A stretch of 64,000 bases of DNA. Origin: Bacteroides sp. (GTDB lineage Bacteria > Bacteroidota > Bacteroidia > Bacteroidales > Muribaculaceae). This document shows positions 1 through 64,000 of the stretch, in pieces. Position numbers and translations under genes: made by a program. Below the pieces are notes generated by a model. It searched no databases, was not told where the DNA came from, and worked only from the letters and a program-made list of their open reading frames with translations. The stretch's first letter is position 1; the number at the start of each line of letters is the position of its first letter. Location of the stretch: NCBI GenBank assembly GCA_014802435.1, contig JAAVCG010000032.1, positions 1-64,000 on the forward strand, written 5' to 3'.

Positions 1-88
1 ATATGTCGCTAAGTTACGAAAACTTTTTGACATGGCAAAGCCCCGGCTTGGGAAAGTCAGGGCTTTGTTTTATGTTTTTCAACATGAA

Positions 89-122
89 AAAGAGGCTGCG
101 CCTATTTTGACACAGCCTCTTT
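89..122. terminator. Intrinsic terminator after the rubrerythrin gene
   Basis: The arms AAAGAGGCTG (89-98) and CAGCCTCTTT (113-122) form a GC-rich stem with A-rich and T-rich flanks, so it can act in both directions. It lies 23 bases past the stop of the minus-strand rubrerythrin gene. A second possible hairpin (GCCCCGGC ... CAGGGC) lies at about 40-65. Confidence 0.75.
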
Positions 123-144
123 CTTATTTTTTGCGCGGGGGAAA

Positions 145-708
145 TTACTTCTTATTGCCGAAGTAGCGCTGGTAGAGACCGTGGAAGCCGCGACCATGGC
201 GAGCTTCGTCCTTAGCCATTTCGTGAACGGTATCGTGGATGGCGTCGAGGTTAGCCTTCTTGGCGTTGGCGGCAATGCGCATCTTGTCAGCGTTAGCGCC
301 GGCTTCAGCGTGCATGCGCTTTTCGAGGTTGGTCTTGGTGTCCCAAACAACGTCGCCTAAGAGTTCGGCGAACTTGGCAGCGTGTTCAGCTTCTTCAAAA
401 GCGTAGCGCTTGAAAGCTTCGGCGATTTCGCTGTAGCCTTCGCGGTCGGCCTGACGGCTCATGGCCAGGTACATGCCTACTTCGGTACATTCGCCCATGA
501 AGTGAGCATTGAGGTCCTTAATCATTTCTTCGTCGGCTTCGAGCTTCTTGGCCACACCGATTTCGTGTTCGGTTACGAAGTTGAGGACGTCTTCATCCTT
601 TACTTCTTCAAACTTGCTCTTGGGAGCCTTGCAGAGGGGGCACTGTTCGGGTGCTTCATCACCTTCGTGGATGTAGCCACAAACGGTGCAGATAAATTTC
701 TTCTTCAT
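145..708 (-). CDS. rbr: Rubrerythrin, N-terminal rubredoxin type
   Basis: This 187-residue non-haem iron protein probably reduces hydrogen peroxide in the cytoplasm of an anaerobe. The N-terminus carries a rubredoxin-like Fe(Cys)4 site with Cys7, Cys10, Cys23 and Cys26. The ferritin-like four-helix diiron domain follows, with the EECTEV/EEAEH-style carboxylate helices and a second Glu-rich helix near the C-terminus ([10 protein letters not shown]). Having the rubredoxin module first is the 'reverse' rubrerythrin order common in anaerobes. The upstream gap (709-813) carries heptamer repeats and I found no clear promoter there. A terminator follows. The family assignment is firm; the peroxidase role comes from the family. 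Confidence 0.93.
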
Positions 709-738
709 ACTTTAAAAATTTTGGTTGTTAATATTTGG

Positions 739-793
739 TTTAAAGCTTAAAGTTTAAAGTTTAAGGTTTAAAGTTTAGTGTTTAGTGTTTAGG
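739..793. repeat. Heptamer-like tandem repeat (TTTAAAG variants)
   Basis: About seven imperfect 7-base units of the type TTTAAAG, TTTAAGG and TTTAGTG lie between ridA and the rubrerythrin gene. The same unit, in the other orientation or with small changes, recurs at 22604-22640 and 39495-39559. I see no gene or promoter in it. Confidence 0.7.
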
Positions 794-813
794 GCTTTGT
801 TTCGTTTTATTAA

Positions 814-1191
814 TTAGCCTTTGACGGCAATTACTTCAACTTCACAGAGCACCTGCTTGGGTAGTTCCTTGACGGCCACACAGGAGCGGGCGGGATAGGG
901 AGCGGTGAAGGCTTCGGCATACACTTCGTTGAAAGCGGCAAAGTCGCTCATTTCGGCAAGGAAGCAAGTGGTCTTGACGACGTGAGCCATCGTCAGTCCG
1001 GCTTCTTCGAGGATAGCCTTTACGTTAGCGAGGCTCTGACGGGCCTGGGCAGTGATGCCTTCGGGGATGTTACCGGTAGCGGGGTCAACGGGGATTTGAC
1101 CTGAGGCATAAACGAATGCGCCGCAATCAATTGCCTGGCTGTAAGGGCCGATTGCTCCGGGGGCTTTGGTGGTTGAGATTACAGTTTTCAT
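814..1191 (-). CDS. ridA: RidA family reactive enamine/imine deaminase
   Basis: A 125-residue RidA/YjgF/UK114 protein, the usual family length. It should hydrolyse reactive 2-aminoacrylate-type enamines and imines released by PLP enzymes. The family signature is clear: the N-terminal APGAIGPYSQA segment, the conserved arginine in YPARSCV (Arg102) that binds the substrate carboxylate, and the C-terminal CEVEVIA strand with Glu117. These residues mark the catalytically competent RidA subfamily. It starts 38 bases after the BrkB-type gene and probably shares that transcript. Confidence 0.93.
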   Translation of the reverse strand: MKTVISTTKAPGAIGPYSQAIDCGAFVYASGQIPVDPATGNIPEGITAQARQSLANVKAILEEAGLTMAHVVKTTCFLAEMSDFAAFNEVYAEAFTAPYPARSCVAVKELPKQVLCEVEVIAVKG

Positions 1192-1229
1192 GTTGTTTTT
1201 TTGTAGTTTAATAACGTTCGTATTAATGA

Positions 1230-2600
1230 TTATGTTCTAATTGACAGAGCTTTTTGGGGAATTTCCAGTTCGGAAATGAGGGTAGAGGCAGCGTTTTCGT
1301 CGTTGAGCTCAAGGGTGTTGAGCATCTCGTTGAGCGAGGCAAATTCATTGTCGAATTCCTTGACGAAGTCATGAGTTCCGTGGCGGCGGAAGGCGGTCAT
1401 TACCTGTCCGACGGTGAGTGCCGAAAGGTCCTTGGCCGGCTGATAGGCAATGAGTTCGGGATTACTCGTCGGGAGCACCCGGCAAACCAGTTTCAGGTCT
1501 TCCATTTCCTGGAGCAGCAGCGAAATCAGGCGTAGCGGAATGGTGAAGGTCTTCTGCATATCAACGGCCGTCAGCGGTTTCAGCCCTTCCTGATAGCGAC
1601 GATTGACAACTGCGAGGATGCCGAGACCGATGCGGGTTCGATAGTTAAATGAGATGCCGAAGACGTCGCTTTCCAGCGCGTAGTCCGTGACGCTCTGAGC
1701 CGCATAGCAAATCAGGGCGCCGCTCAAAGTGAAGAGCCAGACGAGCTGCAGCCAGATAAGGAGCAACGGCAGGAAGGCAAAACCGCCATAAATGGCATTG
1801 TACTTGCTGACGTAAATCTGACCGCTGACAAAGAGCCATTGGAGCACCTGAAAGGCTATTCCGGCCATGATTCCGGCCGGAAAGGCGTTTTTAAACTTCA
1901 CTTTGGTGTTAGGAATCAGCATATAGACCCCGGTGAAGAAGAACCAGATGAGCAGCACGGAGGCCAGGTCGAGGGCAACGGAGACTACGGGAGTCATGAA
2001 CGGCAGATAATTCTCAACCGAGGAGCTCATGAAGGCCGTCAGTCCCGAGCCGCACACCATCAGGACCGGGAGGATGAGGAAAATGGCTGTGTAATCCGTT
2101 ATTTTGCGCCAGATTGTGCGGCCGTGTTTCACTCCCCAGATTTGGTTAAAGGCATCCTCCACGGCGCCTATGAGTGAAATCAACGTCCAGAGCAGGACGA
2201 CGATGCCTACGCCGACGAAGATGCCCTCAGAGGCTTGGGCCAGGTAGCTGTCAACGAACTTGATGCCCGTCTCCAGGGCTTGGCGCTGAGAGGGAAAATA
2301 GTTGAAAAGTTGCGATTCAAGCAGATTCTGAAAGCCGAAGCCGCGACCGATGGCGAAAATCAGGGCCAGGGCCGGAACCAGGGCAAGGATGAGGCGATAA
2401 GTGAGCGCGCAGGCCGTTGACTGCAAGTCAGTGCTCAGAAAGGACTTGACCGTTAAGTTGACGGTCTTTACCGCGCGAACGAAGAGGCTGTTGCGCCGGT
2501 CATGCCAAACGCCGACGGTGGCATACTCCCATAGCCGCAAACCCTTGCGATACCATAGGGTGTACTTTTCAGTTATTTTGCTTCTCTTCTTCGTTTTCAT
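1230..2600 (-). CDS. YihY/BrkB family inner-membrane protein
   Basis: A 456-residue polytopic membrane protein of the YihY/BrkB family, formerly mis-annotated as ribonuclease BN. About six hydrophobic segments lie between roughly residues 70 and 310, including the conserved central block ALTYRLILALVPALALIFA and the helix AFLPLLLIWLQLVWLFTLSGA. The C-terminal third is soluble and resembles a winged-helix extension seen in Bacteroidetes homologues. The molecular function of the family is unsettled. ridA follows closely and is likely co-transcribed. A -7 box lies only 5 bases before the ATG, which suggests a leaderless mRNA. Confidence 0.88.
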   Translation of the reverse strand: MKTKKRSKITEKYTLWYRKGLRLWEYATVGVWHDRRNSLFVRAVKTVNLTVKSFLSTDLQSTACALTYRLILALVPALALIFAIGRGFGFQNLLESQLFNYFPSQRQALETGIKFVDSYLAQASEGIFVGVGIVVLLWTLISLIGAVEDAFNQIWGVKHGRTIWRKITDYTAIFLILPVLMVCGSGLTAFMSSSVENYLPFMTPVVSVALDLASVLLIWFFFTGVYMLIPNTKVKFKNAFPAGIMAGIAFQVLQWLFVSGQIYVSKYNAIYGGFAFLPLLLIWLQLVWLFTLSGALICYAAQSVTDYALESDVFGISFNYRTRIGLGILAVVNRRYQEGLKPLTAVDMQKTFTIPLRLISLLLQEMEDLKLVCRVLPTSNPELIAYQPAKDLSALTVGQVMTAFRRHGTHDFVKEFDNEFASLNEMLNTLELNDENAASTLISELEIPQKALSIRT

Positions 2601-2605
2601 CAGTG

Positions 2606-2636
2606 CAAATTTAGCGAAATTTTTTTAATTTACAAT
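2606..2636 (-). promoter_or_regulatory. Bacteroidetes-type promoter of the BrkB-type gene
   Basis: On the minus strand ATTG (2633-2636), a 19-base spacer and TAAATTTG (2606-2613) match TTTG-N19-21-TAnnTTTG with one change. The -7 box ends 5 bases before the ATG at 2600, so transcription should begin at or next to the start codon. Confidence 0.65.
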
Positions 2637-2649
2637 CGTCAGGAAACGA

Positions 2650-2689
2650 AAACTCGGAAACTTCTGATAATTCAGAAATTTCCGAGTTT
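2650..2689 (-). terminator. Terminator after the GH20 hexosaminidase gene
   Basis: A long inverted repeat. Arms AAACTCGGAAA (2650-2660) and TTTCCGAGTTT (2679-2689) continue inward as TTCTGA/TCAGAA with one mismatch. It lies 26 bases past the stop codon of the minus-strand gene ending at 2715. Confidence 0.7.
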
Positions 2690-2714
2690 GATAATGAGAG
2701 TAAGTCGCTCTAAA

Positions 2715-5657
2715 TCAGAGGCGAATTAATTTGCCGTTTTGAATGTAGAGGCCGGATACGGGGTTGTTGACCCGGCGACCCTGAAGGTCATAGGTGTGAG
2801 CGGAGAAGTTTGAGGAGGAGTTGACGGCGTCAATTGAAACTTGTCCGCCCTGATTAGGGTTTTCAGGGTGGGGTTCAAAGGTGTAGATACCGGCGTTTTG
2901 GTCAGTGGGGTTGTTATAGAGATGGATTGAGAAGCCCTGACCGGCGGCGGAGGTGTTGATGTACCATCCGTCGGCGGCATCCTTTGAGGTCAGCGCTGAG
3001 TAGAAGCCCTGTTCGTCTGTGCCCTGAACGGAGTTGCCATTGTAGGTGTCGACGAGATAGAAGCCGAAGTGGCGAACGGTGTCGTCATAGTCCCAGCGGG
3101 CGGTGTTGCTGTTATTGGCAACTGAGGGCACGCAGTTAACGGAGCCGCCGGGCTGAGCCTTGCAAACGAGGGCATAGTAGCCGGAGCCGGTGGGGTCAGG
3201 AACGAAAGTGAAGAACTGATTGTCATAGTTAGCATCTTCAGGCTGAGCGAGGGTGTTGCTCCAGAGGCGATGATACTGGGCATTGTTTCCTTTGCCGTGG
3301 TTTTCACCTAAGAGCTCGATGCAAGAGCCATAGCGTTCCTGATTCTGGTCGCCGTTGAAGCGGGTAATCAGGCGGTAATATTTTCCTTCTTCGGGAATCT
3401 GAGCGGGGACGTCGGCAGCGTCTACGTCGGCAACTGCAGTGAAGTGGTTCACGCCGCCATTGCCGTCAAGGGGATTATTGTAAACGTTGATGGCGAGTTT
3501 CTGGCCGTTCTTGGAGAAGTTCAGCCATTTGCCGTTTTGGCCGTAGGGGCGGATAGCGTAACGGAAAGTTCCGTCTTCGGTTTCAAAGTAGTGATCTTTT
3601 GAGAGTTCAAAGCCGTAGCTCAGGCCGTTATTGTTGTAGGACCAACGGTCACCGACGGTTGTGCCGCTGGGTTCGGGGCTTAATGAGCCGCCGGGAATGG
3701 CCTTGCAGATGATTGCATAGTGGTCCTTGTTGTTGGGGTCTTCAACAAAGCGGAAGAGCTGAGCGTCATTTTGGTCGTCGGCAGCGTTTGACCAGAGCTT
3801 GCCAACCTGGGCGCTCTTTTCTTCAATCAGCGGAGAGCCTTCCAGAACTACTTCCCAAACGCGGTCAGCGCGTTCATCAGAGCAGATGGTGCTGATGCGA
3901 TACCATTTCATGGGGTCGGGCTTCATGAAAGAGGAGGGGCGCACGAGCTGGTGAGCACCATAGTTATAGCCGGCGGCATCGAGGAGGGCGGCATCGTTAC
4001 AGATGCGTTCCATCACTTCATCGTTGTCGCGGCCTTCAGCGGGAGCCCAGCCCTGTTCGGCGATACCGAGCAGACGGGGAAGGGCAAGATATTCAACGTC
4101 AGTGGGGCGTTCAACCTGTTCGGTCCAGAAAGTGCCTTGCACACCAATGCAGTTTTCAAGCACCGGGGGCATTACACTGAGAGTGGTAGAGAGACGACCG
4201 TCGCCAACTGCACCGATCTGGTCAAATCCGGCATAGGAGCGGTTGATGTAGTAGCCGCCATTGAAGGGGGTGTAGACAAACTTGAGGCCATTGTCCTGAG
4301 CCTTCTGTTCGCCGCCAATCCAGCAGAAAATGGTGGGGTCCATTTCCTTGATGAGGTCCATGTCAGCGCCGCCGGAGGTGATGAGCTCGTTCCAGCCCAT
4401 GATTTTTTTGCCATATTGTTCCTTGGCATAGTCGGCAATCTGCTTGGTGAACCAGGTTTGCAGAACGTGGTCAGAGGTAGATGCGGGATAGCCGAGGGTT
4501 TCAGTCTTGAACTGCTGAACGGCATCGCTCTTTGACCAGGCGTAGGTGGGACATTCGTCGCCGCCGATGTGGATGTTAGTTGAGGGGAAGATGTCAGCCA
4601 ATACGTCGATAACGTCCTTGCAGAAAGTGATTACTTCGGGCTTGGAGATATCGAGCACATCCTTTGACACACCGCCGTCGTTCCACATATTGTGAGTGAA
4701 GTGGCTGTCCTGCTGTCCGGGAATGGGCTGAGAGTTGAGGGTATAGCCGGCATTGAGGGCAATTTTGCTTTCAGGGTCGGTTGAGAAGTTAGGATAGCAG
4801 TTGATTGCGGCAACCATATGGCCGGGCATATCGATTTCAGGAATTACTTCGATATGGCGAGCCTTTGCATAGTCAACGATTTCCTTCATTTCGTCGAGAG
4901 TATAGGAATAGGGACCGTAAGTTTCGCCGCAGTCGTAGGTTGCGTTGGCGTTATCGTCGCGCCATCTTTCCTGAGTCTCAAAGTTGGTGTGGAGAATGTT
5001 ATGGTTGGTAGCGCCCTGAGTGGTCAGCAGGGGATATTTCTCCATGGGCATACGCCAGCCCTGGTCATCAGTGAGGTGCCAGTGGAATTTATTGAGCTTG
5101 TAGATGGCCATCACGTCGAGCATCTTCTTGATTTGGTTGACATCAAAGAAGTGGCGGCTGACGTCGAGCATATAGCCGCGATATTCAAATCGGGGCTGGT
5201 CAGCAATGGTCACGGCGGGCAGAGCATATTCAACTCCGGCTTCGCCTTCAACTCCGGCCATTACGTTGACCGGGAGAATCTTCTTGACGGTCTGGAAGGC
5301 ATAGAAGAGGCCGGCGGGGGTAGAGGCGGCAATGTTGACAGCCGAGGGGGTGACTTCCAGGGTGTAGCCTTCAGCGGGGAGGGTCTGGTCAACGCTGACG
5401 GTGAAGAGGCCGGAGGCATCAGAGGCCGTGGCGCCCAGTCCGGTGGCCTTGTTGATGGCGGTCACAAAGTTGGTCACTTCGGTCTTCATCTCGTCAGAGA
5501 GGCCGGTGGTGGTCACGTTAAAGCCGGCGGGAAGCACGAGTTCACCGGTGCCTGCGGTCATTTGTGCAGGCGCGGGAATCAGGTTGCCCAGGTCAGCTTT
5601 GACAGTGGTGCAGCAGGCCGCGGCGGCCAGCAGCAACAGAGCAAGTTTTTTTCTCAT
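2715..5657 (-). CDS. Secreted GH20 beta-N-acetylhexosaminidase with T9SS tail
   Basis: A 980-residue exported glycoside hydrolase that should remove terminal N-acetylhexosamine from host or dietary glycans. A signal peptide (about 1-21) is followed by a GH20b-like N-terminal domain (about 25-150) and a GH20 barrel (from about 155). The barrel has the FHWHLTDDQGW motif and the catalytic pair Asp367-Glu368 in HIGGDE. Two related ricin/beta-trefoil-like repeats follow (each contains KYYRLITRF or similar, and LYNNP/VYNNP), which probably bind sugar. The last about 30 residues (YDLQGRRV ... LIRL) form a type IX sorting tail, matching the SprA translocon gene in this window. The gene starts 18 bases after the M6 protease gene, so the two are probably an operon. 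Confidence 0.93.
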   Translation of the reverse strand: MRKKLALLLLAAAACCTTVKADLGNLIPAPAQMTAGTGELVLPAGFNVTTTGLSDEMKTEVTNFVTAINKATGLGATASDASGLFTVSVDQTLPAEGYTLEVTPSAVNIAASTPAGLFYAFQTVKKILPVNVMAGVEGEAGVEYALPAVTIADQPRFEYRGYMLDVSRHFFDVNQIKKMLDVMAIYKLNKFHWHLTDDQGWRMPMEKYPLLTTQGATNHNILHTNFETQERWRDDNANATYDCGETYGPYSYTLDEMKEIVDYAKARHIEVIPEIDMPGHMVAAINCYPNFSTDPESKIALNAGYTLNSQPIPGQQDSHFTHNMWNDGGVSKDVLDISKPEVITFCKDVIDVLADIFPSTNIHIGGDECPTYAWSKSDAVQQFKTETLGYPASTSDHVLQTWFTKQIADYAKEQYGKKIMGWNELITSGGADMDLIKEMDPTIFCWIGGEQKAQDNGLKFVYTPFNGGYYINRSYAGFDQIGAVGDGRLSTTLSVMPPVLENCIGVQGTFWTEQVERPTDVEYLALPRLLGIAEQGWAPAEGRDNDEVMERICNDAALLDAAGYNYGAHQLVRPSSFMKPDPMKWYRISTICSDERADRVWEVVLEGSPLIEEKSAQVGKLWSNAADDQNDAQLFRFVEDPNNKDHYAIICKAIPGGSLSPEPSGTTVGDRWSYNNNGLSYGFELSKDHYFETEDGTFRYAIRPYGQNGKWLNFSKNGQKLAINVYNNPLDGNGGVNHFTAVADVDAADVPAQIPEEGKYYRLITRFNGDQNQERYGSCIELLGENHGKGNNAQYHRLWSNTLAQPEDANYDNQFFTFVPDPTGSGYYALVCKAQPGGSVNCVPSVANNSNTARWDYDDTVRHFGFYLVDTYNGNSVQGTDEQGFYSALTSKDAADGWYINTSAAGQGFSIHLYNNPTDQNAGIYTFEPHPENPNQGGQVSIDAVNSSSNFSAHTYDLQGRRVNNPVSGLYIQNGKLIRL

Positions 5658-5675
5658 GATAATGATTAGTTATGG

Positions 5676-7724
5676 TTAATATTTGATTTTTTTGCCGTTG
5701 ATAATATAGATTTGACCGTGGCGGGGAGCGGCGATTTCGCGTCCCTGGAGGTCATAGATTTTAGAGATGCTTACCTCGGTAACTTCATCAATAGCGGTTT
5801 CTTCATCAGTGATGAAGCGATAGGTCTTGACGTTTTTGAGGGCGGGCACCTGCATATAGGTGGAGAGGGTGCCGTAAAGCTCCACTGTTTTGCCGAGGTT
5901 TTCCGGGTGGCTCTTGAGGTTGAGGTCAGAGCGGGCGTCAGATGACTTGACCAGCTGCACGGGGATGCAGTTGTCAAGGTTACGCTCGGAGGCATCGTCG
6001 GCGAGAATCAGGTTCGTTTCAACGCTGCCGGCGGTGAAGGCCACTCCCTTGTCGTTAAACGTTCCGGCCTTGACATAGCCGATGATGATGCCGCGCACTG
6101 TTGCTTCATCGTCGGTCATCGGGGAGTCAATGACGTCAATGACTGAGAGCCAGTCGGAGTTGTTGTCGCCATTAGAGGCGCCGGTTCCGCTGACGGCAAA
6201 TGAAACGGTCTTGTCAGAATTGAGCGTAATATCAGAGATTTTGAGGCCGGTAGAGGTCTTGTCCCACCATTTGGTGGTCAGGCTGGTGACATTCTTGGTG
6301 CCGGGGAAGCAGTCGCCGGCGGTGCGTAAGGTCTTTTCGGCCACTCCGTCGGCTTCAATCAGGTCGACGTATTGGTGCGAGCCTTTGTTATTGACGGAGT
6401 TTTCAGTCCATCGGGAGCTGTCATAGTCAATGTGCCAGACGAGCATACCGTCGCCGGGAATGTATTTGTCCCAACCCTCACGGGTGCGACATTCCAGGAG
6501 GTAAAACTCGCTGCTGTCCAGCGGATTGGTGATGGAGTAAGCATGGTTTGACGCTTCGATGGCCGTGAGCGAGGGATTTTCAGTGTCGGCGGTGAGCTCT
6601 TCGGCGGTCATCCATCCGAGGGCGTTGCGCTCAAAGGCGGAATAGGCGGGCGGAGTGCGGCCATCGTTGTTGTAGGGGCCATAATCGAGCACTGACCATT
6701 CGCCGGGAGTGAAGTAGCCGCTTTCAGAGGCGGTCAGCTCGCTTTCGTCCGTCAGATAGAGGTCAGGCAGTCCAAGGATATGGCTGAACTCATGAACGAA
6801 GGTGCCTACTCCGTCAGGATATTCGTCAACGAGGTTATATCCATAGCGGGTTTCTTCATAGGCGCAGACCCATTCGTTGGTGCAGCCGTAGGAGTCAAGG
6901 ATTTTGCCGTCATAGCGATGGCGGGTTGATTCGGCGGCGGTTACGTTCCAGGCGTGAGGCCAAACAAGATTGGCATTTTCCGGGAATGTAGAGGCCTCGC
7001 CTTGGCCGGCAAAGAAGATGAAGACGTTGTCGATGTATCCGTCGTTGTCGCGGTCATAGTCGGCAAAATTCACTTCGGAGTCAAGGGCATCACAGGCCTC
7101 AATGGCCATTTTGTAGGCGTAACGGTCGTCCGAGCCGCCATAGTATTTATAGTTGTTGGCCAGGGTGATGGGGCCGTAGACGTCAAATTGGCAGTCAAAC
7201 TTTCCGTTGCTCATTTCGCGGAAATATTCGGCAGCACATCCCGTGCCGTTATATTCGTTGAATCCGTCCTTATTGAGCATATCGGTGAAGTAGCTCTTGG
7301 CCTTGTCGCCGAGATTAAACTTGGTGTCCTGAAACTCTACGAGGACCACCAGGGCTTTTTGTTCGCCCATTGCGGGGAAGGAGGCTCCGGGGAAAAGTCC
7401 TAAGGCGGGCGCGGAGCGGCGCATGGACGCTACGCCAGGGGCGGCATCGGCCGGAATCATGGCGCGGTTAAACTTTATGGGAGTCAGTGACTTGCTCAGG
7501 GTGCCGTCAGATTCCATGCGGGCATATTCAAATCCTGAGGCTGCACGACGGAGCAGATTCCCTTCCATATCGAGGAACCAGGAGCCGCGTTCATCGCCAA
7601 CGCGCTGAACCAGCATTTCAGTGCCGTCAGCGCTGACAGTGCGATAGGGGCCGCGTTTGGCCGGCACGGCGTTTGCTGAGGTTGCCACCACGGCAACCAT
7701 TGCAGAGAGAAAAAGTTTTTTCAT
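5676..7724 (-). CDS. Secreted M6 family metalloprotease with T9SS tail
   Basis: A 682-residue exported zinc protease of the M6 (immune inhibitor A-like) family. It has a signal peptide (about 1-19) and a propeptide-like region to about residue 105. In the catalytic domain, HEFSHILGLPD (311-321) gives the HExxHxxGxxD zinc site. An acidic loop DYDRDNDGYIDN (222-233) looks like a calcium site. The C-terminus (IYDLQGREI ... KKIKY) is a short type IX sorting tail. It lies upstream of the GH20 gene on the same strand with an 18-base gap and 35 bases from the acyl-CoA synthetase gene. Family and export route are well supported; the substrate is unknown. Confidence 0.92.
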   Translation of the reverse strand: MKKLFLSAMVAVVATSANAVPAKRGPYRTVSADGTEMLVQRVGDERGSWFLDMEGNLLRRAASGFEYARMESDGTLSKSLTPIKFNRAMIPADAAPGVASMRRSAPALGLFPGASFPAMGEQKALVVLVEFQDTKFNLGDKAKSYFTDMLNKDGFNEYNGTGCAAEYFREMSNGKFDCQFDVYGPITLANNYKYYGGSDDRYAYKMAIEACDALDSEVNFADYDRDNDGYIDNVFIFFAGQGEASTFPENANLVWPHAWNVTAAESTRHRYDGKILDSYGCTNEWVCAYEETRYGYNLVDEYPDGVGTFVHEFSHILGLPDLYLTDESELTASESGYFTPGEWSVLDYGPYNNDGRTPPAYSAFERNALGWMTAEELTADTENPSLTAIEASNHAYSITNPLDSSEFYLLECRTREGWDKYIPGDGMLVWHIDYDSSRWTENSVNNKGSHQYVDLIEADGVAEKTLRTAGDCFPGTKNVTSLTTKWWDKTSTGLKISDITLNSDKTVSFAVSGTGASNGDNNSDWLSVIDVIDSPMTDDEATVRGIIIGYVKAGTFNDKGVAFTAGSVETNLILADDASERNLDNCIPVQLVKSSDARSDLNLKSHPENLGKTVELYGTLSTYMQVPALKNVKTYRFITDEETAIDEVTEVSISKIYDLQGREIAAPRHGQIYIINGKKIKY

Positions 7725-7759
7725 TGATAATGATTGGAGTTGGACTTTTTTAGAGATAA

Positions 7760-9418
7760 TTATGTGTATAAATAACGTTTAATTGATCGTTTTGGTGTCT
7801 TTTCGAACTCTTCTGACATGATTTTCAGCGAAGAGATTCGGCTGTAGGCCTCAAGCCCGGAGTTTACTTCGTCAATGTCTTTTTGGAGACGCTCGCGAAT
7901 TTGCTCCTGATTGAGACCCTCCTTGCGCACTTCGTCAAGGTCCGGATAAATCAGCGCCTGCAGGCGGCCTTCGCCGGAATCAACGATGAGGCTTTCAGCC
8001 ACCAGGGGCATATTGTTCAGCTTCTGCTCGATTTCTTCCGGATAGATGTTTTGTCCGCTGGGGCCGAGAATCATCGTCTTGTTTCGGCCGCGGATGTAGA
8101 TGTAGTTGTCCTTGTCGAGGGTGCCGAGGTCGCCGGTGAGCATCCATCCGTCGGGGCGCATGACGGCGCGGGTGGCTTCCGGATTCTTATAGTATCCGAG
8201 CATGACGTTATCGCCCTTGACGAGGATTTCGCCGGGAATATGTTCGGGGTCAGGCGATTCGATTTTCACCTGCATGCGCGGCACAACCTGACCGCAACAT
8301 CCGGGGCGGAACGTTGAATGATGGGTATAGCCAATCAGCGGGGCACATTCGGTCATTCCGTAGCCAACGGTGATGGGGAACTTGATTCGGCGCAGGAATG
8401 ATTCCACTTCCTGATTGAGCGCGGCGCCGCCAACTATCATCATTTCCAGGTTGCCGCCGAAGGTGTCCATCAGGGCTGCGCGCACTTTCTTGAGGATGTG
8501 TTCATCAACGATTGGAGTGCGGAGCATCAGCTTGGTCATCGGTTTTTCCAGCGAGGGGAACACCTTGGTCTTGATTATTTTTTCAATAATCAGGGGGACG
8601 GTGATAATCAGTCGGGGCTGAGCCTTGCGGAATGCGTCAACGAGGACTTTGGGCGACGGCTGGCGAGTGAGGAAATAGAGGTGAGCGCCCTTGATGAACC
8701 CATGAATCATCTCAATCACGAGGCCATACATATGGGCCATCGGGAGCAGGCAAATCATGGAGTCGCCCGCCGTGGGGAGAGTGGGCAGGAGGTCCTGAAT
8801 GGCGTGGATATTGCTCCAGAGGGCCTTATGGCTGAGCATCACGCCCTTGCTGAATCCCGTGGAGCCGCTCGTATAGTTAATCAGTGCCAGGGAGTTAGGG
8901 TCAGTGACTTCAAAATATTTGATGTCTTCCGGAGTGAAGCGTTCCGGATATTTCTGCCCGAAGAGTTCATTGAGGTGTGAGCGCGCTTCAGTAAGTGATT
9001 CAGAGCGGCTCAGCAGAAGGGAGAAGTCCTTGAGGGAAATCACTCCTTCAAGGCCGGTCATATTGACCGGGTCAAGATTTTCATAGATGCTGTCGTCAAC
9101 GAAGAAGAGACGCGCATCACTGTGAGTGACAAGATGGTGCAGATTATCAGGCTTGAACTCATGGAGGACCGGAACAACTACGGCGCCGTAAGTCATCACG
9201 GCATAGAAAGCCACGGCCCACTGAGCGGAGTTTTTGCCGCAGATGGCAATTTTATCGCCCGGTTGGAGTCCGGCATTTTCAAACAGAAGATGGAGCTTGG
9301 CAATCTTGCGCGCTACGTCCTTGAATGAAAGTTCCATACCATAGAAGTCGGTCAGCGCAAGGTGTTCCCAGCGCTTCTTGATAATATCCTCAACGAGAAT
9401 TACAACGTCTTGTCTCAT
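7760..9418 (-). CDS. Long-chain acyl-CoA synthetase (AMP-forming)
   Basis: An ATP-dependent acyl-CoA ligase of the ANL superfamily that activates fatty acids through an acyl-adenylate. I start it at the ATG at 9418 (552 residues, MRQDVVILVE), because the 23 residues possible upstream are not family-like. Motifs in order: the P-loop-like YTSGSTGFSKG (about 182-192), YGMTECAPLIGY, TGDLG and the hinge RGRNKTMILGPSGQNIYPEEIE. It has no signal peptide and no obvious membrane helix. It sits between alaS and the M6 protease gene on the same strand, with 84 bases to alaS. The chain-length preference cannot be read from the sequence. Confidence 0.9.
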   Translation of the reverse strand: MRQDVVILVEDIIKKRWEHLALTDFYGMELSFKDVARKIAKLHLLFENAGLQPGDKIAICGKNSAQWAVAFYAVMTYGAVVVPVLHEFKPDNLHHLVTHSDARLFFVDDSIYENLDPVNMTGLEGVISLKDFSLLLSRSESLTEARSHLNELFGQKYPERFTPEDIKYFEVTDPNSLALINYTSGSTGFSKGVMLSHKALWSNIHAIQDLLPTLPTAGDSMICLLPMAHMYGLVIEMIHGFIKGAHLYFLTRQPSPKVLVDAFRKAQPRLIITVPLIIEKIIKTKVFPSLEKPMTKLMLRTPIVDEHILKKVRAALMDTFGGNLEMMIVGGAALNQEVESFLRRIKFPITVGYGMTECAPLIGYTHHSTFRPGCCGQVVPRMQVKIESPDPEHIPGEILVKGDNVMLGYYKNPEATRAVMRPDGWMLTGDLGTLDKDNYIYIRGRNKTMILGPSGQNIYPEEIEQKLNNMPLVAESLIVDSGEGRLQALIYPDLDEVRKEGLNQEQIRERLQKDIDEVNSGLEAYSRISSLKIMSEEFEKTPKRSIKRYLYT

Positions 9419-9502
9419 AAATAATGTCTTTATTTTTTTTAGTGGGGGGGAGTGGAGGAGGGGAATCTGATTATCCCCTCCTGACACTAAAACAATGAAG
9501 AT

Positions 9503-12127
9503 TTATTTAAAGTTCGCAATCATGGAGTCGGCAGCCGCATTGAGGCCTTCGGAATCCTTGCCGCCGGCCTGAGCAAATCCGGGCTGACCGCCACCACCGC
9601 CCTTGATAGCCTTCGCGGCTTCGCGGACAATCTGAGAGGCATTGAGTCCGGACTTGACGATATCCTCGGTGAGCATCACAGTCAGCAGCGGCTTGCCGTT
9701 AGAGTCCTGAGTGGCGCCAAGGAAGGCCGTATGGTCAGCTGAGAGGCGACGCACTGCAAATGCCAGGTTCTTGGCGATTTCCGGCTTGCAGTGTCCGCGA
9801 TATTCAATAATCTGGATTCCATTGACGATTCTTGCCTTTTCAACGAGCTTGGCGGCCATTTCTTCCAGTTTCTGCTTGGCCACTTCCTCAGCTTCCTTGC
9901 GGAGTTCGGCGTTTTCCTCGATGGCCTTGCGGAGGGCTCCGACAAGGTCAGGAGCATTGTTAAAGAGGCGGGCAATATCGTTGAGAGTGTCTTGCAGCGA
10001 GTCAAGGGTGCGCTCAACGGCTGCTCCCGTCTGGGCTTCAATGCGGCGGATGCCGGCGGCGGTTGAGCCTTCAGAGATGATGCGAATCATGCCGATGCAG
10101 CCCGTATTGGGGACGTGAGTGCCGCCGCAGAGTTCAATGCTCTCGCCATAGCGGATCACTCGGACTTCCTCGCCATATTTTTCGCCAAACAGGGCCATGG
10201 CGCCCATGCGGCGTGCTTCTTCAATGGGGACAGAGCGATGTTCATCGAGCGCAATAGCCTTGCGGACAATGGAGTTGGCCAGGTGTTCAACCTTGCGGAG
10301 CTCCTCGGGGGTAACCTTCTGGAAGTGGCTGAAGTCAAAGCGCAGAATGTCAGGGCTGACGAATGAGCCTTTTTGCTCTACGTGAGTGCCGAGGACTTGG
10401 CGCAGGGCCAGGTGGAGCAGGTGAGTCGCCGTATGGTTACATTCCGTTGCGCGGCGGGCTTCAACGTCGATGGCGGCGGTGAATTTCGCTTCGGGGTTGG
10501 CGGGCATCTTCGTTGCCAGATGAACGCTCATTCCGTTTTCGCGCTTGGTGTCATAAATCTCGGTTTTTTCGCCGGTGATGTCGTCGCTGATGTAGCCGCG
10601 GTCGCCAACCTGACCGCCCATCTCGCCATAGAACGGGGTCTGGGAGAGGACAATCTGATAATATTCACGGCCTTTTTGCTTGACCTTGCGATAGCGGAGA
10701 ATCTCAGCGGGACAGGCCGTCAGGTCGTAGCCTACGAATTCCTGTTCGCCGGGGCGGACAATCACCCAGTCAGTGGCCTCAACGGCGGCAGCGGCGCGTG
10801 CGCGCTCCTTCTGGGCCTGCATTTCCGAGTCAAATTCCTTATGGTCAAGGGTCATGCCGTTTTCCTTGAGAATCAGTTCCGTAAGGTCAAGGGGGAAGCC
10901 ATAAGTGTCATAGAGGATGAAGGCTTGCTTGCCGGAGATTTCCGTGAGGCCCTTAGCCTTGGCTTCATTCATGGCCTGGTCAAGCATGCGGATGCCGTTT
11001 TCAAGGGTGCGCAGGAAGGAGTCTTCCTCTTCCTTGATTACGCGCATAATGAGTTCGCGCTGCTTGGGCAGTTCGGGATAGGCCTCGCCCATGGACTCGA
11101 TGAGAGTGTCAACGAGCTGATACATAAATGCTTCGCGGCGCTCAAGGAAGGTGTAGGCATAACGCACGGCGCGGCGCAAGATGCGGCGGATAACATAGCC
11201 GGCCTTTGCATTGCCGGGGAGCTGGCTGTCGGCAATGGCGAAGGCGATTGTGCGGACATGGTCGGAAATTACGCGCATGGCGATATCAACTTTGGCGTTT
11301 TCGCCATATTTCTTGCCGCTGAGGCGCGAGATGGTGTCAATCAGCGGGGTGAAGACGTCAGTGTCATAGTTAGAGGTTTTGCCCTGGAGAGCCATGCAGA
11401 GGCGTTCGAAGCCCATGCCGGTGTCAATAACCTTGGCGGGGAGGGGCTCGAGAGAGCCGTCGGCCTTGCGGTTATATTGCATGAAGACGAGGTTCCAGAT
11501 TTCAATGACCTGTGGATGGTCATGGTTGACGAGGTCGCGTCCCGGAATCTGTTCGCGCTCAGCCTGCGGGCGCAGGTCAATGTGGATTTCAGAGCAGGGT
11601 CCGCAGGGTCCGGTATCGCCCATTTCCCAGAAGTTATCATGCTTGTTACCATTGATGATATGCTCTTTGGGGAGGTGTTTTTCCCAGATTGCGGCGGCTT
11701 CGTCGTCGCGGGTGAGCCCTTCTTCCTTAGAGCCTTCAAAGACTGTTGCATAGAGGCGCTCGGGGTCGAGTTTGAGAACGTCAACAAGGTATTCCCAGGC
11801 CCAGTCAATGGCTTCCTGCTTGAAATAGTCGCCGAAGCTCCAGTTGCCCAGCATTTCAAACATGGTATGATGGTAAGTATCCATGCCGACTTCTTCCAAG
11901 TCGTTATGCTTGCCGCTGACGCGCAGACATTTCTGTGAGTCGGCAACACGCTGATACTTAGCTGCTTTATTGCCGAGGATGATGTCCTTGAACTGGTTCA
12001 TTCCGGCATTGGTGAACATCAGAGTGGGGTCATCTTTAATGACCATTGGAGCGGAGGGCACAATCTGGTGGCCCTTGGAGCGGAAAAAGTCTTTAAAAGA
12101 CTCGCGGATTTCCTTTGCTGTGAGCAT
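9503..12127 (-). CDS. alaS: Alanyl-tRNA synthetase
   Basis: An 874-residue class II synthetase of normal length that charges tRNA-Ala. The catalytic core ([21 protein letters not shown] near 73-93), the tRNA recognition region, the editing domain with the zinc-binding HTATHLLH and CGGTH motifs, and the C-terminal oligomerisation domain with its glycine-rich end ([14 protein letters not shown]) are all present and intact. It is the first gene of its run and has its own strong promoter just upstream. Confidence 0.97.
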
Positions 12128-12166
12128 AAATTTATTTTATGGTTTATTTATTTACAATTTATCACG

Positions 12167-12198
12167 CAAAGGTACGAAAAATAAATTAAAAATGCAAA
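12167..12198 (-). promoter_or_regulatory. Promoter of alaS
   Basis: On the minus strand TTTG (12195-12198), a 20-base spacer and TACCTTTG (12167-12174) match the Bacteroidetes sigma consensus exactly. The predicted start is about 12160, giving a short leader to the ATG at 12127. Confidence 0.85.
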
Positions 12199-12841
12199 AT
12201 ACAAAATACAAAATGGAAAATGGAAGGACGGTTTCCGACCCATAAATAGTAACTTATTTCAAATAAGAATCCGTAACATATCCAAAAGTGTTAAAAAAAA
12301 CTGTCGAAGCCGCCTTCACCCTGTCAAATACAGCAGTTTGAAATCAACTTAAAGTTAACATCTATGGATCAGAATCCGCCTTTCCATATGGTTGCGCACG
12401 GGCGGAGAGGAAAAGAGCCTCGGAGAGGCGCCGTCATCTCCAGGTGGGTGTTGCAGAACTCAGGATTAAGCAAAAGACACTGGGCACCGTGGCGCCATCG
12501 CCACGGTGGCGCGTCAGCGCCATAATTTCTATATAGAGTAGTGTGCCAATTTGTTGAGGTGAAAATCGTGGAGCTTTCGCTCCATCGTGGCGAGGGCGCC
12601 ACGAGGCCCAGACATTTACTCATGAAAAGTTCTGCAACACCCTCCCATGCTCCCCCCACAGGACACAAGAGCCTCGGAGAGACAATAGCGGTGCGCACAA
12701 GCTCTGGGGGCGCGTGTTGTTCCCGGTGCTTTGCGGGCGCGTTTTTGTAACACCTTCATCTCGGGGTGGGGTGGGAAAAGAGAAGTGTCCCCGGGTATCG
12801 CGGGGATACTCGGGGACACTTAGGTTCATTTCGGGGGGGAT
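12199..12841. other. Gene-free stretch with decayed palindromic repeats
   Basis: No convincing gene is visible. The stretch holds a degenerate half copy of the REP-like element (about 12367-12390, AGAATCCGCCTTTCCATA). It also holds a palindrome around 12484-12507 (CACCGTGGCGCCATCGCCACGGTG) and related hairpins at about 12570-12605 (GGAGCTTTCGCTCC, CGTGGCGAGGGCGCCACG). Short words such as GTTGCAGAACTC and TTCTGCAACACC are shared with the gap at 44.6-45.1 kb. A hairpin at about 12783-12824 (GTGTCCCCG ... CGGGGACAC) probably terminates the lipoprotein operon. Confidence 0.55.
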
Positions 12842-15031
12842 TTAGTAGAGGAGCTGGAAGTCGTCAACGTAGAGCGTTGAGCCGCTGCCGCCGGTGTAAT
12901 AGTCGCCCTCTTTTGAGGCGGTGCAGACTATGGTGATGTAGCGGGGAATGCGTGATTCGGCTCCGGCTTTGTAGTCGATGGGGATGGTCAGTTCAACCAT
13001 GTCATTTCCGGCAGTGGCCTCGGTCAGAATCTTTTCGCCATAGGCCATTATCCAGGATGCTTTCTTGTCAAAATACTTGGCATTTTTCGCCTTGGTGCGG
13101 ACAATGAAGGGGGCGACGCCATCGGCCGTGTCCGGGTCGGTTTCGTCAAAGAGCGCCACGAAGATATGACCCATGTCCATGTCACCCTTGCTCAGAGTTG
13201 CGCCGGAGCCGGTGTGAGTGACTGCTACGGGAGTATAGTGCATCCAGAGGCGGAGGGCTGTGGGGCGCAGACCGTCAAAGTCAAACGCGCGACCGAAGCC
13301 GAAGACGCCGTCTGTGCCATCGGTCTTGAGGTATTTGCCTACGCAGATATTGCCGGCGGCGAGTTTACCGATTGAGCCTAAGCCGACGAATTCTGACTGC
13401 AACTTGGCGGCATAAGTTCCGTTATGGCGCTTCTCAGTGGTCTTGTCAGTAACGTTTTTGCCCATGGTGATGGAGCCGTGGTTACCGCAGTCCCAGAAAG
13501 CATCGTTGGCCGACGGGGCCGGGATTACGCAGTTCTTGGTTCCGGAGTTTGACCATTGTTCCATGTCGCTGTTGGGGAGCTGGGGAGTGGGCTTGGTCCG
13601 GATGGTCATGATTTCGGCCTTGAACTCTGTGGGGTTTTCAATGGAGCCGCAAGTGGCACGATATTCAACTTCGCGCATATTGGCATCCGGGAATTCAATT
13701 GTTTGGAAATAGGTGTCGCCCTTGGCCCATGCGGCGCGGCTTTGAGCCTGGCCGGAAGTGTAGGTCCAGTCATCGTCGGAGTCTTTCACGCGATATTCAA
13801 ATCCGACGGTTTCAATTCCGTCCTTAGACACATCGCCATGGAAAGTTACGGAGTTATAAGTGGCGTCTTTTTCAGGGTCAGAGGGGGTGGTGTAAATCGG
13901 GGCCTCTGAAATCTTCAGGGTGAAGTTTGCAGTGGCCTGCTTGCCGTTGATGTCCTGGGCAAAGATTTCAAATACGTAGGGTTCTTCGCGGTTTTCAAGC
14001 GAGTTGAGGAATTTTTCGCCGAAGGTGACCTTCATTATCTGAGCACCCTGTTCATGGTCAGTGAGTTCTGACGTGAATCCGAGTTCGGCGAGTTCGGCGA
14101 TGACTTCATCAGTTGCGCGCACAAAGTCAAAGTCATCAATCTCCGGGAGGCCGTGGATTTCAACGTCGGTCAGTTCACAGCTTGAGCTGACAAAGATGTT
14201 GCGCAGGCCGATGGAGCCGGCTTCGCCGGTCACGGGCTTGGAGAGGTCAAATCCGGAGCCGATGATTGAGGGGGGAGCGGCAATGATGATGTTGTCTTCC
14301 GATTCAATCATCGTATCGTCAACCTCAATCTGAATCCATGCGCCGCCAATTTCGTCAAACTCGGCGTTAGAAACGATGTTGAGGCGATATTCATGGGCGG
14401 GTTCAACGTTTTCAATCGTTCCGGTCTTGGTGAACTGCTTGCCGTCGGCGGTGGCGGTGAGGGTCCAGTCAAGAGAGGTTGTGCCTTCGGGCATCATGTA
14501 GTAGCCGCGGCGCGTGTCGTCAGTGCCTTCAAAGTCAAGGGAGCCGCCGCGGGTGCCTATGGTCATCACGGCGTCAGAGAGCCGCTGGGCAACTTCGGGG
14601 TCATAATTGACGGAGGCGCAGACGTTGGCAATATGGCAGACAACTTCGATTGACTTGCGGTCACCGGCACCGATTTCAACGGTTTCAGAGCCTTCAAACC
14701 AGCGGTCAGTAAACGAGGCGTAGGCCACTTTGCCGGCCCAGGCCTGAACTGTGTATTCGCCATTGATGAGCGTGATGCCCTGCGGGGGGAGTTCGCTCAT
14801 GGAGTTATACTTGCGGACCACACCCTGAGCCGAGCTGATCCATATCTGGGTTGACGCGGCGAGGTCTTCCTCAGCTTCCGCGCGGGAAACGACTACTATG
14901 TCAGAGTTGACGCGGGCGGTGACGTAAATCTTACCTTCACCGGCGGGCAGACTTTGCTCCTCAGAGCAACCGGAGAGGGCGGTCAGAATCACTGCGGCGC
15001 CCAGTGCGGAAAAAATCTTGGAGGTTTTCAT
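12842..15031 (-). CDS. Surface lipoprotein, DUF4493 plus C-terminal PCMD-like domain
   Basis: A 729-residue lipoprotein. The signal sequence ends in the lipobox LSGC (Cys about 22). The N-terminal half resembles the DUF4493 family seen in Bacteroidetes surface lipoproteins (GEYTVQAWAG, an Ig-like fold). A middle region has beta-sandwich segments. The C-terminal part starts at LPNSDMEQWSN and ends ...LYVDDFQLLY. That layout matches the 'putative carbohydrate metabolism' (PCMD) domain, a jelly-roll likely to bind glycan. It is the last gene of three related lipoprotein genes on the minus strand, spaced 24 and 27 bases apart. The ligand is unknown; the domain names rest on recalled family features. 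Confidence 0.75.
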   Translation of the reverse strand: MKTSKIFSALGAAVILTALSGCSEEQSLPAGEGKIYVTARVNSDIVVVSRAEAEEDLAASTQIWISSAQGVVRKYNSMSELPPQGITLINGEYTVQAWAGKVAYASFTDRWFEGSETVEIGAGDRKSIEVVCHIANVCASVNYDPEVAQRLSDAVMTIGTRGGSLDFEGTDDTRRGYYMMPEGTTSLDWTLTATADGKQFTKTGTIENVEPAHEYRLNIVSNAEFDEIGGAWIQIEVDDTMIESEDNIIIAAPPSIIGSGFDLSKPVTGEAGSIGLRNIFVSSSCELTDVEIHGLPEIDDFDFVRATDEVIAELAELGFTSELTDHEQGAQIMKVTFGEKFLNSLENREEPYVFEIFAQDINGKQATANFTLKISEAPIYTTPSDPEKDATYNSVTFHGDVSKDGIETVGFEYRVKDSDDDWTYTSGQAQSRAAWAKGDTYFQTIEFPDANMREVEYRATCGSIENPTEFKAEIMTIRTKPTPQLPNSDMEQWSNSGTKNCVIPAPSANDAFWDCGNHGSITMGKNVTDKTTEKRHNGTYAAKLQSEFVGLGSIGKLAAGNICVGKYLKTDGTDGVFGFGRAFDFDGLRPTALRLWMHYTPVAVTHTGSGATLSKGDMDMGHIFVALFDETDPDTADGVAPFIVRTKAKNAKYFDKKASWIMAYGEKILTEATAGNDMVELTIPIDYKAGAESRIPRYITIVCTASKEGDYYTGGSGSTLYVDDFQLLY

Positions 15032-15055
15032 TGTTCTGTTCAGTGGGGGATAAGA

Positions 15056-16363
15056 TTATTCAACGTTGATGGAGAATTGAGTGGTCTTGATTACTCCCTT
15101 GGAGTCCGTAACGACGAAGGTGAACTTTGAGGTTGAAGTGCCGCCAATGGCAAGGAGGTCCATGAATCCGGTGATTTCAATGGTGGCCGTCGTTTGGTTC
15201 TTGATTTGGTCGCCTGCGGGGAAGCCTAAGCCTTGGAGCGCTTCAAAGAGGGCTTCGTCATTGCAGAGGTCAAACTTATCGCTGAGGCCTACTCCCTCAA
15301 GTTCATCGGGGGTCAGGAATGAGGAGTCGATGGTCACGGCGGCGCTGGCAATTCCGTCAGGGCAGTTAATCACGAGCTTGGCGGGGTTGGCGGCGGTGAA
15401 GTCCGTGGTCATGTATGACTTTCCGTTCTCGAGCGTAGAGCCTTCAAAGCTGAATTTGGGTTCGTCCGGGTCTGTGGTGTTGCCCTCATCGGGCTTCTCG
15501 GGTGAGGGTTCTTCGCCTTCATCGGGAAGGGCGGGGAGCTGTCCCGGTTTCTCGCCCGGGTCAGGGATGATGTCTTCATTTCCGCCGGTCACGTCGGCGT
15601 TAATCAGGTCAACATCGACATATGAAACGTCGACGTTGATGCCCTGGCTCTGGTCAACGGAGCCGGTCGGAGCGTCCGGTTCCGGAACGTCGTTGCCCAC
15701 TTCATAGGTAATCGTGCGGTGCTGTCCGGCGGCTACGTCGGTGTAGGTGCGGGAGAATTCTTCCTTGTGGCCGTTGACTGTGCCGGAGAAGACCGCTACG
15801 AGGGTGGTTGAACCGTCGATGGTGGCAAAATAGCCTTCGCGATTGTCATCGGGGGCGTAGACCAGGCGGCCTTCATCGTTGGCCACCACGGTTACCGTAA
15901 CGTCATTGCCAATCTTTTTCAGGAGTTTCGGGCCGAAAACAACGCTGACTTTCAGCGAGGAGAATACGCATTTAATCGGTTCGACATCGGTCACATCATC
16001 AGCGATGATTTCAAACTTTTCTGATTTGCCGGTATAGTAGGGATTGTCCCATTCAGCCTTTTCGAGGTTGTGAGAGCGGACGTCGATGTAATATTCGCCG
16101 GGAGTGAGGTCCACTACTGAGGGCATATTCTTGAAGGCGAAGGTCTTGACGGGAGTTTCTTTGCCTTCCTGACAAATGTCGACGATGAAGTTCGATACAT
16201 CAACCGTAGCACGTCCGGTTCCGGTCACTTCTACACCGAGATTCTTGAGGTTGAGATGACCATCAGGGGCGACGAGTGACTTTGACTCCTCATTGCAGGC
16301 GGTCATGCCTATGAGAGCCATAGAGAGCAGAGCCCCTTTATATAAGATTGATTTGATTTTCAT
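15056..16363 (-). CDS. Surface lipoprotein, DUF4493-like
   Basis: A 435-residue lipoprotein with lipobox MTAC (Cys about 23). It has the same N-terminal layout as its two neighbours (PGEYYIDVRSHN, a DUF4493-like module to about residue 220). A Pro/Glu/Asp-rich linker follows (about 260-300, GEKPGQLPALPDEGEEPSPE), then one more beta-rich domain. It lacks the long C-terminal PCMD-like domain of the other two and so may be a partner subunit. It is the middle gene of the operon. Confidence 0.72.
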   Translation of the reverse strand: MKIKSILYKGALLSMALIGMTACNEESKSLVAPDGHLNLKNLGVEVTGTGRATVDVSNFIVDICQEGKETPVKTFAFKNMPSVVDLTPGEYYIDVRSHNLEKAEWDNPYYTGKSEKFEIIADDVTDVEPIKCVFSSLKVSVVFGPKLLKKIGNDVTVTVVANDEGRLVYAPDDNREGYFATIDGSTTLVAVFSGTVNGHKEEFSRTYTDVAAGQHRTITYEVGNDVPEPDAPTGSVDQSQGINVDVSYVDVDLINADVTGGNEDIIPDPGEKPGQLPALPDEGEEPSPEKPDEGNTTDPDEPKFSFEGSTLENGKSYMTTDFTAANPAKLVINCPDGIASAAVTIDSSFLTPDELEGVGLSDKFDLCNDEALFEALQGLGFPAGDQIKNQTTATIEITGFMDLLAIGGTSTSKFTFVVTDSKGVIKTTQFSINVE

Positions 16364-16390
16364 TGCTTATTTTTATGTGAGTATGAGAGA

Positions 16391-18751
16391 TTAGTAAACG
16401 AGTTCAACATCGTCGATACACATGTCGGAGCCATAGAAATGGTCCGTAGTATTCATACGGGAGGGAGTGTGTACGCCGTCCTTGTTCAGGTAGTTATTAG
16501 TGGCGGAAGAGCGGAACATTACTTTAATTTTAGCTGCTTTTCCGGTGCCGCGGGCATAAGACAGGTGAATTATTTGCTCGCTGTAAGAGCTGCTTGCGTC
16601 TACTGCTTTGTTGCCGGAGGCAATTACGTTTCCGTTAGAGTCCAGGACTTCAACGGTGCAGTATCCCTGGTCGCCGGCATTATAGGCTGTGTACTTAGCC
16701 CAGAATTTCAGAGCTGAGGGGCGCGAAGTGAACGCATAGCCTTCATTATCTGCGCCTAAGGTCAGCTCGCCGGCTACGTAAGCACTTGATTCTTGTGTAA
16801 AGGTAGATGAAGCGCCGATGCCTACGGTGCGAACCATAGCCGAGCTGCCGTTATGGGCAGTTCCGGCATAGTCGACTGAGGCGTAAGCCGAGCGGACAGC
16901 GAGTGCTGACTTTTGAGAGAAAGCTTTGTTATTATTAGAATTCCAGGGTGAAACGGGGTCATGGAAACTCCAACTGTTGGCTCCTGAGGTTTCTTTCTTG
17001 GATTCCCATCCTTCCATGTCGGAGCCGGGGATTTGGGCGTCGGCTTCCGTGGTAACTTTCACCGGGCGGGAGTTGGTGCCGTCAATTTCAGCGCGGAAAA
17101 TGTAGGCCGTAGCGGGTTTCAGTCCGGTGACGCTCAGTTCCGAGCCGTTTTGAGTGGCGTTGATGCGGGTGAATGTGTTTCCGCCGTCGGTTGACGCAAA
17201 GAGGCTGATGGTCTTGTCGGCGGGGTTATATTCGTCAGATTGAACGGCGACGATGGCCGAGTGGGCAAAGACATCGTTGGGGTCGGCCGTGAGAGAGGCG
17301 GCGGTTTCGATGCTCAGCTCCGTCTGGAGATTGGCGGCAGTGGCGCGGATTGTCAGCGGGCCCTTGGCATCCTCAGGGATTGCGAGGGTTACGATGAAGT
17401 CTTCGCCGGCGGGAGTGACCTTTTCAATGGTGGTCGGGGTCCAGATGCCGCGGGTGTTCAGATATTCAAATGTTACGTTATTAGCGAGTTCCGGGCCGTT
17501 ATAAACAACGTTGAGGTCAATGGTTTCCTGTCCGGTGAAGACGCCGTCATAGCTCATTGTCAGCTCAAGATATTCAACCTTGACGGTGAAAGTCATCGGC
17601 TCGGAAACGCGTCCGCTCTTGTCAGTAACAACCAGAGTGAACTCTGATGCGGGCAGAGATGACATGCGCGGGGCGATATTGGTCAGCACGCCCGTCAGGT
17701 CAAGTTCGCCGAAGACTCCCGTCTTGCCGTAGAGGCCGGGGGCGCGGAGGCCGAGGGCGCGGAGTTCGGCAAGCTCAGTGGCTGATGCTTCGGTGATGTC
17801 GATTTCGGTGGGCCATCCCTTTTCAATCAGCGAGGGACAGTTTTGAGTGGTCAGCACCGCATGGGCAATTTCGCCGTGGGCCACGACAATCATCTCCGGG
17901 CGCACATCCGAGCTCACTGTGCCTTCCACAATGGTCAGCTCCTCGCCGGGAGTGAAGCCTTTGGCCTTGATTTCCGGGGCGGGAGTGGTCAGCACTTCGT
18001 CAGAGATGTCGATGGTGACGTCTTCCATCTCGAGCATGTCGTCATATTTGACTTTGATGCCGTTGATGAGGCCGTAACCGTCGGCACCGAGGCCGAGTTT
18101 GAGCGTATAGCAATGCTGGGCCTTGGTCTCGAAGCTGGCAACCTGGAGGCTGCCCTGCTTGCCGTTTTGTTTGGTGAAGGAGACGCTGACGGAGGTTTCG
18201 CCGGGGAGTACATAGGCCGCGCGGGTTTCCGTTTCTTCATATTTAATATATGTTCCGCCGGCGCTATGGAGAGTGGCTTCACATGATTTCATGTAGCCAA
18301 GGAGCAGGTCGTCATACTGGATGTAGACCATCGCCTTTGAGGGGGTGGCGGTTACGGCGGGGGTAGATGCTTCGTCTTCGTTGACAACGAGGTCACAGGT
18401 TCCGCTGACTGAGGGTTTTTCAAATCCTTCTTCGTCATCAGAACCGTAAGTGACTGTCATAGTGTATTCGCCGACAGGATATTCCTTATCGGTGGGAAAT
18501 TCTGAATAGGGATACTCTTCTTCAATAGTACCGTCGGCACTAATGATAGTGATGATGAGGTCTTCTTCGGAGATGTTGTCAATTTCATTTCCGGAGCGGG
18601 AGGAGTTTGAGGTCACCACAGTGGGATCAAAGTCCACCAGAGGGAAGATGGTGCCGGTGCCTGTTCCGGTGTGAAACTTTTCGTCAGCACATCCGGATAA
18701 AAGCAAGAGGGAGGTGGCAACCGAAAATCCCATGAGGATTGCTTTTTTCAT
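16391..18751 (-). CDS. Surface lipoprotein, DUF4493 plus C-terminal PCMD-like domain
   Basis: A 786-residue lipoprotein and first gene of the operon. The lipobox is LSGC (Cys about 21). The N-terminal DUF4493-like module (VGEYTMTVTYG) is followed by two or more Ig-like beta domains. The C-terminal domain begins at IPGSDMEGWES and ends MCIDDVELVY, the same design as the 729-residue neighbour. Together the three genes look like a surface glycan-binding or adhesin set without an obvious enzyme or SusCD pair nearby. Transcription should start at the promoter at 18825-18856. Confidence 0.75.
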   Translation of the reverse strand: MKKAILMGFSVATSLLLLSGCADEKFHTGTGTGTIFPLVDFDPTVVTSNSSRSGNEIDNISEEDLIITIISADGTIEEEYPYSEFPTDKEYPVGEYTMTVTYGSDDEEGFEKPSVSGTCDLVVNEDEASTPAVTATPSKAMVYIQYDDLLLGYMKSCEATLHSAGGTYIKYEETETRAAYVLPGETSVSVSFTKQNGKQGSLQVASFETKAQHCYTLKLGLGADGYGLINGIKVKYDDMLEMEDVTIDISDEVLTTPAPEIKAKGFTPGEELTIVEGTVSSDVRPEMIVVAHGEIAHAVLTTQNCPSLIEKGWPTEIDITEASATELAELRALGLRAPGLYGKTGVFGELDLTGVLTNIAPRMSSLPASEFTLVVTDKSGRVSEPMTFTVKVEYLELTMSYDGVFTGQETIDLNVVYNGPELANNVTFEYLNTRGIWTPTTIEKVTPAGEDFIVTLAIPEDAKGPLTIRATAANLQTELSIETAASLTADPNDVFAHSAIVAVQSDEYNPADKTISLFASTDGGNTFTRINATQNGSELSVTGLKPATAYIFRAEIDGTNSRPVKVTTEADAQIPGSDMEGWESKKETSGANSWSFHDPVSPWNSNNNKAFSQKSALAVRSAYASVDYAGTAHNGSSAMVRTVGIGASSTFTQESSAYVAGELTLGADNEGYAFTSRPSALKFWAKYTAYNAGDQGYCTVEVLDSNGNVIASGNKAVDASSSYSEQIIHLSYARGTGKAAKIKVMFRSSATNNYLNKDGVHTPSRMNTTDHFYGSDMCIDDVELVY

Positions 18752-18804
18752 GTGATAAATTTTAGTTAGAGTTTTTTTGATTTTTTAGCGGTTAATTGCT
18801 GAAT

Positions 18805-18856
18805 GTCCCTCGCTTGGGACGCTACAAAATTACAGAGAAATCTGCAACCCTGCAAA
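18805..18856 (-). promoter_or_regulatory. Promoter and leader hairpin of the lipoprotein operon
   Basis: On the minus strand TTTG (18853-18856), a 20-base spacer and TAATTTTG (18825-18832) form a consensus promoter. Immediately after the expected start the leader carries the hairpin GTCCC-AAGCGA-GGGAC (18805-18820), which may protect the 5' end or control expression. Confidence 0.78.
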
Positions 18857-18903
18857 TTATTTTCCTTTTAGGCGACAAAATTTTCCCTTTTGACCAATTT
18901 TTC

Positions 18904-19977
18904 CTATTTCGAATTGTCAATTTTCAGCACGTAGCGCTCATAATAGGATATCATCAGAGTGGTCATCGGGAGGGCTATAATCATACCTAAAAGGCCCAGG
19001 AGCGACCCCCAGATACTGAGGCTCAGAAGGATGATGGCCGGGTTGAGTCCCATGACCTTACCCATGATTTTCGGCGTCAGAAACAGGTCCTGAATGGACT
19101 GAACGACGACATAGACGGCCATGCACTCGCCAAAGTAAATCCAGAAGCTCTGGCCCGTCTGCATTGAATAAATCATGCAGAGCAGTGTGGCGATGGGGAT
19201 GGAAACCAACTGAAGATAAGGAACCAGATTAAGCAGCCCGATGAACATGCCGAAAATCACGGCAAGCGGCAGCCCCATGATCAGGAATCCGACGCTGAAA
19301 AGAATCCCTACGCAGAAGGCCACCAGGGCCTGACCGCGGAAATAATGGTTCATCGAGTCCTTGAGGTCACGGGCCAGGCCGAAGACCATGCGCCGGTAGG
19401 CCTTGGGAACCAGGGCCCTCATTCCGCGCCCCAGGCGTTCATAGTCAAGCATGATGAACAGGACGTAAATCAAGACTAACAGCCAGTTAAAGAGCTCGAT
19501 GATGAAATTCACCCCGCTGCTGACCAGGGAGGTCACCCATGACCCGATGGCGCGCCAGTCGGCCGCAATCAGCCAGTCGCCGATGGCCTGCAGATTGATG
19601 CGCTCAATGATGTATTGGTGAAGCGATTCAGGAAGCAGAGGCACTAACCGGTCAGTGCTCGACGAATAGATGCGGATGAAATCGCCGATGGTGCGCATTT
19701 CCTTTACTATTGACGGAATGAAGAAGTAAGCGAGTGTGCCCAACAGAAACATGATGCCGAAGAGAGTGACGAGGACTGCCGTCGTGCGCCCCTTCAGATG
19801 GAGGAGCTTGCGGTTAAACTGAACCAGCGGCTCACACAGATAGGCTATCACCGTGGCTACCCCGAAGGGCAACAGCACTCCACGCAATATATATATAAGG
19901 GCCACGACTAACGAAAAAACAATGGCGGTAAGCCCCATTCTGACTACTCGGTCAAAGGTAAAAGGTTTGTCTAACAT
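18904..19977 (-). CDS. AI-2E/PerM family membrane permease
   Basis: A 357-residue polytopic protein of the UPF0118 (AI-2E transporter/PerM) family. Hydrophobic segments cluster at about 15-45, 50-75, 145-180 and 220-340. A large soluble loop lies between about 80 and 140, the usual family layout. The conserved GLLNLVPYLQ and IQDLFLTPKIMG segments are present. I start it at the ATG at 19977 (MLDKPFTFDR): an in-frame TTG at 20004 lies inside the -7 box at 20002-20009. The transported substrate is not certain for this subgroup. Confidence 0.87.
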   Translation of the reverse strand: MLDKPFTFDRVVRMGLTAIVFSLVVALIYILRGVLLPFGVATVIAYLCEPLVQFNRKLLHLKGRTTAVLVTLFGIMFLLGTLAYFFIPSIVKEMRTIGDFIRIYSSSTDRLVPLLPESLHQYIIERINLQAIGDWLIAADWRAIGSWVTSLVSSGVNFIIELFNWLLVLIYVLFIMLDYERLGRGMRALVPKAYRRMVFGLARDLKDSMNHYFRGQALVAFCVGILFSVGFLIMGLPLAVIFGMFIGLLNLVPYLQLVSIPIATLLCMIYSMQTGQSFWIYFGECMAVYVVVQSIQDLFLTPKIMGKVMGLNPAIILLSLSIWGSLLGLLGMIIALPMTTLMISYYERYVLKIDNSK

Positions 19978-20000
19978 AAAAAAAGTGATGAATTTATAGC

Positions 20001-20030
20001 GCAAAATTACGAGATTTTATGTAATTTTGC
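20001..20030. promoter_or_regulatory. Perfect inverted repeat carrying divergent -7 boxes
   Basis: GCAAAATTAC (20001-20010) and GTAATTTTGC (20021-20030) are exact inverted copies. Each contains TAATTTTG, a -7 box: one points left to the permease gene (with GTTG 20 bases upstream), one right to the MFS gene (no clear -33 box). Divergent transcription from interlocked elements is likely. Confidence 0.65.
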
Positions 20031-20061
20031 AACTTGATAAACCAAAATGAATTAAAAAATC

Positions 20062-21762
20062 ATGTCACAACAACCTCAAGTTTACCTCAACGACAAGGCA
20101 TGGGCTCGCTGGACCGCCCTGCTCCTGCTTGCGTTAGCAATGTTTTGCAGCTACATCTTCATGGATGTAATGTCTCCTATCAAGGACCTGGTCCAGAGTA
20201 CCCTCGGATGGGATAACACGGCCTTCGGCACTATGCAAGGCTCTGAAACGTTCCTGAACGTCTTCATCTTCTTCCTGATTTTTGCCGGCATTATTCTTGA
20301 CAAGATGGGCGTGCGCTTCACGGCGCTCCTCTCCGGAGCAGTGATGCTCATCGGCGCCTCGATTAACTGGTATGCCGTGACTGAATATTTCCAGGGCACC
20401 GCCCTCGAACAATGGTTTACGGACCATCTGAACTATATCCCCGTTTTTGACTGGCTCGGAGTCAGCCCCTTCTATCAGGGCATGCCGGCCTCGGCCAAGC
20501 TTTCAGCCATCGGCTTCATGATTTTCGGCTGTGGCGTTGAAATGGCCGGTATCACAGTCAGCCGCGGTATCGTCAAATGGTTCAAAGGACGCGAAATGGC
20601 CCTCGCAATGGGCTCGGAAATGGCCCTGGCCCGTCTCGGCGTTGCTACCTGCATGATTTTCTCTCCCCTCTTCGCTAACATCTCAGGCACTCCCAAGGTG
20701 AGCAATGCCGTTGCCTTCGGCGTAGTCCTCCTGATGATTGCGCTGATAATGTTCATTGTCTACTTCTTCATGGACCGTAAACTCGACTCGCAAACCCATG
20801 CCGAAGAAGAAAAAGATGACCCCTTCCGCCTGTCAGACCTGGGTAAGATTCTGACCTCCTCCGGCTTCTGGCTCGTCGCCCTCCTTTGCGTGCTCTATTA
20901 TTCAGCCATCTTCCCCTTCCAGAAGTATGCCGTCAATATGCTCCAGTGTAACCTGACCTTCACTGAGGTTGACCCCGAGAGCTTCTGGGCCTCTGACCTG
21001 GAAACCGTCATCCAGTATATCGTCATGCTCATTGCCGCCGCTGCCGCCTTTGTCAGCAACTTCTCTTCTAACAAGGGAATGAAGTCCGGAATGCTCGTCC
21101 TGGCCGTAGTTGCCCTGGTGGTTTACTGCTGGATGGGCTATATGTGTCAGAGCGCCGCTTCTATCTTCGCCGTCTTCCCCCTCCTTGCCGTGGGCATTAC
21201 CCCGATTCTCGGCAAGTATGTCGACCATAAGGGCAAGGCCGCATCAATGCTCGTTATCGGTGCGCTGCTCCTGATTATCTGCCATCTGACGTTTGCCTTC
21301 GTCCTGCCGATGTTTAAGGGCAATGCCGTCGGCGGAGTCATCGTTGCTTACGTTACCATCCTCGTGCTCGGCGCCTCATTCTCGCTCGTGCCCGCCTCGC
21401 TCTGGCCCTCAGTGCCCAAGCTCGTTGACGCAAAGATTATCGGCTCGGCCTACGCCCTGATTTTCTGGATTCAGAACATCGGCCTCTGGCTCTTCCCCCT
21501 CCTTATCGGCAAGGTTCTTGACAAGACCAACCCGCAGATTACCGAGGGACTCGCTAACGGCTCCATCACTGAAGCGCAGGCCTCAGTAAGTTATGATTAT
21601 ACCTGGCCGCTGGTAATGTTGGCCTCCCTCGGCGTGGCTGCGCTCCTCATCGGCCTCTGGCTCAAGGTCATTGACCGCAAGCACCATCTCGGCCTTGAAG
21701 AACCTAACATCAAACCCTCTGCTGAAACCGAAGAGGCTGAAGTAGCCGCCGCTGAAGCTTAA
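20062..21762 (+). CDS. Major facilitator superfamily transporter
   Basis: A 566-residue MFS-type transporter with about 12 to 14 membrane helices. Segments include ALLLLALAMFCSYIFMDVMSPI, FLNVFIFFLIFAGIILDKMGVRF (loop 2-3 with the DKMGVRF version of the MFS signature), MIALIMFIVYFF and a second half from about residue 270. The C-terminus is acidic and alanine-rich. It starts directly after the divergent promoter and is followed at 6 bases by an alpha/beta hydrolase gene, so the two are probably co-transcribed. The substrate cannot be inferred. Confidence 0.85.
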   Translation: MSQQPQVYLNDKAWARWTALLLLALAMFCSYIFMDVMSPIKDLVQSTLGWDNTAFGTMQGSETFLNVFIFFLIFAGIILDKMGVRFTALLSGAVMLIGASINWYAVTEYFQGTALEQWFTDHLNYIPVFDWLGVSPFYQGMPASAKLSAIGFMIFGCGVEMAGITVSRGIVKWFKGREMALAMGSEMALARLGVATCMIFSPLFANISGTPKVSNAVAFGVVLLMIALIMFIVYFFMDRKLDSQTHAEEEKDDPFRLSDLGKILTSSGFWLVALLCVLYYSAIFPFQKYAVNMLQCNLTFTEVDPESFWASDLETVIQYIVMLIAAAAAFVSNFSSNKGMKSGMLVLAVVALVVYCWMGYMCQSAASIFAVFPLLAVGITPILGKYVDHKGKAASMLVIGALLLIICHLTFAFVLPMFKGNAVGGVIVAYVTILVLGASFSLVPASLWPSVPKLVDAKIIGSAYALIFWIQNIGLWLFPLLIGKVLDKTNPQITEGLANGSITEAQASVSYDYTWPLVMLASLGVAALLIGLWLKVIDRKHHLGLEEPNIKPSAETEEAEVAAAEA

Positions 21763-21768
21763 AGCCTT

Positions 21769-22539
21769 ATGAAGAAAACCTTACAGATTAACGGCGTGAC
21801 GCTGGCCTATGACTGTGAATCCGGTCAGGGCGCCCCGGTCGTGTTAATGCACGGCTGGGGCTGCGAGGCCAAGACCCTGGAGTCTGTGGCCAAGACGGTC
21901 CGCGCCCTCGGCCGCCCGCTGATTAATGTCGACTTCCCCGGATTCGGCTCCTCAACCGAGCCCCCGGAAGTCTGGGGTGTCGACGATTACACCCGCGCCA
22001 TTGAAGAACTTCTGCGCCGCGAGGGGGTAGGCGACGATGCCGTCCTCCTTGGCCACTCATTCGGCGGCCGTGTCGGCATTGTTTATGCGTCGCGCAACCC
22101 CGTCGGCAAGCTTATCCTTGTTGATGCGGCGGGAGTCAAGCCCCGGCGTTCGCTCCGTTATTACTGTAAGATTTATTCGTTTAAGGCTAAAAAACACCTT
22201 CTGCGGCTCCTTTTGGGTCGCGAAAAGGCCGAAGAAAAGCTCAATAAGCTTCGGACCAAAGCCGGTTCAAGCGATTATCGCAACGCCTCGCCCCGAATGA
22301 GGCAGATAATGAGCCGGGTGGTCAACGAGGACCTATGCCATCTGATGCCGGAAATCAAGGCACCGACACTCCTCATCTGGGGTACAAACGACACGGCAAC
22401 CCCCCTTGCCGACGCCAAAAAGATGGAAAAACTCATCCCCGGAGCCGCTCTCGTCGCCTTTGAAGGCGCCGGCCACTACTCCTTCCTCGACCGCCCCGCC
22501 CAATTCGCCGCCGTCCTCCGCTCCTTCCTAACCGCCTAA
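21769..22539 (+). CDS. Alpha/beta hydrolase
   Basis: A 256-residue cytoplasmic alpha/beta hydrolase. The nucleophile elbow is GHSFGG (Ser97). The oxyanion loop follows strand 3 in HGWGCEAKT. The acid is in WGTNDTATPL and the catalytic histidine in GAGHYSFLDRP, so the Ser-Asp-His triad is complete. It lies 6 bases after the MFS transporter. The substrate is unknown; esterase or C-C hydrolase activity is possible. Confidence 0.88.
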   Translation: MKKTLQINGVTLAYDCESGQGAPVVLMHGWGCEAKTLESVAKTVRALGRPLINVDFPGFGSSTEPPEVWGVDDYTRAIEELLRREGVGDDAVLLGHSFGGRVGIVYASRNPVGKLILVDAAGVKPRRSLRYYCKIYSFKAKKHLLRLLLGREKAEEKLNKLRTKAGSSDYRNASPRMRQIMSRVVNEDLCHLMPEIKAPTLLIWGTNDTATPLADAKKMEKLIPGAALVAFEGAGHYSFLDRPAQFAAVLRSFLTA

Positions 22540-22603
22540 AAAAGGAAGAAAACAAAAAAGAAAAAAACCGTTTAGCGAACGCAGTGAGCGGAAAACCCGT
22601 TCA

Positions 22604-22657
22604 ACCTTAAACTTTAAACCTTAAACCTTAAACCTTAAACCCTTCACCCTTCACCCC
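22604..22657. repeat. Heptamer tandem repeat (AAACCTT type)
   Basis: Four to five 7-base units (CTTAAAC/CTTTAAAC) followed by CCCTTCA repeats fill the gap before the Mur-ligase-like gene. It resembles the repeats at 739-793 and 39495-39559 in reverse orientation. No gene is seen in 22540-22665. Confidence 0.7.
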
Positions 22658-22665
22658 ATTAAAAA

Positions 22666-24231
22666 GTGGCTATCCTAATTATCTTCGCCGCCATGTGCGG
22701 CCTCTCTGCTCTTTGGACGGAATTCTCGCGCACCCTGATGATGCTCCAGCAGAATTCCTACCGCATTGACCGATATAATCGCTATCTCAACAACTCCGGC
22801 GAGATGACCTCCGTCGGCAAGCTCCTTGGCGCCGCACTCCTCCTGTTCTGCCTCATCGGCTGGGTGCCTATGTGGATGGCCGCCGCGCTCCAAATCATCT
22901 TCTTTGTGATTTATAAAGTCAAGGCCCTCCGCAAGAAGTATAAAAAACCCTTGGTTGTAACTCCCCGCGTCAATCGCCTCTATGGCGCGATGTATTGCAT
23001 CTTCGTGCTCCTCTGCGTATGGTTCTCGCTGGGGCAGAATCTTGAAGGAATCTTCATGGCGATATCTACCGTAGCCCTCGGATGCTGGTTTGCCTCCCCC
23101 TGGATTGCTATGGCTGCCGTCTGGCTTCTGAAACCCGTTGAAAAACGCATCAATCAGAAATATGTCGACGATGCCGCCCGAATTATCGCCTCCATGCCTG
23201 ACCTCAAGGTTATAGGCATCACCGGCTCTTACGGCAAAACTTCTACCAAACATTACCTCCAGCGCATCCTCTCTGAAAAATTCAGCGTCTGCATGACTCC
23301 CGGCTCGTTTAACACGACGATGGGCGTTGTCCGCACTATCCGCGAATACCTTAAACCCTATGACCAGGTCTTTATCTGCGAGATGGGCGCCAAACAGCCC
23401 GGCGACATCAAGGAAATCTGTGACCTTGTCCATCCCGTCTGCGGCATCGTGACCGCCGTCGGTCCCCAACACCTCGAATCATTCAAGACCATTGAAAACG
23501 TTCAGCGCACCAAGTTTGAACTCATCGATTCCCTCCCTGCCGACGGTTTGGCTATTATCAATGATGACTTCCCCTTCGTTGCCAATCGCCCCGTAAGCAA
23601 TATCGAGGCAATCCGTTATGGCGTCAAAGGGCGCCCGGAGATCCAATACTGGGTTGACGACATCAATTACTCCGCATCAGGCACTGACTTCACCATCTGG
23701 AGCCATGACGCCGAGCCCCTCCGGCTCCATACTCAGCTCGTCGGCGAATGTAACGTCTCAAACCTCGTTGCCGCCGTGATAGTCGGCCTCCGCCTCGGAG
23801 TCAGCCGCGAACAGATTGCCTATGCCGTTGAAAAAATCGAGCAGGTTGAACATCGACTCAGCATCAAGCGCCTCCCCGGAAACGTCACCATCATTGACGA
23901 TGCCTTCAACTCTAACCCGACCGGCTCAGCCATGGCCCTCGACGTCCTCGCCGCCATGCCCGGCACCCGGGTAATCATCACCCCCGGAATGATTGAACTC
24001 GGCTCCGAACAGTTTGAACTAAACCGCAAGTTCGGCGAAAAAATTGCCTGCTCCTGTGATGTAGCCATCATCGTCGGCCACTACAACCGCGAAGCCATCC
24101 TCGCCGGTCTCGAAGGAGCAAAGGGCGTTAACGTCCTCCCCGTCGACTCCTTCACCGAGGCCCTGACCCTCCTCCCTAAAGCAGACTACACCGTACTCTA
24201 CGAAAACGACCTCCCCGACACCTTCAAATAA
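22666..24231 (+). CDS. Membrane-embedded MurF-like Mur ligase
   Basis: A 521-residue protein with about four N-terminal hydrophobic segments (about 1-25, 45-80, 105-150), then a full Mur-ligase domain. The ATP loop is TGSYGKTST (186-194). It has the central-domain ENVQRTKFEL and INDDFPF motifs and the C-terminal ligase motif IDDAFNSNPTGSAMALDVL. Canonical MurF has a soluble N-terminal UDP-MurNAc-binding domain. Here that is replaced by membrane helices, so this may act on a membrane-bound substrate or be a MurF variant of this lineage. The start codon is GTG at 22666. A strong hairpin follows at 24301-24335. Confidence 0.82.
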   Translation: MAILIIFAAMCGLSALWTEFSRTLMMLQQNSYRIDRYNRYLNNSGEMTSVGKLLGAALLLFCLIGWVPMWMAAALQIIFFVIYKVKALRKKYKKPLVVTPRVNRLYGAMYCIFVLLCVWFSLGQNLEGIFMAISTVALGCWFASPWIAMAAVWLLKPVEKRINQKYVDDAARIIASMPDLKVIGITGSYGKTSTKHYLQRILSEKFSVCMTPGSFNTTMGVVRTIREYLKPYDQVFICEMGAKQPGDIKEICDLVHPVCGIVTAVGPQHLESFKTIENVQRTKFELIDSLPADGLAIINDDFPFVANRPVSNIEAIRYGVKGRPEIQYWVDDINYSASGTDFTIWSHDAEPLRLHTQLVGECNVSNLVAAVIVGLRLGVSREQIAYAVEKIEQVEHRLSIKRLPGNVTIIDDAFNSNPTGSAMALDVLAAMPGTRVIITPGMIELGSEQFELNRKFGEKIACSCDVAIIVGHYNREAILAGLEGAKGVNVLPVDSFTEALTLLPKADYTVLYENDLPDTFK

Positions 24232-24245
24232 CCCCCCAAATATTC

Positions 24246-24276
24246 TCTATGGAAAGGCGGATTCCGATCCGCCGCC
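24246..24276 (+). repeat. REP-like element, single half
   Basis: One forward copy of the dispersed palindromic unit: CTATGGAAA followed by GGCGGATTCCGATCCGCC and GCC. The core is itself a hairpin (GGCGGAT/ATCCGCC). No inverted partner lies nearby. Confidence 0.8.
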
Positions 24277-24300
24277 CCGTCAAAAAATCGCAAAATTACA

Positions 24301-24335
24301 CCGGGGACGACAGGCTCAATGCCTGCCGTCCCCGG
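24301..24335 (+). terminator. Hairpin terminator after the Mur-ligase-like gene
   Basis: CCGGGGACG at the left and CGTCCCCGG at the right enclose ACAGGC/GCCTG, giving a very stable stem 70 bases past the stop codon. There is no T-run after it. Confidence 0.6.
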
Positions 24336-24432
24336 TAAAGTATCCCTCGCAAAATCACCGGGACCGACACGTGCCCTTGAGCCTTCCTCATCCGCAAAAA
24401 ACGTCCCTCTCCCCCTTTCATCGCGTCCAATA

Positions 24433-24464
24433 TTTGGTAATCTCGCAAATATTTCGTAATTTTG
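24433..24464 (+). promoter_or_regulatory. Promoter of the DGR locus
   Basis: TTTG (24433-24436), a 20-base spacer and TAATTTTG (24457-24464) match the Bacteroidetes consensus exactly. The start should be near 24470, about 375 bases ahead of the first coding gene. Confidence 0.85.
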
Positions 24465-24469
24465 CCGCG

Positions 24470-24785
24470 ACCTTACGCCGCGGGTGTCTTTTGGGAGACA
24501 TCGGAATGTGGGAGGTCATTACATAATGAAAAGCGTCTTCTTGCGCTTGATTCTTGGCTATCAGAAATGTGGCAATTTCTAAAAGTATTGGCAAGGATGA
24601 AGCAACAGTAGATGCCTAAGGGTATGATTATATCCTGATTTGAAGTCGCAGTGATGTGGGTTCTTATCAGCTATATAGTTATCATACGGCGTAGGCTCTA
24701 TGTTGCTCGTTCTCCAATGAATGGCGATGCCACATGCCTTGATAGCGGAGCGAGTAACAGGTAGTGACCCTACGCTTTTCGTTTT
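24470..24785 (+). ncRNA. Structured RNA or long leader upstream of the DGR genes
   Basis: This is a roughly 315-base non-coding transcript segment that I do not recognise. Helices visible by eye: GTGTCT/AGACAT (24485-24501), AAGCG/CGCTT (about 24524-24542), AGAAAT/ATTTCT and GGGTAT/ATATCC. At the 3' end is a two-part stem, GCGTAGG (24689-24695) with CCTACGC (24769-24775) and GTTGCTCG (24702-24709) with CGAGTAAC (24751-24758, one G-U pair). TTTTCGTTTT follows, so the last stem resembles a terminator or attenuator. It could be an independent RNA or a regulated leader. The boundaries are estimates. Confidence 0.6.
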
Positions 24786-24845
24786 CTATCAGTTTGAACC
24801 TGACCGGGTTGGGGTCCTCGAGTCAACTAATTCATTATTATCACA

Positions 24846-25328
24846 ATGAAAAGGTTTTTTGTTGTTATTTTTGTGGCTACTGTGGCCGCTATGTTTGGCC
24901 TTGACTCCTTTGCCGCCGCGAAAAAAGTAGCCGTCTTTGTTGAGGGCAACGTCTCAAAGGAGCAAAAGACAATGGTCAATAACTCGGTTATGTCCAGGCT
25001 CTCCGGAAATAAAGACTACAAAGTCTTTGAACGCAACAATGCTTTCCTGTCTGCCCTCGAAAAAGAGCATGATTACCAGCTGAGCGGCGTGTGCTCGGAA
25101 GCACAGATTCGTAAAATCGGTGAACGCATGGGCGTTGACTATGTCATTGCCGTATGTGCCGTTTTGACTGACGATGACCAATGTCAGATGTCGGCCCGCC
25201 TCATCGACCTTGAATCCGGCGAAGTGCTGAAAACCTGTAATGCCTCACGTGAGTTTGAAGATTCCTCGACCATTACGGCCCTCGCCAATAACGTTGCCTA
25301 TCGTTTAATCTCTAAAAAATCAAGATAA
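24846..25328 (+). CDS. Small exported protein related to the DGR target N-terminus
   Basis: A 160-residue protein with a signal peptide (about 1-24). The rest aligns by eye with the first 155 residues of the next gene. Shared features are KKVAVFVEG/KKVAVYVTE, a VFERNNAFLSALEKEHDYQLSG/ILERNAEFLKAIHADRDFNHSG-like helix (compare in short pieces), MGVDYVIAV/LGAKFILVI and an RLIDLESGEV/RMVNAETGVV strand. The fold suggests the CsgG/LpoB/TolB-N type periplasmic domain. It lies 3 bases before the target gene and is surely co-transcribed. It may be a partner that assembles with the variable protein. No known function can be named. Confidence 0.82.
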   Translation: MKRFFVVIFVATVAAMFGLDSFAAAKKVAVFVEGNVSKEQKTMVNNSVMSRLSGNKDYKVFERNNAFLSALEKEHDYQLSGVCSEAQIRKIGERMGVDYVIAVCAVLTDDDQCQMSARLIDLESGEVLKTCNASREFEDSSTITALANNVAYRLISKKSR

Positions 25329-25331
25329 GAT

Positions 25332-26420
25332 ATGAAGCAGTTTGTTTGCCGTCTTATGGCTTTCTTGCTGATTGCTTTCTGCGTGGCTCCGATTCATGCG
25401 CAGGAAATTGCACGCAAAAAAGTTGCTGTCTATGTCACGGAAAGTGATGTGGACGATGCTGTCAAGAAGATTGTCCAAAATAAAATTATTTCAACTCTGA
25501 CTCATAGCCCCAAATATCAGATTCTTGAGCGCAATGCGGAATTCCTAAAGGCTATTCATGCTGATAGAGACTTCAACCACTCCGGCGAAGTCAGAGATAA
25601 CGATATCGCCGCCATTGGTAAAGGCTTGGGTGCAAAATTTATCCTTGTTATAGATGTTTCCGAGGTATTTGACGACTTATATATCGCTGCACGTATGGTT
25701 AATGCCGAAACGGGCGTTGTGCAGGACTCTGCCGAAGAATTGCTTTCCGACCCCACCTCCGCCAAACTCGTCGCTGCAGCTGAAAAAATTGCAAAAGGAG
25801 TGGTCGGCAACACCACCTCTTCATCCTCAACCGGTACTGTCAGTTCCACAGACGGAAACATTGAAACATTTACCGTCAATGGCGTAACCTTCGATATGGT
25901 CAAGGTAAACGACACTTTCAGTATCGGCAAAACCGAAGTAACTCAACGCCTGTGGCGCGCCGTCATGGGCAACAATCCCTCCAAGTTCCTTGGCGAAAAT
26001 AGCCCTGTGGAAATGGTGTCTTGGTATGATTGCCAAGAATTTTGTGACAAGTTAAGCCAATTGACCGGACGCATTTTTCGCTTGCCGACAGAGGCCGAAT
26101 GGCTTTATGCTGCGCGTGGTGGCGAAAAGAGTCGCGGCTATGAATATAGCGGAAGCAACGATTTATATCGCGTTGCGTGGTACACTGAAAATAGTGGACA
26201 AATGACTCATCCCGTGGGCCAAAAGATGCCTAACGAACTTGGCATCTTTGACATGTCCGGCAATGTCTGGGAATGGTGCTCTGACCTATATGATAGCTCT
26301 AATCGCGTCTTTCGGGGCTGTGGCTGGGACGGCGATGCCTCCTACTGTCGTTTTGCCTTTCGCAACTACTTTGCTCCGGGTAACCGCGCCGGTAGCCTTG
26401 GCTTTCGCCTCGCTCTCTAA
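25332..26420 (+). CDS. DGR target: exported protein with FGE/C-type-lectin domain and VR
   Basis: A 362-residue exported protein. It has a signal peptide (about 1-23), a CsgG/LpoB-like domain (about 27-160) shared with the gene before it, and a Ser/Thr-rich linker (160-176). A formylglycine-generating-enzyme (SUMF1) type C-type-lectin domain follows (about 178-362), with IGKTEVTQRLW, FRLPTEAEW and MSGNVWEW. The last 42 codons lie inside the VR. Variable positions fall between residues 327 and 356, so the ligand-binding face of the lectin fold is the diversified surface. The protein is probably periplasmic or surface-exposed. Its stop codon lies within the conserved repeat end. Confidence 0.92.
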   Translation: MKQFVCRLMAFLLIAFCVAPIHAQEIARKKVAVYVTESDVDDAVKKIVQNKIISTLTHSPKYQILERNAEFLKAIHADRDFNHSGEVRDNDIAAIGKGLGAKFILVIDVSEVFDDLYIAARMVNAETGVVQDSAEELLSDPTSAKLVAAAEKIAKGVVGNTTSSSSTGTVSSTDGNIETFTVNGVTFDMVKVNDTFSIGKTEVTQRLWRAVMGNNPSKFLGENSPVEMVSWYDCQEFCDKLSQLTGRIFRLPTEAEWLYAARGGEKSRGYEYSGSNDLYRVAWYTENSGQMTHPVGQKMPNELGIFDMSGNVWEWCSDLYDSSNRVFRGCGWDGDASYCRFAFRNYFAPGNRAGSLGFRLAL

Positions 26421-26421
26421 G
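26295..26421 (+). repeat. DGR variable repeat (VR) with IMH end
   Basis: 127 bp matching the TR at 27994-28120 without gaps. The first 15 bases and the last 22 (26400-26421, GGCTTTCGCCTCGCTCTCTA plus AG) are identical; the latter is the initiation-of-mutagenic-homology region and includes the stop codon. In the 93-base core, 18 of 26 TR adenines are substituted (to G, T or C), against 11 of 67 other bases. Six of the non-adenine changes cluster in the first four core codons. Counts were made by hand alignment. Confidence 0.93.
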
Positions 26422-26473
26422 GGACACTGATGTTTGATGAAATTCCACAGTCCTTTTGACTGTAAGTTTAACT

Positions 26474-26543
26474 CGGGGTTGGCGTTTTTTGCCTAATGAG
26501 GCAAAGCGGAGCTTGCCGAAAAGGGCAAAAAACGCCAACCCCG
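26474..26543 (+). other. Long hairpin/cruciform between VR and the HRDC gene
   Basis: Perfect 20-bp arms CGGGGTTGGCGTTTTTTGCC (26474-26493) and its inverse (26524-26543) enclose a 30-base loop. That loop forms its own hairpin (GGCAA...TTGCC, 26500-26517, with a GGA tip). It lies 53 bases past the VR end. In studied DGRs a hairpin or cruciform just downstream of VR promotes target recognition. It could also attenuate transcription into the HRDC and RT genes. Confidence 0.75.
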
Positions 26544-26559
26544 CAAATTTCAATAATTA

Positions 26560-27033
26560 ATGCAGATAAAGTTTTTTACTATTCCAGTTTTGTCGTCCAA
26601 TGAGGAGGACGCTATTAACAAGTTCCTTCGCTCGGTCAAGGTGCCGGAAGTGAAGAAAGAGCTTGTTTCAGTGGGTGCCGGTGTCTACTGGGCTATATGT
26701 GTGGTGTTTCTAAATGATGGGAGAGCTGAAAGCTGTCAATCTGCAAGTCGGGAAAAGATTGAATATAAGACAGTATTGTCTGAGGCGGATTTTAAGCAGT
26801 TCTGTATACTGAGAAAACTTCGTAAACAGCTGTCGGATGATGATGCGGTCCCGGCGTTTGCTGTATTTACTGATTCAGAACTTGCTGAAATCGCAAAGTT
26901 GTCAGAAATAAATCCTTCCATGATGAAAACTATCAAAGGAATAGGGGCCAAAAAGATTGATAAGTATGGAGAGAAAATGTGTAAATTATTAATGGAGTTT
27001 GAAGATAATGAAAAGGGCCGGCTCTTTGATTGA
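26560..27033 (+). CDS. HRDC-domain DGR accessory protein
   Basis: A 157-residue protein whose second half (about 78-146) is an HRDC (helicase and RNase D C-terminal) domain, a nucleic-acid-binding helical bundle. The visible markers are KLRKQLSDDDAVPAFAVFTDSELAEIAKL (seen in short pieces) and the MKTIKGIGAKKIDKYGEKM helix-hairpin-like segment. HRDC proteins replace Avd as the accessory factor in a subset of DGRs, where they are thought to help the RT act on the template RNA. It overlaps the RT gene by 26 bases. Base composition is AT-rich compared with the core genes. Confidence 0.85.
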   Translation: MQIKFFTIPVLSSNEEDAINKFLRSVKVPEVKKELVSVGAGVYWAICVVFLNDGRAESCQSASREKIEYKTVLSEADFKQFCILRKLRKQLSDDDAVPAFAVFTDSELAEIAKLSEINPSMMKTIKGIGAKKIDKYGEKMCKLLMEFEDNEKGRLFD

Positions 27034-27901
27034 CAAGATTACTTCATTAGACAATTTGGCTTTGGCGGCATATAAGGCGTTTAGAGGAAAACAATATAAA
27101 CAAACCGTTATAAACTTTCGAAAGACCTTTTTAGAGAATATTCAGGAATTGCGCACTGAAATAATTGAAGAAAGAATCGAATTGGGCCAATATCACAAAT
27201 TTACCATCTTTGAACCGAAAGAACGCCTGATTTGTGCTGCGCCGCTAAAACAGAGAATAATCCATCATGCCATAATGAACGTGTGTCATGATATATTTGA
27301 CAAAAATCTCATTTATGATTCGTATGCCTCTCGGCCTTTAAAAGGTACTCATGAAGCAGTCAAAAGAGTGCAGGCTATCATGCCCGGTTACTCTTATTTT
27401 GTTAAATTGGATATAAGGAAGTATTTTGATAGCATTAATCATGGTCTGCTTAAAATGAAATTGCGACTGTTGTTTAAGGATAAGAGATTATTGCGTATTT
27501 TTGATGAAATTATTGATAGTTACGGGGAGGGGCAAGGACTCCCGATAGGAAATCTGACAAGCCAATATTTTGCTAACTATTATTTGTCTTCGTTGGACCA
27601 TCACATGAAGGAAATCGTAGGATGTAAACGTTATGTTAGATACATGGATGATGTTATTATCTTGGCGAAGTCAAAAAGTGAAGTGATAGATTATAAGAAT
27701 GATTATGTGAAGTATGCCAATCAGGAATTGTCTTTGCAAGTAAAGCCTCCGATTATAGGTAAGATTAGCAATGGAATTCCCTTTTTGGGTTTTAAGATTT
27801 TCAGGAATCTAATTTTATTAGCGGGAAAAGCCAAAAGACGTTACCGCAAAACAATCAGGATTTTAAACAGGCTTTTTGAGGAGAAAAAATTGGGGAATTA
27901 G
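27008..27901 (+). CDS. DGR reverse transcriptase (open frame truncated by frameshift)
   Basis: A 297-codon reverse transcriptase of the DGR clade. It has the fingers/palm motifs, with the catalytic aspartate in FVKLDIRKYFDS (Asp135), the DGR-type motif LPIGNLTSQ (178-186) in place of the QGxxxSP of other RTs, and the YMDD box (212-215, RYVRYMDDVIIL). The start is the ATG at 27008; a TTG at 26999 is less likely. The frame ends FEEKKLGN-stop just after an A6 run (27884-27889). The expected thumb/C-terminal segment continues in the -1 frame. It would copy TR RNA with errors at adenines and feed cDNA into VR. As sequenced it lacks about 30 C-terminal residues. Confidence 0.93.
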   Translation: MKRAGSLIDKITSLDNLALAAYKAFRGKQYKQTVINFRKTFLENIQELRTEIIEERIELGQYHKFTIFEPKERLICAAPLKQRIIHHAIMNVCHDIFDKNLIYDSYASRPLKGTHEAVKRVQAIMPGYSYFVKLDIRKYFDSINHGLLKMKLRLLFKDKRLLRIFDEIIDSYGEGQGLPIGNLTSQYFANYYLSSLDHHMKEIVGCKRYVRYMDDVIILAKSKSEVIDYKNDYVKYANQELSLQVKPPIIGKISNGIPFLGFKIFRNLILLAGKAKRRYRKTIRILNRLFEEKKLGN

Positions 27902-27993
27902 AATATAGCCATCGGATACAGTCCATGGTCGCCTATGTTGCTTTTGCTGATTCTTATATTTTCAGAAAAAAAGTGTTGGATAAATGTCAGTAG
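27895..27993 (+). pseudogene. Displaced C-terminal part of the DGR reverse transcriptase
   Basis: In the -1 frame the DNA after the RT stop encodes ELEYSHRIQSMVAYVAFADS followed by YIFRKKVLDKCQ and a stop at 27991-27993. This is the arginine-, serine- and alanine-spaced C-terminal segment expected of DGR RTs. One extra A in the A6 run at 27884-27889 would join it to the upstream frame, giving a protein of about 330 residues. The restored stop codon would lie immediately before TR. It may be a true deletion, a phase-variable tract or a sequencing error. Confidence 0.8.
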
Positions 27994-28120
27994 AGCTCTA
28001 ATCGCGTCCTGCGTGGTGGCAGCTGGAACAACAATGCCTCCAACTGTCGTGTTGCCAATCGCAACAACAATACTCCGGATAGTCGCAATGGCAACAATGG
28101 CTTTCGCCTCGCTCTCTAAG
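27994..28120 (+). repeat. DGR template repeat (TR)
   Basis: A 127-bp non-coding template, colinear with VR. Read in the VR frame it gives a virtual peptide with 11 AAC/AAT codons plus AGC, ACT, GAT and AGT. All adenines of the core sit at first or second codon positions, so adenine mutagenesis changes residues without making stop codons. The last 22 bases (28099-28120) equal the VR end. A weak hairpin (GCATTAA...TTAATGC, 28180-28201) lies downstream and might bound the TR RNA. Confidence 0.93.
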
Positions 28121-28493
28121 CTTACAGTCATAAAGGATGTGGATTCATCTGAAACGCAGTGTAACCCGACGTTTATCCTGCATTAATCGTTAAATTAATG
28201 CGAATTATCTGTTTATGCAGAACTGATGCTGATGTTGGTACTCATATTGAGGAAGGCTTCAGCATCTACTTTTTGGCATAAAGGTCAAATATTCTCTATG
28301 GAAAGGCGGATTCCGATCCGCCGCCCCGTCTGATGACGAGTCTAAGTGGAGCGCGGCGCCTCCCCAAGGTTTTGACTCACCGCAGACTGCGCGGCGGATC
28401 GGAATCCGCCTTTCCATAGGCTTCGCTCACGACCCGGCTTGCGTCTGCATTTTGATTATGGAATAGAAACGGCGGTTTCGGAAACCGCCGTTT
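28121..28493. other. Gene-free stretch after the DGR, with a REP-like pair and terminator
   Basis: No gene is visible. It contains the hairpin at 28180-28201 and a head-to-head REP-like pair. One half lies at 28295-28326 (forward) and one at 28392-28419 (reverse), about 65 bases apart, so the unit can fold into a long stem. A strong terminator (AAACGGCGGTTTC, 28467-28479, with GAAACCGCCGTTT, 28481-28493, then T-rich on both sides) ends the minus-strand patatin gene. Confidence 0.8.
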
Positions 28494-29282
28494 TTATTTG
28501 GATAGGGGTTTGAGTTGCTTGAGGGTGGAGAGATAGCCGGATTCAACGAGGAGTTCGAGGTCTGAGAGGTCAAAGGTTTGGTGATGGGCCGTTTCAGAGA
28601 GGGTGACTACGGCGTCACACATTTCAAGGTCCTGGATGACATTGTTTTTTGACATCAGGCGATAGGAGCGCTTGGCAATGTCGACGATGCTCTTGGCGGG
28701 GGGACATTCGCCCATGGGAGAGCAGTTTACTCCGATGAGGAAGTCACAGAGATGCCTGATGGCATAGGCGGGGAGATTGCGGAGCACTCCGCCGTCGACG
28801 TATTTCCGGCCGTCAATCTCAATGGGTTCAAACACGATTGGCACACAGCTGCTGGCGGCTACTCGCGGAGCAAGTTCCCCCTGGTCAAAAATGGCTTTGG
28901 TCCCGGCGTCAAGGTCCGTTGCACAGATTATGGTTTTCAGCGGCAGTTCTTCAATGTTTTTGTAGGGGATGGTCTTGCGGAGCTGTCGGATGAACCGTTG
29001 CATTGAGAAAAATCCTTCACGGGGAATGACCGGAGTGGCGAAGTCAGTGAATTTTCCGCCGGTGAAGAGCTCAAGGAGCTTGTCGTTATTGCGGTCAAGG
29101 AGTCCGGAGGCATAAAAGGTGGCAACCACGGAGCCGGCGCTTACTCCGGCAATGATGTCGGGCGCTAATCCGAGGTCTTCAATGGCTCGCATGGCTCCGA
29201 TATGTGCAAAACCACGCGCACCGCCGCCGCTCAGTGCGACGCCGATGCGATATGGTTTCTTCTTTTGGAAGGGGAGTTTCAT
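28494..29282 (-). CDS. Patatin-like phospholipase
   Basis: A 262-residue patatin-family acyl hydrolase. The oxyanion motif GGGARGFAHIG is near residue 20. The nucleophile is in GVSAGS (about 45) and the catalytic aspartate in DGG (YVDGGVLRN). The start at 29282 (MKLPFQKKKPYRI) is chosen because the longer reading frame to 29615 only adds low-complexity sequence antisense to der. There is no signal peptide, so it should act on membrane lipids from inside. It lies 40 bases after der in the era-der run. Its stop codon sits in the terminator T-tract. Confidence 0.9.
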   Translation of the reverse strand: MKLPFQKKKPYRIGVALSGGGARGFAHIGAMRAIEDLGLAPDIIAGVSAGSVVATFYASGLLDRNNDKLLELFTGGKFTDFATPVIPREGFFSMQRFIRQLRKTIPYKNIEELPLKTIICATDLDAGTKAIFDQGELAPRVAASSCVPIVFEPIEIDGRKYVDGGVLRNLPAYAIRHLCDFLIGVNCSPMGECPPAKSIVDIAKRSYRLMSKNNVIQDLEMCDAVVTLSETAHHQTFDLSDLELLVESGYLSTLKQLKPLSK

Positions 29283-29322
29283 TTTGTGAATGGTGAGATT
29301 GGAGTGGAGAGCGGGGAGAAGT

Positions 29323-30642
29323 TTACTTTTCGCGCATGTAGATGCTGATGGGGGTGCCGCAGAAGTCCCAGTTCTCACGGATTTTGTTTTCAAGATATCG
29401 CCGGTAAGGCTCTTTGACCCATTGCGGCAGGTTGCAGAAGAAGACGAAAGTAGGGATTCGCTGCTCCTTGAGCTGGGTGACGTATTTAATCTTGATAAAC
29501 TTGCCCTTGTTGGCCGGTGGGGGATAGGCTCCGATGGCTTCGAGCATGACGTCGTTGAGCTTGGCCGTCGGCACCTGGCGATTGCGGTTTTCATAAACCT
29601 GCATGGCGGTTTCAAGGACTTTATGAATGCGCTGTTTGGTCAGGGCGGAGGTGAAGATGATGGGGAAGTCATCAAAGGGAGCAAACTTGCGGCGAATGGC
29701 TTCCTCAAAATGTTTGATGGCTTCCTGGCTCTTGTCTTCAACCAGGTCCCATTTATTGACGCAGACAACCAGGCCTTTCTTATTCTTCTGAATCAGGGAG
29801 AAGATATTGCCGTCCTGGGCCTCGATGCCTCGGGTGGCGTCAATCATCAGGATGCAGACGTCGGAGGCCTCGATTGCGCGCACTGAGCGGATCACCGAGT
29901 AATATTCAATGTCTTCGTTGACCTTGTTTTTCTTTCGGATGCCGGCCGTGTCGACCAGATAGAAGTCAAATCCGAACTTGTTATAGCGGGTATAGATGCT
30001 GTCACGGGTGGTGCCGGCAATGTCGGTGACGATGTGTCGGTCTTCGCCGATGAAGGCGTTGATGAGGCTTGATTTGCCTGCATTCGGGCGTCCGACGATG
30101 GCAAACTTGGGGAGGGATTCAAGGTGAGCGCTTTCGTCTTCATCAAGCGGCGGCAGCTTTTTGACAATCTCGTCAAGGAGGTCGCCCGTGCCGAAGCCGC
30201 TGACGGCGCTCACGGGATAGGGTTCACCGAGGCCGAGGCTGTAAAATTCGGCTACGTTATACATCCAGTCGTTTGAGTCAACTTTGTTGGCTACGAGAAT
30301 CACCGGCTTCTTTGAGCGGCGCAGAATCTCGGCTACGTGGTCATCAAGGTCAGTGACGCCGTTCATTGCGTCGACGACGAAGAGGATTTCGTCAGCCTGC
30401 TCGATGGCCAGATGGACCTGCTTATTGATTTCGCCTTCAAAGATATCTTCCGAGTTGACTACCCAGCCGCCCGTATCGATGATTGAAAATTCGCGTCCGT
30501 TCCAGTCAACTTTGCCGTATTGGCGGTCACGGGTGGTGCCGGCGGTTTCGTCAACAATGGCGCGGCGGCTCTGAGTCAGGCGGTTAAAGAGTGTAGATTT
30601 GCCCACGTTGGGGCGACCTACGATTGCTACTAATTGTCCCAT
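29323..30642 (-). CDS. der: GTPase Der (EngA), ribosome assembly
   Basis: A 439-residue protein with two tandem GTPase domains, each with its own P-loop (GRPNVGKST near residue 9 and GRPNAGKSS near 180). The matching G3/G4 motifs are DTGGW/DTAG and NKVD/NKWD. A C-terminal KH-like domain ends in [11 protein letters not shown]. Der is needed for 50S subunit maturation. The start [14 protein letters not shown] at 30642 gives the standard N-terminus. It begins 10 bases after era on the same strand and is surely co-transcribed. Confidence 0.96.
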
Positions 30643-30652
30643 ATGATATTGA

Positions 30653-31567
30653 TTACTGGATATAGCCAAATGATTTGAGTTTGTTTTCGCGGTTGCGCCA
30701 GTTGGCTTCAACCTTGACAAAGAGTTCCAGATAGACGCTCTTGCCAAAGAACTGTTCGATTTCCTTGCGGGCCTGGGTGCCTACTTTTTTGAGCATCGAA
30801 CCTTGGCGGCCAATGAGGATGCCCTTCTGGGAGTCGCGTTCCACATAGATGACGGCCATGATGTGGATGCTGTTTTCTTTTTCTTCGAATTTTTCAACGA
30901 TGACTTCCGTGGAGTAGGGCACTTCCTTATCGTAATTTTCAAGGATTTTTTCGCGGATGATTTCCGTGACGAAGAAGCGCGCGGGTTTGTCAGTGAGCGC
31001 GTCCTTGCCAAAGTAAGGGGGCGAGGGGGGCAGGAGTTCTACGATGCGCTTCATCAGGTTGTCAACGTTGAAGTCCTCTGTGGCTGAAATGGGGAAGATT
31101 TCAGCATTGGGGAGTCGGTTTTGCCAGTCATTGACAATCTTGGCCAGGTCGCCGCCGCCATCGCCCTGCAGGAGGTCTATTTTGTTGATGACGAGGAGCA
31201 CGGGAATCTTTTCCTTGGCAACTTTGCGCAGGAAGTCGGCATTCTTTTCCGGGTCTTCAACGACGTCGGTGACATACAGCAGGATGTCGGCGTCCGTCAG
31301 TGCGCCCTCGCTGAAGTTGAGCATTGCTTCCTGCATCTTGTAGCGGGGCTTGAGCACTCCGGGAGTATCGGAAAAGACTATTTGATAGTCAGGGGTGTTT
31401 ACGATGCCGGTGATTCTGTGGCGGGTTGTTTGCGCTTTGGGGGTGATGATACTCATGCGTTCGCCAACGAGGCGGTTCATCAGGGTTGACTTGCCTACGT
31501 TAGGATTGCCGACTATGTTTACGAATCCGGCTTTGTGGGGATTCTGAGTGTTTTGTTCTTCAGACAT
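30653..31567 (-). CDS. era: GTPase Era, 16S rRNA maturation
   Basis: A 304-residue Era GTPase. The P-loop is GNPNVGKST (about 21-29), with DTPG and NKID motifs and a C-terminal KH domain containing the RNA-binding [16 protein letters not shown] segment. It binds the 3' end of 16S rRNA in 30S assembly. It heads the era-der-patatin run and follows the fabH terminator. Confidence 0.96.
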
Positions 31568-31669
31568 ACTTGAATTAGGTAATCACGTTTTGTTGTTAAT
31601 AATATCACATTTATAACGTCTTCATCGCGAGGAAAGTTTTAGGAGGAGCCATTTCCCTCATTTAAATAG

Positions 31670-31701
31670 CCAAGGGGCGGCGAAAAGTTGCCGCCCCTTG
31701 G
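31670..31701. terminator. Terminator after fabH
   Basis: CCAAGGGGCGGC (31670-31681) and GCCGCCCCTTGG (31690-31701) form a perfect 12-bp stem with an 8-base loop. It lies 24 bases past the fabH stop on the minus strand and separates the yceD-rpmF-fabH operon from era. Confidence 0.85.
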
Positions 31702-31725
31702 TCAATGAGTTCAGCAGAGGGGGGA

Positions 31726-32709
31726 TTAGATATCCCAGATGATATACATTGCGCCCCAGGTGAATCCGGCGCCGAAGGCGGTCAGCAGGAGCTTGTCGCC
31801 CTTCTTGATTTTGTCCTGATATTCTGCAATGCAGATAGGAATAGAGGCGGCGGAGGTGTTGCCTGTGTGGTCAATGTTGACCAGGACCTTTGCGCGGTCA
31901 ATGCCGGCACGGTCAGCCACGGCTTCAATGATGCGGGCGTTGGCCTGATGGGGGATGAACCAGTCGACGGTTTCCATGGTCAGTCCGTTGCGCTCGGCAA
32001 CTTCCATTGAGCTGTTGAGCATGTTGGTCACAGCGTGCTTATAGACGGCGCGACCTTCCTGATAGACGTAGTGTTCATGGGCGTCAACCGTCTCATGACT
32101 TGCGGGCTTGGCAGAGCCGCCGGCTTTCATGATGAGGTTGTTCAGGCCGTTGCCGTCAACGTAGAATTGGCCGTCCATGATGCCTACGGGTTCTTCCGTG
32201 GGTTCCAGGAGCATGGCGCCGGCGCCGTCGCCAAAGAGCGGGCAGGTGGCGCGGTCCGTATAGTCAACCATTGACGACATTTTCTCACAGGCCACGACTA
32301 CCACCTTCTTCTTCATGCCGGAGCGGACATAAGCCGCGCCGTCCTGAAGGCCTACGAGGAAGCCTGCGCAGGCGGCCTGAAGGTCATAGCTGTAAGCATT
32401 GTTGAGCCCTAAGTCATGACAGATGATGGAGCCGGTGGAGGGGAAGCGATAGTCAGGGTTGCAGGTGCAGCAAATGAGCAGGTCTACTTCCTCAGGCTTC
32501 GTTCCGGTGCGCTCAAGGAGCTCCTCTACGGCTTTACGTCCGAGGAACGATGAGCCGAGATTGGGGTCTTTGAGGATATGGCGGGTTTTGATGCCTACGC
32601 GGGTGGTGATCCACTCGTCGTTGGTGTCAACCATCTTCGACAGCATTTCGTTGTCGAGGATGTCGTCAGGCACATAGGCCGCCACTCCTGAAATTCGTGC
32701 GTGAAGCAT
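31726..32709 (-). CDS. fabH: Beta-ketoacyl-ACP synthase III
   Basis: A 327-residue KAS III that condenses acetyl-CoA with malonyl-ACP to start fatty acid synthesis. The active-site cysteine is in LQAACAGFL (Cys114), the histidine in FIPHQANARI and the asparagine in GNTSAASIP, so the Cys-His-Asn triad is complete. It follows rpmF by 6 bases in the conserved yceD-rpmF-fabH order. plsX, often between rpmF and fabH in other phyla, is absent. Confidence 0.96.
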   Translation of the reverse strand: MLHARISGVAAYVPDDILDNEMLSKMVDTNDEWITTRVGIKTRHILKDPNLGSSFLGRKAVEELLERTGTKPEEVDLLICCTCNPDYRFPSTGSIICHDLGLNNAYSYDLQAACAGFLVGLQDGAAYVRSGMKKKVVVVACEKMSSMVDYTDRATCPLFGDGAGAMLLEPTEEPVGIMDGQFYVDGNGLNNLIMKAGGSAKPASHETVDAHEHYVYQEGRAVYKHAVTNMLNSSMEVAERNGLTMETVDWFIPHQANARIIEAVADRAGIDRAKVLVNIDHTGNTSAASIPICIAEYQDKIKKGDKLLLTAFGAGFTWGAMYIIWDI

Positions 32710-32715
32710 TTTCGT

Positions 32716-32904
32716 TTAGACAGCAGCGTCAGCTTTTTCAATTACGACGTGGCCGCGATAGAAACCACATTCGCCGCAAACACAGTGATAGATGTGCCAT
32801 GCGCCACAGTTGGGGCAGATTGCGATTGTAGGCATTTTAGCTACGTCATGGGTGCGACGTTTTGCGGTACGGGTTTTTGATTGTCTGCGTTTAGGATGTG
32901 CCAT
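32716..32904 (-). CDS. rpmF: 50S ribosomal protein L32
   Basis: A 62-residue L32 with the basic start MAHPKRRQSKTRTAKRR and a zinc ribbon formed by Cys30/Cys33 and Cys43/Cys46. It sits between the DUF177 gene and fabH in their standard order. Confidence 0.97.
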   Translation of the reverse strand: MAHPKRRQSKTRTAKRRTHDVAKMPTIAICPNCGAWHIYHCVCGECGFYRGHVVIEKADAAV

Positions 32905-32972
32905 TGCTTTTTATGTTTAATCTGTTATTTTTTTATTTCTTTTGGTTGTCGGGTATATGTTTGGATTTTGAG

Positions 32973-33491
32973 CTAATCTTCAGGTTGGTCGCTGATGAGC
33001 AGATCGGCATCGATATCTTCGGCGTCTTCGTTTTCGTCCTTGACAAGGTATTTCTTGTTCAGGGCGCTCATTGCGCGGTTACATTTGCCCAGAGGGTGGA
33101 CATGGCGCGGAGGAATTGCCAGCACTGCCGTGTCATAAATCATGTAGGCGACGTTCAGATAATTGTCGCTTTCCGGAATTATGAGCAGCGTGTCGCTCTC
33201 GTTGTCATAGTCATCGCCATATTTAACCGTAAGGTCATAAGTGGCGTCAATGTCAAGGGGAAGCTCGTCCAGGCAGCGGTCACAGAGAACCGTCTCCGTG
33301 CCGGTCAGGTGAAACGACAGCTGATAGGCGTCGTTGCTATGGTTGACCTCAAGGTCTACCTTAACATCGGCGTCGCGCACGTCAGCATTCTCCATATTGA
33401 TGAAGAATTGCTTGTCCAGATGATACTCAAAGTGATGTTTGCCGAGCGGTAAGCTCTTGAGCATCAGCTTGTAGTCTGAAAACTTTCCCAT
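32973..33491 (-). CDS. yceD: YceD/DUF177 family protein
   Basis: A 172-residue DUF177 protein. The two-Cys motif CDRCLDEL (about residue 75) is typical of the family, and the C-terminus is acidic (ENEDAEDIDADLL). DUF177 proteins are linked to 23S rRNA or ribosome maturation. It is first in the operon with rpmF and fabH and has its own promoter at 33526-33556. Confidence 0.9.
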   Translation of the reverse strand: MGKFSDYKLMLKSLPLGKHHFEYHLDKQFFINMENADVRDADVKVDLEVNHSNDAYQLSFHLTGTETVLCDRCLDELPLDIDATYDLTVKYGDDYDNESDTLLIIPESDNYLNVAYMIYDTAVLAIPPRHVHPLGKCNRAMSALNKKYLVKDENEDAEDIDADLLISDQPED

Positions 33492-33525
33492 TGTTGGCGT
33501 TTACTGAATGGTTAGAAAAACTCCG

Positions 33526-33556
33526 CAAAGTTACGAAAAAATCCGGAAATAACAAA
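33526..33556 (-). promoter_or_regulatory. Promoter of the yceD-rpmF-fabH operon
   Basis: On the minus strand TTTG (33553-33556), a 19-base spacer and TAACTTTG (33526-33533) form a consensus promoter, giving a leader of about 30 bases. Confidence 0.85.
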
Positions 33557-33705
33557 TTTTTTCCTAAGGAAGTTGATTTTTGAGCCTCCGTCAGTCGGCC
33601 TTGAGCCGGTTTATGCGGGCGAGATTGTATATTTTATCTCCTTATCGGGGCGTTTGGCTGATAAAATTGCATATTATGACGGGCTATGGTTTAATATTTT
33701 ATGCA

Positions 33706-33816
33706 CAAAAAAATAAGGACGTTATCCCAACGTCCTTATTCCTTAACCTTTATCTTAATCTAATACTATGAAAAACACACACTGCAAAGTTAGGCACTTT
33801 TTCTGAATCTGGCAAT
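33706..33816 (-). ncRNA. Candidate small RNA with own promoter and terminator
   Basis: On the minus strand ATTG (33813-33816), a 20-base spacer and TAACTTTG (33785-33792) form a promoter. About 70 bases downstream is an intrinsic terminator: AATAAGGACGTT, loop, AACGTCCTTATT (33712-33740), then a run of U. The predicted RNA spans about 33779 to 33707. It lies between two minus-strand genes and contains no reading frame on that strand. The rest of the gap 33557-33851 shows nothing else. Confidence 0.6.
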
Positions 33817-33851
33817 ATTACCCCCCCAATTTAACCTCTTTTAACATTTAT

Positions 33852-34412
33852 TTATTTATCTTGTGTTATCTCGACCGGCTTGCGATAGAGCGTTTCAAGA
33901 AAGGTTTTGAGGCTTTGGGCGGCATCTTCCTCGGCCCGTCTGACCGTGCCGTTGCGCCTGAGTAGGGCTATGGTTTTCTTCTTTGCGCGGGCTTTTGCGG
34001 CGTTTTCTTCCTCTACTGTAAACTTGTCGCTGCGAAACAGGGCGTTGCGACCAACTGCCTTGGTGTCAATGACTTCCCATGCGTTTCGGTCCGTTGATTC
34101 GTTGAGGGTGATTTGCGCCGGAGGGAGGACAATGCGGATGGTGTCAGCCGTAGGGTCTATGGTGATTTTCTCCAGATTGAAGGTAATTTGGCCGCGTTGC
34201 TTCTGGATGGCAAATATCTCCTTACTGTTTATTGTGTCCCTGACGGGGACTTCGGCCATGATTTCCGTCGTGCAGAGCTCGGCCATGGTTTGCAGGGAGA
34301 CCATCTGCCCGGGATTCACGGTGATTTCATCCTTTTTCCCTTTTTTGAGAATAAAGAATATGACCAGTGCGATTGCGGCGATTGCCGCGATGGTGATGAT
34401 GATTTTCTTCAT
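33852..34412 (-). CDS. DUF4230 family membrane-anchored protein
   Basis: A 186-residue protein with one N-terminal membrane helix (about 3-22, ITIAAIAAIALVIFFIL), then a DUF4230-like domain (VRDTINSKEIFAIQKQRG, IRIVLPPAQI). It is a paralogue of the gene just upstream and overlaps its stop by 4 bases (ATGA), so the two are translationally coupled. The function of DUF4230 is not known. Confidence 0.8.
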   Translation of the reverse strand: MKKIIITIAAIAAIALVIFFILKKGKKDEITVNPGQMVSLQTMAELCTTEIMAEVPVRDTINSKEIFAIQKQRGQITFNLEKITIDPTADTIRIVLPPAQITLNESTDRNAWEVIDTKAVGRNALFRSDKFTVEEENAAKARAKKKTIALLRRNGTVRRAEEDAAQSLKTFLETLYRKPVEITQDK

Positions 34413-34987
34413 AATAATGTCTGCTCCGGTTTGAAAATGACGGTTGCCGTATAGCCCTGAGCGGCAAAAAGGCTCTCGATATAAAGGCGAGCTTTTTGTC
34501 GGGCGGCCGCAAGCAGGGCGTTGCGGAATGAGGAGTTTTCTGAGATTTCCCGCCGGAAATCCTCATTGGCCTTCTCTTTCATTTCGGCGCGCTCCTTTGA
34601 GTCGAGGTCGGAGCGCATCAGTCCGATGTTTTCATATTCGCGCTTGAGCTCCATGTCTCGCCCGGCTGATTCAATCTTGATTGGCGGCAGGGTGACGGTG
34701 ACGGTTCTCGCTTCGTCGTCAAAGGCCAAGTCATTGGCCGTCAGCTCGCCCAGGTCAACGTAGGCCTGAAGATACGAGTCATAAGAATAGACGGCTATGC
34801 GCTTCCCTATTTTATACCATTCGGAGGTTTCTTTGCGCGCGGTTTTGCTGATTGCAGTGCGTGCCAGTATCAGTTTATTGGTCGATTTAAGCTGCAGGAA
34901 TTCCGCCTGATGGTCAATCGGCTTTTCTGAGCAGGAGGCCCCGAAAATCAGGGCTGCGAGGGCTATTGATAATGTTCGGTTCTTCAT
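34409..34987 (-). CDS. DUF4230 family lipoprotein
   Basis: A 192-residue lipoprotein starting at the ATG at 34987, with lipobox FGASC. The domain matches its downstream partner (KIGKRIAVYSYDSYLQAYVDLG, VTVTLPPIKIES). A lipid-anchored and a helix-anchored copy encoded side by side suggest a pair acting together at the membrane. A possible -7 box (TAAATTTG) lies upstream, but its -33 box is not convincing. Confidence 0.78.
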   Translation of the reverse strand: MKNRTLSIALAALIFGASCSEKPIDHQAEFLQLKSTNKLILARTAISKTARKETSEWYKIGKRIAVYSYDSYLQAYVDLGELTANDLAFDDEARTVTVTLPPIKIESAGRDMELKREYENIGLMRSDLDSKERAEMKEKANEDFRREISENSSFRNALLAAARQKARLYIESLFAAQGYTATVIFKPEQTLL

Positions 34988-35114
34988 AACGACTGCAAAT
35001 TTACGCACAATATTGAATGAAAACCGCAAAATTTGTGAACTTTTTTATTTTATTAAATGTTTTTTAAGTGAATTAACTCACAAACATCAACTATTTACTA
35101 AAACAGAGACTACT

Positions 35115-35897
35115 ATGAAACTGACTTTTCTTGGAACCGGAACGAGCACCGGCGTACCTCAAGTAATGTGTAACTGTCCGACGTGTCAGAGCCGCGACGA
35201 GCATGACAAGCGCCTTCGCTGTTCGGCAATGGTAACTTATAAAGGCAAGAATATCTTGATTGACTGCGGTCCTGACTTCCGTCAGCAGATGCTCTCTCAG
35301 GGTTCGCCCATGCTTGAAGCCCTTCTGGTGACTCATAGCCATTATGACCACGTTGGCGGCGTTGACGATCTGCGTCCTTACTGCGCCATGGGCGACGGCT
35401 TCCCGATTTATTGCCGCCCCGATGTGGCCGGCGACCTCCGTGACCGCGTTCCTTACTGCTTTGCTGAAGCTCCCTATCCCGGAGTCCCTGCATTTAACAT
35501 CACTGAGGTCACTACCAAGCCTTTCCAGGTTGCTGACCTTGAAGTAGTCCCCCTGCCCGTGATGCACCATCGTCTGCCCATCATCGGTTTCCGCATGGAA
35601 AACCTCGCATATATCACTGATGCCAAGACTATTCCTGACTCCACTCTCGAACTCATCCGTGGAATCGACACTCTCGTTATCAATGCACTCCGCCTCAAGG
35701 ATCATCACTCGCATATGAACCTCCAGCAGGCCCTCGACGTTATAGCTGAAGTAAAGCCCCGCATTGCTTATCTGACTCATTTCAGCCATGGCATCGGTCC
35801 GGCAGTTGAGGCCAGCCTTCGCCTCCCTGATGGCGTCAAGTTAGCTTACGATGGCTTAGTTATTCATGTACCTGATCAATTCGACGAAAATGACTAA
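35115..35897 (+). CDS. PhnP/RNase Z-like MBL-fold hydrolase
   Basis: A 260-residue metallo-beta-lactamase fold protein. The metal motif is THSHYDHVGG (His74, His76, Asp78, His79). An N-terminal Cys cluster MCNCPTCQSRDEHDKRLR (Cys19, Cys21, Cys24) resembles the structural zinc site of PhnP-type phosphodiesterases. I start it at 35115 (MKLTFLGTGTSTGVP), the standard family start. The substrate could be a cyclic phosphodiester; no phn genes are nearby. The next gene overlaps its end. Confidence 0.88.
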   Translation: MKLTFLGTGTSTGVPQVMCNCPTCQSRDEHDKRLRCSAMVTYKGKNILIDCGPDFRQQMLSQGSPMLEALLVTHSHYDHVGGVDDLRPYCAMGDGFPIYCRPDVAGDLRDRVPYCFAEAPYPGVPAFNITEVTTKPFQVADLEVVPLPVMHHRLPIIGFRMENLAYITDAKTIPDSTLELIRGIDTLVINALRLKDHHSHMNLQQALDVIAEVKPRIAYLTHFSHGIGPAVEASLRLPDGVKLAYDGLVIHVPDQFDEND

Positions 35898-36246
35898 TCA
35901 AGAATTAAAGCTTCCCGGCGGCGGTAAAGCCGTGGTATTTCCTGAAGAAGTGGTAGTGTTCAACTTCACTGAAGGTGACTCATCAGCCCTTGGCGATTTC
36001 CTTGCCACTCACTCAGTTGTCCCCGTAACCTTCCTGGCTACGAAGTTTGACCCGGCGGTCTTCTCTCAGGCCGAGACGCGCAATCGCTCATTCATCTTTG
36101 CCGAGAAATTCATCTCGCGCGCCGATGTCAACCCTGAATTCCCCGTCCAATGGCTCGCGGAAGGCAACTTAATCCCGATGGATGCCGGCGGCCTCGAAGT
36201 CCTCGCAACCCCCACGGGCTTCCAAGTCCAATCCGTAACGTTCTAA
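35890..36246 (+). CDS. Hypothetical protein coupled to the MBL hydrolase
   Basis: A 118-residue protein that I do not recognise. It starts at the ATG at 35890, overlapping the stop of the MBL gene by 8 bases, so it is translationally coupled. No signal peptide or membrane helix is visible, and the sequence is soluble and mixed alpha/beta. A terminator follows (36268-36296). Confidence 0.7.
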   Translation: MTNQELKLPGGGKAVVFPEEVVVFNFTEGDSSALGDFLATHSVVPVTFLATKFDPAVFSQAETRNRSFIFAEKFISRADVNPEFPVQWLAEGNLIPMDAGGLEVLATPTGFQVQSVTF

Positions 36247-36267
36247 GAAAATATGAAAAAATAACCT

Positions 36268-36296
36268 GGGCATCGTGCGCTCCCGCCACGATGCCC
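36268..36296 (+). terminator. Terminator after the MBL operon
   Basis: GGGCATCGTG (36268-36277) and CACGATGCCC (36287-36296) form a perfect 10-bp stem followed by TTTGATTTT. Confidence 0.8.
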
Positions 36297-36322
36297 TTTG
36301 ATTTTAAGGATATAAGCCGCGT

Positions 36323-36377
36323 TCATAAATCTTATAAATCTTATAAATCTTATAAATCTTATAATTCTTATAATAAT
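36323..36377. repeat. 9-bp tandem repeat (CTTATAAAT)
   Basis: About five units of CTTATAAAT, the last ones slightly changed (CTTATAATT, CTTATAATA), lie between two terminators. Nothing suggests it is translated. Confidence 0.8.
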
Positions 36378-36400
36378 ATCCCCTTCGGAGGGAAAAGGAA

Positions 36401-36436
36401 AAGCGGGAGGTGGCCCTTGGGGGCTGCCTCCCGCTT
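36401..36436 (-). terminator. Terminator after tsf
   Basis: AAGCGGGAGG at the left and CCTCCCGCTT at the right form a strong stem with a partly paired GGCCC/GGGC interior. It lies 36 bases past the tsf stop and ends the ribosomal-protein operon. Confidence 0.8.
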
Positions 36437-36471
36437 CGTTATAGCGGCTTGAGAAATACTCGGGTGGGGGA

Positions 36472-37464
36472 TTAGTCCTGGTTCAGGTTGACGCGCTTGA
36501 ATGATACGACGGTCAAGCCCTTTTGAGCCTGTTCGAGGTACTGGCCGATGGTCAGGTTGCCGTCCTTGACGAATTCCTGCTCAACGAGCACGTTTTCCTT
36601 ATAGAACTTATTGATACGTCCCTTGACGATGTTTTCAATCATCTGAGCGGGAAGGTTTGCAGCCTTCTGCTCTGATACTTCGGCAATGATCTTGCGTGCC
36701 TTTTCAGCATCCTCGGCGGTGATCCATCCTTTGGCCATGTTTGACTCGATGTGAGCTTCAGAGTCTACGTGGGCGGGGTTGATGCCGGCCTTGCTCAGGG
36801 CGGCGTCTACTGCCTTGCGTACCTGTTCCTGCTTGGTCTTTTCAATGGCTACGCTCTTTTCTGATTCAATTACTGATTCAGGAACGGCTTCGCGATTGAC
36901 TGCGACGGGGTTCATGGAGGCTACCTGCATGGCAACATCGCGGCCTACCTGATAGTCTACGCCTTCAACGTTGAAGCCGCAGATGGTGGCGAGCTTGTTG
37001 CCCAGGTGGTTATAAGAGGTGGTTGAGGGTGCTTCAATCCATTCGTATGAGCCGATTTCGGTCTTTTCGCCGGTCTTGCCGCCCTCCTCGATTACGAGGT
37101 CGGCTACGGTCAGTCCGTCAACCTGTACGGCCTTCAGCTCGTCAAGGCTCTTGCACTTATTGGCTACAGCCAGGTCTACGAGCTTCTGGGTCAGAGCTAC
37201 GAAGCCGGCGTTCTTAGCAACGAAGTCAGTTTCGCAGTTGAGGGCTACGATTGCTGCGAATGAACCTTCATTCTTTGCGAGTACGCAGCCTTCTGCAGCG
37301 TTGCGGTCCTCACGCTTGGCGGCAACGGCCTGACCTTTTTTGCGGAGGATTTCTACGGCTGCTTCGATGTCGCCGTTAGTTTCGGCGAGGGCTTTTTTGC
37401 AGTCCATCAAGCCGGCGCTCGTCAGGTGGCGCAGCTTGGTGATTTCTGCCATTGTAACTGCCAT
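36472..37464 (-). CDS. tsf: Elongation factor Ts
   Basis: A 330-residue EF-Ts, the nucleotide exchange factor of EF-Tu. The N-terminal UBA-like domain (LRHLTSAGLMDCKKAL) and the conserved core EIGSYEWIEA and NCETDFVAKN are present. It is last in the operon rplM-rpsI-rpsB-tsf, 46 bases after rpsB. Confidence 0.97.
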   Translation of the reverse strand: MAVTMAEITKLRHLTSAGLMDCKKALAETNGDIEAAVEILRKKGQAVAAKREDRNAAEGCVLAKNEGSFAAIVALNCETDFVAKNAGFVALTQKLVDLAVANKCKSLDELKAVQVDGLTVADLVIEEGGKTGEKTEIGSYEWIEAPSTTSYNHLGNKLATICGFNVEGVDYQVGRDVAMQVASMNPVAVNREAVPESVIESEKSVAIEKTKQEQVRKAVDAALSKAGINPAHVDSEAHIESNMAKGWITAEDAEKARKIIAEVSEQKAANLPAQMIENIVKGRINKFYKENVLVEQEFVKDGNLTIGQYLEQAQKGLTVVSFKRVNLNQD

Positions 37465-37510
37465 AATTATTTTATAATTGGATTAAGGGAGTTAATGTTA
37501 AAGTGGATTT

Positions 37511-38326
37511 TTACTCGGCCTGGCCTTCAGCTGCGGCTGCGGCGGGGCGGGCGTTGCGGCGACGTTCGCGGCGGGGTGAGGGTGCGGCTTCGCCTTCAGC
37601 AGCTTCTGCTTCAGCGGCGGCTGAGTCAGCCTTTTCAACTTTGCGCTCCTCGATGCCTTCGTTCATAGCGGCGATGACGGTGTCAAGAACCAGTTCGATG
37701 CTCTTTGATGCGTCGTCGTTGGCGGGAATTACGAAGTCTACTCCGTTGGGGTTAGAGTTCGTGTCAACCATTGCGAAGACGGGGATACCCAGACGGATAG
37801 CCTCGGCTACGGCGATGTGTTCCTTATGAACGTCGATAACGAACAGTGCGGCGGGCAGACGGTTCAGGTCAGCGATAGAGCCCAGGTTCTTTTCGAGCTT
37901 GGCGCGCTGGCGGGTAATCTGCAGCTTTTCACGCTTTGAGAGGTTATCAAAGGTGCCGTCCTTGGTCATCTTGTCAATGGCGGTCATCTTCTTGACGGCC
38001 TTGCGGATCGTCGGGAAGTTGGTCAGCATGCCGCCGGGCCAGCGTTCGATAACGTAGGGCATACCAACGGCGGTGGCCTTATCGGCTACAACCTGCTTGG
38101 CCTGCTTCTTGGTGGCTACGAACAGAACCTTCTTGCCGCTCTTGGCGATTGACTTCAGGGCGTTGGCTGCTTCTTCAAGCTTGGCCTGAGTCTTGTAGAG
38201 GTCCAGAATGTGGATGCCGTTGCGCTCCATGAAGATGTAGGGAGCCATGGCGGGATTCCATTTACGCTTAAGGTGGCCGAAGTGACAGCCGGCTTCGAGC
38301 AGCTGCTCAAAAGAGGGAGTTGACAT
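37511..38326 (-). CDS. rpsB: 30S ribosomal protein S2
   Basis: A 271-residue S2 with the usual start (FEQLLEAGCHFGHLKRKWNP) and the ERWPGGMLTNF motif. The C-terminal extension beyond residue 235 is rich in Ala, Glu and Arg, as often seen in Bacteroidetes. It lies between rpsI and tsf. Confidence 0.97.
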   Translation of the reverse strand: MSTPSFEQLLEAGCHFGHLKRKWNPAMAPYIFMERNGIHILDLYKTQAKLEEAANALKSIAKSGKKVLFVATKKQAKQVVADKATAVGMPYVIERWPGGMLTNFPTIRKAVKKMTAIDKMTKDGTFDNLSKREKLQITRQRAKLEKNLGSIADLNRLPAALFVIDVHKEHIAVAEAIRLGIPVFAMVDTNSNPNGVDFVIPANDDASKSIELVLDTVIAAMNEGIEERKVEKADSAAAEAEAAEGEAAPSPRRERRRNARPAAAAAEGQAE

Positions 38327-38434
38327 TTTAAATAATCTTTTTTAATTGGTTTGTTTACTTTCTTGGGGTAAGCAATCCCGGAGTAGGGAGCCCTGAGGCT
38401 CCATCGCCGGGATTTAGATGCTAAACTGTGAAGA

Positions 38435-38821
38435 TTAACGCTTAGAGAACTGGAAGCGTTTGCGGGCCTTGGGCTGACCGGGCTTCTTACGTTCAACGGC
38501 ACGGGGGTCGCGAGTCATGAAGCCTTCAGCGCGAAGGGCGGGTTTATCTTCGGGGTTAACCTTTACCAGGGCGCGGGCAATGGCGAGGCGAAGTGCTTCA
38601 GCCTGACCCTTATAGCCGCCGCCGTCAAGGTTCACCTGAATGTCATATTTTTCCGGACATCCCAGGGTCAGCAGGGGCTGCTTGACGATGTATTGAAGAA
38701 TTTCTGAGGGGAAGTACTCAGCGAGAGTACGATGATTGATGGTGATGTTGCCGTTACCTTCTTTGAGGATTACTCGGGCAATGGCTGCCTTGCGGCGACC
38801 AACGGTGTTGATTGTTTCCAT
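38435..38821 (-). CDS. rpsI: 30S ribosomal protein S9
   Basis: A 128-residue S9 ending in the basic KARKRFQFSKR tail that reaches the P-site tRNA. The start at 38821 (METINTVGRRK) matches the family; an in-frame ATG five codons upstream is less likely. It follows rplM by about 19 bases, the usual L13-S9 pairing. Confidence 0.96.
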   Translation of the reverse strand: METINTVGRRKAAIARVILKEGNGNITINHRTLAEYFPSEILQYIVKQPLLTLGCPEKYDIQVNLDGGGYKGQAEALRLAIARALVKVNPEDKPALRAEGFMTRDPRAVERKKPGQPKARKRFQFSKR

Positions 38822-38840
38822 TATTGCTGCAGGCATTTAA

Positions 38841-39323
38841 TTATTTACAAAGTTTGCTCAGATCAAGCACTTTAGGCTCCTGAGCCTGATGAGGATGCTC
38901 GGCGCCGTTATAAACGTGCATGTTTTCAATGATTTTGCGGCCCAGACGGTTCTTGGGAAGCATGCCCTTCATGACGCGGTTAAACAGCGGGTGTACGCCG
39001 GGCTTCAGGTGCTTGTTGAAGCTCTTCTTCATCAGAACTTCCGGAGTCAGCTCTTTCTGGCCGCCGGGATAGCCTGAGAAGGTCAGATAGATGTGGTCAG
39101 TCATCTTTTTGCCGGTCAGAACAACCTTATCGGCATTGATGATGATGACGTTGTCGCCACACTCTACGTTGGGTGAATAACAGGGCTTGTTTTTACCCAT
39201 GAGAATTTTGGCCACCTCTGAGCAGAGACGTCCGAGATGCAGACCCGTAGCGTCGATCACATACCATGCGTGGTCGATGCTTGCGGCATTGGGAGAGAGG
39301 GTTCTGTAACTTAATGAATCCAC
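38841..39323 (-). CDS. rplM: 50S ribosomal protein L13
   Basis: A 160-residue L13, first gene of the operon, with the family motifs DATGLHLGRL, GDNVIIINADKV, YPGGQKELT and RVMKGMLPKNRLGR. A leader of about 110 bases separates it from its promoter; autoregulation is possible but no leader structure was recognised. Confidence 0.97.
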   Translation of the reverse strand: MDSLSYRTLSPNAASIDHAWYVIDATGLHLGRLCSEVAKILMGKNKPCYSPNVECGDNVIIINADKVVLTGKKMTDHIYLTFSGYPGGQKELTPEVLMKKSFNKHLKPGVHPLFNRVMKGMLPKNRLGRKIIENMHVYNGAEHPHQAQEPKVLDLSKLCK

Positions 39324-39438
39324 GATTTTAATTGGTTATTTATCAGTTCTTTACAATTGGTTCCTCCATAAGGTTTGCTTGGCCAAAAGCGCCCCCATAT
39401 GTGGTGCTACCGGAGTTAGATTGGATAAAATCGGCATG

Positions 39439-39470
39439 CAAAGGTACGAATTTTTCCTGACCTGACCAAA
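39439..39470 (-). promoter_or_regulatory. Promoter of the rplM-rpsI-rpsB-tsf operon
   Basis: On the minus strand TTTG (39467-39470), a 20-base spacer and TACCTTTG (39439-39446) match the consensus exactly. Confidence 0.87.
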
Positions 39471-39494
39471 TTTTTTCAAAAAATGTTTTTTTGA

Positions 39495-39559
39495 GGTTTA
39501 AGGTTTAAAGTTTAAAGTTTAAGGTTTAGAGTTTATAGTTTATAGTTTATTGTTTATGG
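39495..39559. repeat. Heptamer tandem repeat (GTTTAAG/GTTTATA)
   Basis: About nine 7-base units (GTTTAAG, GTTTAAA, GTTTAGA, GTTTATA) follow the rplM promoter region. They belong to the same family as 739-793 and 22604-22640. Confidence 0.75.
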
Positions 39560-39606
39560 TTGACTTGACATTCCAGGCATAACTTATGATTTGGCAAACG
39601 TCACCC

Positions 39607-39823
39607 CTATGGAAAGGCGGATTCCGATCCGCCACGTCAATTGCCGCGAAACATCCACTTCGCAAGCCCGGAGGGACGGCGGATCGGAATCCGCCTCTCC
39701 ATAGGCTGCGGTGCCGATAGCGCATGAAAAAAGCGCGGCCCGGGGTGGGGTCGCGCTTTTTGCGGATATGTTAGGGATGAGTTTAGATGCGTACTTTCTT
39801 GCCGTTGATGATGTAGAGACCAT
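39607..39823. repeat. Left copy of the duplication flanking abiF
   Basis: About 217 bp matching 40867-41090 in the same orientation. It contains a REP-like pair (39607-39632 forward, 39678-39704 reverse) and a terminator (39727-39761). It ends with a 42-bp fragment of the 3' end of the secreted-protein gene (39782-39823; codes for GLYIINGKKVRI-stop). The last roughly 90 bp are identical in both copies. It stops 12 bases before the abiF stop codon. Confidence 0.88.
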
Positions 39824-39835
39824 GTGCGACCCTTA

Positions 39836-40729
39836 TCAGTTACTCCATAGAGGTTCATCTTTCCATTGAATAGGAAAACCCATTGCGCCTAAGTCGATAT
39901 GTGGGAATTTTGAAATCAAATCCTTTAACCTGGTTGGAAAGGTGTTTTGCGGATTTACGCTTTGCAAGAAATAAACAAGAATAGATAATATAAAATAGAC
40001 TCGTTTAGTGTCCTTAGGTACATTAATAAATTTTAAATGCGTTTTTCGGGGGATTATTGCATTGATGCTCATTCTTCGATTCCATAATCTACTGTGATGA
40101 GCGCAAATATTTCTGACATACACTAACGCATGTAGCCATGATTCCATGACTGTATCTGAAAGTCCATAGAATTTAGCAACTTTTCTTCGGGCGCGTCCTG
40201 ATTTCAGAAGTCTGTAGATTTTAGAGAGAGTGCCAAAAGATGCTACCTCAAATGTCATCCAGCTTGGAGGAAATACATTGGCATACTTTCTTTGGAAATC
40301 TACAATCATTTCATCATCACAGCGCTTAAGTTCCGAATGTAATCCGGCTAATAGTTCTGAGTGTTTATCGGGATTCTTGAAATTCTCAGCTTTTTCAAAC
40401 CAATAAACACCTGATTCTTCGCTCATTATTAATGAGAGTTGTGTGCGAAAAGACACCTCGATTTTCTCAATTTCGCCGTAGATAAGCCGTCTTAATGCTG
40501 AGTCAAATTGATATAAGCTGTAAGCCGATTCAAAACTCGCATTATTTTTAAATTTTTTCGTTTTGGGGTCACGATAAGGCTTTAAGTAGCTTTTAAACCT
40601 AAAAAGGCTAATGTGATTCAATAAGTGGATGGCTTTTTGCTCGTTCTCAATAATAAGGCCATCCGATTTTAATAAACGGATTTGCTCGCTTACAGATATT
40701 TGAGATTCACTATAAAGAGGTAGTGTCAT
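39836..40729 (-). CDS. Abi_2 (AbiD/AbiF) family HEPN abortive-infection protein
   Basis: A 297-residue protein of the Abi_2 family (AbiD/AbiF), HEPN RNases that abort phage infection and are related to the ancestor of Cas13. The HEPN catalytic motif Rx4H is RNICAH (Arg206-His211). The N-terminal QIRLLKSDGLIIENEQKAIHLL (seen in short pieces) and LFRFKSYLKPYR segments match the family. The gene is AT-rich against its neighbours and sits between two direct copies of a 220-bp segment, so it was probably acquired. Its promoter and a leader hairpin lie just upstream. Confidence 0.9.
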   Translation of the reverse strand: MTLPLYSESQISVSEQIRLLKSDGLIIENEQKAIHLLNHISLFRFKSYLKPYRDPKTKKFKNNASFESAYSLYQFDSALRRLIYGEIEKIEVSFRTQLSLIMSEESGVYWFEKAENFKNPDKHSELLAGLHSELKRCDDEMIVDFQRKYANVFPPSWMTFEVASFGTLSKIYRLLKSGRARRKVAKFYGLSDTVMESWLHALVYVRNICAHHSRLWNRRMSINAIIPRKTHLKFINVPKDTKRVYFILSILVYFLQSVNPQNTFPTRLKDLISKFPHIDLGAMGFPIQWKDEPLWSN

Positions 40730-40730
40730 A

Positions 40731-40785
40731 AAAGAAAAAACTTACCCTGAGCGCGCTGTTCTGACGGGAAGCGGGGTAAGTATGT
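40731..40785 (-). ncRNA. Candidate abiF-associated small RNA
   Basis: The predicted transcript from the abiF promoter begins at about 40784. It at once forms a stem of CTTACCC with GGGTAAG (40741-40747 with 40774-40780) around a 26-base loop that can pair further (CGCT/AGCG). Abi_2 genes are known to be accompanied by a structured antitoxin RNA (the abiF RNA motif). Position and form fit; the exact motif was not verified. Confidence 0.55.
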
Positions 40786-40790
40786 TAGCG

Positions 40791-40822
40791 CAAAGTTAGC
40801 AAGAATTTTTCTAATTTGCAAA
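40791..40822 (-). promoter_or_regulatory. Promoter of abiF and its leader RNA
   Basis: On the minus strand TTTG (40819-40822), a 20-base spacer and TAACTTTG (40791-40798) match the consensus exactly. Confidence 0.87.
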
Positions 40823-40866
40823 TTCTATCTCAAAATAATTACATAAAGAAGCTCTTTGCGCGCAAC

Positions 40867-41090
40867 CATATGGAAAGGCGGATTCCGATCCGCCGCCACG
40901 TCAATTGCCATGTCTCATTCTTCCCGCAAGCCCAGGGGGACGGCGGATCGGAATCCGCCTCTCCATAGGCTGCGGTGCCGATTGGCGTACGCAAAAAAAA
41001 GCGCGGCCCGGGGTGGGGTCGCGCTTTTTGCGGATATGTTAGGGATGAGTTTAGATGCGTACTTTCTTGCCGTTGATGATGTAGAGACCA
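40867..41090. repeat. Right copy of the duplication flanking abiF
   Basis: The direct repeat partner of 39607-39823. It has a REP-like pair (40867-40896 forward, 40941-40968 reverse), a terminator (about 40993-41029, GCGCGGCCC...) and the intact 3' end of the secreted-protein gene. The REP-proximal parts differ between copies, while the terminator and gene end are nearly identical. Confidence 0.88.
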
Positions 41091-43741
41091 TTTAAGGGGT
41101 TGGCAACCTTGCGGCCCATCAGGTCATAAGCGCTCTTGGCAACGCCGTTGGCTTCAATGGCCTCAATGGTGGTGGTGGCACCTGTGGCTTCAGCGGCTTC
41201 GCTGACGGTGCCGGTTGCTTCGTGAACGGCCACGGCTTTGATTTGAACAGCGTTGGTTACGCTATTGTGAACGGTCACAGTGGTGTTAGACTTGCTGATG
41301 ACGTGGGTAGCCGTAGCATCGTCTGCGCTGTCGATGGCATATGCTGTTCCGTCTTCCGATGCTTTGGCGCGACGAGGAGCGTTTGCGGCAGAGGTGGTTT
41401 CAATCACGGGTTCGGTACCGTTGATGGTGAAGTAAACTTTCACGCCTTCGCCGATGATTCCGAAGTTCATTGATTCGTCGCCAACGGTGATGCTGGGCTT
41501 AGTCAGATGGTTGAACTCGGTGGGCACGGTGGTGGTGCCGTGATAGTAGTGTTCGTGCCAGATGCTGAAGGTGTGGAGAGTAGCGGGATCTACGTCTTCA
41601 AGGTAGATACCTTCTTCGGCGTCATACTCTGCTTCTTCGCTGCCGTTTACAGTATACTTTGTAATCCAATCTTCGCTGGCTTCAATACCTGAGGCGAGGA
41701 TGGTTCCTTCGTCGCTGATAATTTCAAAATTATCAAAGGCAGGAACCGTTGATTCGTCGGCGGGTTTGGGGTCACGATAGTTGATGGTCACAGAGTTCAG
41801 GTAAACTGCACCGTCTTTGTTTGAGGGATAGAAAGAGAAGTAGTCATAGTCCTTAGCAAACTCAACAGAGGTATTGGAAGAGCTAATTGTGCCGATTATA
41901 ACGCCGGTCTCGTAGGTATTTTCAGTATAGGGGGTGTTGGATGCGCGGACGGTGAATTCAATTTTGTTGCTGTTTTGGTTGAAATCAACAACAATGCTTG
42001 CAATTGCGAGGTCCGCATTGTCTCCTGATTGAACGATGAAGCATCCCTGCTTTTTATTCAGCTGTAAACCCTTGTCTTTGTCGTGGATACCTTTCATGGT
42101 GTATTCCACGTTGTCAACGATACAATTATGAGTGACATACTGTGTACCTCCGTCACCATCGTGAGAGTTGTCAATTACATTGCAGTAGGGATCGAAAAAA
42201 TGGTATTCTTTGGTGACGATTTCCGAGGGGAGCATATCGTCGCCGTCGCCTTCATAAAATGCGCGTGCGGTAACAGTGACGTCTGATTCAATGGTGAAGG
42301 GAGCAGTGTAAAGAGTTGATTCTTGAGTGGGGGTAGAGCCGTCAAGAGTATAATAAATCTTGGCGTCTTCAGTTGCGCAAGTGATGGTGACGGGTTCGTC
42401 TACGTTTAATTCGCGCTTGTTGGGAGTGATGATAGGCGTTTTAACGGTTTCCTTGACAGTTCCGGCTTCAAGTTGATAAGGCACGAGCTTGAGAGCGTTG
42501 TCAAACCAGACGAATGCATACATTTTATAGCTTACGCCGTTGGTAATTTGAAGACCATAGCGGTTGTTAAGCGGGAGGGTCTCTGAACCGAATGAAACGG
42601 TCAGTGAACTTGAAGAACCTGAAACGGTACATCCGTCAATAATAATCTGGTCAAGAAGATTATTTTCTTTGGTCAGATTAGCCAGGGTGTTGACGGTTTT
42701 GGCGGTATATGAAACGCCATCGCCCTCTTCGGTGGTTAATGTTGCTTTTTCAATTTCGAAGAGGCCATGATAATCAGTTGCTGTTCCTTGAACCTTAGTA
42801 ACTTTAGTTCCGACTTCAATGTTTTCAGAAACATTGTAGATGAACAAGTTGCTGGTGCCGTCAGTCAGAATGACATTGTAGATGGAGGAACTGTATTGGT
42901 TGGCATAAAGAACCGAGAAGTCGCCAATAATAGTCAGTTCTTCCTCGTTTTGCGCCTTGGTAACTACGTCGCGGAATGAAGTGTAAGGAACAACAATGTC
43001 CATTGAGGTGGTGTTGCCTTTTTCATCGCCCTTTTGCGCGAAAGCGTAGACGGTGCAATTTTCAGTTACGGGAAACGTTGCGGTGTATTCGTTAGTGATT
43101 TCGTTATTGGAGAAACCATAATAAATAGTTGCTCCTTCGGTAGCACAAGAAAGTGTTACGTTTGCGATAGCACCGTTAAGTTCATATGAGAGCTCAACGT
43201 CCTGAGGAGCATCGGGATTAACCTCGTAGCCGGTCCAAGTGAGAGAGGTGATAGATGCGCGGTCTTTGTTTGATGTTGAGTTTTTAGACGGAGAAAGGTT
43301 TGTGATTACAATCTGGAAATCACCTGCAATCTTTATGTTATTCCAAGCGTCAGGAGTCCATTCTTCCTTGGTGTTTGTAGATGAGACTGTAAACTCGTGG
43401 CTGCTGACGGATTGTCCGTCTTGGAGGATTTCAGCCTTCAAGCTGATACCATTACTTTCTGAAAATGTGTTAACGGCGGAAATGGAGAGAGAGCCGATTC
43501 CTCCGGATAAAGTCGGAGAGGTAAGAGTGCCTTTAGCACTTGTTTTGCCATTTAAGGTCGGGCAGATGGTGCCATTAACGTCAATTAAAGCACTGTTTGT
43601 AGCAGTCCAATTGTCATCACTGGTATAGGTTTTGTAGGAAGTCTGTGCTTTGGTTCCCCAACCGGTGATAGCTTGATTCTCTGCATTTGCGGAGAGCCCT
43701 GTTAAGAGTACTCCAAGAAGAGAAAGTAGAAGTTTTTTCAT
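41051..43741 (-). CDS. Secreted T9SS cargo protein with chitobiase-like C-terminal repeats
   Basis: An 896-residue exported protein starting at 43741 (MKKLLLSLLGVLLTGLSANA signal peptide). It contains several beta-sandwich repeats of the CHB_HEX_C type (IYYTLDGSTPTQEST, VYFTINGTEPVIE and IYYGFSNNEIT). These are often attached to enzymes or act as sugar-binding modules. No catalytic domain is recognised. The C-terminus (YDLMGRKV ... GKKVRI) is a type IX sorting tail, so it is probably displayed on or released from the surface. Its final 42 bp are duplicated beyond abiF. Confidence 0.85.
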   Translation of the reverse strand: MKKLLLSLLGVLLTGLSANAENQAITGWGTKAQTSYKTYTSDDNWTATNSALIDVNGTICPTLNGKTSAKGTLTSPTLSGGIGSLSISAVNTFSESNGISLKAEILQDGQSVSSHEFTVSSTNTKEEWTPDAWNNIKIAGDFQIVITNLSPSKNSTSNKDRASITSLTWTGYEVNPDAPQDVELSYELNGAIANVTLSCATEGATIYYGFSNNEITNEYTATFPVTENCTVYAFAQKGDEKGNTTSMDIVVPYTSFRDVVTKAQNEEELTIIGDFSVLYANQYSSSIYNVILTDGTSNLFIYNVSENIEVGTKVTKVQGTATDYHGLFEIEKATLTTEEGDGVSYTAKTVNTLANLTKENNLLDQIIIDGCTVSGSSSSLTVSFGSETLPLNNRYGLQITNGVSYKMYAFVWFDNALKLVPYQLEAGTVKETVKTPIITPNKRELNVDEPVTITCATEDAKIYYTLDGSTPTQESTLYTAPFTIESDVTVTARAFYEGDGDDMLPSEIVTKEYHFFDPYCNVIDNSHDGDGGTQYVTHNCIVDNVEYTMKGIHDKDKGLQLNKKQGCFIVQSGDNADLAIASIVVDFNQNSNKIEFTVRASNTPYTENTYETGVIIGTISSSNTSVEFAKDYDYFSFYPSNKDGAVYLNSVTINYRDPKPADESTVPAFDNFEIISDEGTILASGIEASEDWITKYTVNGSEEAEYDAEEGIYLEDVDPATLHTFSIWHEHYYHGTTTVPTEFNHLTKPSITVGDESMNFGIIGEGVKVYFTINGTEPVIETTSAANAPRRAKASEDGTAYAIDSADDATATHVISKSNTTVTVHNSVTNAVQIKAVAVHEATGTVSEAAEATGATTTIEAIEANGVAKSAYDLMGRKVANPLNGLYIINGKKVRI

Positions 43742-43785
43742 TTGTGATTGTGTTTGGTTTTGTGAATTGTGTTTAATTATAGGTG

Positions 43786-43817
43786 CAAATTTACGGAGAA
43801 ATTTATCGCCACTCAAT
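43786..43817 (-). promoter_or_regulatory. Promoter of the secreted T9SS cargo gene
   Basis: On the minus strand ATTG (43814-43817), a 20-base spacer and TAAATTTG (43786-43793) match the consensus with one change. The leader is about 40 bases. Confidence 0.75.
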
Positions 43818-43919
43818 TATTTAACAAACTTTAACTCATGTTAATAATAATTAGTGAGCGAAAATTTGAAAAAAAGTAACGCAAGTCACTATATTAAAAT
43901 AAAATTAAATTTCTAAAAT

Positions 43920-44276
43920 ATGAGTAAAAAAGTCGTTAAAATTACAGAACATCAGTTCAAGAGTTTGCACGAATACATTAATGCACACCTTGTAAGAAAA
44001 GTGCGTCATCTTGAGAACAGTACAGACACTTCCGAGACTTGGATAGAATTTTGGGAAGAAAATACAGGTTATAAGATTCCGGCGGAGGGAATTACATGTC
44101 CTTCGTGTGGCGAGACTCAGACGGACATATTGGGCGGCCATGTCACTGACGACGCGACGGGCGAGGTGTTCATAACTCCCGTATGCCGTGGATGTAACAG
44201 CAAATATAAAAACTCGCAGGCGTTCACTCATCACTTCCATGTCAAGGAAGCCTACCTTGTCCGCGCCCCCCGATAG
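43920..44276 (+). CDS. Hypothetical zinc-binding protein
   Basis: A 118-residue protein that I cannot name. It has two Cys pairs, CPSC (about 66-69) and CRGC (about 95-98), separated by GGHVTDDATGEVFITPVC. A GGHV...P.C..CN arrangement resembles a small HNH/His-Me-finger or restriction-associated zinc fold, but the evidence is weak. It has no signal peptide. It is transcribed away from the T9SS cargo gene and stands alone before a repeat-rich gap. Confidence 0.7.
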   Translation: MSKKVVKITEHQFKSLHEYINAHLVRKVRHLENSTDTSETWIEFWEENTGYKIPAEGITCPSCGETQTDILGGHVTDDATGEVFITPVCRGCNSKYKNSQAFTHHFHVKEAYLVRAPR

Positions 44277-45212
44277 TGCGCCCCTCCTGGGTAGCGGATG
44301 TGGAGTGGGCAGGTGAGGGTGACGCAGCCCTCTGGATGAGTCCATGACCGGTGGCTTATGCCGCTTGTTTTGTCGCAACCTCTTGCGGAGGCGGCGGATC
44401 GGAATCCGCCTTTCCATAGGCTTTTGCTGACCTTAGGCCAACGGGAAGAGTAGGAGCGACATATATCTGTCGCCGCTATGCGGCTTAACTATTAGTCACA
44501 TATACGCAATTACACGCCCTAACGGACGTGCCTACGTTCTGACGACCCGCTACGCGGGCCTCAACCCTATGGAAAGGCGGATTCCGATCCGCCGCCACGT
44601 GGGTGGATGACCGGGCATCGTGGCGCCCTCGCCACGATGGAGCGCGAGCTCCACCATTTTCGCCTCAATGTATTGAAATTATGAGACTGTTTCAATACTC
44701 TATCATATTGAAGCATTATTCAAAGCATTTGACATCCCCGTGGACACCAGAGGTTTGCCATGAAGCCGCCGGACGGCGGCGCTTGACCCCCATAGCCCCA
44801 TGGCGCGCCATGGGGTAAATTATGCGAACATCAAATTGTGGCCGCCGGACGGCGGTCCGGGATGAAATCTCACAGTATTCCCGGACCGCCGTCCGGCGGC
44901 TATTCAAAGCATTCGCCCCAAGACAAAGACGGTGTTGCAACAACTTTGGATGAGTACATGACCGGGCAAGGGAATTACAGAACTCATGATTTGGCCGCTG
45001 TTTGTTTGCGGCGGCGGATCGGAATCCGCCTTTCCATAGAGTTGGCGCTTGCGCGCCACCTTGGCGACGGCGCCACGGTGCCCGGTGGCTTTCGCTACAT
45101 CAGGAGCTCTGCAACATCGACTTTTTTCATTTTTGTGAAAAATTTTTTTTGTGGGGATTAAACCTTTTTGCGGGAGGGCGGTCTAAGATGCATAAGATGT
45201 TACTTTTTTTCT
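44277..45212. other. Gene-free, repeat-rich stretch
   Basis: No convincing gene in about 930 bp. Contents: a REP-like half at 44391-44419 (reverse), another at 44567-44596 (forward) and another at 45008-45038 (reverse). There is a hairpin family at about 44621-44655 (CATCGTGGCG ... CGCCACGATG, GGAGCGCGAGCTCC), like that at 12.5 kb. A 20-bp palindrome lies at 44796-44815 (CCCCATGGCGCGCCATGGGG). A 22-bp perfect inverted repeat lies at 44841-44862/44879-44900 around a 16-base loop (core GCCGCCGGACGGCGG, also at 44763-44780). Confidence 0.8.
44841..44900. repeat. Perfect 22-bp inverted repeat
   Basis: The arms at 44841-44862 and 44879-44900 are exact inverse copies (core GCCGCCGGACGGCGGTCCGG), with a 16-base AT-rich loop. 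There is no T-run, so it is not an obvious terminator. The inner word GCCGCCGGACGGCGG recurs at 44763. Confidence 0.85.
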
Positions 45213-48092
45213 ATGTTTCAGCGATATATTTATGTGATTGTGTTGCTGCTGGCCGGAGCCGTTGAGGTTTCGGCCGCAGTTGTGAAGGGTAGTGTAGCCG
45301 ATTCACAGGGCGAGACCCTTCCGCAGGCCACTTTGCGCCTGCTTAAGAGTGACCGGGACTCGACGTTTGTGAGTGCCGCTGCTGCCGATATGGACGGCCA
45401 GTTTGAATTTAAAGGCGTCAAGAAGGGTAGCTATTATATCAAGGCGTCATATATCGGCTATCTCGATGCCGTAGTGCCCGTGAAGGTCACCGGCTCGGAT
45501 GTTGATGTCAAGACCATCACCTTGAGGGAATCGTCAATCGTCCTGAAGGAGGCTACGGCCTATGGAGTTGCGACTCCCGTCAAGGTGATGGAAGACACCA
45601 TTGAATATAATGCGTCGAGCTACACTACTCCGCCCAATGCCGTTGTTTCAGACCTGCTGAAGAGGCTGCCGGGAGTGGAAGTGGAGAGCGACGGCTCAAT
45701 CAAGGCTCAGGGCCAGACGGTCAAGAAAATCCTCATTGACGGCGAGGAGTTTTTCAGCGATGACCCTGCCGTGGCCTCCAAGAATATCCCCGTCAGCATG
45801 ATTAAGAATGCCCAGGTAATCAACCGCAAGAGCGACCTGGCGCGCATGACCGGGGTTGACGATGGCGAAGACGAGATGGTAATCAACCTGACGGTCAAGC
45901 CCGGCATGAAAAACGGCTGGTTTGGTCAGGCCGAGGCCGGATATGGCACGGATGATACCTATAAAGGCTCATTCATAGTGAACCGCTTTGTCAACTCAAA
46001 CCAGTTTACAATCGTTGGCAACGCCAACAATATCAACGACGCCGGATTTACGGACGGCAACGGCCAGCGCTTCCGCCGATTTGGCGGCACGACGGGTATC
46101 AACACCACTCAGAGCCTGGGATTTAACTTCAACGTGGGCAACCAATATCTCCGTGTTGGCGGCAATATGCTCTATTCTCATAACGACCGTTACAACACCT
46201 CGAAGACCCACAGAATCAACCTTCTGCGCGAGGGCAACACCACTGACGACAATTCATCCGAGAGCCGCGACAGGGGCCACAACATTTCCGGAGAATTCCG
46301 CCTCAAATGGGACCCGGATTCATTCAACACCCTTGAATTCCGCCCCAACATCTCAATCAATATCAACGACAGCGAAACCAACTCATCGAGCCGCAACTAT
46401 GACGATGGCGGCGACATTTCCCAGAGCCGCAACATCGGCTTCAGCCATGGCAAATCATTCGAGTTTGGCGGCCGACTGATCTATAACCATAAATTCCGTC
46501 AGCGCCCGGGGCGCAGCTTCTCTGTCAGCGCCAATTATACGCTCTCCAACGTCCGCGAGCGCGAAACCGCCTGGAGCCGCAATGCTTACTGGGACCTTGA
46601 CCGCGTCCTGGAGCTGATTGACGGCGTTAATGAGTACGGCTCTTTTTATGAAGACTATCAATACATTACGAATCATACCTGGAACAACGGCATCAATAGC
46701 CGCCTGAGCTGGGTGGAGCCGATTGGCGACGTTAAGCGCGGCAATTTCCTCGAGTTCTCATATATGATGAACTATCGATGGAGCAACGCCGACAAGATTG
46801 TCAATCATGACCCCATGGAAGAATATCTCACCGAGGAGCAAGCTGCCGAACTCCATCGCAACGACTGGAGCCTCTTCGGCCTCAATGACCGCTGGGCAGG
46901 CCTCGCTGACCTGATTTATGACCCCGATAACTCAAACCGCTTCCGCAATGACTATTTCAACCAGTCGGTCCGGGTAGGTTACAAGAAGGTCAGCTCCAAA
47001 TATACCCTCAATGCCGGCCTCTCCTTCAATCCGCAGATGAGCAAGTCAGTCAACCTGACCAATGCGGCCAAGAACGTCAAGCAATGGGTCTACAACTTCG
47101 CCCCCTTTGCGCGCCTGAACTATAAGTTCTCCAAGCAGACCTCGCTCAATGCCAACTATAACGGGCGCTCCTCCCAGCCCACCATAGCTCAGATGCAACC
47201 CGTCGAGGACTCATCTGACCCGATGAACATCATCCAGGGTAACCCGAACCTGAAACCCTCGTTTAACCATAACCTGCGCCTGCGCTTCCAGACGTTTGAC
47301 ACTGAGAGCCAGCAGTCAATCATGGTGATGGGCAGTGCAACTTATATTCAAAACGCCATTGCCACTAACGTGGTCACTGACCGCTCGACCGGTGGACGTT
47401 ACACCACCTATGAGAACGTTGACGGCAACTGGAACCTGGGCTTCTTCACTCTCTATTCCCGCCCCCTGGGCCATTCAAAGCTCTTCTCCTTTAATAACTA
47501 TCTCAACGGCAGCTACTCTCAGACCGTCGGCTTCATTTCCGGCGAGAAAAACACCGCGGGCCGAACCAACCTGGGCGAAAGCTTCTCGTTTGCTTATCGC
47601 CATAGCGACCTCGAGCTTGAGCTGCGACCCAATTATCGCCTGCAATATAACACCAACTCGCTGCAGACGGCCCAAAACTCTACGGTCCACTCTTATGGAG
47701 GCACCTTTAACGGCACCTGGTATACGAAGTTTGGCCTGGTGCTCGCCGCTGACCTTACTTACACGGCCTCAACGGGTTATTCTACCGGATTCGACACCGA
47801 CGAATGGAACCTCAACGCCTCAATCAGCTATATGTTCCTCCGCGGCAAGAACGCCACCTTTGCTATCAAGGGATATGACCTGCTCAACCAGCGTCAGAGC
47901 GTAACCCGCTCTGAAACCGCCCAGGCCATCAGCGATGTGCGCCGCAACGTTCTGGGCCGCTACGTAATGGCCACGTTCACCTATAAGTTCTCCACCTTTG
48001 CCGGCGGCAAAGTCCCCTCTACCGGCAATGAAGACTTCATGCGCCAAGGCCCTCCCGGAATGCGCCCCGGTGGCCCCGCCCGCAGACCCTAA
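45213..48092 (+). CDS. Outer-membrane beta-barrel protein with carboxypeptidase-like N-domain
   Basis: A 959-residue outer-membrane protein. The start at 45213 (MFQRYIYVIVLLLAGAVEVSA) gives a clean signal peptide. A CarboxypepD_reg-like beta-sandwich follows (about 22-105, VKGSVADSQGETLPQATLRL). Next is a plug-like domain (NAVVSDLLKRLPGVEVESDG, KKILIDGEEFFSDDP) and a long beta-barrel of the 'OMP_b-brl' family. The last strand is followed by a Gly/Pro/Arg-rich tail (GPPGMRPGGPARRP). It resembles TonB-dependent receptors but has no SusD partner, so its cargo is unknown. A strong terminator follows. Confidence 0.88.
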   Translation: MFQRYIYVIVLLLAGAVEVSAAVVKGSVADSQGETLPQATLRLLKSDRDSTFVSAAAADMDGQFEFKGVKKGSYYIKASYIGYLDAVVPVKVTGSDVDVKTITLRESSIVLKEATAYGVATPVKVMEDTIEYNASSYTTPPNAVVSDLLKRLPGVEVESDGSIKAQGQTVKKILIDGEEFFSDDPAVASKNIPVSMIKNAQVINRKSDLARMTGVDDGEDEMVINLTVKPGMKNGWFGQAEAGYGTDDTYKGSFIVNRFVNSNQFTIVGNANNINDAGFTDGNGQRFRRFGGTTGINTTQSLGFNFNVGNQYLRVGGNMLYSHNDRYNTSKTHRINLLREGNTTDDNSSESRDRGHNISGEFRLKWDPDSFNTLEFRPNISININDSETNSSSRNYDDGGDISQSRNIGFSHGKSFEFGGRLIYNHKFRQRPGRSFSVSANYTLSNVRERETAWSRNAYWDLDRVLELIDGVNEYGSFYEDYQYITNHTWNNGINSRLSWVEPIGDVKRGNFLEFSYMMNYRWSNADKIVNHDPMEEYLTEEQAAELHRNDWSLFGLNDRWAGLADLIYDPDNSNRFRNDYFNQSVRVGYKKVSSKYTLNAGLSFNPQMSKSVNLTNAAKNVKQWVYNFAPFARLNYKFSKQTSLNANYNGRSSQPTIAQMQPVEDSSDPMNIIQGNPNLKPSFNHNLRLRFQTFDTESQQSIMVMGSATYIQNAIATNVVTDRSTGGRYTTYENVDGNWNLGFFTLYSRPLGHSKLFSFNNYLNGSYSQTVGFISGEKNTAGRTNLGESFSFAYRHSDLELELRPNYRLQYNTNSLQTAQNSTVHSYGGTFNGTWYTKFGLVLAADLTYTASTGYSTGFDTDEWNLNASISYMFLRGKNATFAIKGYDLLNQRQSVTRSETAQAISDVRRNVLGRYVMATFTYKFSTFAGGKVPSTGNEDFMRQGPPGMRPGGPARRP

Positions 48093-48104
48093 CCCCCCGT
48101 TTTT

Positions 48105-48262
48105 AAGACCATAGCCCCATAGCACTATAGGCCTTTGAGGCTTGAGCCCGATAACCAATTAAAATAACAGAGAGCTCCCAAAGATTTGGGGGCTCTCTGT
48201 TATTTTTGTGCTATAGTGCTATGGTCTTAAAAAAAACTATAGTGCTATGGGGCTATGGTCTA
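48105..48262. terminator. Strong bidirectional terminator nested in an outer inverted repeat
   Basis: The inner stem AAAATAACAGAGAGC with GCTCTCTGTTATTTT (48161-48207) is a convergent terminator for the barrel gene and the phosphohexomutase gene. Outside it, CCATAGCCCCATAGCACTAT (within 48105-48130) is inverted at 48237-48261, and a partial further copy lies at 48218-48236. The outer repeat goes beyond what a terminator needs. Confidence 0.75.
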
Positions 48263-48283
48263 AAAAACCGGGGGAGATGGGGC

Positions 48284-50032
48284 TCAGATACCGAGGTCTG
48301 CCTTGATGGCGGCAATCTTGGCGTCGGCTTCGGCGTTGGCTTTGTCATAGCAGCCAATGCACTTCATAGTTGCCTTCGCTTCAATGTAGAACTTGATTTT
48401 CGGTTCGGTGCCGGAGGGGCGGATTGAAACCTTAGAGCCGTCGGCGGTGAAGAACTGCAGGACGTTGCTCGTCGTCGGCATATCCATCTTGCTGACGGTG
48501 CCGGTCTTGACGTCAGTAACGTTCAGGTCAGCATAATCCTTCATGACGGTAACGTCAGAGCCGCCAAGCTGCTTGGGCGGATTTGCGCGGAAACCCTTCA
48601 TCATAGCCTGAATCTCGTCGGCGCCTGACTTGCCCGGGCGGACAACTGAGATTCCTTCTTCCTTTGAAAATCCGTTTTCAAGATAGATATTGGCAAGCAT
48701 CTGACCGAAGTCCATGCCCTGCTCCTTAGCCCAGGCACAAGCCTCGGCCATCAGGCAGATAGCGCTGACGGAGTCCTTGTCGCGACAGAAAGTCTCGGCC
48801 AGGAAGCCATAACTCTCTTCGCCGCCGCCAAGATAGCGTGAAGTCTCTTCATGGTCACGGATAACGGCGGCAATCCATTTGAAGCCCGTGTAGCAGTCAA
48901 ACATCTTGATGCCGGCGCGGTCAGCAATGTTCTTGATGGTCTCCGTGGTGACGATGGTCTTCACGATATATTCGTTGCCCTTGAGCAGGCCCAGCTCCTT
49001 ATTGCGCGTCATGATGTAGTTCAGAAGAATCATCACGATCTGGTTGCCGTTAATCAGTACGTATTCGCCCTGATTATTGCGCATTACGCAGCCAATGCGG
49101 TCCGCATCCGGGTCAGAGGCCATGACGATGTCGGCCTGAGTCTTCTTGGCAACGTCGATAGCCATTGCCATAGCCGAGGGATTCTCCGGGTTGGGGGAGT
49201 CAACAGTGGGGAACTCGCCGGAGGGAACGTCCTGTTCGGGAACGTGGATGATATTTGTGAAGCCATAATTCTTCAAGCTCTCCGGAATGAGCTTCACTCC
49301 GGTGCCGTGAATCGGCGTATAGACAATCTTCAGGTCTGAATGTTTGGCAACGATTTCAGGGCTCAGCTGCAGGCCCTTGATAGCGTCAAGGAACTTGCGG
49401 TCAATCTCCTCGCCAATGATATGGATGCGGCTCTTGTCGCCTCCGAACTTGATGTCGGCCGGAGTGATTGAGGCTACTCGCGAAACGATGTTAACGTCAT
49501 GAGGCGCAATGATTTGAGCGCCGTCGGCCCAGTAAGCCTTATAGCCGTTATATTCCTTGGGGTTATGGCTGGCGGTGATGTTCACGCCGCTCTGACATCC
49601 AAGCTCGCGGATTGCAAAGCTCAATTCCGGAGTGGGGCGGAATGAATCAAAAAGATAAACGGTGATGCCGTTGGCAGAGAAAACGTCGGCCACTATTTCG
49701 GCAAACTCGCGTGAATTATTGCGCACGTCATGGCCCACGGCAACCTTGATTTCAGGGAGCTCTGAGAAGGTCTCGTTCAGATAATTAGCCAGGCCCTGAG
49801 TAGCGGCGCCGACGGTGTAACGGTTCATGCGGTTGGTGCCTACGCCCATGATTCCGCGCAGACCTCCCGTGCCGAATTCCAGGTCCTTATAGAAGGACTC
49901 GATGAGCTCGGTGGGGTCCTCGGCGTCGAGCATACGCTTCACCTCGGCGCGGGTAGGTTCGTCATATCCGTCGCTAAGCCATTCAGCGGCCTTGGCGCGG
50001 ACTTCCTTAAGGAGTTGTTCGTTAGTTTCCAT
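48284..50032 (-). CDS. Phosphoglucomutase/phosphomannomutase
   Basis: A 582-residue alpha-D-phosphohexomutase of the long Bacteroidetes type. The phosphoserine loop is TASHNPKEYNGYK (Ser155), the metal loop DPDADRIG, the sugar loop GGEESYG and the phosphate-binding loop RPSGTEPKIKFY. It interconverts hexose 1- and 6-phosphates for glycan synthesis or glycogen use. A -7 box TAAATTTG (50075-50082) with CTTG 20 bases upstream gives a plausible promoter. Confidence 0.93.
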   Translation of the reverse strand: METNEQLLKEVRAKAAEWLSDGYDEPTRAEVKRMLDAEDPTELIESFYKDLEFGTGGLRGIMGVGTNRMNRYTVGAATQGLANYLNETFSELPEIKVAVGHDVRNNSREFAEIVADVFSANGITVYLFDSFRPTPELSFAIRELGCQSGVNITASHNPKEYNGYKAYWADGAQIIAPHDVNIVSRVASITPADIKFGGDKSRIHIIGEEIDRKFLDAIKGLQLSPEIVAKHSDLKIVYTPIHGTGVKLIPESLKNYGFTNIIHVPEQDVPSGEFPTVDSPNPENPSAMAMAIDVAKKTQADIVMASDPDADRIGCVMRNNQGEYVLINGNQIVMILLNYIMTRNKELGLLKGNEYIVKTIVTTETIKNIADRAGIKMFDCYTGFKWIAAVIRDHEETSRYLGGGEESYGFLAETFCRDKDSVSAICLMAEACAWAKEQGMDFGQMLANIYLENGFSKEEGISVVRPGKSGADEIQAMMKGFRANPPKQLGGSDVTVMKDYADLNVTDVKTGTVSKMDMPTTSNVLQFFTADGSKVSIRPSGTEPKIKFYIEAKATMKCIGCYDKANAEADAKIAAIKADLGI

Positions 50033-50079
50033 TTACAAATTGTATGTTGTTTGGTTATGATTTTTTCGGATGCGCAAAT

Positions 50080-50229
50080 TTACGCATTTAAAACGGAAGA
50101 TGCAAGAGTAGCGCAGGCCGTTACGTCAGTATCTCCGGCCAAAAATGCAAATTCAAGCCAAACAATCAGCAAAATGATCAGAACGATGGCTCCGACGGCC
50201 ACCCAGATTTTCGTTGTTTTCTTATTCAT
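50080..50229 (-). CDS. Small single-helix membrane protein
   Basis: A 49-residue reading frame starting MNKKTTKIW, followed by one strong membrane helix (VAVGAIVLIILLIVWLEFAFL) and a short GDTDVTACA tail. The charged start plus one helix and tail is a plausible real small protein upstream of the phosphohexomutase gene. Its end overlaps the promoter of that gene. Confidence 0.5.
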   Translation of the reverse strand: MNKKTTKIWVAVGAIVLIILLIVWLEFAFLAGDTDVTACATLASSVLNA

Positions 50230-50332
50230 AACATTAGTTGATATTAAGTTTCTACCATAAAAACACCCCTCCCCGCAAAAAAGTTCACCCCCGCCGCCCG
50301 ACATAATTTTTAGCGGGCGAGGGAGAGATTGC

Positions 50333-50770
50333 CTACTGTTTTAAGATTTCTTTTTCAATAAGAATTTCAATCATTCGAGTAGGGGTGATAACAAAGGGGC
50401 GTTCAGGAAAGTGTTTTGTGTTTCCGGTTACTAAATATGCACCATCAACACTCATAGTTATTTCGTAAAAGACAATGTCGTCGGCATCTGGAAATGTTTC
50501 ATCAAAAATGGGAGTCCGGGCAGTATCGATTCCTGATTCAATGAAAAATGAAATTATTTCGTTAACAACCGCCGGGTCAAAATTGAATTTTTTTCGTGAC
50601 AAGACATCACGATATTCAGTTATAATTTCATGATTATATAGAGGAGTGATGACACCTTTTAACACGGATTCAATTACGCGAAAAGGATGAGATGTCCATT
50701 TGCGTGAAATGAGGGCGGAAACCAATACGTTAGTATCAATTACCGCGTAAATTGTTTCTTTTTCGTTCAT
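50333..50770 (-). CDS. PIN-domain toxin (COG1569 type)
   Basis: A 145-residue PIN-domain ribonuclease, the likely toxin of a type II toxin-antitoxin pair. The first acidic residue is in VIDTNVL (Asp12). Further acidic positions lie in TEYRDVLSRK and DADDIVFYEI. The gene overlaps the end of the RelB/DinJ-type gene by 35 bases, so antitoxin is made first. It is AT-rich compared with the flanking core genes. Confidence 0.88.
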   Translation of the reverse strand: MNEKETIYAVIDTNVLVSALISRKWTSHPFRVIESVLKGVITPLYNHEIITEYRDVLSRKKFNFDPAVVNEIISFFIESGIDTARTPIFDETFPDADDIVFYEITMSVDGAYLVTGNTKHFPERPFVITPTRMIEILIEKEILKQ

Positions 50771-51056
50771 CTCTAACCGCTTTTATCTCAGCATTAATTT
50801 CTTCAAGGGTCATTTCTGATGTTCCGTCAGTTGCAGCTGACTGCTGCTGGATAGAGTATAGTGCAGCGAGGGCTTTCGCGCCGGTGGGTTCAGGCTTGTC
50901 GGCACGAATTTCAAAGGGAATACGACGCTCTCTGACAACGGCTTTCATAAAGATATTGAAAGCTGCGGTCGTAGTCAGGCCAAAAGTCTCACACAGCATA
51001 TCAAACTTTTGTTTGAGCACCGGTTCAACTCGAATTGATATTGTTGCTTGATTCAT
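50736..51056 (-). CDS. RelB/DinJ family antitoxin
   Basis: A 106-residue antitoxin starting at 51056 (MNQATISIRVEPVLKQKFD). It has a ribbon-helix-helix DNA-binding N-terminus (ISIRVEPVLKQKFDMLCETFGLTTTAAFNIF, seen in short pieces) of the DinJ/RelB type. The C-terminal region (MTLEEINAEIKAVRDERKR) would wrap the toxin. It should repress its own promoter, and an inverted repeat overlaps the promoter. Pairing RelB/DinJ with a PIN toxin rather than RelE is notable but seen in Bacteroidetes. Confidence 0.85.
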   Translation of the reverse strand: MNQATISIRVEPVLKQKFDMLCETFGLTTTAAFNIFMKAVVRERRIPFEIRADKPEPTGAKALAALYSIQQQSAATDGTSEMTLEEINAEIKAVRDERKRNNLRGN

Positions 51057-51080
51057 AGTCAAAAATAATGATTTTTGCTG

Positions 51081-51113
51081 CAAATATAATGCAAACTGCA
51101 TGACGTTTGCAAA
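51081..51113 (-). promoter_or_regulatory. Promoter with overlapping operator for the RelB/PIN operon
   Basis: On the minus strand TTTG (51110-51113), a 21-base spacer and TATATTTG (51081-51088) form a promoter. Within the spacer is the inverted repeat GCAAAC-N8-GTTTGC (51091-51110), well placed for autorepression by the ribbon-helix-helix antitoxin. Confidence 0.75.
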
Positions 51114-51136
51114 TATTCCGCTTGATTTAACTTTTT

Positions 51137-54100
51137 TTAGCGGGCGAGGGAGAGATTGCAGGTGATGCCGTAGGCGGTGTTTGAAGTGGGGAAGGCCGAG
51201 TTGCTGACCAGGGGGGTGTTGACCTGGTGTTCAAAGAACATTCCTAACTGGATGCGGCGGCTCAGGGCGTACTTTGCCGTGAAGTTTGCTGAGATGTTGC
51301 GGGTTCCGGAAGTGGCCTGCGTATAGTTGGCCTCGATGCGGCGAATCAGGGCTTGAGTCTCTGCATATTTGAAGTCGGCCTGCAGGTCAAGATCGGAGCT
51401 GACAGTTGTGGAGCCGCCCTTGATTTTGAGCACTGAGAGCAGATTAGGAATCTTATATCCGGCGCCGACGGTGATTCCGCGCTGATTGGCCTCGACGATT
51501 TGTCCGGCAGAGGAGTTGAGGGTCAGGGTGCGGGAGTCGGTCCATTCAACGTTGATGCGCAAGTCATTTTGCAGCGTCACTTTGACTCCGACGAGCGGGG
51601 CAAACCTCTCCGTGATAACCACGGAGCTGATATTGAAGGGCGATGACGGAATCGGTTGGCCGCTGAGTTCATCAAGGGTGAAACCGAGGTTTGAGGAGCC
51701 GTCAATGCCAATCCAGTTGAGGAATCCGTTATAGGAGCCGACGGTGTAGGTGCAGTTATAGGTATGGTTGAGGGTGAAGCTCTTGAAGTACTTCTTGAGG
51801 TTGCCAAGGTTGATGAGGCCGTCGTAGGTTACTCGCCAGTTAGGGAGGATAGCCGCCAGCGAGGGGAAGGGATTAAGTCCCTGCTTGCGGGGGTTGCGGC
51901 CAGAATATGCGGCGAGGAAGGCGGGAATGAGCACATCAGAGCTCGTCTCGCTGATGGTTCCAACCTGAGGATTGAAAGGCTGGCCGGCATTGGCGTTGCC
52001 CTCCATGAATCCGCCGGTTGGATAGATGGCTGAGGCATACTGATTCTGCACTCGCTGGCGCATGATGGGGATATACTCCAGGAAGTTGGCAAAGGCCTTG
52101 GAGTAATATCCGCTCTTGGCGTTAGAGGTGCGCAGGGCAGTTGCCAAGGCTATGTGAGTCTTGGTGTAAGAGCCGTTGCGCGAGGTTGGCATGTCGTCAA
52201 ACATGAACTGAATCTGGCGCGAACGCGAGTCATTCATCTGGGCGTTGAGGTCGATTTTCAGGCCCGGAGCCGGCTCTAATTTGGCCTCGAATGAGACTTC
52301 AATCTGGCGGTTAAACGAGGCGGGTGATGTCTGCCCGTCGTCGGTCATGAGCCATCCGCGCTCCTTGGCCTCGGAGACATAACTCTCGCCAACAAAGCCG
52401 AAGGCAAAGTCAAGGCCCGGAGCCATCGGTCCGAAGGCCTGAGTCTGGCCGAAGGCGGCGCCTACTGACGGGCGATAGAGCGGAATTGCAAGGCTCTGAG
52501 TGCGCTTGAAGCGGGCGGAGAAATTGCGCGGCATCATCAGGAATCGCAGCGAGTAAGCCCCGGCCTCAGACCAGAAGCTCTTCTTTTCCTGCTCCTTTAC
52601 CTCAGTGATGACGAACTTGACGTTCTGCTCGCCGCGCGTCAGCACTTCAATCGATGAATCGTCGACCTGGCGGGTCTCGACTTTGACGGGTTGACCGGAG
52701 GGAGTGGAGGCCGTTACGCGCACTTTCTTCACCTTGAGGTTATGTTTGATGACGAGTGAGGTGTCCGGTTTGAGCTTAAACGTGCGCTCATATCTTTTCG
52801 GGCGGTTGGCGCGTCGGTCGGCTGCCGTTGTCGGTCGGCTGCTTTTTCCTCCGAAGCGTGAGTTGATTCCCTTGAGGAATTTCGACTTATTGTAGATTCC
52901 CTCAAAGTTGATGCGTCCGTCGGCTGAAAATTCGCTGCGATTGGCAATGTTGTTGCCTACGCTTTCGCCGTCAACCGTAGCGCCGCGGTCCCATTGATAT
53001 GTGGCCGAATATTTTGCCGAGCCGCTGAGCCAGTCCAGGATGGGAATCTGATTAAACGGCAGCTTATATTCGGCAGAGAATGACTGATTATAACCCTGAG
53101 GGGTGCCCAGCGAGCGGATAGAGCTCAAAACGGTGTCTTTCCATTCCTGATAGCGGTCAGGGAACAGGCGGCGATTAACGGCGCCTGCCGTTTCTTCAAT
53201 TCGGGCGCGGGTGTTGCTCTCAAAGCGGAAGCTGAGCGTCTTGGTCAGATTCCAGTTGAGCGAGAGCTTGCGGTCCCAGAGGAAGTTTTTGCTGACCGAG
53301 ACGGGCAGCTGGAAGTTATCGTCAACCTCTGAACGGGCCTGATTTTCATAATAATATCGGCTGATATTGGTCATGAAAGTGATATTGTTCATCAGGAATC
53401 CGAATTCCCATTCGCGGAAAAATTTCAGGTTCTTGTTTTTCTGGTCAATGAGCTTCTTGAAGGGCTTGACAGTGCGCTTGAACGGCGACCATGCATACTG
53501 GAAAGAGCCGCGATAATCATTGGTGTTTTCATATTCCACCGTCGGGTTGACCACTCTCTGCTTGTTGAAGCTGAAATTCAGGGTGAAGTTCGCGGGGTCC
53601 CAGGGCATGGAGTTCTTGCTCTTGACGTCAAACTTCAGCCCGGAGATACTGAAGCTCTCCGTCCGGGTCTGGTCAATGGCAAAGGCCTTGATTGAGTCTT
53701 TCTGCTGTTTGGTTGAGCATTCATCGAGGGCATCCTTGAGTCTGACGTCAGTGTCCAGCGGGTTATATTTCGGGGTAATGCGCTCGGTTGAAGTGGCATA
53801 ATAGATAGGCGCGCGGAGCTTTGCCTTCTCCGGGAGAAAGCGGCCGGCATCAACCTGCATGGCAAAGTTGAGCTGCTGATAATCGTCCATACGGCGCTCG
53901 TTGAGGCTCTGGTCAACGGCTCCGAAGCCTGATGATTCAAGGTGGGCGCCGAAATTGAAAGTGGCCACATCGCTCATCGCCAGGTTGACGTTAGCCTTTG
54001 CGGCCCATCCGCCCTCTTCGTCAAATTCGGTGACCTTCAGCTCGTTGACCCAGACGGTGCCGCTCTTGTTAGTCGATGAATTATTGCGCACACCAATGAG

Positions 54101-57100
54101 CATTACGCGGACATCGCCCAGCGTCGGGTTGCCGACGACGGTCATCGTGTTCGCCTCATGGTCCGGGTCGCGCTCGCTATAGCGGGAGGTGTGAGAAACT
54201 CCCGGCTGATTCTCATTGAGCTTGCGGTTACGGTTGTTTTTGAGTTTGACGAGGTTCTGAAGCAGGAAGTCCAGACGGTTTGAGAGGGGCCAGACGAGCT
54301 GACGCTGTGACGTCAGGTCATTATTATACTTTCCCGGGGCGGTGAGCTCCAGCGGTACTTCATATTCATAATAGTTGGCCTTGACGTCGGAGCCCAGGCG
54401 CAGGAAGATGGAGAACTGGCCCGAGCGCAGGTCCTGAGTATTGTCAATGGGGGCTTCGGCATGGACCCACATCTGCATTCTCTTATAGTTGCGGAGGTCT
54501 TGAGTGGTGTTGCGATAGACTCCGCGGGCATCAGAGGGGCGCAAATCCGTAACTTTCATCGACATTGACTGCTCATTGAGCTGCACAATCTGGCTCTGAC
54601 CGGGGTCTGAAATGCGGGTGACTCCCGGGGGCAGAACATAGTTGACCGGCTCGCGTCCGGCGTTTTCCTCAATGTTGACCACTGAGAGGTCGAGCTCGCC
54701 CTCGGCGGGGGTGTCCGAGCGGTTGTTGAGGTTGAAATTATAGCCGCGCCATTCGCCCTTGACCAGTTCCAGAGTGGCAAATCGCAGGTGGGTAACTTCC
54801 TTGAATCCGGTCATGAACATGCGCACGAACCTGACGGCGCTGAGATCTGAAATCGACCCTACCTTCGATTCAAAGTCCTGCAAGGGTATCTTGAACTGAT
54901 ACCATTCAACGATTTGATTCTTGCCATCACGGGTGCTGACGGCGCTGACCTGCTTGTCAGTGATATAGTTCTGGCCGACAACGAGGTCTTCCGGGCGGAT
55001 TGACACTCGATACTGGAAGTAACGCTCATACTCATTGAGCGTATTGTCCTGGTTGATGTCTTCAACGTTAGGAGTGGAGCGGGAGCTTTGATAGAGAGGG
55101 TCATCGGCATCCTCGGCGCTGAGCGAGTTGCCCTCAACTCCGTTATAGCGCTTGTAACGCTCAAGGATAGAGAGGCGCTCGCGGTCATAGTCCTCGCCGC
55201 GATAGAAATGGTAATTATCGCCGGCGGGGTCATTCAGCGGCGAGAACTTATTGGCGGCCATCTCGCCCAAGGTGGTCGGGTCAAGCTTTGAGCGCAGGCG
55301 CGTCAGGAAATCCTCATAGGTGGGGTGGGTGTACTCCATGTCGTTGATAAGCCCGTCGAGGCCTACGTCCTGAACCGGTCGTGACCCGCTGTTATTATCA
55401 AAGGAGTAAGTCATTGAGGCCTGAGTGCAGACGCGGCCCCAGGCCGTCTCGCGCATGTACTGGTCATTGCCGTCGTAGGGCACACCGTTTTCGTAGCTCT
55501 TGAAGCCGTCTTTCAGGATGTCTTCGCTGATTTCACCGAAGTTGAAGTAGAGGTCGCCGCCGTCCAGGTTATTGTTTTCTTCATCAAGGAAGGGGTTCAT
55601 GAGCCAGAATTGAACGTATTCAATGTTGGCTGACTCAAAATTGGTCGTTTCCAGTTTGCGCATGATTCCGCCCCAGCGCGTTTCCGGCGCCAGGAGGTTG
55701 CCTCGGGAGTCTATGCGGTCAGTATCAGTGTTATATGGGCCGCGCTCCGTCGGGTAGAACGAGAGGTTGAGCGTCTGGATGGTATTCGTTTCGCCGTAAG
55801 TGAGCTGGCGCCCCGGGAAGATTTCAAAGGAGGTCACTTCTCGAACATAGGGATTGGAGAGCTGCTTGAGGTCGCTCTTGATGTAGGCCGGACAGAGTGA
55901 GGAATTGCGCTGAGTGAAGAGGCGGTCGATATAGTACCAGTTGAGCAACGCGCGGTTATAGCCATAGGCGGGATTATTGCTCAGGGTCGATTCCGCAAAC
56001 ATTGACGGAGTGGACGCCAACTGCCAGGCGTGGGGCGACCGAAGGTCAATTCCCGTCTGGGTCTCCTCAAAGTCATCAACATAGCTCGAGCCCTTGTTTG
56101 ACCCTGATTTCTGCTTGTGGGGAACCAGCTGGGCAAACTCGCCCTGCACTGACAGGCGCGACGGAGCCTCGGCATTGACCGTCGGAATCAGGTTGAGCCA
56201 GTTTGTAAGCCATTGAAACTCCGTTGAGTAATTGAGGTTTGCACCCCAAATGGTGTTATTGATTGTTTCTTCGCCAATGGCCACTTTTTCCGTCAGTGCC
56301 TTTTCTCCGAAGTGAAGCACTGACATGCCCAGGTTAAAGTTCTTGTTGAACTGATAATTAAGGTCAAGGCCCAGGAGAGTTTTGCGTTGAAGGGAGTAGA
56401 GACTCTGGTTTTCAAGGGTGACGCTGATGTTTTGTCCCGAGTCAATGATTGACTGGTTGACGATGGTGACCGTACCGCTGTTATAATCAACGATATAGTC
56501 AGAATTTTCCGTCAGCTTCACTCCTCCGGCCATGACTATCACCGAGCCGCGGGGCACATTGCTCGCCCCCAGGGAGATGCGGGAGCCGTCTGAGCCCTTA
56601 AATTCACCCGTCAGCATGAATTTGTTCTTGTCCTGAAATTGCTGGGCCACTATCTGAGTGCTGTCATAGAGCTCTTTATAGACATATTTCTCAGCCAGCT
56701 GGCGGTCATTGATAACTGACTCAAGATGGGCGCCAAACGGCTCGGCTACGGGGAAGATGATGCGTCCCGTGGCCGGAAGAATCGTATAACCGTCAAGGAA
56801 GTCAAAGAATCCGTCAGGGTTGCTCTCCTGATTGGAGTCCAGGCGGTCAAGGTTCATGACCTGCAGCAGGGTTTTATTGCTGATTGAGGGCACCGGCAGA
56901 TAGTTGATGGCCGTTCCGGTTGTGTCGCTCAGATATTTAATCTGCATCTTGAAGTTCTGTGACGATACTTTTGACGCATCAGGAATCTGATAGACGTTTT
57001 TCATCATCAGTCGCCACATTGGCAACCGCGGGGCCACGGTGGTGCTCTTCAGCATCTTCAGGTAGAGGTTATCGGCCGTCGTCGTGATGTCGTCGCTGAA

Positions 57101-58597
57101 TTCGCCAACCTGATAGACCTTGCCGTTATAAGTATATTCAAACGCTACGGCCAGAACTTCGTCGGCGCTGAGGGCGGCGCGCAGGCTTATGTAGCCCAAC
57201 GAGGAGTTCAGAGTGTATTCTGACGAGCTCAGCAGTCTGGCCGATTCAATTTTTTCATAGTCGCGTCCGCCCTCGAAGCCATAGGCAGCCAGGGGCTCGA
57301 GCGCCTGGGTGACGGAGTTGATGTTTCGGGCCGTCGGATAGTCCGTTTTCAGGGTTTGCAGAAGGTTATTGGAGCTGTTGGAGGGATTGGCCGCGCTCAT
57401 GTTTGGAACCCAGTGGGAGCACGCAAGGTCCTCGTTTTCGCCCAAGTCCATGAAGGCTACAAGGTTGCGTGACTCGCTGAAATTGCTGTTTTTATTGGTA
57501 ATCCAGACCTGAATGCGCGTAATGTTGATTCCGCTCTGAACGTAAGGGAGTTTTGCCGCAAAGCGGTCATAGTTACGGCGGAAAAAGTGGCTCAGGAAGA
57601 AGTGGCGGTTTTCATCATATTTATCGGCATTGATGCTGAATTTGATTGTCTGCACTCCGCCCTTGGAGCTGACGCTTTTGCTCTCGGAGTTTTGCTGAGA
57701 AATCAGGGCCGTTGCCGTCAGTTTGCCAAATTGCAGCTTTGTTTTGAAGCCAAAAAGCGATTGCGCGCCGCGAATCAGTGATGACCCCGTGGTCATCGAA
57801 ACGTTACCGGCCTCTATGAGCTTGACAATGTCGTCCTCCTCGCCTTCATAGCCGAGTTTGAGGTTTTTTGAGTCAAAGTCAAAGGTGGCATCGGTGTTAT
57901 AGGTCATGTTGAAACTCAGGCGGTTACCTACAGTGGCCTGAATGGCTGCCTGAATTTTCTGGTCAAAGTCAAAAAAGGTTTTGCGCCGGTTCTGGAGGCT
58001 CAGCGCCGGATTGTCGGTCTTGTTGCTTTTAACGCCGATGTTGAGCTGCACGGAGCCCGTGGTCTTCAGCGAGACTCCCCCCGGACCGAAGATTTTTTCC
58101 AGCGGACCCAGTGCAAAGTTCATGTCCAGGATGTTAAACGGCTGCTTATCTTTCTGTTCCTGTGATAGTTCCGCATTGCGCTTGGCCCAGTATTGCTGCA
58201 TGGTGCGCCTCAGCATCCATTGCTCATATTCCTTCTTTGAGAGCATGAACGGAGTGGTCAGGTTTGTGTCGCCTAACTTATAGCGCACCAGGTAATTACC
58301 CGTCAGTGGGTCGAATTCAACGTCGGAGGTGAGATTTGAGGGCGTGGAGAGGTCAGAGGCAAGTTCCATCTCCATCAGTTCCTGATAATTGCGCGGAATC
58401 GTCGGTCTGACGTCAACCGTCCCGTCGGGAAGCACCGTATCGGCAGCCGCCGCCAGCGGGCCCGCCGGCGCCTTAAGCTCTGATTGATAATATTGTGCGT
58501 GAAGCCGCGGCTCTCCGGTAAAGGCCGCCGCTATGAGGACGAGCGCTCCGAAAAGTCGCAAAATTTTATGGTTGAAATGCCTGACGCGTAGTTTCAT
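51137..58597 (-). CDS. sprA: SprA (Sov), type IX secretion outer-membrane translocon
   Basis: A 2486-residue protein, the usual giant size for SprA/Sov, the barrel through which type IX cargo crosses the outer membrane. A signal peptide (about 1-34) is followed by the conserved N-terminal segment (MEMELASDL, GNYLVRYKLGD). Long stretches of amphipathic beta-strands with the SprA family repeats come next (VNIEENAGREPVNYVLPPG, WVNELKVTEFDE). The C-terminal strand ends NTAYGITCNLSLAR. It is the functional partner of the three cargo proteins with sorting tails. A -7 box (TACTTTTG, 58600-58607) lies 2 bases before the ATG, suggesting a leaderless mRNA. Confidence 0.95.
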   Translation of the reverse strand: MKLRVRHFNHKILRLFGALVLIAAAFTGEPRLHAQYYQSELKAPAGPLAAAADTVLPDGTVDVRPTIPRNYQELMEMELASDLSTPSNLTSDVEFDPLTGNYLVRYKLGDTNLTTPFMLSKKEYEQWMLRRTMQQYWAKRNAELSQEQKDKQPFNILDMNFALGPLEKIFGPGGVSLKTTGSVQLNIGVKSNKTDNPALSLQNRRKTFFDFDQKIQAAIQATVGNRLSFNMTYNTDATFDFDSKNLKLGYEGEEDDIVKLIEAGNVSMTTGSSLIRGAQSLFGFKTKLQFGKLTATALISQQNSESKSVSSKGGVQTIKFSINADKYDENRHFFLSHFFRRNYDRFAAKLPYVQSGINITRIQVWITNKNSNFSESRNLVAFMDLGENEDLACSHWVPNMSAANPSNSSNNLLQTLKTDYPTARNINSVTQALEPLAAYGFEGGRDYEKIESARLLSSSEYTLNSSLGYISLRAALSADEVLAVAFEYTYNGKVYQVGEFSDDITTTADNLYLKMLKSTTVAPRLPMWRLMMKNVYQIPDASKVSSQNFKMQIKYLSDTTGTAINYLPVPSISNKTLLQVMNLDRLDSNQESNPDGFFDFLDGYTILPATGRIIFPVAEPFGAHLESVINDRQLAEKYVYKELYDSTQIVAQQFQDKNKFMLTGEFKGSDGSRISLGASNVPRGSVIVMAGGVKLTENSDYIVDYNSGTVTIVNQSIIDSGQNISVTLENQSLYSLQRKTLLGLDLNYQFNKNFNLGMSVLHFGEKALTEKVAIGEETINNTIWGANLNYSTEFQWLTNWLNLIPTVNAEAPSRLSVQGEFAQLVPHKQKSGSNKGSSYVDDFEETQTGIDLRSPHAWQLASTPSMFAESTLSNNPAYGYNRALLNWYYIDRLFTQRNSSLCPAYIKSDLKQLSNPYVREVTSFEIFPGRQLTYGETNTIQTLNLSFYPTERGPYNTDTDRIDSRGNLLAPETRWGGIMRKLETTNFESANIEYVQFWLMNPFLDEENNNLDGGDLYFNFGEISEDILKDGFKSYENGVPYDGNDQYMRETAWGRVCTQASMTYSFDNNSGSRPVQDVGLDGLINDMEYTHPTYEDFLTRLRSKLDPTTLGEMAANKFSPLNDPAGDNYHFYRGEDYDRERLSILERYKRYNGVEGNSLSAEDADDPLYQSSRSTPNVEDINQDNTLNEYERYFQYRVSIRPEDLVVGQNYITDKQVSAVSTRDGKNQIVEWYQFKIPLQDFESKVGSISDLSAVRFVRMFMTGFKEVTHLRFATLELVKGEWRGYNFNLNNRSDTPAEGELDLSVVNIEENAGREPVNYVLPPGVTRISDPGQSQIVQLNEQSMSMKVTDLRPSDARGVYRNTTQDLRNYKRMQMWVHAEAPIDNTQDLRSGQFSIFLRLGSDVKANYYEYEVPLELTAPGKYNNDLTSQRQLVWPLSNRLDFLLQNLVKLKNNRNRKLNENQPGVSHTSRYSERDPDHEANTMTVVGNPTLGDVRVMLIGVRNNSSTNKSGTVWVNELKVTEFDEEGGWAAKANVNLAMSDVATFNFGAHLESSGFGAVDQSLNERRMDDYQQLNFAMQVDAGRFLPEKAKLRAPIYYATSTERITPKYNPLDTDVRLKDALDECSTKQQKDSIKAFAIDQTRTESFSISGLKFDVKSKNSMPWDPANFTLNFSFNKQRVVNPTVEYENTNDYRGSFQYAWSPFKRTVKPFKKLIDQKNKNLKFFREWEFGFLMNNITFMTNISRYYYENQARSEVDDNFQLPVSVSKNFLWDRKLSLNWNLTKTLSFRFESNTRARIEETAGAVNRRLFPDRYQEWKDTVLSSIRSLGTPQGYNQSFSAEYKLPFNQIPILDWLSGSAKYSATYQWDRGATVDGESVGNNIANRSEFSADGRINFEGIYNKSKFLKGINSRFGGKSSRPTTAADRRANRPKRYERTFKLKPDTSLVIKHNLKVKKVRVTASTPSGQPVKVETRQVDDSSIEVLTRGEQNVKFVITEVKEQEKKSFWSEAGAYSLRFLMMPRNFSARFKRTQSLAIPLYRPSVGAAFGQTQAFGPMAPGLDFAFGFVGESYVSEAKERGWLMTDDGQTSPASFNRQIEVSFEAKLEPAPGLKIDLNAQMNDSRSRQIQFMFDDMPTSRNGSYTKTHIALATALRTSNAKSGYYSKAFANFLEYIPIMRQRVQNQYASAIYPTGGFMEGNANAGQPFNPQVGTISETSSDVLIPAFLAAYSGRNPRKQGLNPFPSLAAILPNWRVTYDGLINLGNLKKYFKSFTLNHTYNCTYTVGSYNGFLNWIGIDGSSNLGFTLDELSGQPIPSSPFNISSVVITERFAPLVGVKVTLQNDLRINVEWTDSRTLTLNSSAGQIVEANQRGITVGAGYKIPNLLSVLKIKGGSTTVSSDLDLQADFKYAETQALIRRIEANYTQATSGTRNISANFTAKYALSRRIQLGMFFEHQVNTPLVSNSAFPTSNTAYGITCNLSLAR

Positions 58598-58704
58598 TGC
58601 AAAAGTAACTGCTTAATTAACGCATCCGCCTGCCGCTTTATTATTTCCCGTTTAAAATTTCTTAACTTAAGAAGTCTTAATAATCTAAAAACTAATCTAA
58701 TCCG

Positions 58705-58736
58705 TTTGCTTAAGTCGCTCATAGCATTTAACTTTG
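58705..58736 (+). promoter_or_regulatory. Promoter of the exported protein gene next to sprA
   Basis: TTTG (58705-58708), a 20-base spacer and TAACTTTG (58729-58736) match the consensus exactly. The -7 box ends 5 bases before the ATG at 58742, so the mRNA is probably leaderless. This also rules out an upstream start at 58706. Confidence 0.85.
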
Positions 58737-58741
58737 TCGCC

Positions 58742-59767
58742 ATGAAAAGATGTCTTATTGCCCTGAATTTGTTTGTTGTGGCTTTGGCGCTGTTTGCCAA
58801 GTCCCCGGAGCGGAATATCAAACTTGAGGAGGTGACGGTCAATTCCCGCCATCGGGAAGTCCTGCATGCCTTGGGCTTTGTCCGTGAATTTTCCGAGCTC
58901 ACCACCGGGACCGACACCGTTTTTCTTTTTCGTGAAAAATGGGTCGACTTCATGCTCCCCGCCGCCTCCGTCAAGCGTTTTCAAGGGTGGAAGTTGCCCC
59001 GAATCTTAGCGTCTAAGTCTTATTATCGATTCACCAACGCCGAGGGGCTCGATAGCGTCAGTGACCGCTTTAACCGCCACTTCTCGTGGGCCGACTGGCT
59101 TCAGATGCCTCAGCGGGTAAAACTTCCGGAGAACGTCTCCTCAGGCGACGGGACTGACACCATTTTCGGCCGACACCGTCCGACGGAAATATGGCGCCGC
59201 GCTGATGACCGCATTGACCTCTCGGTCAACGTGATGGCCGACACCATGAGTCGCCGATGGGTGCCCGCTCTCAATAGCTTTTTCCGGGATAATGTTGACT
59301 TTGAGCGCTTTGATGTGCGCTATCTCTTCAAGGGCGTTGCCGGCAACTGGCTGACGGCACATAACCTCGATGCCTTGACTGCCACTATCGAGTCTAACGG
59401 GCGCGGAAGCAACCTCCATAAGTTTAATCGCCCGCGTGAAAACTATTATGTCCGCACCTATGCCGAAATGTATGTCGCTGACCGCGAATATATCTCCGTC
59501 CGTGAGGCCCGAAAAATCGAGCGCAATCCCTTCTCTGAATCCGAACTCATGCGCCTGATGCCCTCTGAGATGGCTGACCTTGACCCTCAAATCCTCGCTC
59601 TGATTGCCCGAGTCAACGCCATTGACACCATCGCCGTCCGCATTAACATCCCCGTCGACCAAAACCTCGTCGGCCGTGATCTCATTCCCCTCACCCGCAA
59701 ACAGAAAATCATCAATCGCCTCCGCGGATTAGTCGGCCTCCCACAAAAAAAAATTCAAAAAAGTTGA
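58742..59767 (+). CDS. Uncharacterised exported protein divergent from sprA
   Basis: A 341-residue protein with a signal peptide (MKRCLIALNLFVVALALFA). Then comes a short SPERNIKLEEVTVNSRHREVLH segment (read in pieces), like the CarboxypepD_reg/TonB-box region of outer-membrane proteins. I do not recognise the rest. It is rich in Arg and Asp, has a mid-region with ESNGRGSNLHKFNRPRENYY, and ends in a basic tail. Its start and that of sprA are about 145 bases apart and divergent, so a link with type IX secretion or the cell envelope is a reasonable guess only. Confidence 0.75.
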   Translation: MKRCLIALNLFVVALALFAKSPERNIKLEEVTVNSRHREVLHALGFVREFSELTTGTDTVFLFREKWVDFMLPAASVKRFQGWKLPRILASKSYYRFTNAEGLDSVSDRFNRHFSWADWLQMPQRVKLPENVSSGDGTDTIFGRHRPTEIWRRADDRIDLSVNVMADTMSRRWVPALNSFFRDNVDFERFDVRYLFKGVAGNWLTAHNLDALTATIESNGRGSNLHKFNRPRENYYVRTYAEMYVADREYISVREARKIERNPFSESELMRLMPSEMADLDPQILALIARVNAIDTIAVRINIPVDQNLVGRDLIPLTRKQKIINRLRGLVGLPQKKIQKS

Positions 59768-59847
59768 GTGAGGCGTGAACCTTTTCTCACCCGGCGGTGT
59801 TATAATACCGTAAGAAATGTGATAATGATTGGTTTATTATTTGACGA

Positions 59848-59870
59848 GGAGTGACTGTGACAGCCACTCC
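59848..59870. terminator. Hairpin after the exported protein gene
   Basis: GGAGTGACTGT and ACAGCCACTCC (59848-59870) form a near-perfect stem with one mismatch, followed by a T-rich stretch at 59876-59883. Confidence 0.65.
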
Positions 59871-59894
59871 CCGCTAATTTTTTATCGCTACTCG

Positions 59895-59926
59895 TTTGAT
59901 TATTATAAAATTTTTATGTAAATTTG
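59895..59926 (+). promoter_or_regulatory. Promoter of the MNT/HEPN operon
   Basis: TTTG (59895-59898), a 20-base spacer and TAAATTTG (59919-59926) match the consensus exactly. The -7 box ends 4 bases before the ATG at 59931, suggesting a leaderless mRNA. Confidence 0.83.
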
Positions 59927-59930
59927 CATC

Positions 59931-60269
59931 ATGCAACAAAAAGCTATATATCAGGAAATAATCTTAGCTATAAGGAGACGAGCCGCTGAATGTTTGCCTC
60001 CTCAGTCTAAGGTGTTTCTGTATGGGTCGCGTGCCCGGGGTGATGCTCGGGTTGACTCTGATTGGGATATTCATATACTTATTCCCGGGGAGGAAAGGCT
60101 CTCTATTCTTAAAGAGAACAATATAGCAATTCCCATTGAAGAAGTGGGTGAGGACTTTGACGCCATCGTTAACGCGCGTGTCCATACTTATGCCGGATGG
60201 CAACGTCGTAGCTTTCTTCCTTTCTATAAAAACGTTGAACGAGATTCAATCCTCCTATTTGAAAACTAA
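59931..60269 (+). CDS. MNT-type nucleotidyltransferase of a HEPN/MNT pair
   Basis: A 112-residue minimal nucleotidyltransferase with the GSx10DxD motif (GSRARGDARVDSDWD). In HEPN/MNT toxin-antitoxin systems this protein transfers AMP groups to the HEPN toxin and so neutralises it. It lies 3 bases before the HEPN gene. The DNA is AT-rich compared with the neighbours. Confidence 0.9.
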   Translation: MQQKAIYQEIILAIRRRAAECLPPQSKVFLYGSRARGDARVDSDWDIHILIPGEERLSILKENNIAIPIEEVGEDFDAIVNARVHTYAGWQRRSFLPFYKNVERDSILLFEN

Positions 60270-60272
60270 AAT

Positions 60273-60671
60273 ATGACACTATCATCCTTAGACCGTCAAG
60301 CCATTATTGACTATCGTATTGAAAAATCGCGCAATACTCTTAAAGAGGCGGAATATGTAATAGCCGGTGAGTTTTGGAGTTTGGCGGCAAATAGAATGTA
60401 TTATGCCACGTTCTATGCGTGTGAGGCTCTTTTGATTAAAAATCAGATTTCTCCTTCAACTCATTCCGGTGTAAGCCACATGATGAATCTTCATTTTGTG
60501 AAAACCGGGATTCTTTCTTCGGAAGAGAAGCATCTTTTATCTCTATTGTTTCGTATGCGTCAAACAGGCGATTATGATGACCTTACAGACTGGTCTTGTG
60601 AAGATGTGTTGCCAATCTTCCCGGCGGTTAAGGAATTGATTGCTAAAATCATTACTCTGGTTAATGACTGA
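60273..60671 (+). CDS. HEPN-domain protein of a HEPN/MNT pair
   Basis: A 132-residue all-helical HEPN protein (family marker AANRMYYATFYACEALLI). I found no Rx4-6H ribonuclease motif in it, unlike canonical HEPN toxins. It may be an inactive or differently acting variant, or the MNT protein may be the effector. The gene ends 5 bases from the convergent gluQ. Confidence 0.85.
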   Translation: MTLSSLDRQAIIDYRIEKSRNTLKEAEYVIAGEFWSLAANRMYYATFYACEALLIKNQISPSTHSGVSHMMNLHFVKTGILSSEEKHLLSLLFRMRQTGDYDDLTDWSCEDVLPIFPAVKELIAKIITLVND

Positions 60672-60676
60672 GTCTG

Positions 60677-61585
60677 TTATATGCGGGCGGTGAGATTGGG
60701 GGTGAGGGGGTTGATTGCGTAGAGCTCCGTCAGGGCGGAGAGGGAGAGCGGGGAGTCCGTCGGGGCAATGCCGCTGAGATGTGCGGTCAGGCCGATGATT
60801 TTTTCGGGAGTATAGTCGCGGCGCAGGGAGTCCATAGCCAGTGACTTGTCGCGCTTGCTCAGGCGCCGCCCGTCCGAATTGCAAAGGAGCGGAATATGCT
60901 TAAACTCAGGCATGGGGAGCCCTAAAAGTTCATATAAATAAAGCTGTTGGGCGGCTGAGAGAAGCAGGTCGCTCCCCCGGACTATGCGGTTGACTCCCAT
61001 CAGCGCATCATCCGTGACCACGGCCAACTGATAAGCCCAGGCTCCGTCGGCGCGCCTGACGATGAAATCTCCACATTCCTGCGCTAAGTTGACAGTCTGA
61101 GGCCCGTAAAGACCGTCTGTAAACCGAATTTCGCGGTCTGGAACATAGAGCCTCACCGAATGTTTCCCCTCCGGTTCGGGGGCGAAGCAGGGTAGGGAGG
61201 CCGGGCGGCATCGTCCGCCATAAATCACTCTGCCGTCGCTCTGATGAGGCGCCTGAGTGGCCAGGATGTCAGCGCGGGTGCAGCTGCATCCATAGGTCAA
61301 TCCCGTCTTCCGCAGCTTCTCCAGTGATTCCTCATAATGGTGATGTCTTTCGCTCTGATATTCAGGCTTTTCATCCGGAATTAATCCCAGCCACAGGAGG
61401 TCATCTTCAATCTGCAGGGCATACTCCCGGCGTGAGCGCTGAGGGTCAAGGTCCTCATGGCGCACGAGCCATTTCCCGCCCTGACTTTTAGAGTCGCAAT
61501 AAGAGAGCAGGGCTGCAAAAACATTGCCTAAGTGCATCCGTCCGGTGGGCGACGGCGCGAATCGTCCGATGATTACCTCATTCAT
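60677..61585 (-). CDS. gluQ: Glutamyl-Q tRNA(Asp) synthetase
   Basis: A 302-residue truncated GluRS paralogue that attaches glutamate to queuosine in tRNA-Asp. The class I HIGH-like motif is PSPTGRMHLGN (11-21), the KMSKS-like motif LSKRDKS. Zinc ligands YGCSC, plus a Tyr and Cys downstream (YGGRCR), match GluQ rather than a full GluRS. The anticodon-binding half is absent, as expected. A -7 box TAACTTTG (minus, 61616-61623) lies upstream. Confidence 0.92.
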   Translation of the reverse strand: MNEVIIGRFAPSPTGRMHLGNVFAALLSYCDSKSQGGKWLVRHEDLDPQRSRREYALQIEDDLLWLGLIPDEKPEYQSERHHHYEESLEKLRKTGLTYGCSCTRADILATQAPHQSDGRVIYGGRCRPASLPCFAPEPEGKHSVRLYVPDREIRFTDGLYGPQTVNLAQECGDFIVRRADGAWAYQLAVVTDDALMGVNRIVRGSDLLLSAAQQLYLYELLGLPMPEFKHIPLLCNSDGRRLSKRDKSLAMDSLRRDYTPEKIIGLTAHLSGIAPTDSPLSLSALTELYAINPLTPNLTARI

Positions 61586-61669
61586 AACTGCAGATTTCTT
61601 ACGTTTTAGTCACTGCAAAGTTAATGATTTTTCCCGATATGTTGATACTCCCCCTGGTGGCTGCGCAGC

Positions 61670-61792
61670 CTATGGAAAGGCGGATTCCGATCCGCCGCCA
61701 CCTCTCATCGCGCATAGTAGGTTGGCCGGAGGACTTCCATATCGGTTAGCTTCCAACTTTGTGGGCGGCGGATCGGAATCCGCCTTTCCATA
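61670..61792. repeat. REP-like inverted pair
   Basis: A forward half at 61670-61699 and a reverse half at 61764-61792 bracket about 65 bases, forming a possible long hairpin. It lies between gluQ and the ABC-F gene. Confidence 0.88.
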
Positions 61793-61878
61793 AAAAGAAG
61801 AAGTCGCCGGGTTGAACGTAGCAACACCGCCGATATGTCGCCTCGCCCACTGCCATAATTAGGGGGAACGGAGTCTAA

Positions 61879-64000
<2,122 letters not shown>

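What the first reader, a model, noticed from the sequence alone, without database searches (positions are those of the whole stretch)
24433..28120. Complete HRDC-type diversity-generating retroelement with an FGE/CsgG-like fusion target
Seen directly: a 127-bp VR at the 3' end of a target gene, a colinear 127-bp TR after the RT gene, identical ends including a 22-base IMH, and biased substitution at TR adenines (18 of 26 against 11 of 67). The RT carries the DGR-type LPIGNLTSQ and YMDD motifs, and an HRDC gene replaces Avd. Known: DGRs diversify C-type-lectin folds by adenine-specific mutagenesis. Inference: the target couples a periplasmic CsgG/LpoB-like domain to a diversified lectin face, an unusual architecture for a DGR target.
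Basis: partly seen in the sequence, partly recalled or inferred. Interest (0 to 1): 0.9.

Follow-up and report, generated by a model that had tools for sequence, protein, structure and literature searches.

The report
Hypervariable lectin retroelement under RNA leader
A gut bacterium of the family Muribaculaceae carries a gene-rewriting retroelement of a known kind whose lectin-like target protein differs between sister strains only in the rewritten tip, although the reverse transcriptase is frame-broken in this assembly; in front of it lies a conserved, pseudoknotted RNA element found across that bacterial family, absent from Rfam, and likely to act as an on/off switch for surface genes.

Summary
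VR 26295-26421 and TR 27994-28120 are colinear; 18 of 31 TR adenines but 11 of 96 other bases differ (P=5.5e-7). Target, HRDC gene and DGR-type RT are present: a chromosomal HRDC-type DGR of Muribaculaceae, a known kind. Sister proteins P0001 and P0007 match the target outside the VR and differ only inside it, so the element has diversified this lineage. Corrections: the RT of this assembly is frame-broken near its C-terminus while intact copies exist; the VR was probably not written by the TR beside it (11 non-A changes against at most 7 in 92 other loci; P0001 is fully reachable from this TR); the CsgG/LpoB-like fusion recurs. Unlooked-for: leader 24437-24833 belongs to a multi-copy structured RNA family with a pseudoknot and mutually exclusive helices (28 of 37 collected copies aligned, 95.8% of cells paired). 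It has no Rfam match, occurs in 136 of 149 family genomes and 3 of 395 phylum genomes, own included, and precedes CsgG-like pairs, BspA-type repeat proteins and other genes.

The parts
24433..24464 (+). promoter-like TTTG (24433-24436) and TAATTTTG (24457-24464) boxes of the Bacteroidales type (consensus recalled)
   Evidence: TAnnTTTG stands at the same alignment columns in 25 of 28 leader copies; the TTTG box was not tested in other copies
24437..24833 (+). conserved structured leader element, about 390 nt, ending 13 nt before the ATG at 24846
   Evidence: fold z -5.1; covariation on 28 sequences; no Rfam family; 37 copies at E<=1e-15 among the fetched loci chosen
24689..24775 (+). terminator-like hairpin of the leader (outer arms 24689-24694 and 24770-24775), followed by TTTT; competes with the outermost long-range helix for the same 3' strand
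   Evidence: helix 1, 97.9% of cells paired; helix 1, 93.9%
24846..25328 (+). upstream CsgG-like protein with a signal-peptide-like start (by eye), 160 aa
   Evidence: Pfam CsgG 25.7 bits, cut-off 20.8
25332..26420 (+). DGR target: signal-peptide-like start (by eye), CsgG/LpoB-like N-terminal domain, FGE-sulfatase-type (C-type lectin) C-terminal domain, 362 aa
   Evidence: Pfam FGE 131.3 bits; CsgG 16.9 bits, below its cut-off of 20.8; fold matches
26295..26421 (+). variable repeat (VR)
26447..26463 (+). 6-bp hairpin (ACAGTC-CTTTT-GACTGT) starting 26 bases past the VR end; the same letters follow the target of G007
   Evidence: sequence; G007
26560..27033 (+). HRDC accessory protein, 157 aa, overlapping the RT start by 26 bases
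   Evidence: Pfam HRDC 52.4 bits, cut-off 23.8
27008..27901 (+). DGR-type reverse transcriptase, 297 aa as assembled; frame broken shortly before 27899, C-terminal stretch out of frame to 27993
27994..28120 (+). template repeat (TR)

Best explanation
This is a chromosomal HRDC-type diversity-generating retroelement whose target protein is the same in two sister sequences outside the variable repeat and different inside it, and whose reverse transcriptase is frame-broken in this assembly, so that this copy has likely stalled. Shown: TR, VR, HRDC gene, RT and target, adenine-biased mismatches, VR-only differences among sisters, the RT frame break, and a conserved leader element with covarying helices and its own promoter-like box. 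Inferred: the TR transcript is reverse-transcribed with errors at adenines and replaces the VR, giving new loops on the lectin domain of an exported protein whose CsgG/LpoB-like N-terminal domain would assemble with the CsgG-like protein encoded just upstream. Inferred: the VR here was written from an earlier or different TR allele, and the present TR came in later by recombination or drift. Inferred: the leader, as RNA, switches between a terminator-like hairpin and an antiterminating pseudoknotted fold, so that the lectin operon is expressed only under some condition shared with other surface genes of the cell.
For: Adenine bias 18/31 against 11/96. DGR-type RT: 63 of 80 genome-contig loci and 22 of 28 viral loci found with it carry an adenine-biased TR/VR pair at P<1e-5; of 60 genome-contig loci with a recognised target ORF, 58 have an HRDC match. 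HRDC above its Pfam cut-off. P0001 differs from the target at 19 of 362 residues, all in the VR; P0007 at 15 of 241, all in the VR. P0001's VR is reachable from the window TR by adenine-only change at 41 of 41 residues, the window's own VR at 37 of 41. Of 92 fetched TRs 47 read in the FGE frame; asparagine stands in 44 of 47 at each of two positions where the window TR has serine and glycine. P0121, 328 aa, matches the window RT at 294 of 296 residues and carries in frame the C-terminal stretch that is out of frame here. Leader: 46 pairs in 6 helices, 95.8% of cells paired, covariation score 0.492 against 0.211 shuffled and at most 0.111 slid; the terminator-like helix also covaries.
Against: The frame break sits beside a short run of one base and could be an assembly error; no reads were available. 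The template-switch reading rests on protein-level comparison; of the window VR's four unreachable residues two (Cys 330, Phe 341) fit neither the window TR nor the consensus TR, and no donor TR allele was found as DNA. The structure model is weak (mean pLDDT 63.9, VR region below 50). The target's N-terminal domain misses the Pfam CsgG cut-off. Nothing shows that the leader is transcribed or that it switches; 7 of 20 further copies examined have no ORF starting within about 40 bases of the leader end.
Confidence: 0.8

Rival explanations
1. The DGR is fully active in this very strain; the RT frame break is an assembly error at a homopolymer run, and the non-A changes are ordinary drift or error-prone homing.
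For: Intact RT copies exist in sister sequences; non-A substitutions are known in DGRs: present in 46.3% of TR-VR pairs, about 1.5 per pair on average (PMC6642488, passage seen).
Against: Eleven non-A changes exceed each of 92 other loci measured the same way (89 distinct pairs; maximum 7, median 1), and 4 of 41 VR residues are unreachable from the present TR while P0001 has none.
Confidence: 0.3
2. Dead remnant: the DGR module is being lost, as at the same chromosomal site in G007, which keeps the leader, both CsgG-like genes and a VR-like tail but has no HRDC, RT or TR there.
For: G007 site; of 9 other genomes with a CsgG-FGE fusion only 1 (G266) has an RT match anywhere; RT frame broken here.
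Against: HRDC and most of the RT are intact; P0001 and P0007 show VR-only change. Three of the 9 genomes are under 90% complete.
Confidence: 0.35
3. The VR/TR pair is a plain duplication that diverged under selection, without retrohoming.
For: Eleven non-A differences, several silent.
Against: Adenine bias P=5.5e-7, VR-only differences between sisters, DGR-type RT and HRDC alongside.
Confidence: 0.03
4. The leader is a free-standing small RNA gene that merely lies in front of the operon, or a dispersed repeat, and not a cis-acting switch.
For: It has its own promoter-like box and a terminator-like hairpin; copies occur before unrelated genes, and 7 of 20 further copies have no ORF close behind.
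Against: In 30 of 37 collected copies an ATG frame of 70 aa or more starts between 30 bases before and 35 bases after the leader end, and in 22 of 33 CsgG-like loci the leader abuts or overlaps the start of the first ORF. Copies are too diverged for a recent repeat (mean column identity 44%).
Confidence: 0.25

Closest known systems
HRDC-type DGR of Treponema denticola (PMC4891356, passages seen)
   Same: FGE-sulfatase-type lectin target, HRDC accessory gene overlapping the RT gene
   Different: Here the target has a CsgG/LpoB-like N-terminal domain and follows a CsgG-like gene and a structured leader; the RT is frame-broken and the VR does not derive from the present TR
Bacteroides DGRs that vary pilus tip proteins (cited in PMC12632263, passage seen; the study itself is not held)
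   Same: Gut Bacteroidales, surface-type targets
   Different: The target here shows no pilin family in Pfam: CsgG/LpoB-like plus FGE domains
Cellular DGRs of the global survey by Roux et al. (PMC8144416, passages seen)
   Same: Targets with signal peptide or membrane anchor, adenine bias, clades that include Bacteroidetes
   Different: That survey measures activity in reads; none could be used here
PelC / LpoB / CsgG / TolB fold group
   Same: Fold comparison of the target's N-terminal part; PelC is a dodecamer in the PDB titles, CsgG forms a ring (recalled)
   Different: Fused to a diversified lectin domain; ring formation here untested
Attenuator and riboswitch-like leader RNAs (general class; recalled)
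   Same: Long leader, covarying alternative helices, terminator-like hairpin with a T run, position just before an ATG
   Different: No Rfam family matches; one family, up to 22 detected copies per genome, before unrelated genes

Membership tests
diversity-generating retroelement | TR/VR pair with adenine-biased mismatches | tested here: met
   18/31 against 11/96, P=5.5e-7
diversity-generating retroelement | reverse transcriptase of the DGR kind | tested here: met
   LPIGNLTSQ and YMDD in the ORF; relatives carry adenine-biased TR/VR pairs in 63 of 80 genome loci. No RT tree was built, so clade placement is indirect.
diversity-generating retroelement | VR at the 3' end of a C-type-lectin-like target | tested here: met
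   VR is the last 41 codons plus stop of a gene with Pfam FGE-sulfatase 131.3 bits
diversity-generating retroelement | initiation-of-mutagenic-homing end (IMH in VR, a slightly different copy in TR) | tested here: inconclusive
   23 identical bases at the 3' end, no VR/TR difference within them
diversity-generating retroelement | VR variation among close relatives limited to TR-adenine codons | tested here: inconclusive
   Met by P0001, 41 of 41 residues; not by P0007 (3 unreachable) or the window VR (4) against this TR; P0007's three fit the consensus of other TRs. Protein level only.
working DGR in this assembly (state of this copy, not family membership) | uninterrupted RT frame; VR derivable from own TR | tested here: not met
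   RT is 31 residues shorter than P0121; 4 of 41 VR residues unreachable
HRDC-type DGR | HRDC accessory gene in place of Avd | tested here: met
   Pfam HRDC 52.4 bits, cut-off 23.8; no other + strand ORF of 80 aa or more lies between target and RT
CsgG family (target N-terminal domain) | Pfam CsgG score above the cut-off | tested here: not met
   16.9 against 20.8 bits; in the aligned family LpoB matches 17 of 41, CsgG 15, FlgO 15 at E<=0.01. Called CsgG/LpoB-like only.
CsgG family (upstream protein) | Pfam CsgG score above the cut-off | tested here: met
   25.7 against 20.8 bits; pore or ring formation not testable
known structured RNA family | Rfam match at gathering score over 24437-24833 | tested here: not met
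riboswitch | ligand-dependent control of expression | not testable with these tools
   only covarying alternative helices shown

The most novel reading that the evidence does not exclude
A previously unnamed, pseudoknotted leader RNA, present in about nine of ten Muribaculaceae genomes at up to some twenty copies each, is a terminator/antiterminator switch that coordinates a surface-gene regulon (BspA-type repeat proteins, CsgG/LpoB-like pairs, lipoprotein-like genes), and it gates a hypermutated lectin, so that the cell decides when to display its retroelement-made variants.
Probability: 0.4. Interest if true: 0.85.

Novelty: new variant of a known kind. Interest (0 to 1): 0.58.

Why it matters
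The DGR alone adds one member to a known kind, but its sisters give a natural case of likely template turnover: the same target with VRs that fit different templates. The leader would matter more: a large, multi-copy, covariation-supported RNA element of a gut bacterial family (host name from named Der matches), often in front of surface genes, outside Rfam. It makes two questions testable: what signal governs these surface genes in Muribaculaceae, and whether DGR output is under condition-dependent control.

Tried and rejected
Cassette mobilised by its flanking 45-bp repeats (24237-24281, 28286-28330): rejected, because the 28-base core occurs 216 times in the genome at up to 3 mismatches (0 for the reversed control), so it is a genome-wide repeat.

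Second VRs for this TR elsewhere in the genome: none found.

Phage origin: not supported. The neighbours are a Mur ligase and a patatin-like gene (Pfam), with Der behind; the viral loci found with the RT are 28-45% identical.

Known RNA for the leader: Rfam at gathering score gave no match there; at E up to 5 the six matches in 24230-24900 were all below their gathering scores, the best (drum, E 0.11) on the minus strand. Paper searches, listings only, showed no description (12 of 1,541 listed; 4; 10). Of PMC8040213, which reports thousands of human-microbiome candidates, I saw passages only, and its tables could not be read, so a match there is not excluded. Of PMC7366714 I saw passages.

Structure: one AlphaFold job, weak overall, used only for fold-group comparison.
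Full report
WHAT IS THERE. The window holds a Mur ligase gene 22666-24231 (Pfam), a leader 24437-24833, a CsgG-like gene 24846-25328, the target 25332-26420, an HRDC gene 26560-27033, an RT frame 27008-27901, a TR 27994-28120 and, on the other strand, a patatin-like gene from 28494. VR (26295-26421) and TR are 127-base colinear copies, 77% identical. Of 31 TR adenines 18 differ in the VR, of 96 other bases 11 (Fisher P=5.5e-7). TR and VR were found once each in the genome.

KIND. Among 80 genome loci found with this RT, 64 carry an adenine-biased repeat pair at P<1e-3 and 63 at P<1e-5; among 28 viral loci, 22. Of 60 genome loci with a recognised target ORF, 58 have an HRDC match; of 21 such viral loci, none. 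HRDC DGRs with FGE targets and an HRDC gene overlapping the RT are described for Treponema denticola (PMC4891356, passages). This is a member of a known kind.

ACTIVITY IN THE LINEAGE. P0001 has the target's length and differs at 19 residues, all between 324 and 356, within the VR (which begins at residue 322). P0007, a shorter entry, differs at 15 of 241, all in the VR. All 41 VR residues of P0001 can be had from the window TR by changing adenines alone; P0007 has 3 and the window's own VR 4 that cannot. Of the 120 listed target homologues, 84 share the same C-terminal end; compared without gaps from that end, P0001 is the only one with no unreachable residue, the others have 2 to 22. This is protein-level evidence that a TR like this one has written VRs in sister strains.

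THIS COPY HAS PROBABLY STALLED. The RT frame stops at 27899-27901, while the stretch homologous to other RTs' C-termini runs on in another frame to 27993. The near-identical P0121 (294 of 296 residues) is 328 aa and intact. The window's own VR has 11 non-A changes; across 92 other loci (89 distinct pairs, best pair each) the highest is 7 and the median 1 (the finder penalises non-A mismatches, so those counts lean low). In 47 of 92 TRs that read in the FGE frame, asparagine stands in 44 at each of the two positions where the window TR has serine and glycine; at a third position 30 have asparagine and 12 leucine, the window TR leucine. The unreachable residues of P0007 (3 of 3) and two of the window VR's four fit that consensus; the other two do not. 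The simplest reading is that the present TR is not the one that wrote this VR. The literature average is about 1.5 non-A changes per pair (PMC6642488, passage).

THE TARGET. The N-terminal domain misses the Pfam CsgG cut-off (16.9 against 20.8 bits); in an alignment of 41 relatives LpoB matches 17, CsgG 15 and FlgO 15. The predicted model is weak (mean pLDDT 63.9), but Foldseek lists PelC, TolB, LpoB and CsgG chains, and PvdO, among its best PDB matches. The fusion is not unique: 11 of 101 target ORFs match the N-terminal domain (10 of 86 loci). In the family, 26 of 397 genomes, own included, have the domain. In 30 of 33 fetched loci it comes as a pair of ORFs, mostly a short protein followed by a longer one whose C-terminal part varies; 9 of the 33 carry FGE and only one (L158) has HRDC, RT and TR. 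Of the 9 genomes behind those, one (G266) has an RT match anywhere; six of the nine are at least 90% complete, and none of those six has one. At the same site between Mur ligase and patatin-like genes, G007 has leader, both CsgG-like genes and a VR-like tail but no HRDC, RT or TR, and G006 has a short-chain dehydrogenase gene. So the retroelement looks like a part-time tenant of a wider gene system. No paper naming this fusion as a DGR target appeared in the listings.

THE LEADER. The bases before the operon (24433-24850) fold far better than shuffles (z -5.1, 0 of 100). Plain DNA search found related stretches in 9 of 11 genus genomes, several of them short, and 37 copies at E<=1e-15 were collected from chosen fetched loci. 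In 30 of these 37 an ATG frame of at least 70 aa starts between 30 bases before and 35 bases after the leader end; in a further 20 regions, 13 have a frame of at least 60 aa that close and 7 do not. In 22 of 33 CsgG-like loci the leader abuts or overlaps the start of the first ORF (one partial, at a contig edge); in one the contig ends too early, and 10 have none there. Twenty-eight of the 37 copies were aligned (nine lower-scoring ones left out). On them a structure of 46 pairs in six helices, one crossing the others as a pseudoknot, pairs in 95.8% of cells; its covariation score is 0.492 against 0.211 in shuffles and at most 0.111 when partners are slid; four of five measures exceed all 500 shuffles and the fifth all but 2. 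The nested part came from RNAalifold on the same alignment and the pseudoknot from reading its columns, which favours them, but 28 pairs show changes on both sides. A terminator-like hairpin, followed by a T run, uses the same 3' strand as the outermost long-range helix and also covaries: two exclusive states. A model of the last 100 bases finds it in 136 of 149 family genomes, 1 to 22 copies each, 11 in this genome, and in 3 of 395 phylum genomes including this one. Only the first 27 and 10 candidates per genome were scored in those two searches (this genome gave 8 in the second), so copy numbers are lower bounds and absence outside the family is less firm. Rfam has no match. What follows the leader varies: of 19 downstream proteins scanned, chosen from 17 copies not in front of the CsgG-like pairs, 5 have BspA-type leucine-rich repeats and 1 CsgG/LpoB; others include a uracil-DNA-glycosylase superfamily and an SRA-domain protein, and five have no Pfam match at E<=0.01. 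One copy in this genome keeps only the 5' part (L197/L272).

MECHANISM. Shown: anatomy, adenine bias, sister variation, frame break, leader covariation. Inferred: retrohoming by this RT, template turnover, surface display by a CsgG/LpoB-like assembly, transcription of the leader and control by it.

Noticed in passing
24237-24281, 28286-28330, 28385-28419: Copies of a genome-wide repeat (GGCGGATTCCGATCCGCC core), 216 places in the genome at up to 3 mismatches.
   Followed up: yes
33704-33778 (-): FopS sRNA family match (RF04319), 58.2 bits against a cut-off of 56.
   Followed up: no
26474-26543: Strong inverted repeat (31-base arms, 84% complementary) between target and HRDC gene.
   Followed up: no
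26444-26470 and 28117-28143: The stretch after the VR is an inverted copy (81% complementary) of the stretch after the TR; possible role in homing unknown.
   Followed up: partly
L004, L005, L006, L007, L009 (genus mates): Other DGRs in the same genus with adenine-biased repeats; only L004 of these five has an HRDC match in the fetched stretch.
   Followed up: partly
L149 4586-4735; L212 372-1115: The junction between Mur ligase and patatin-like genes is a variable site: FGE target without RT in G007, short-chain dehydrogenase gene in G006.
   Followed up: partly
L273 937-5714 (-): A leader copy precedes an operon with two small proteins that resemble WXG100 (23.9 and 18.9 bits, both below the cut-off of 27.3).
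   Followed up: partly
L268 5675-6106 (-): A leader copy precedes an SRA-domain protein (Pfam 48.9 bits) and a 1040-aa protein with BspA-type repeats.
   Followed up: no
L201 3908-4780 (+): A leader copy precedes a uracil-DNA-glycosylase superfamily protein.
   Followed up: no
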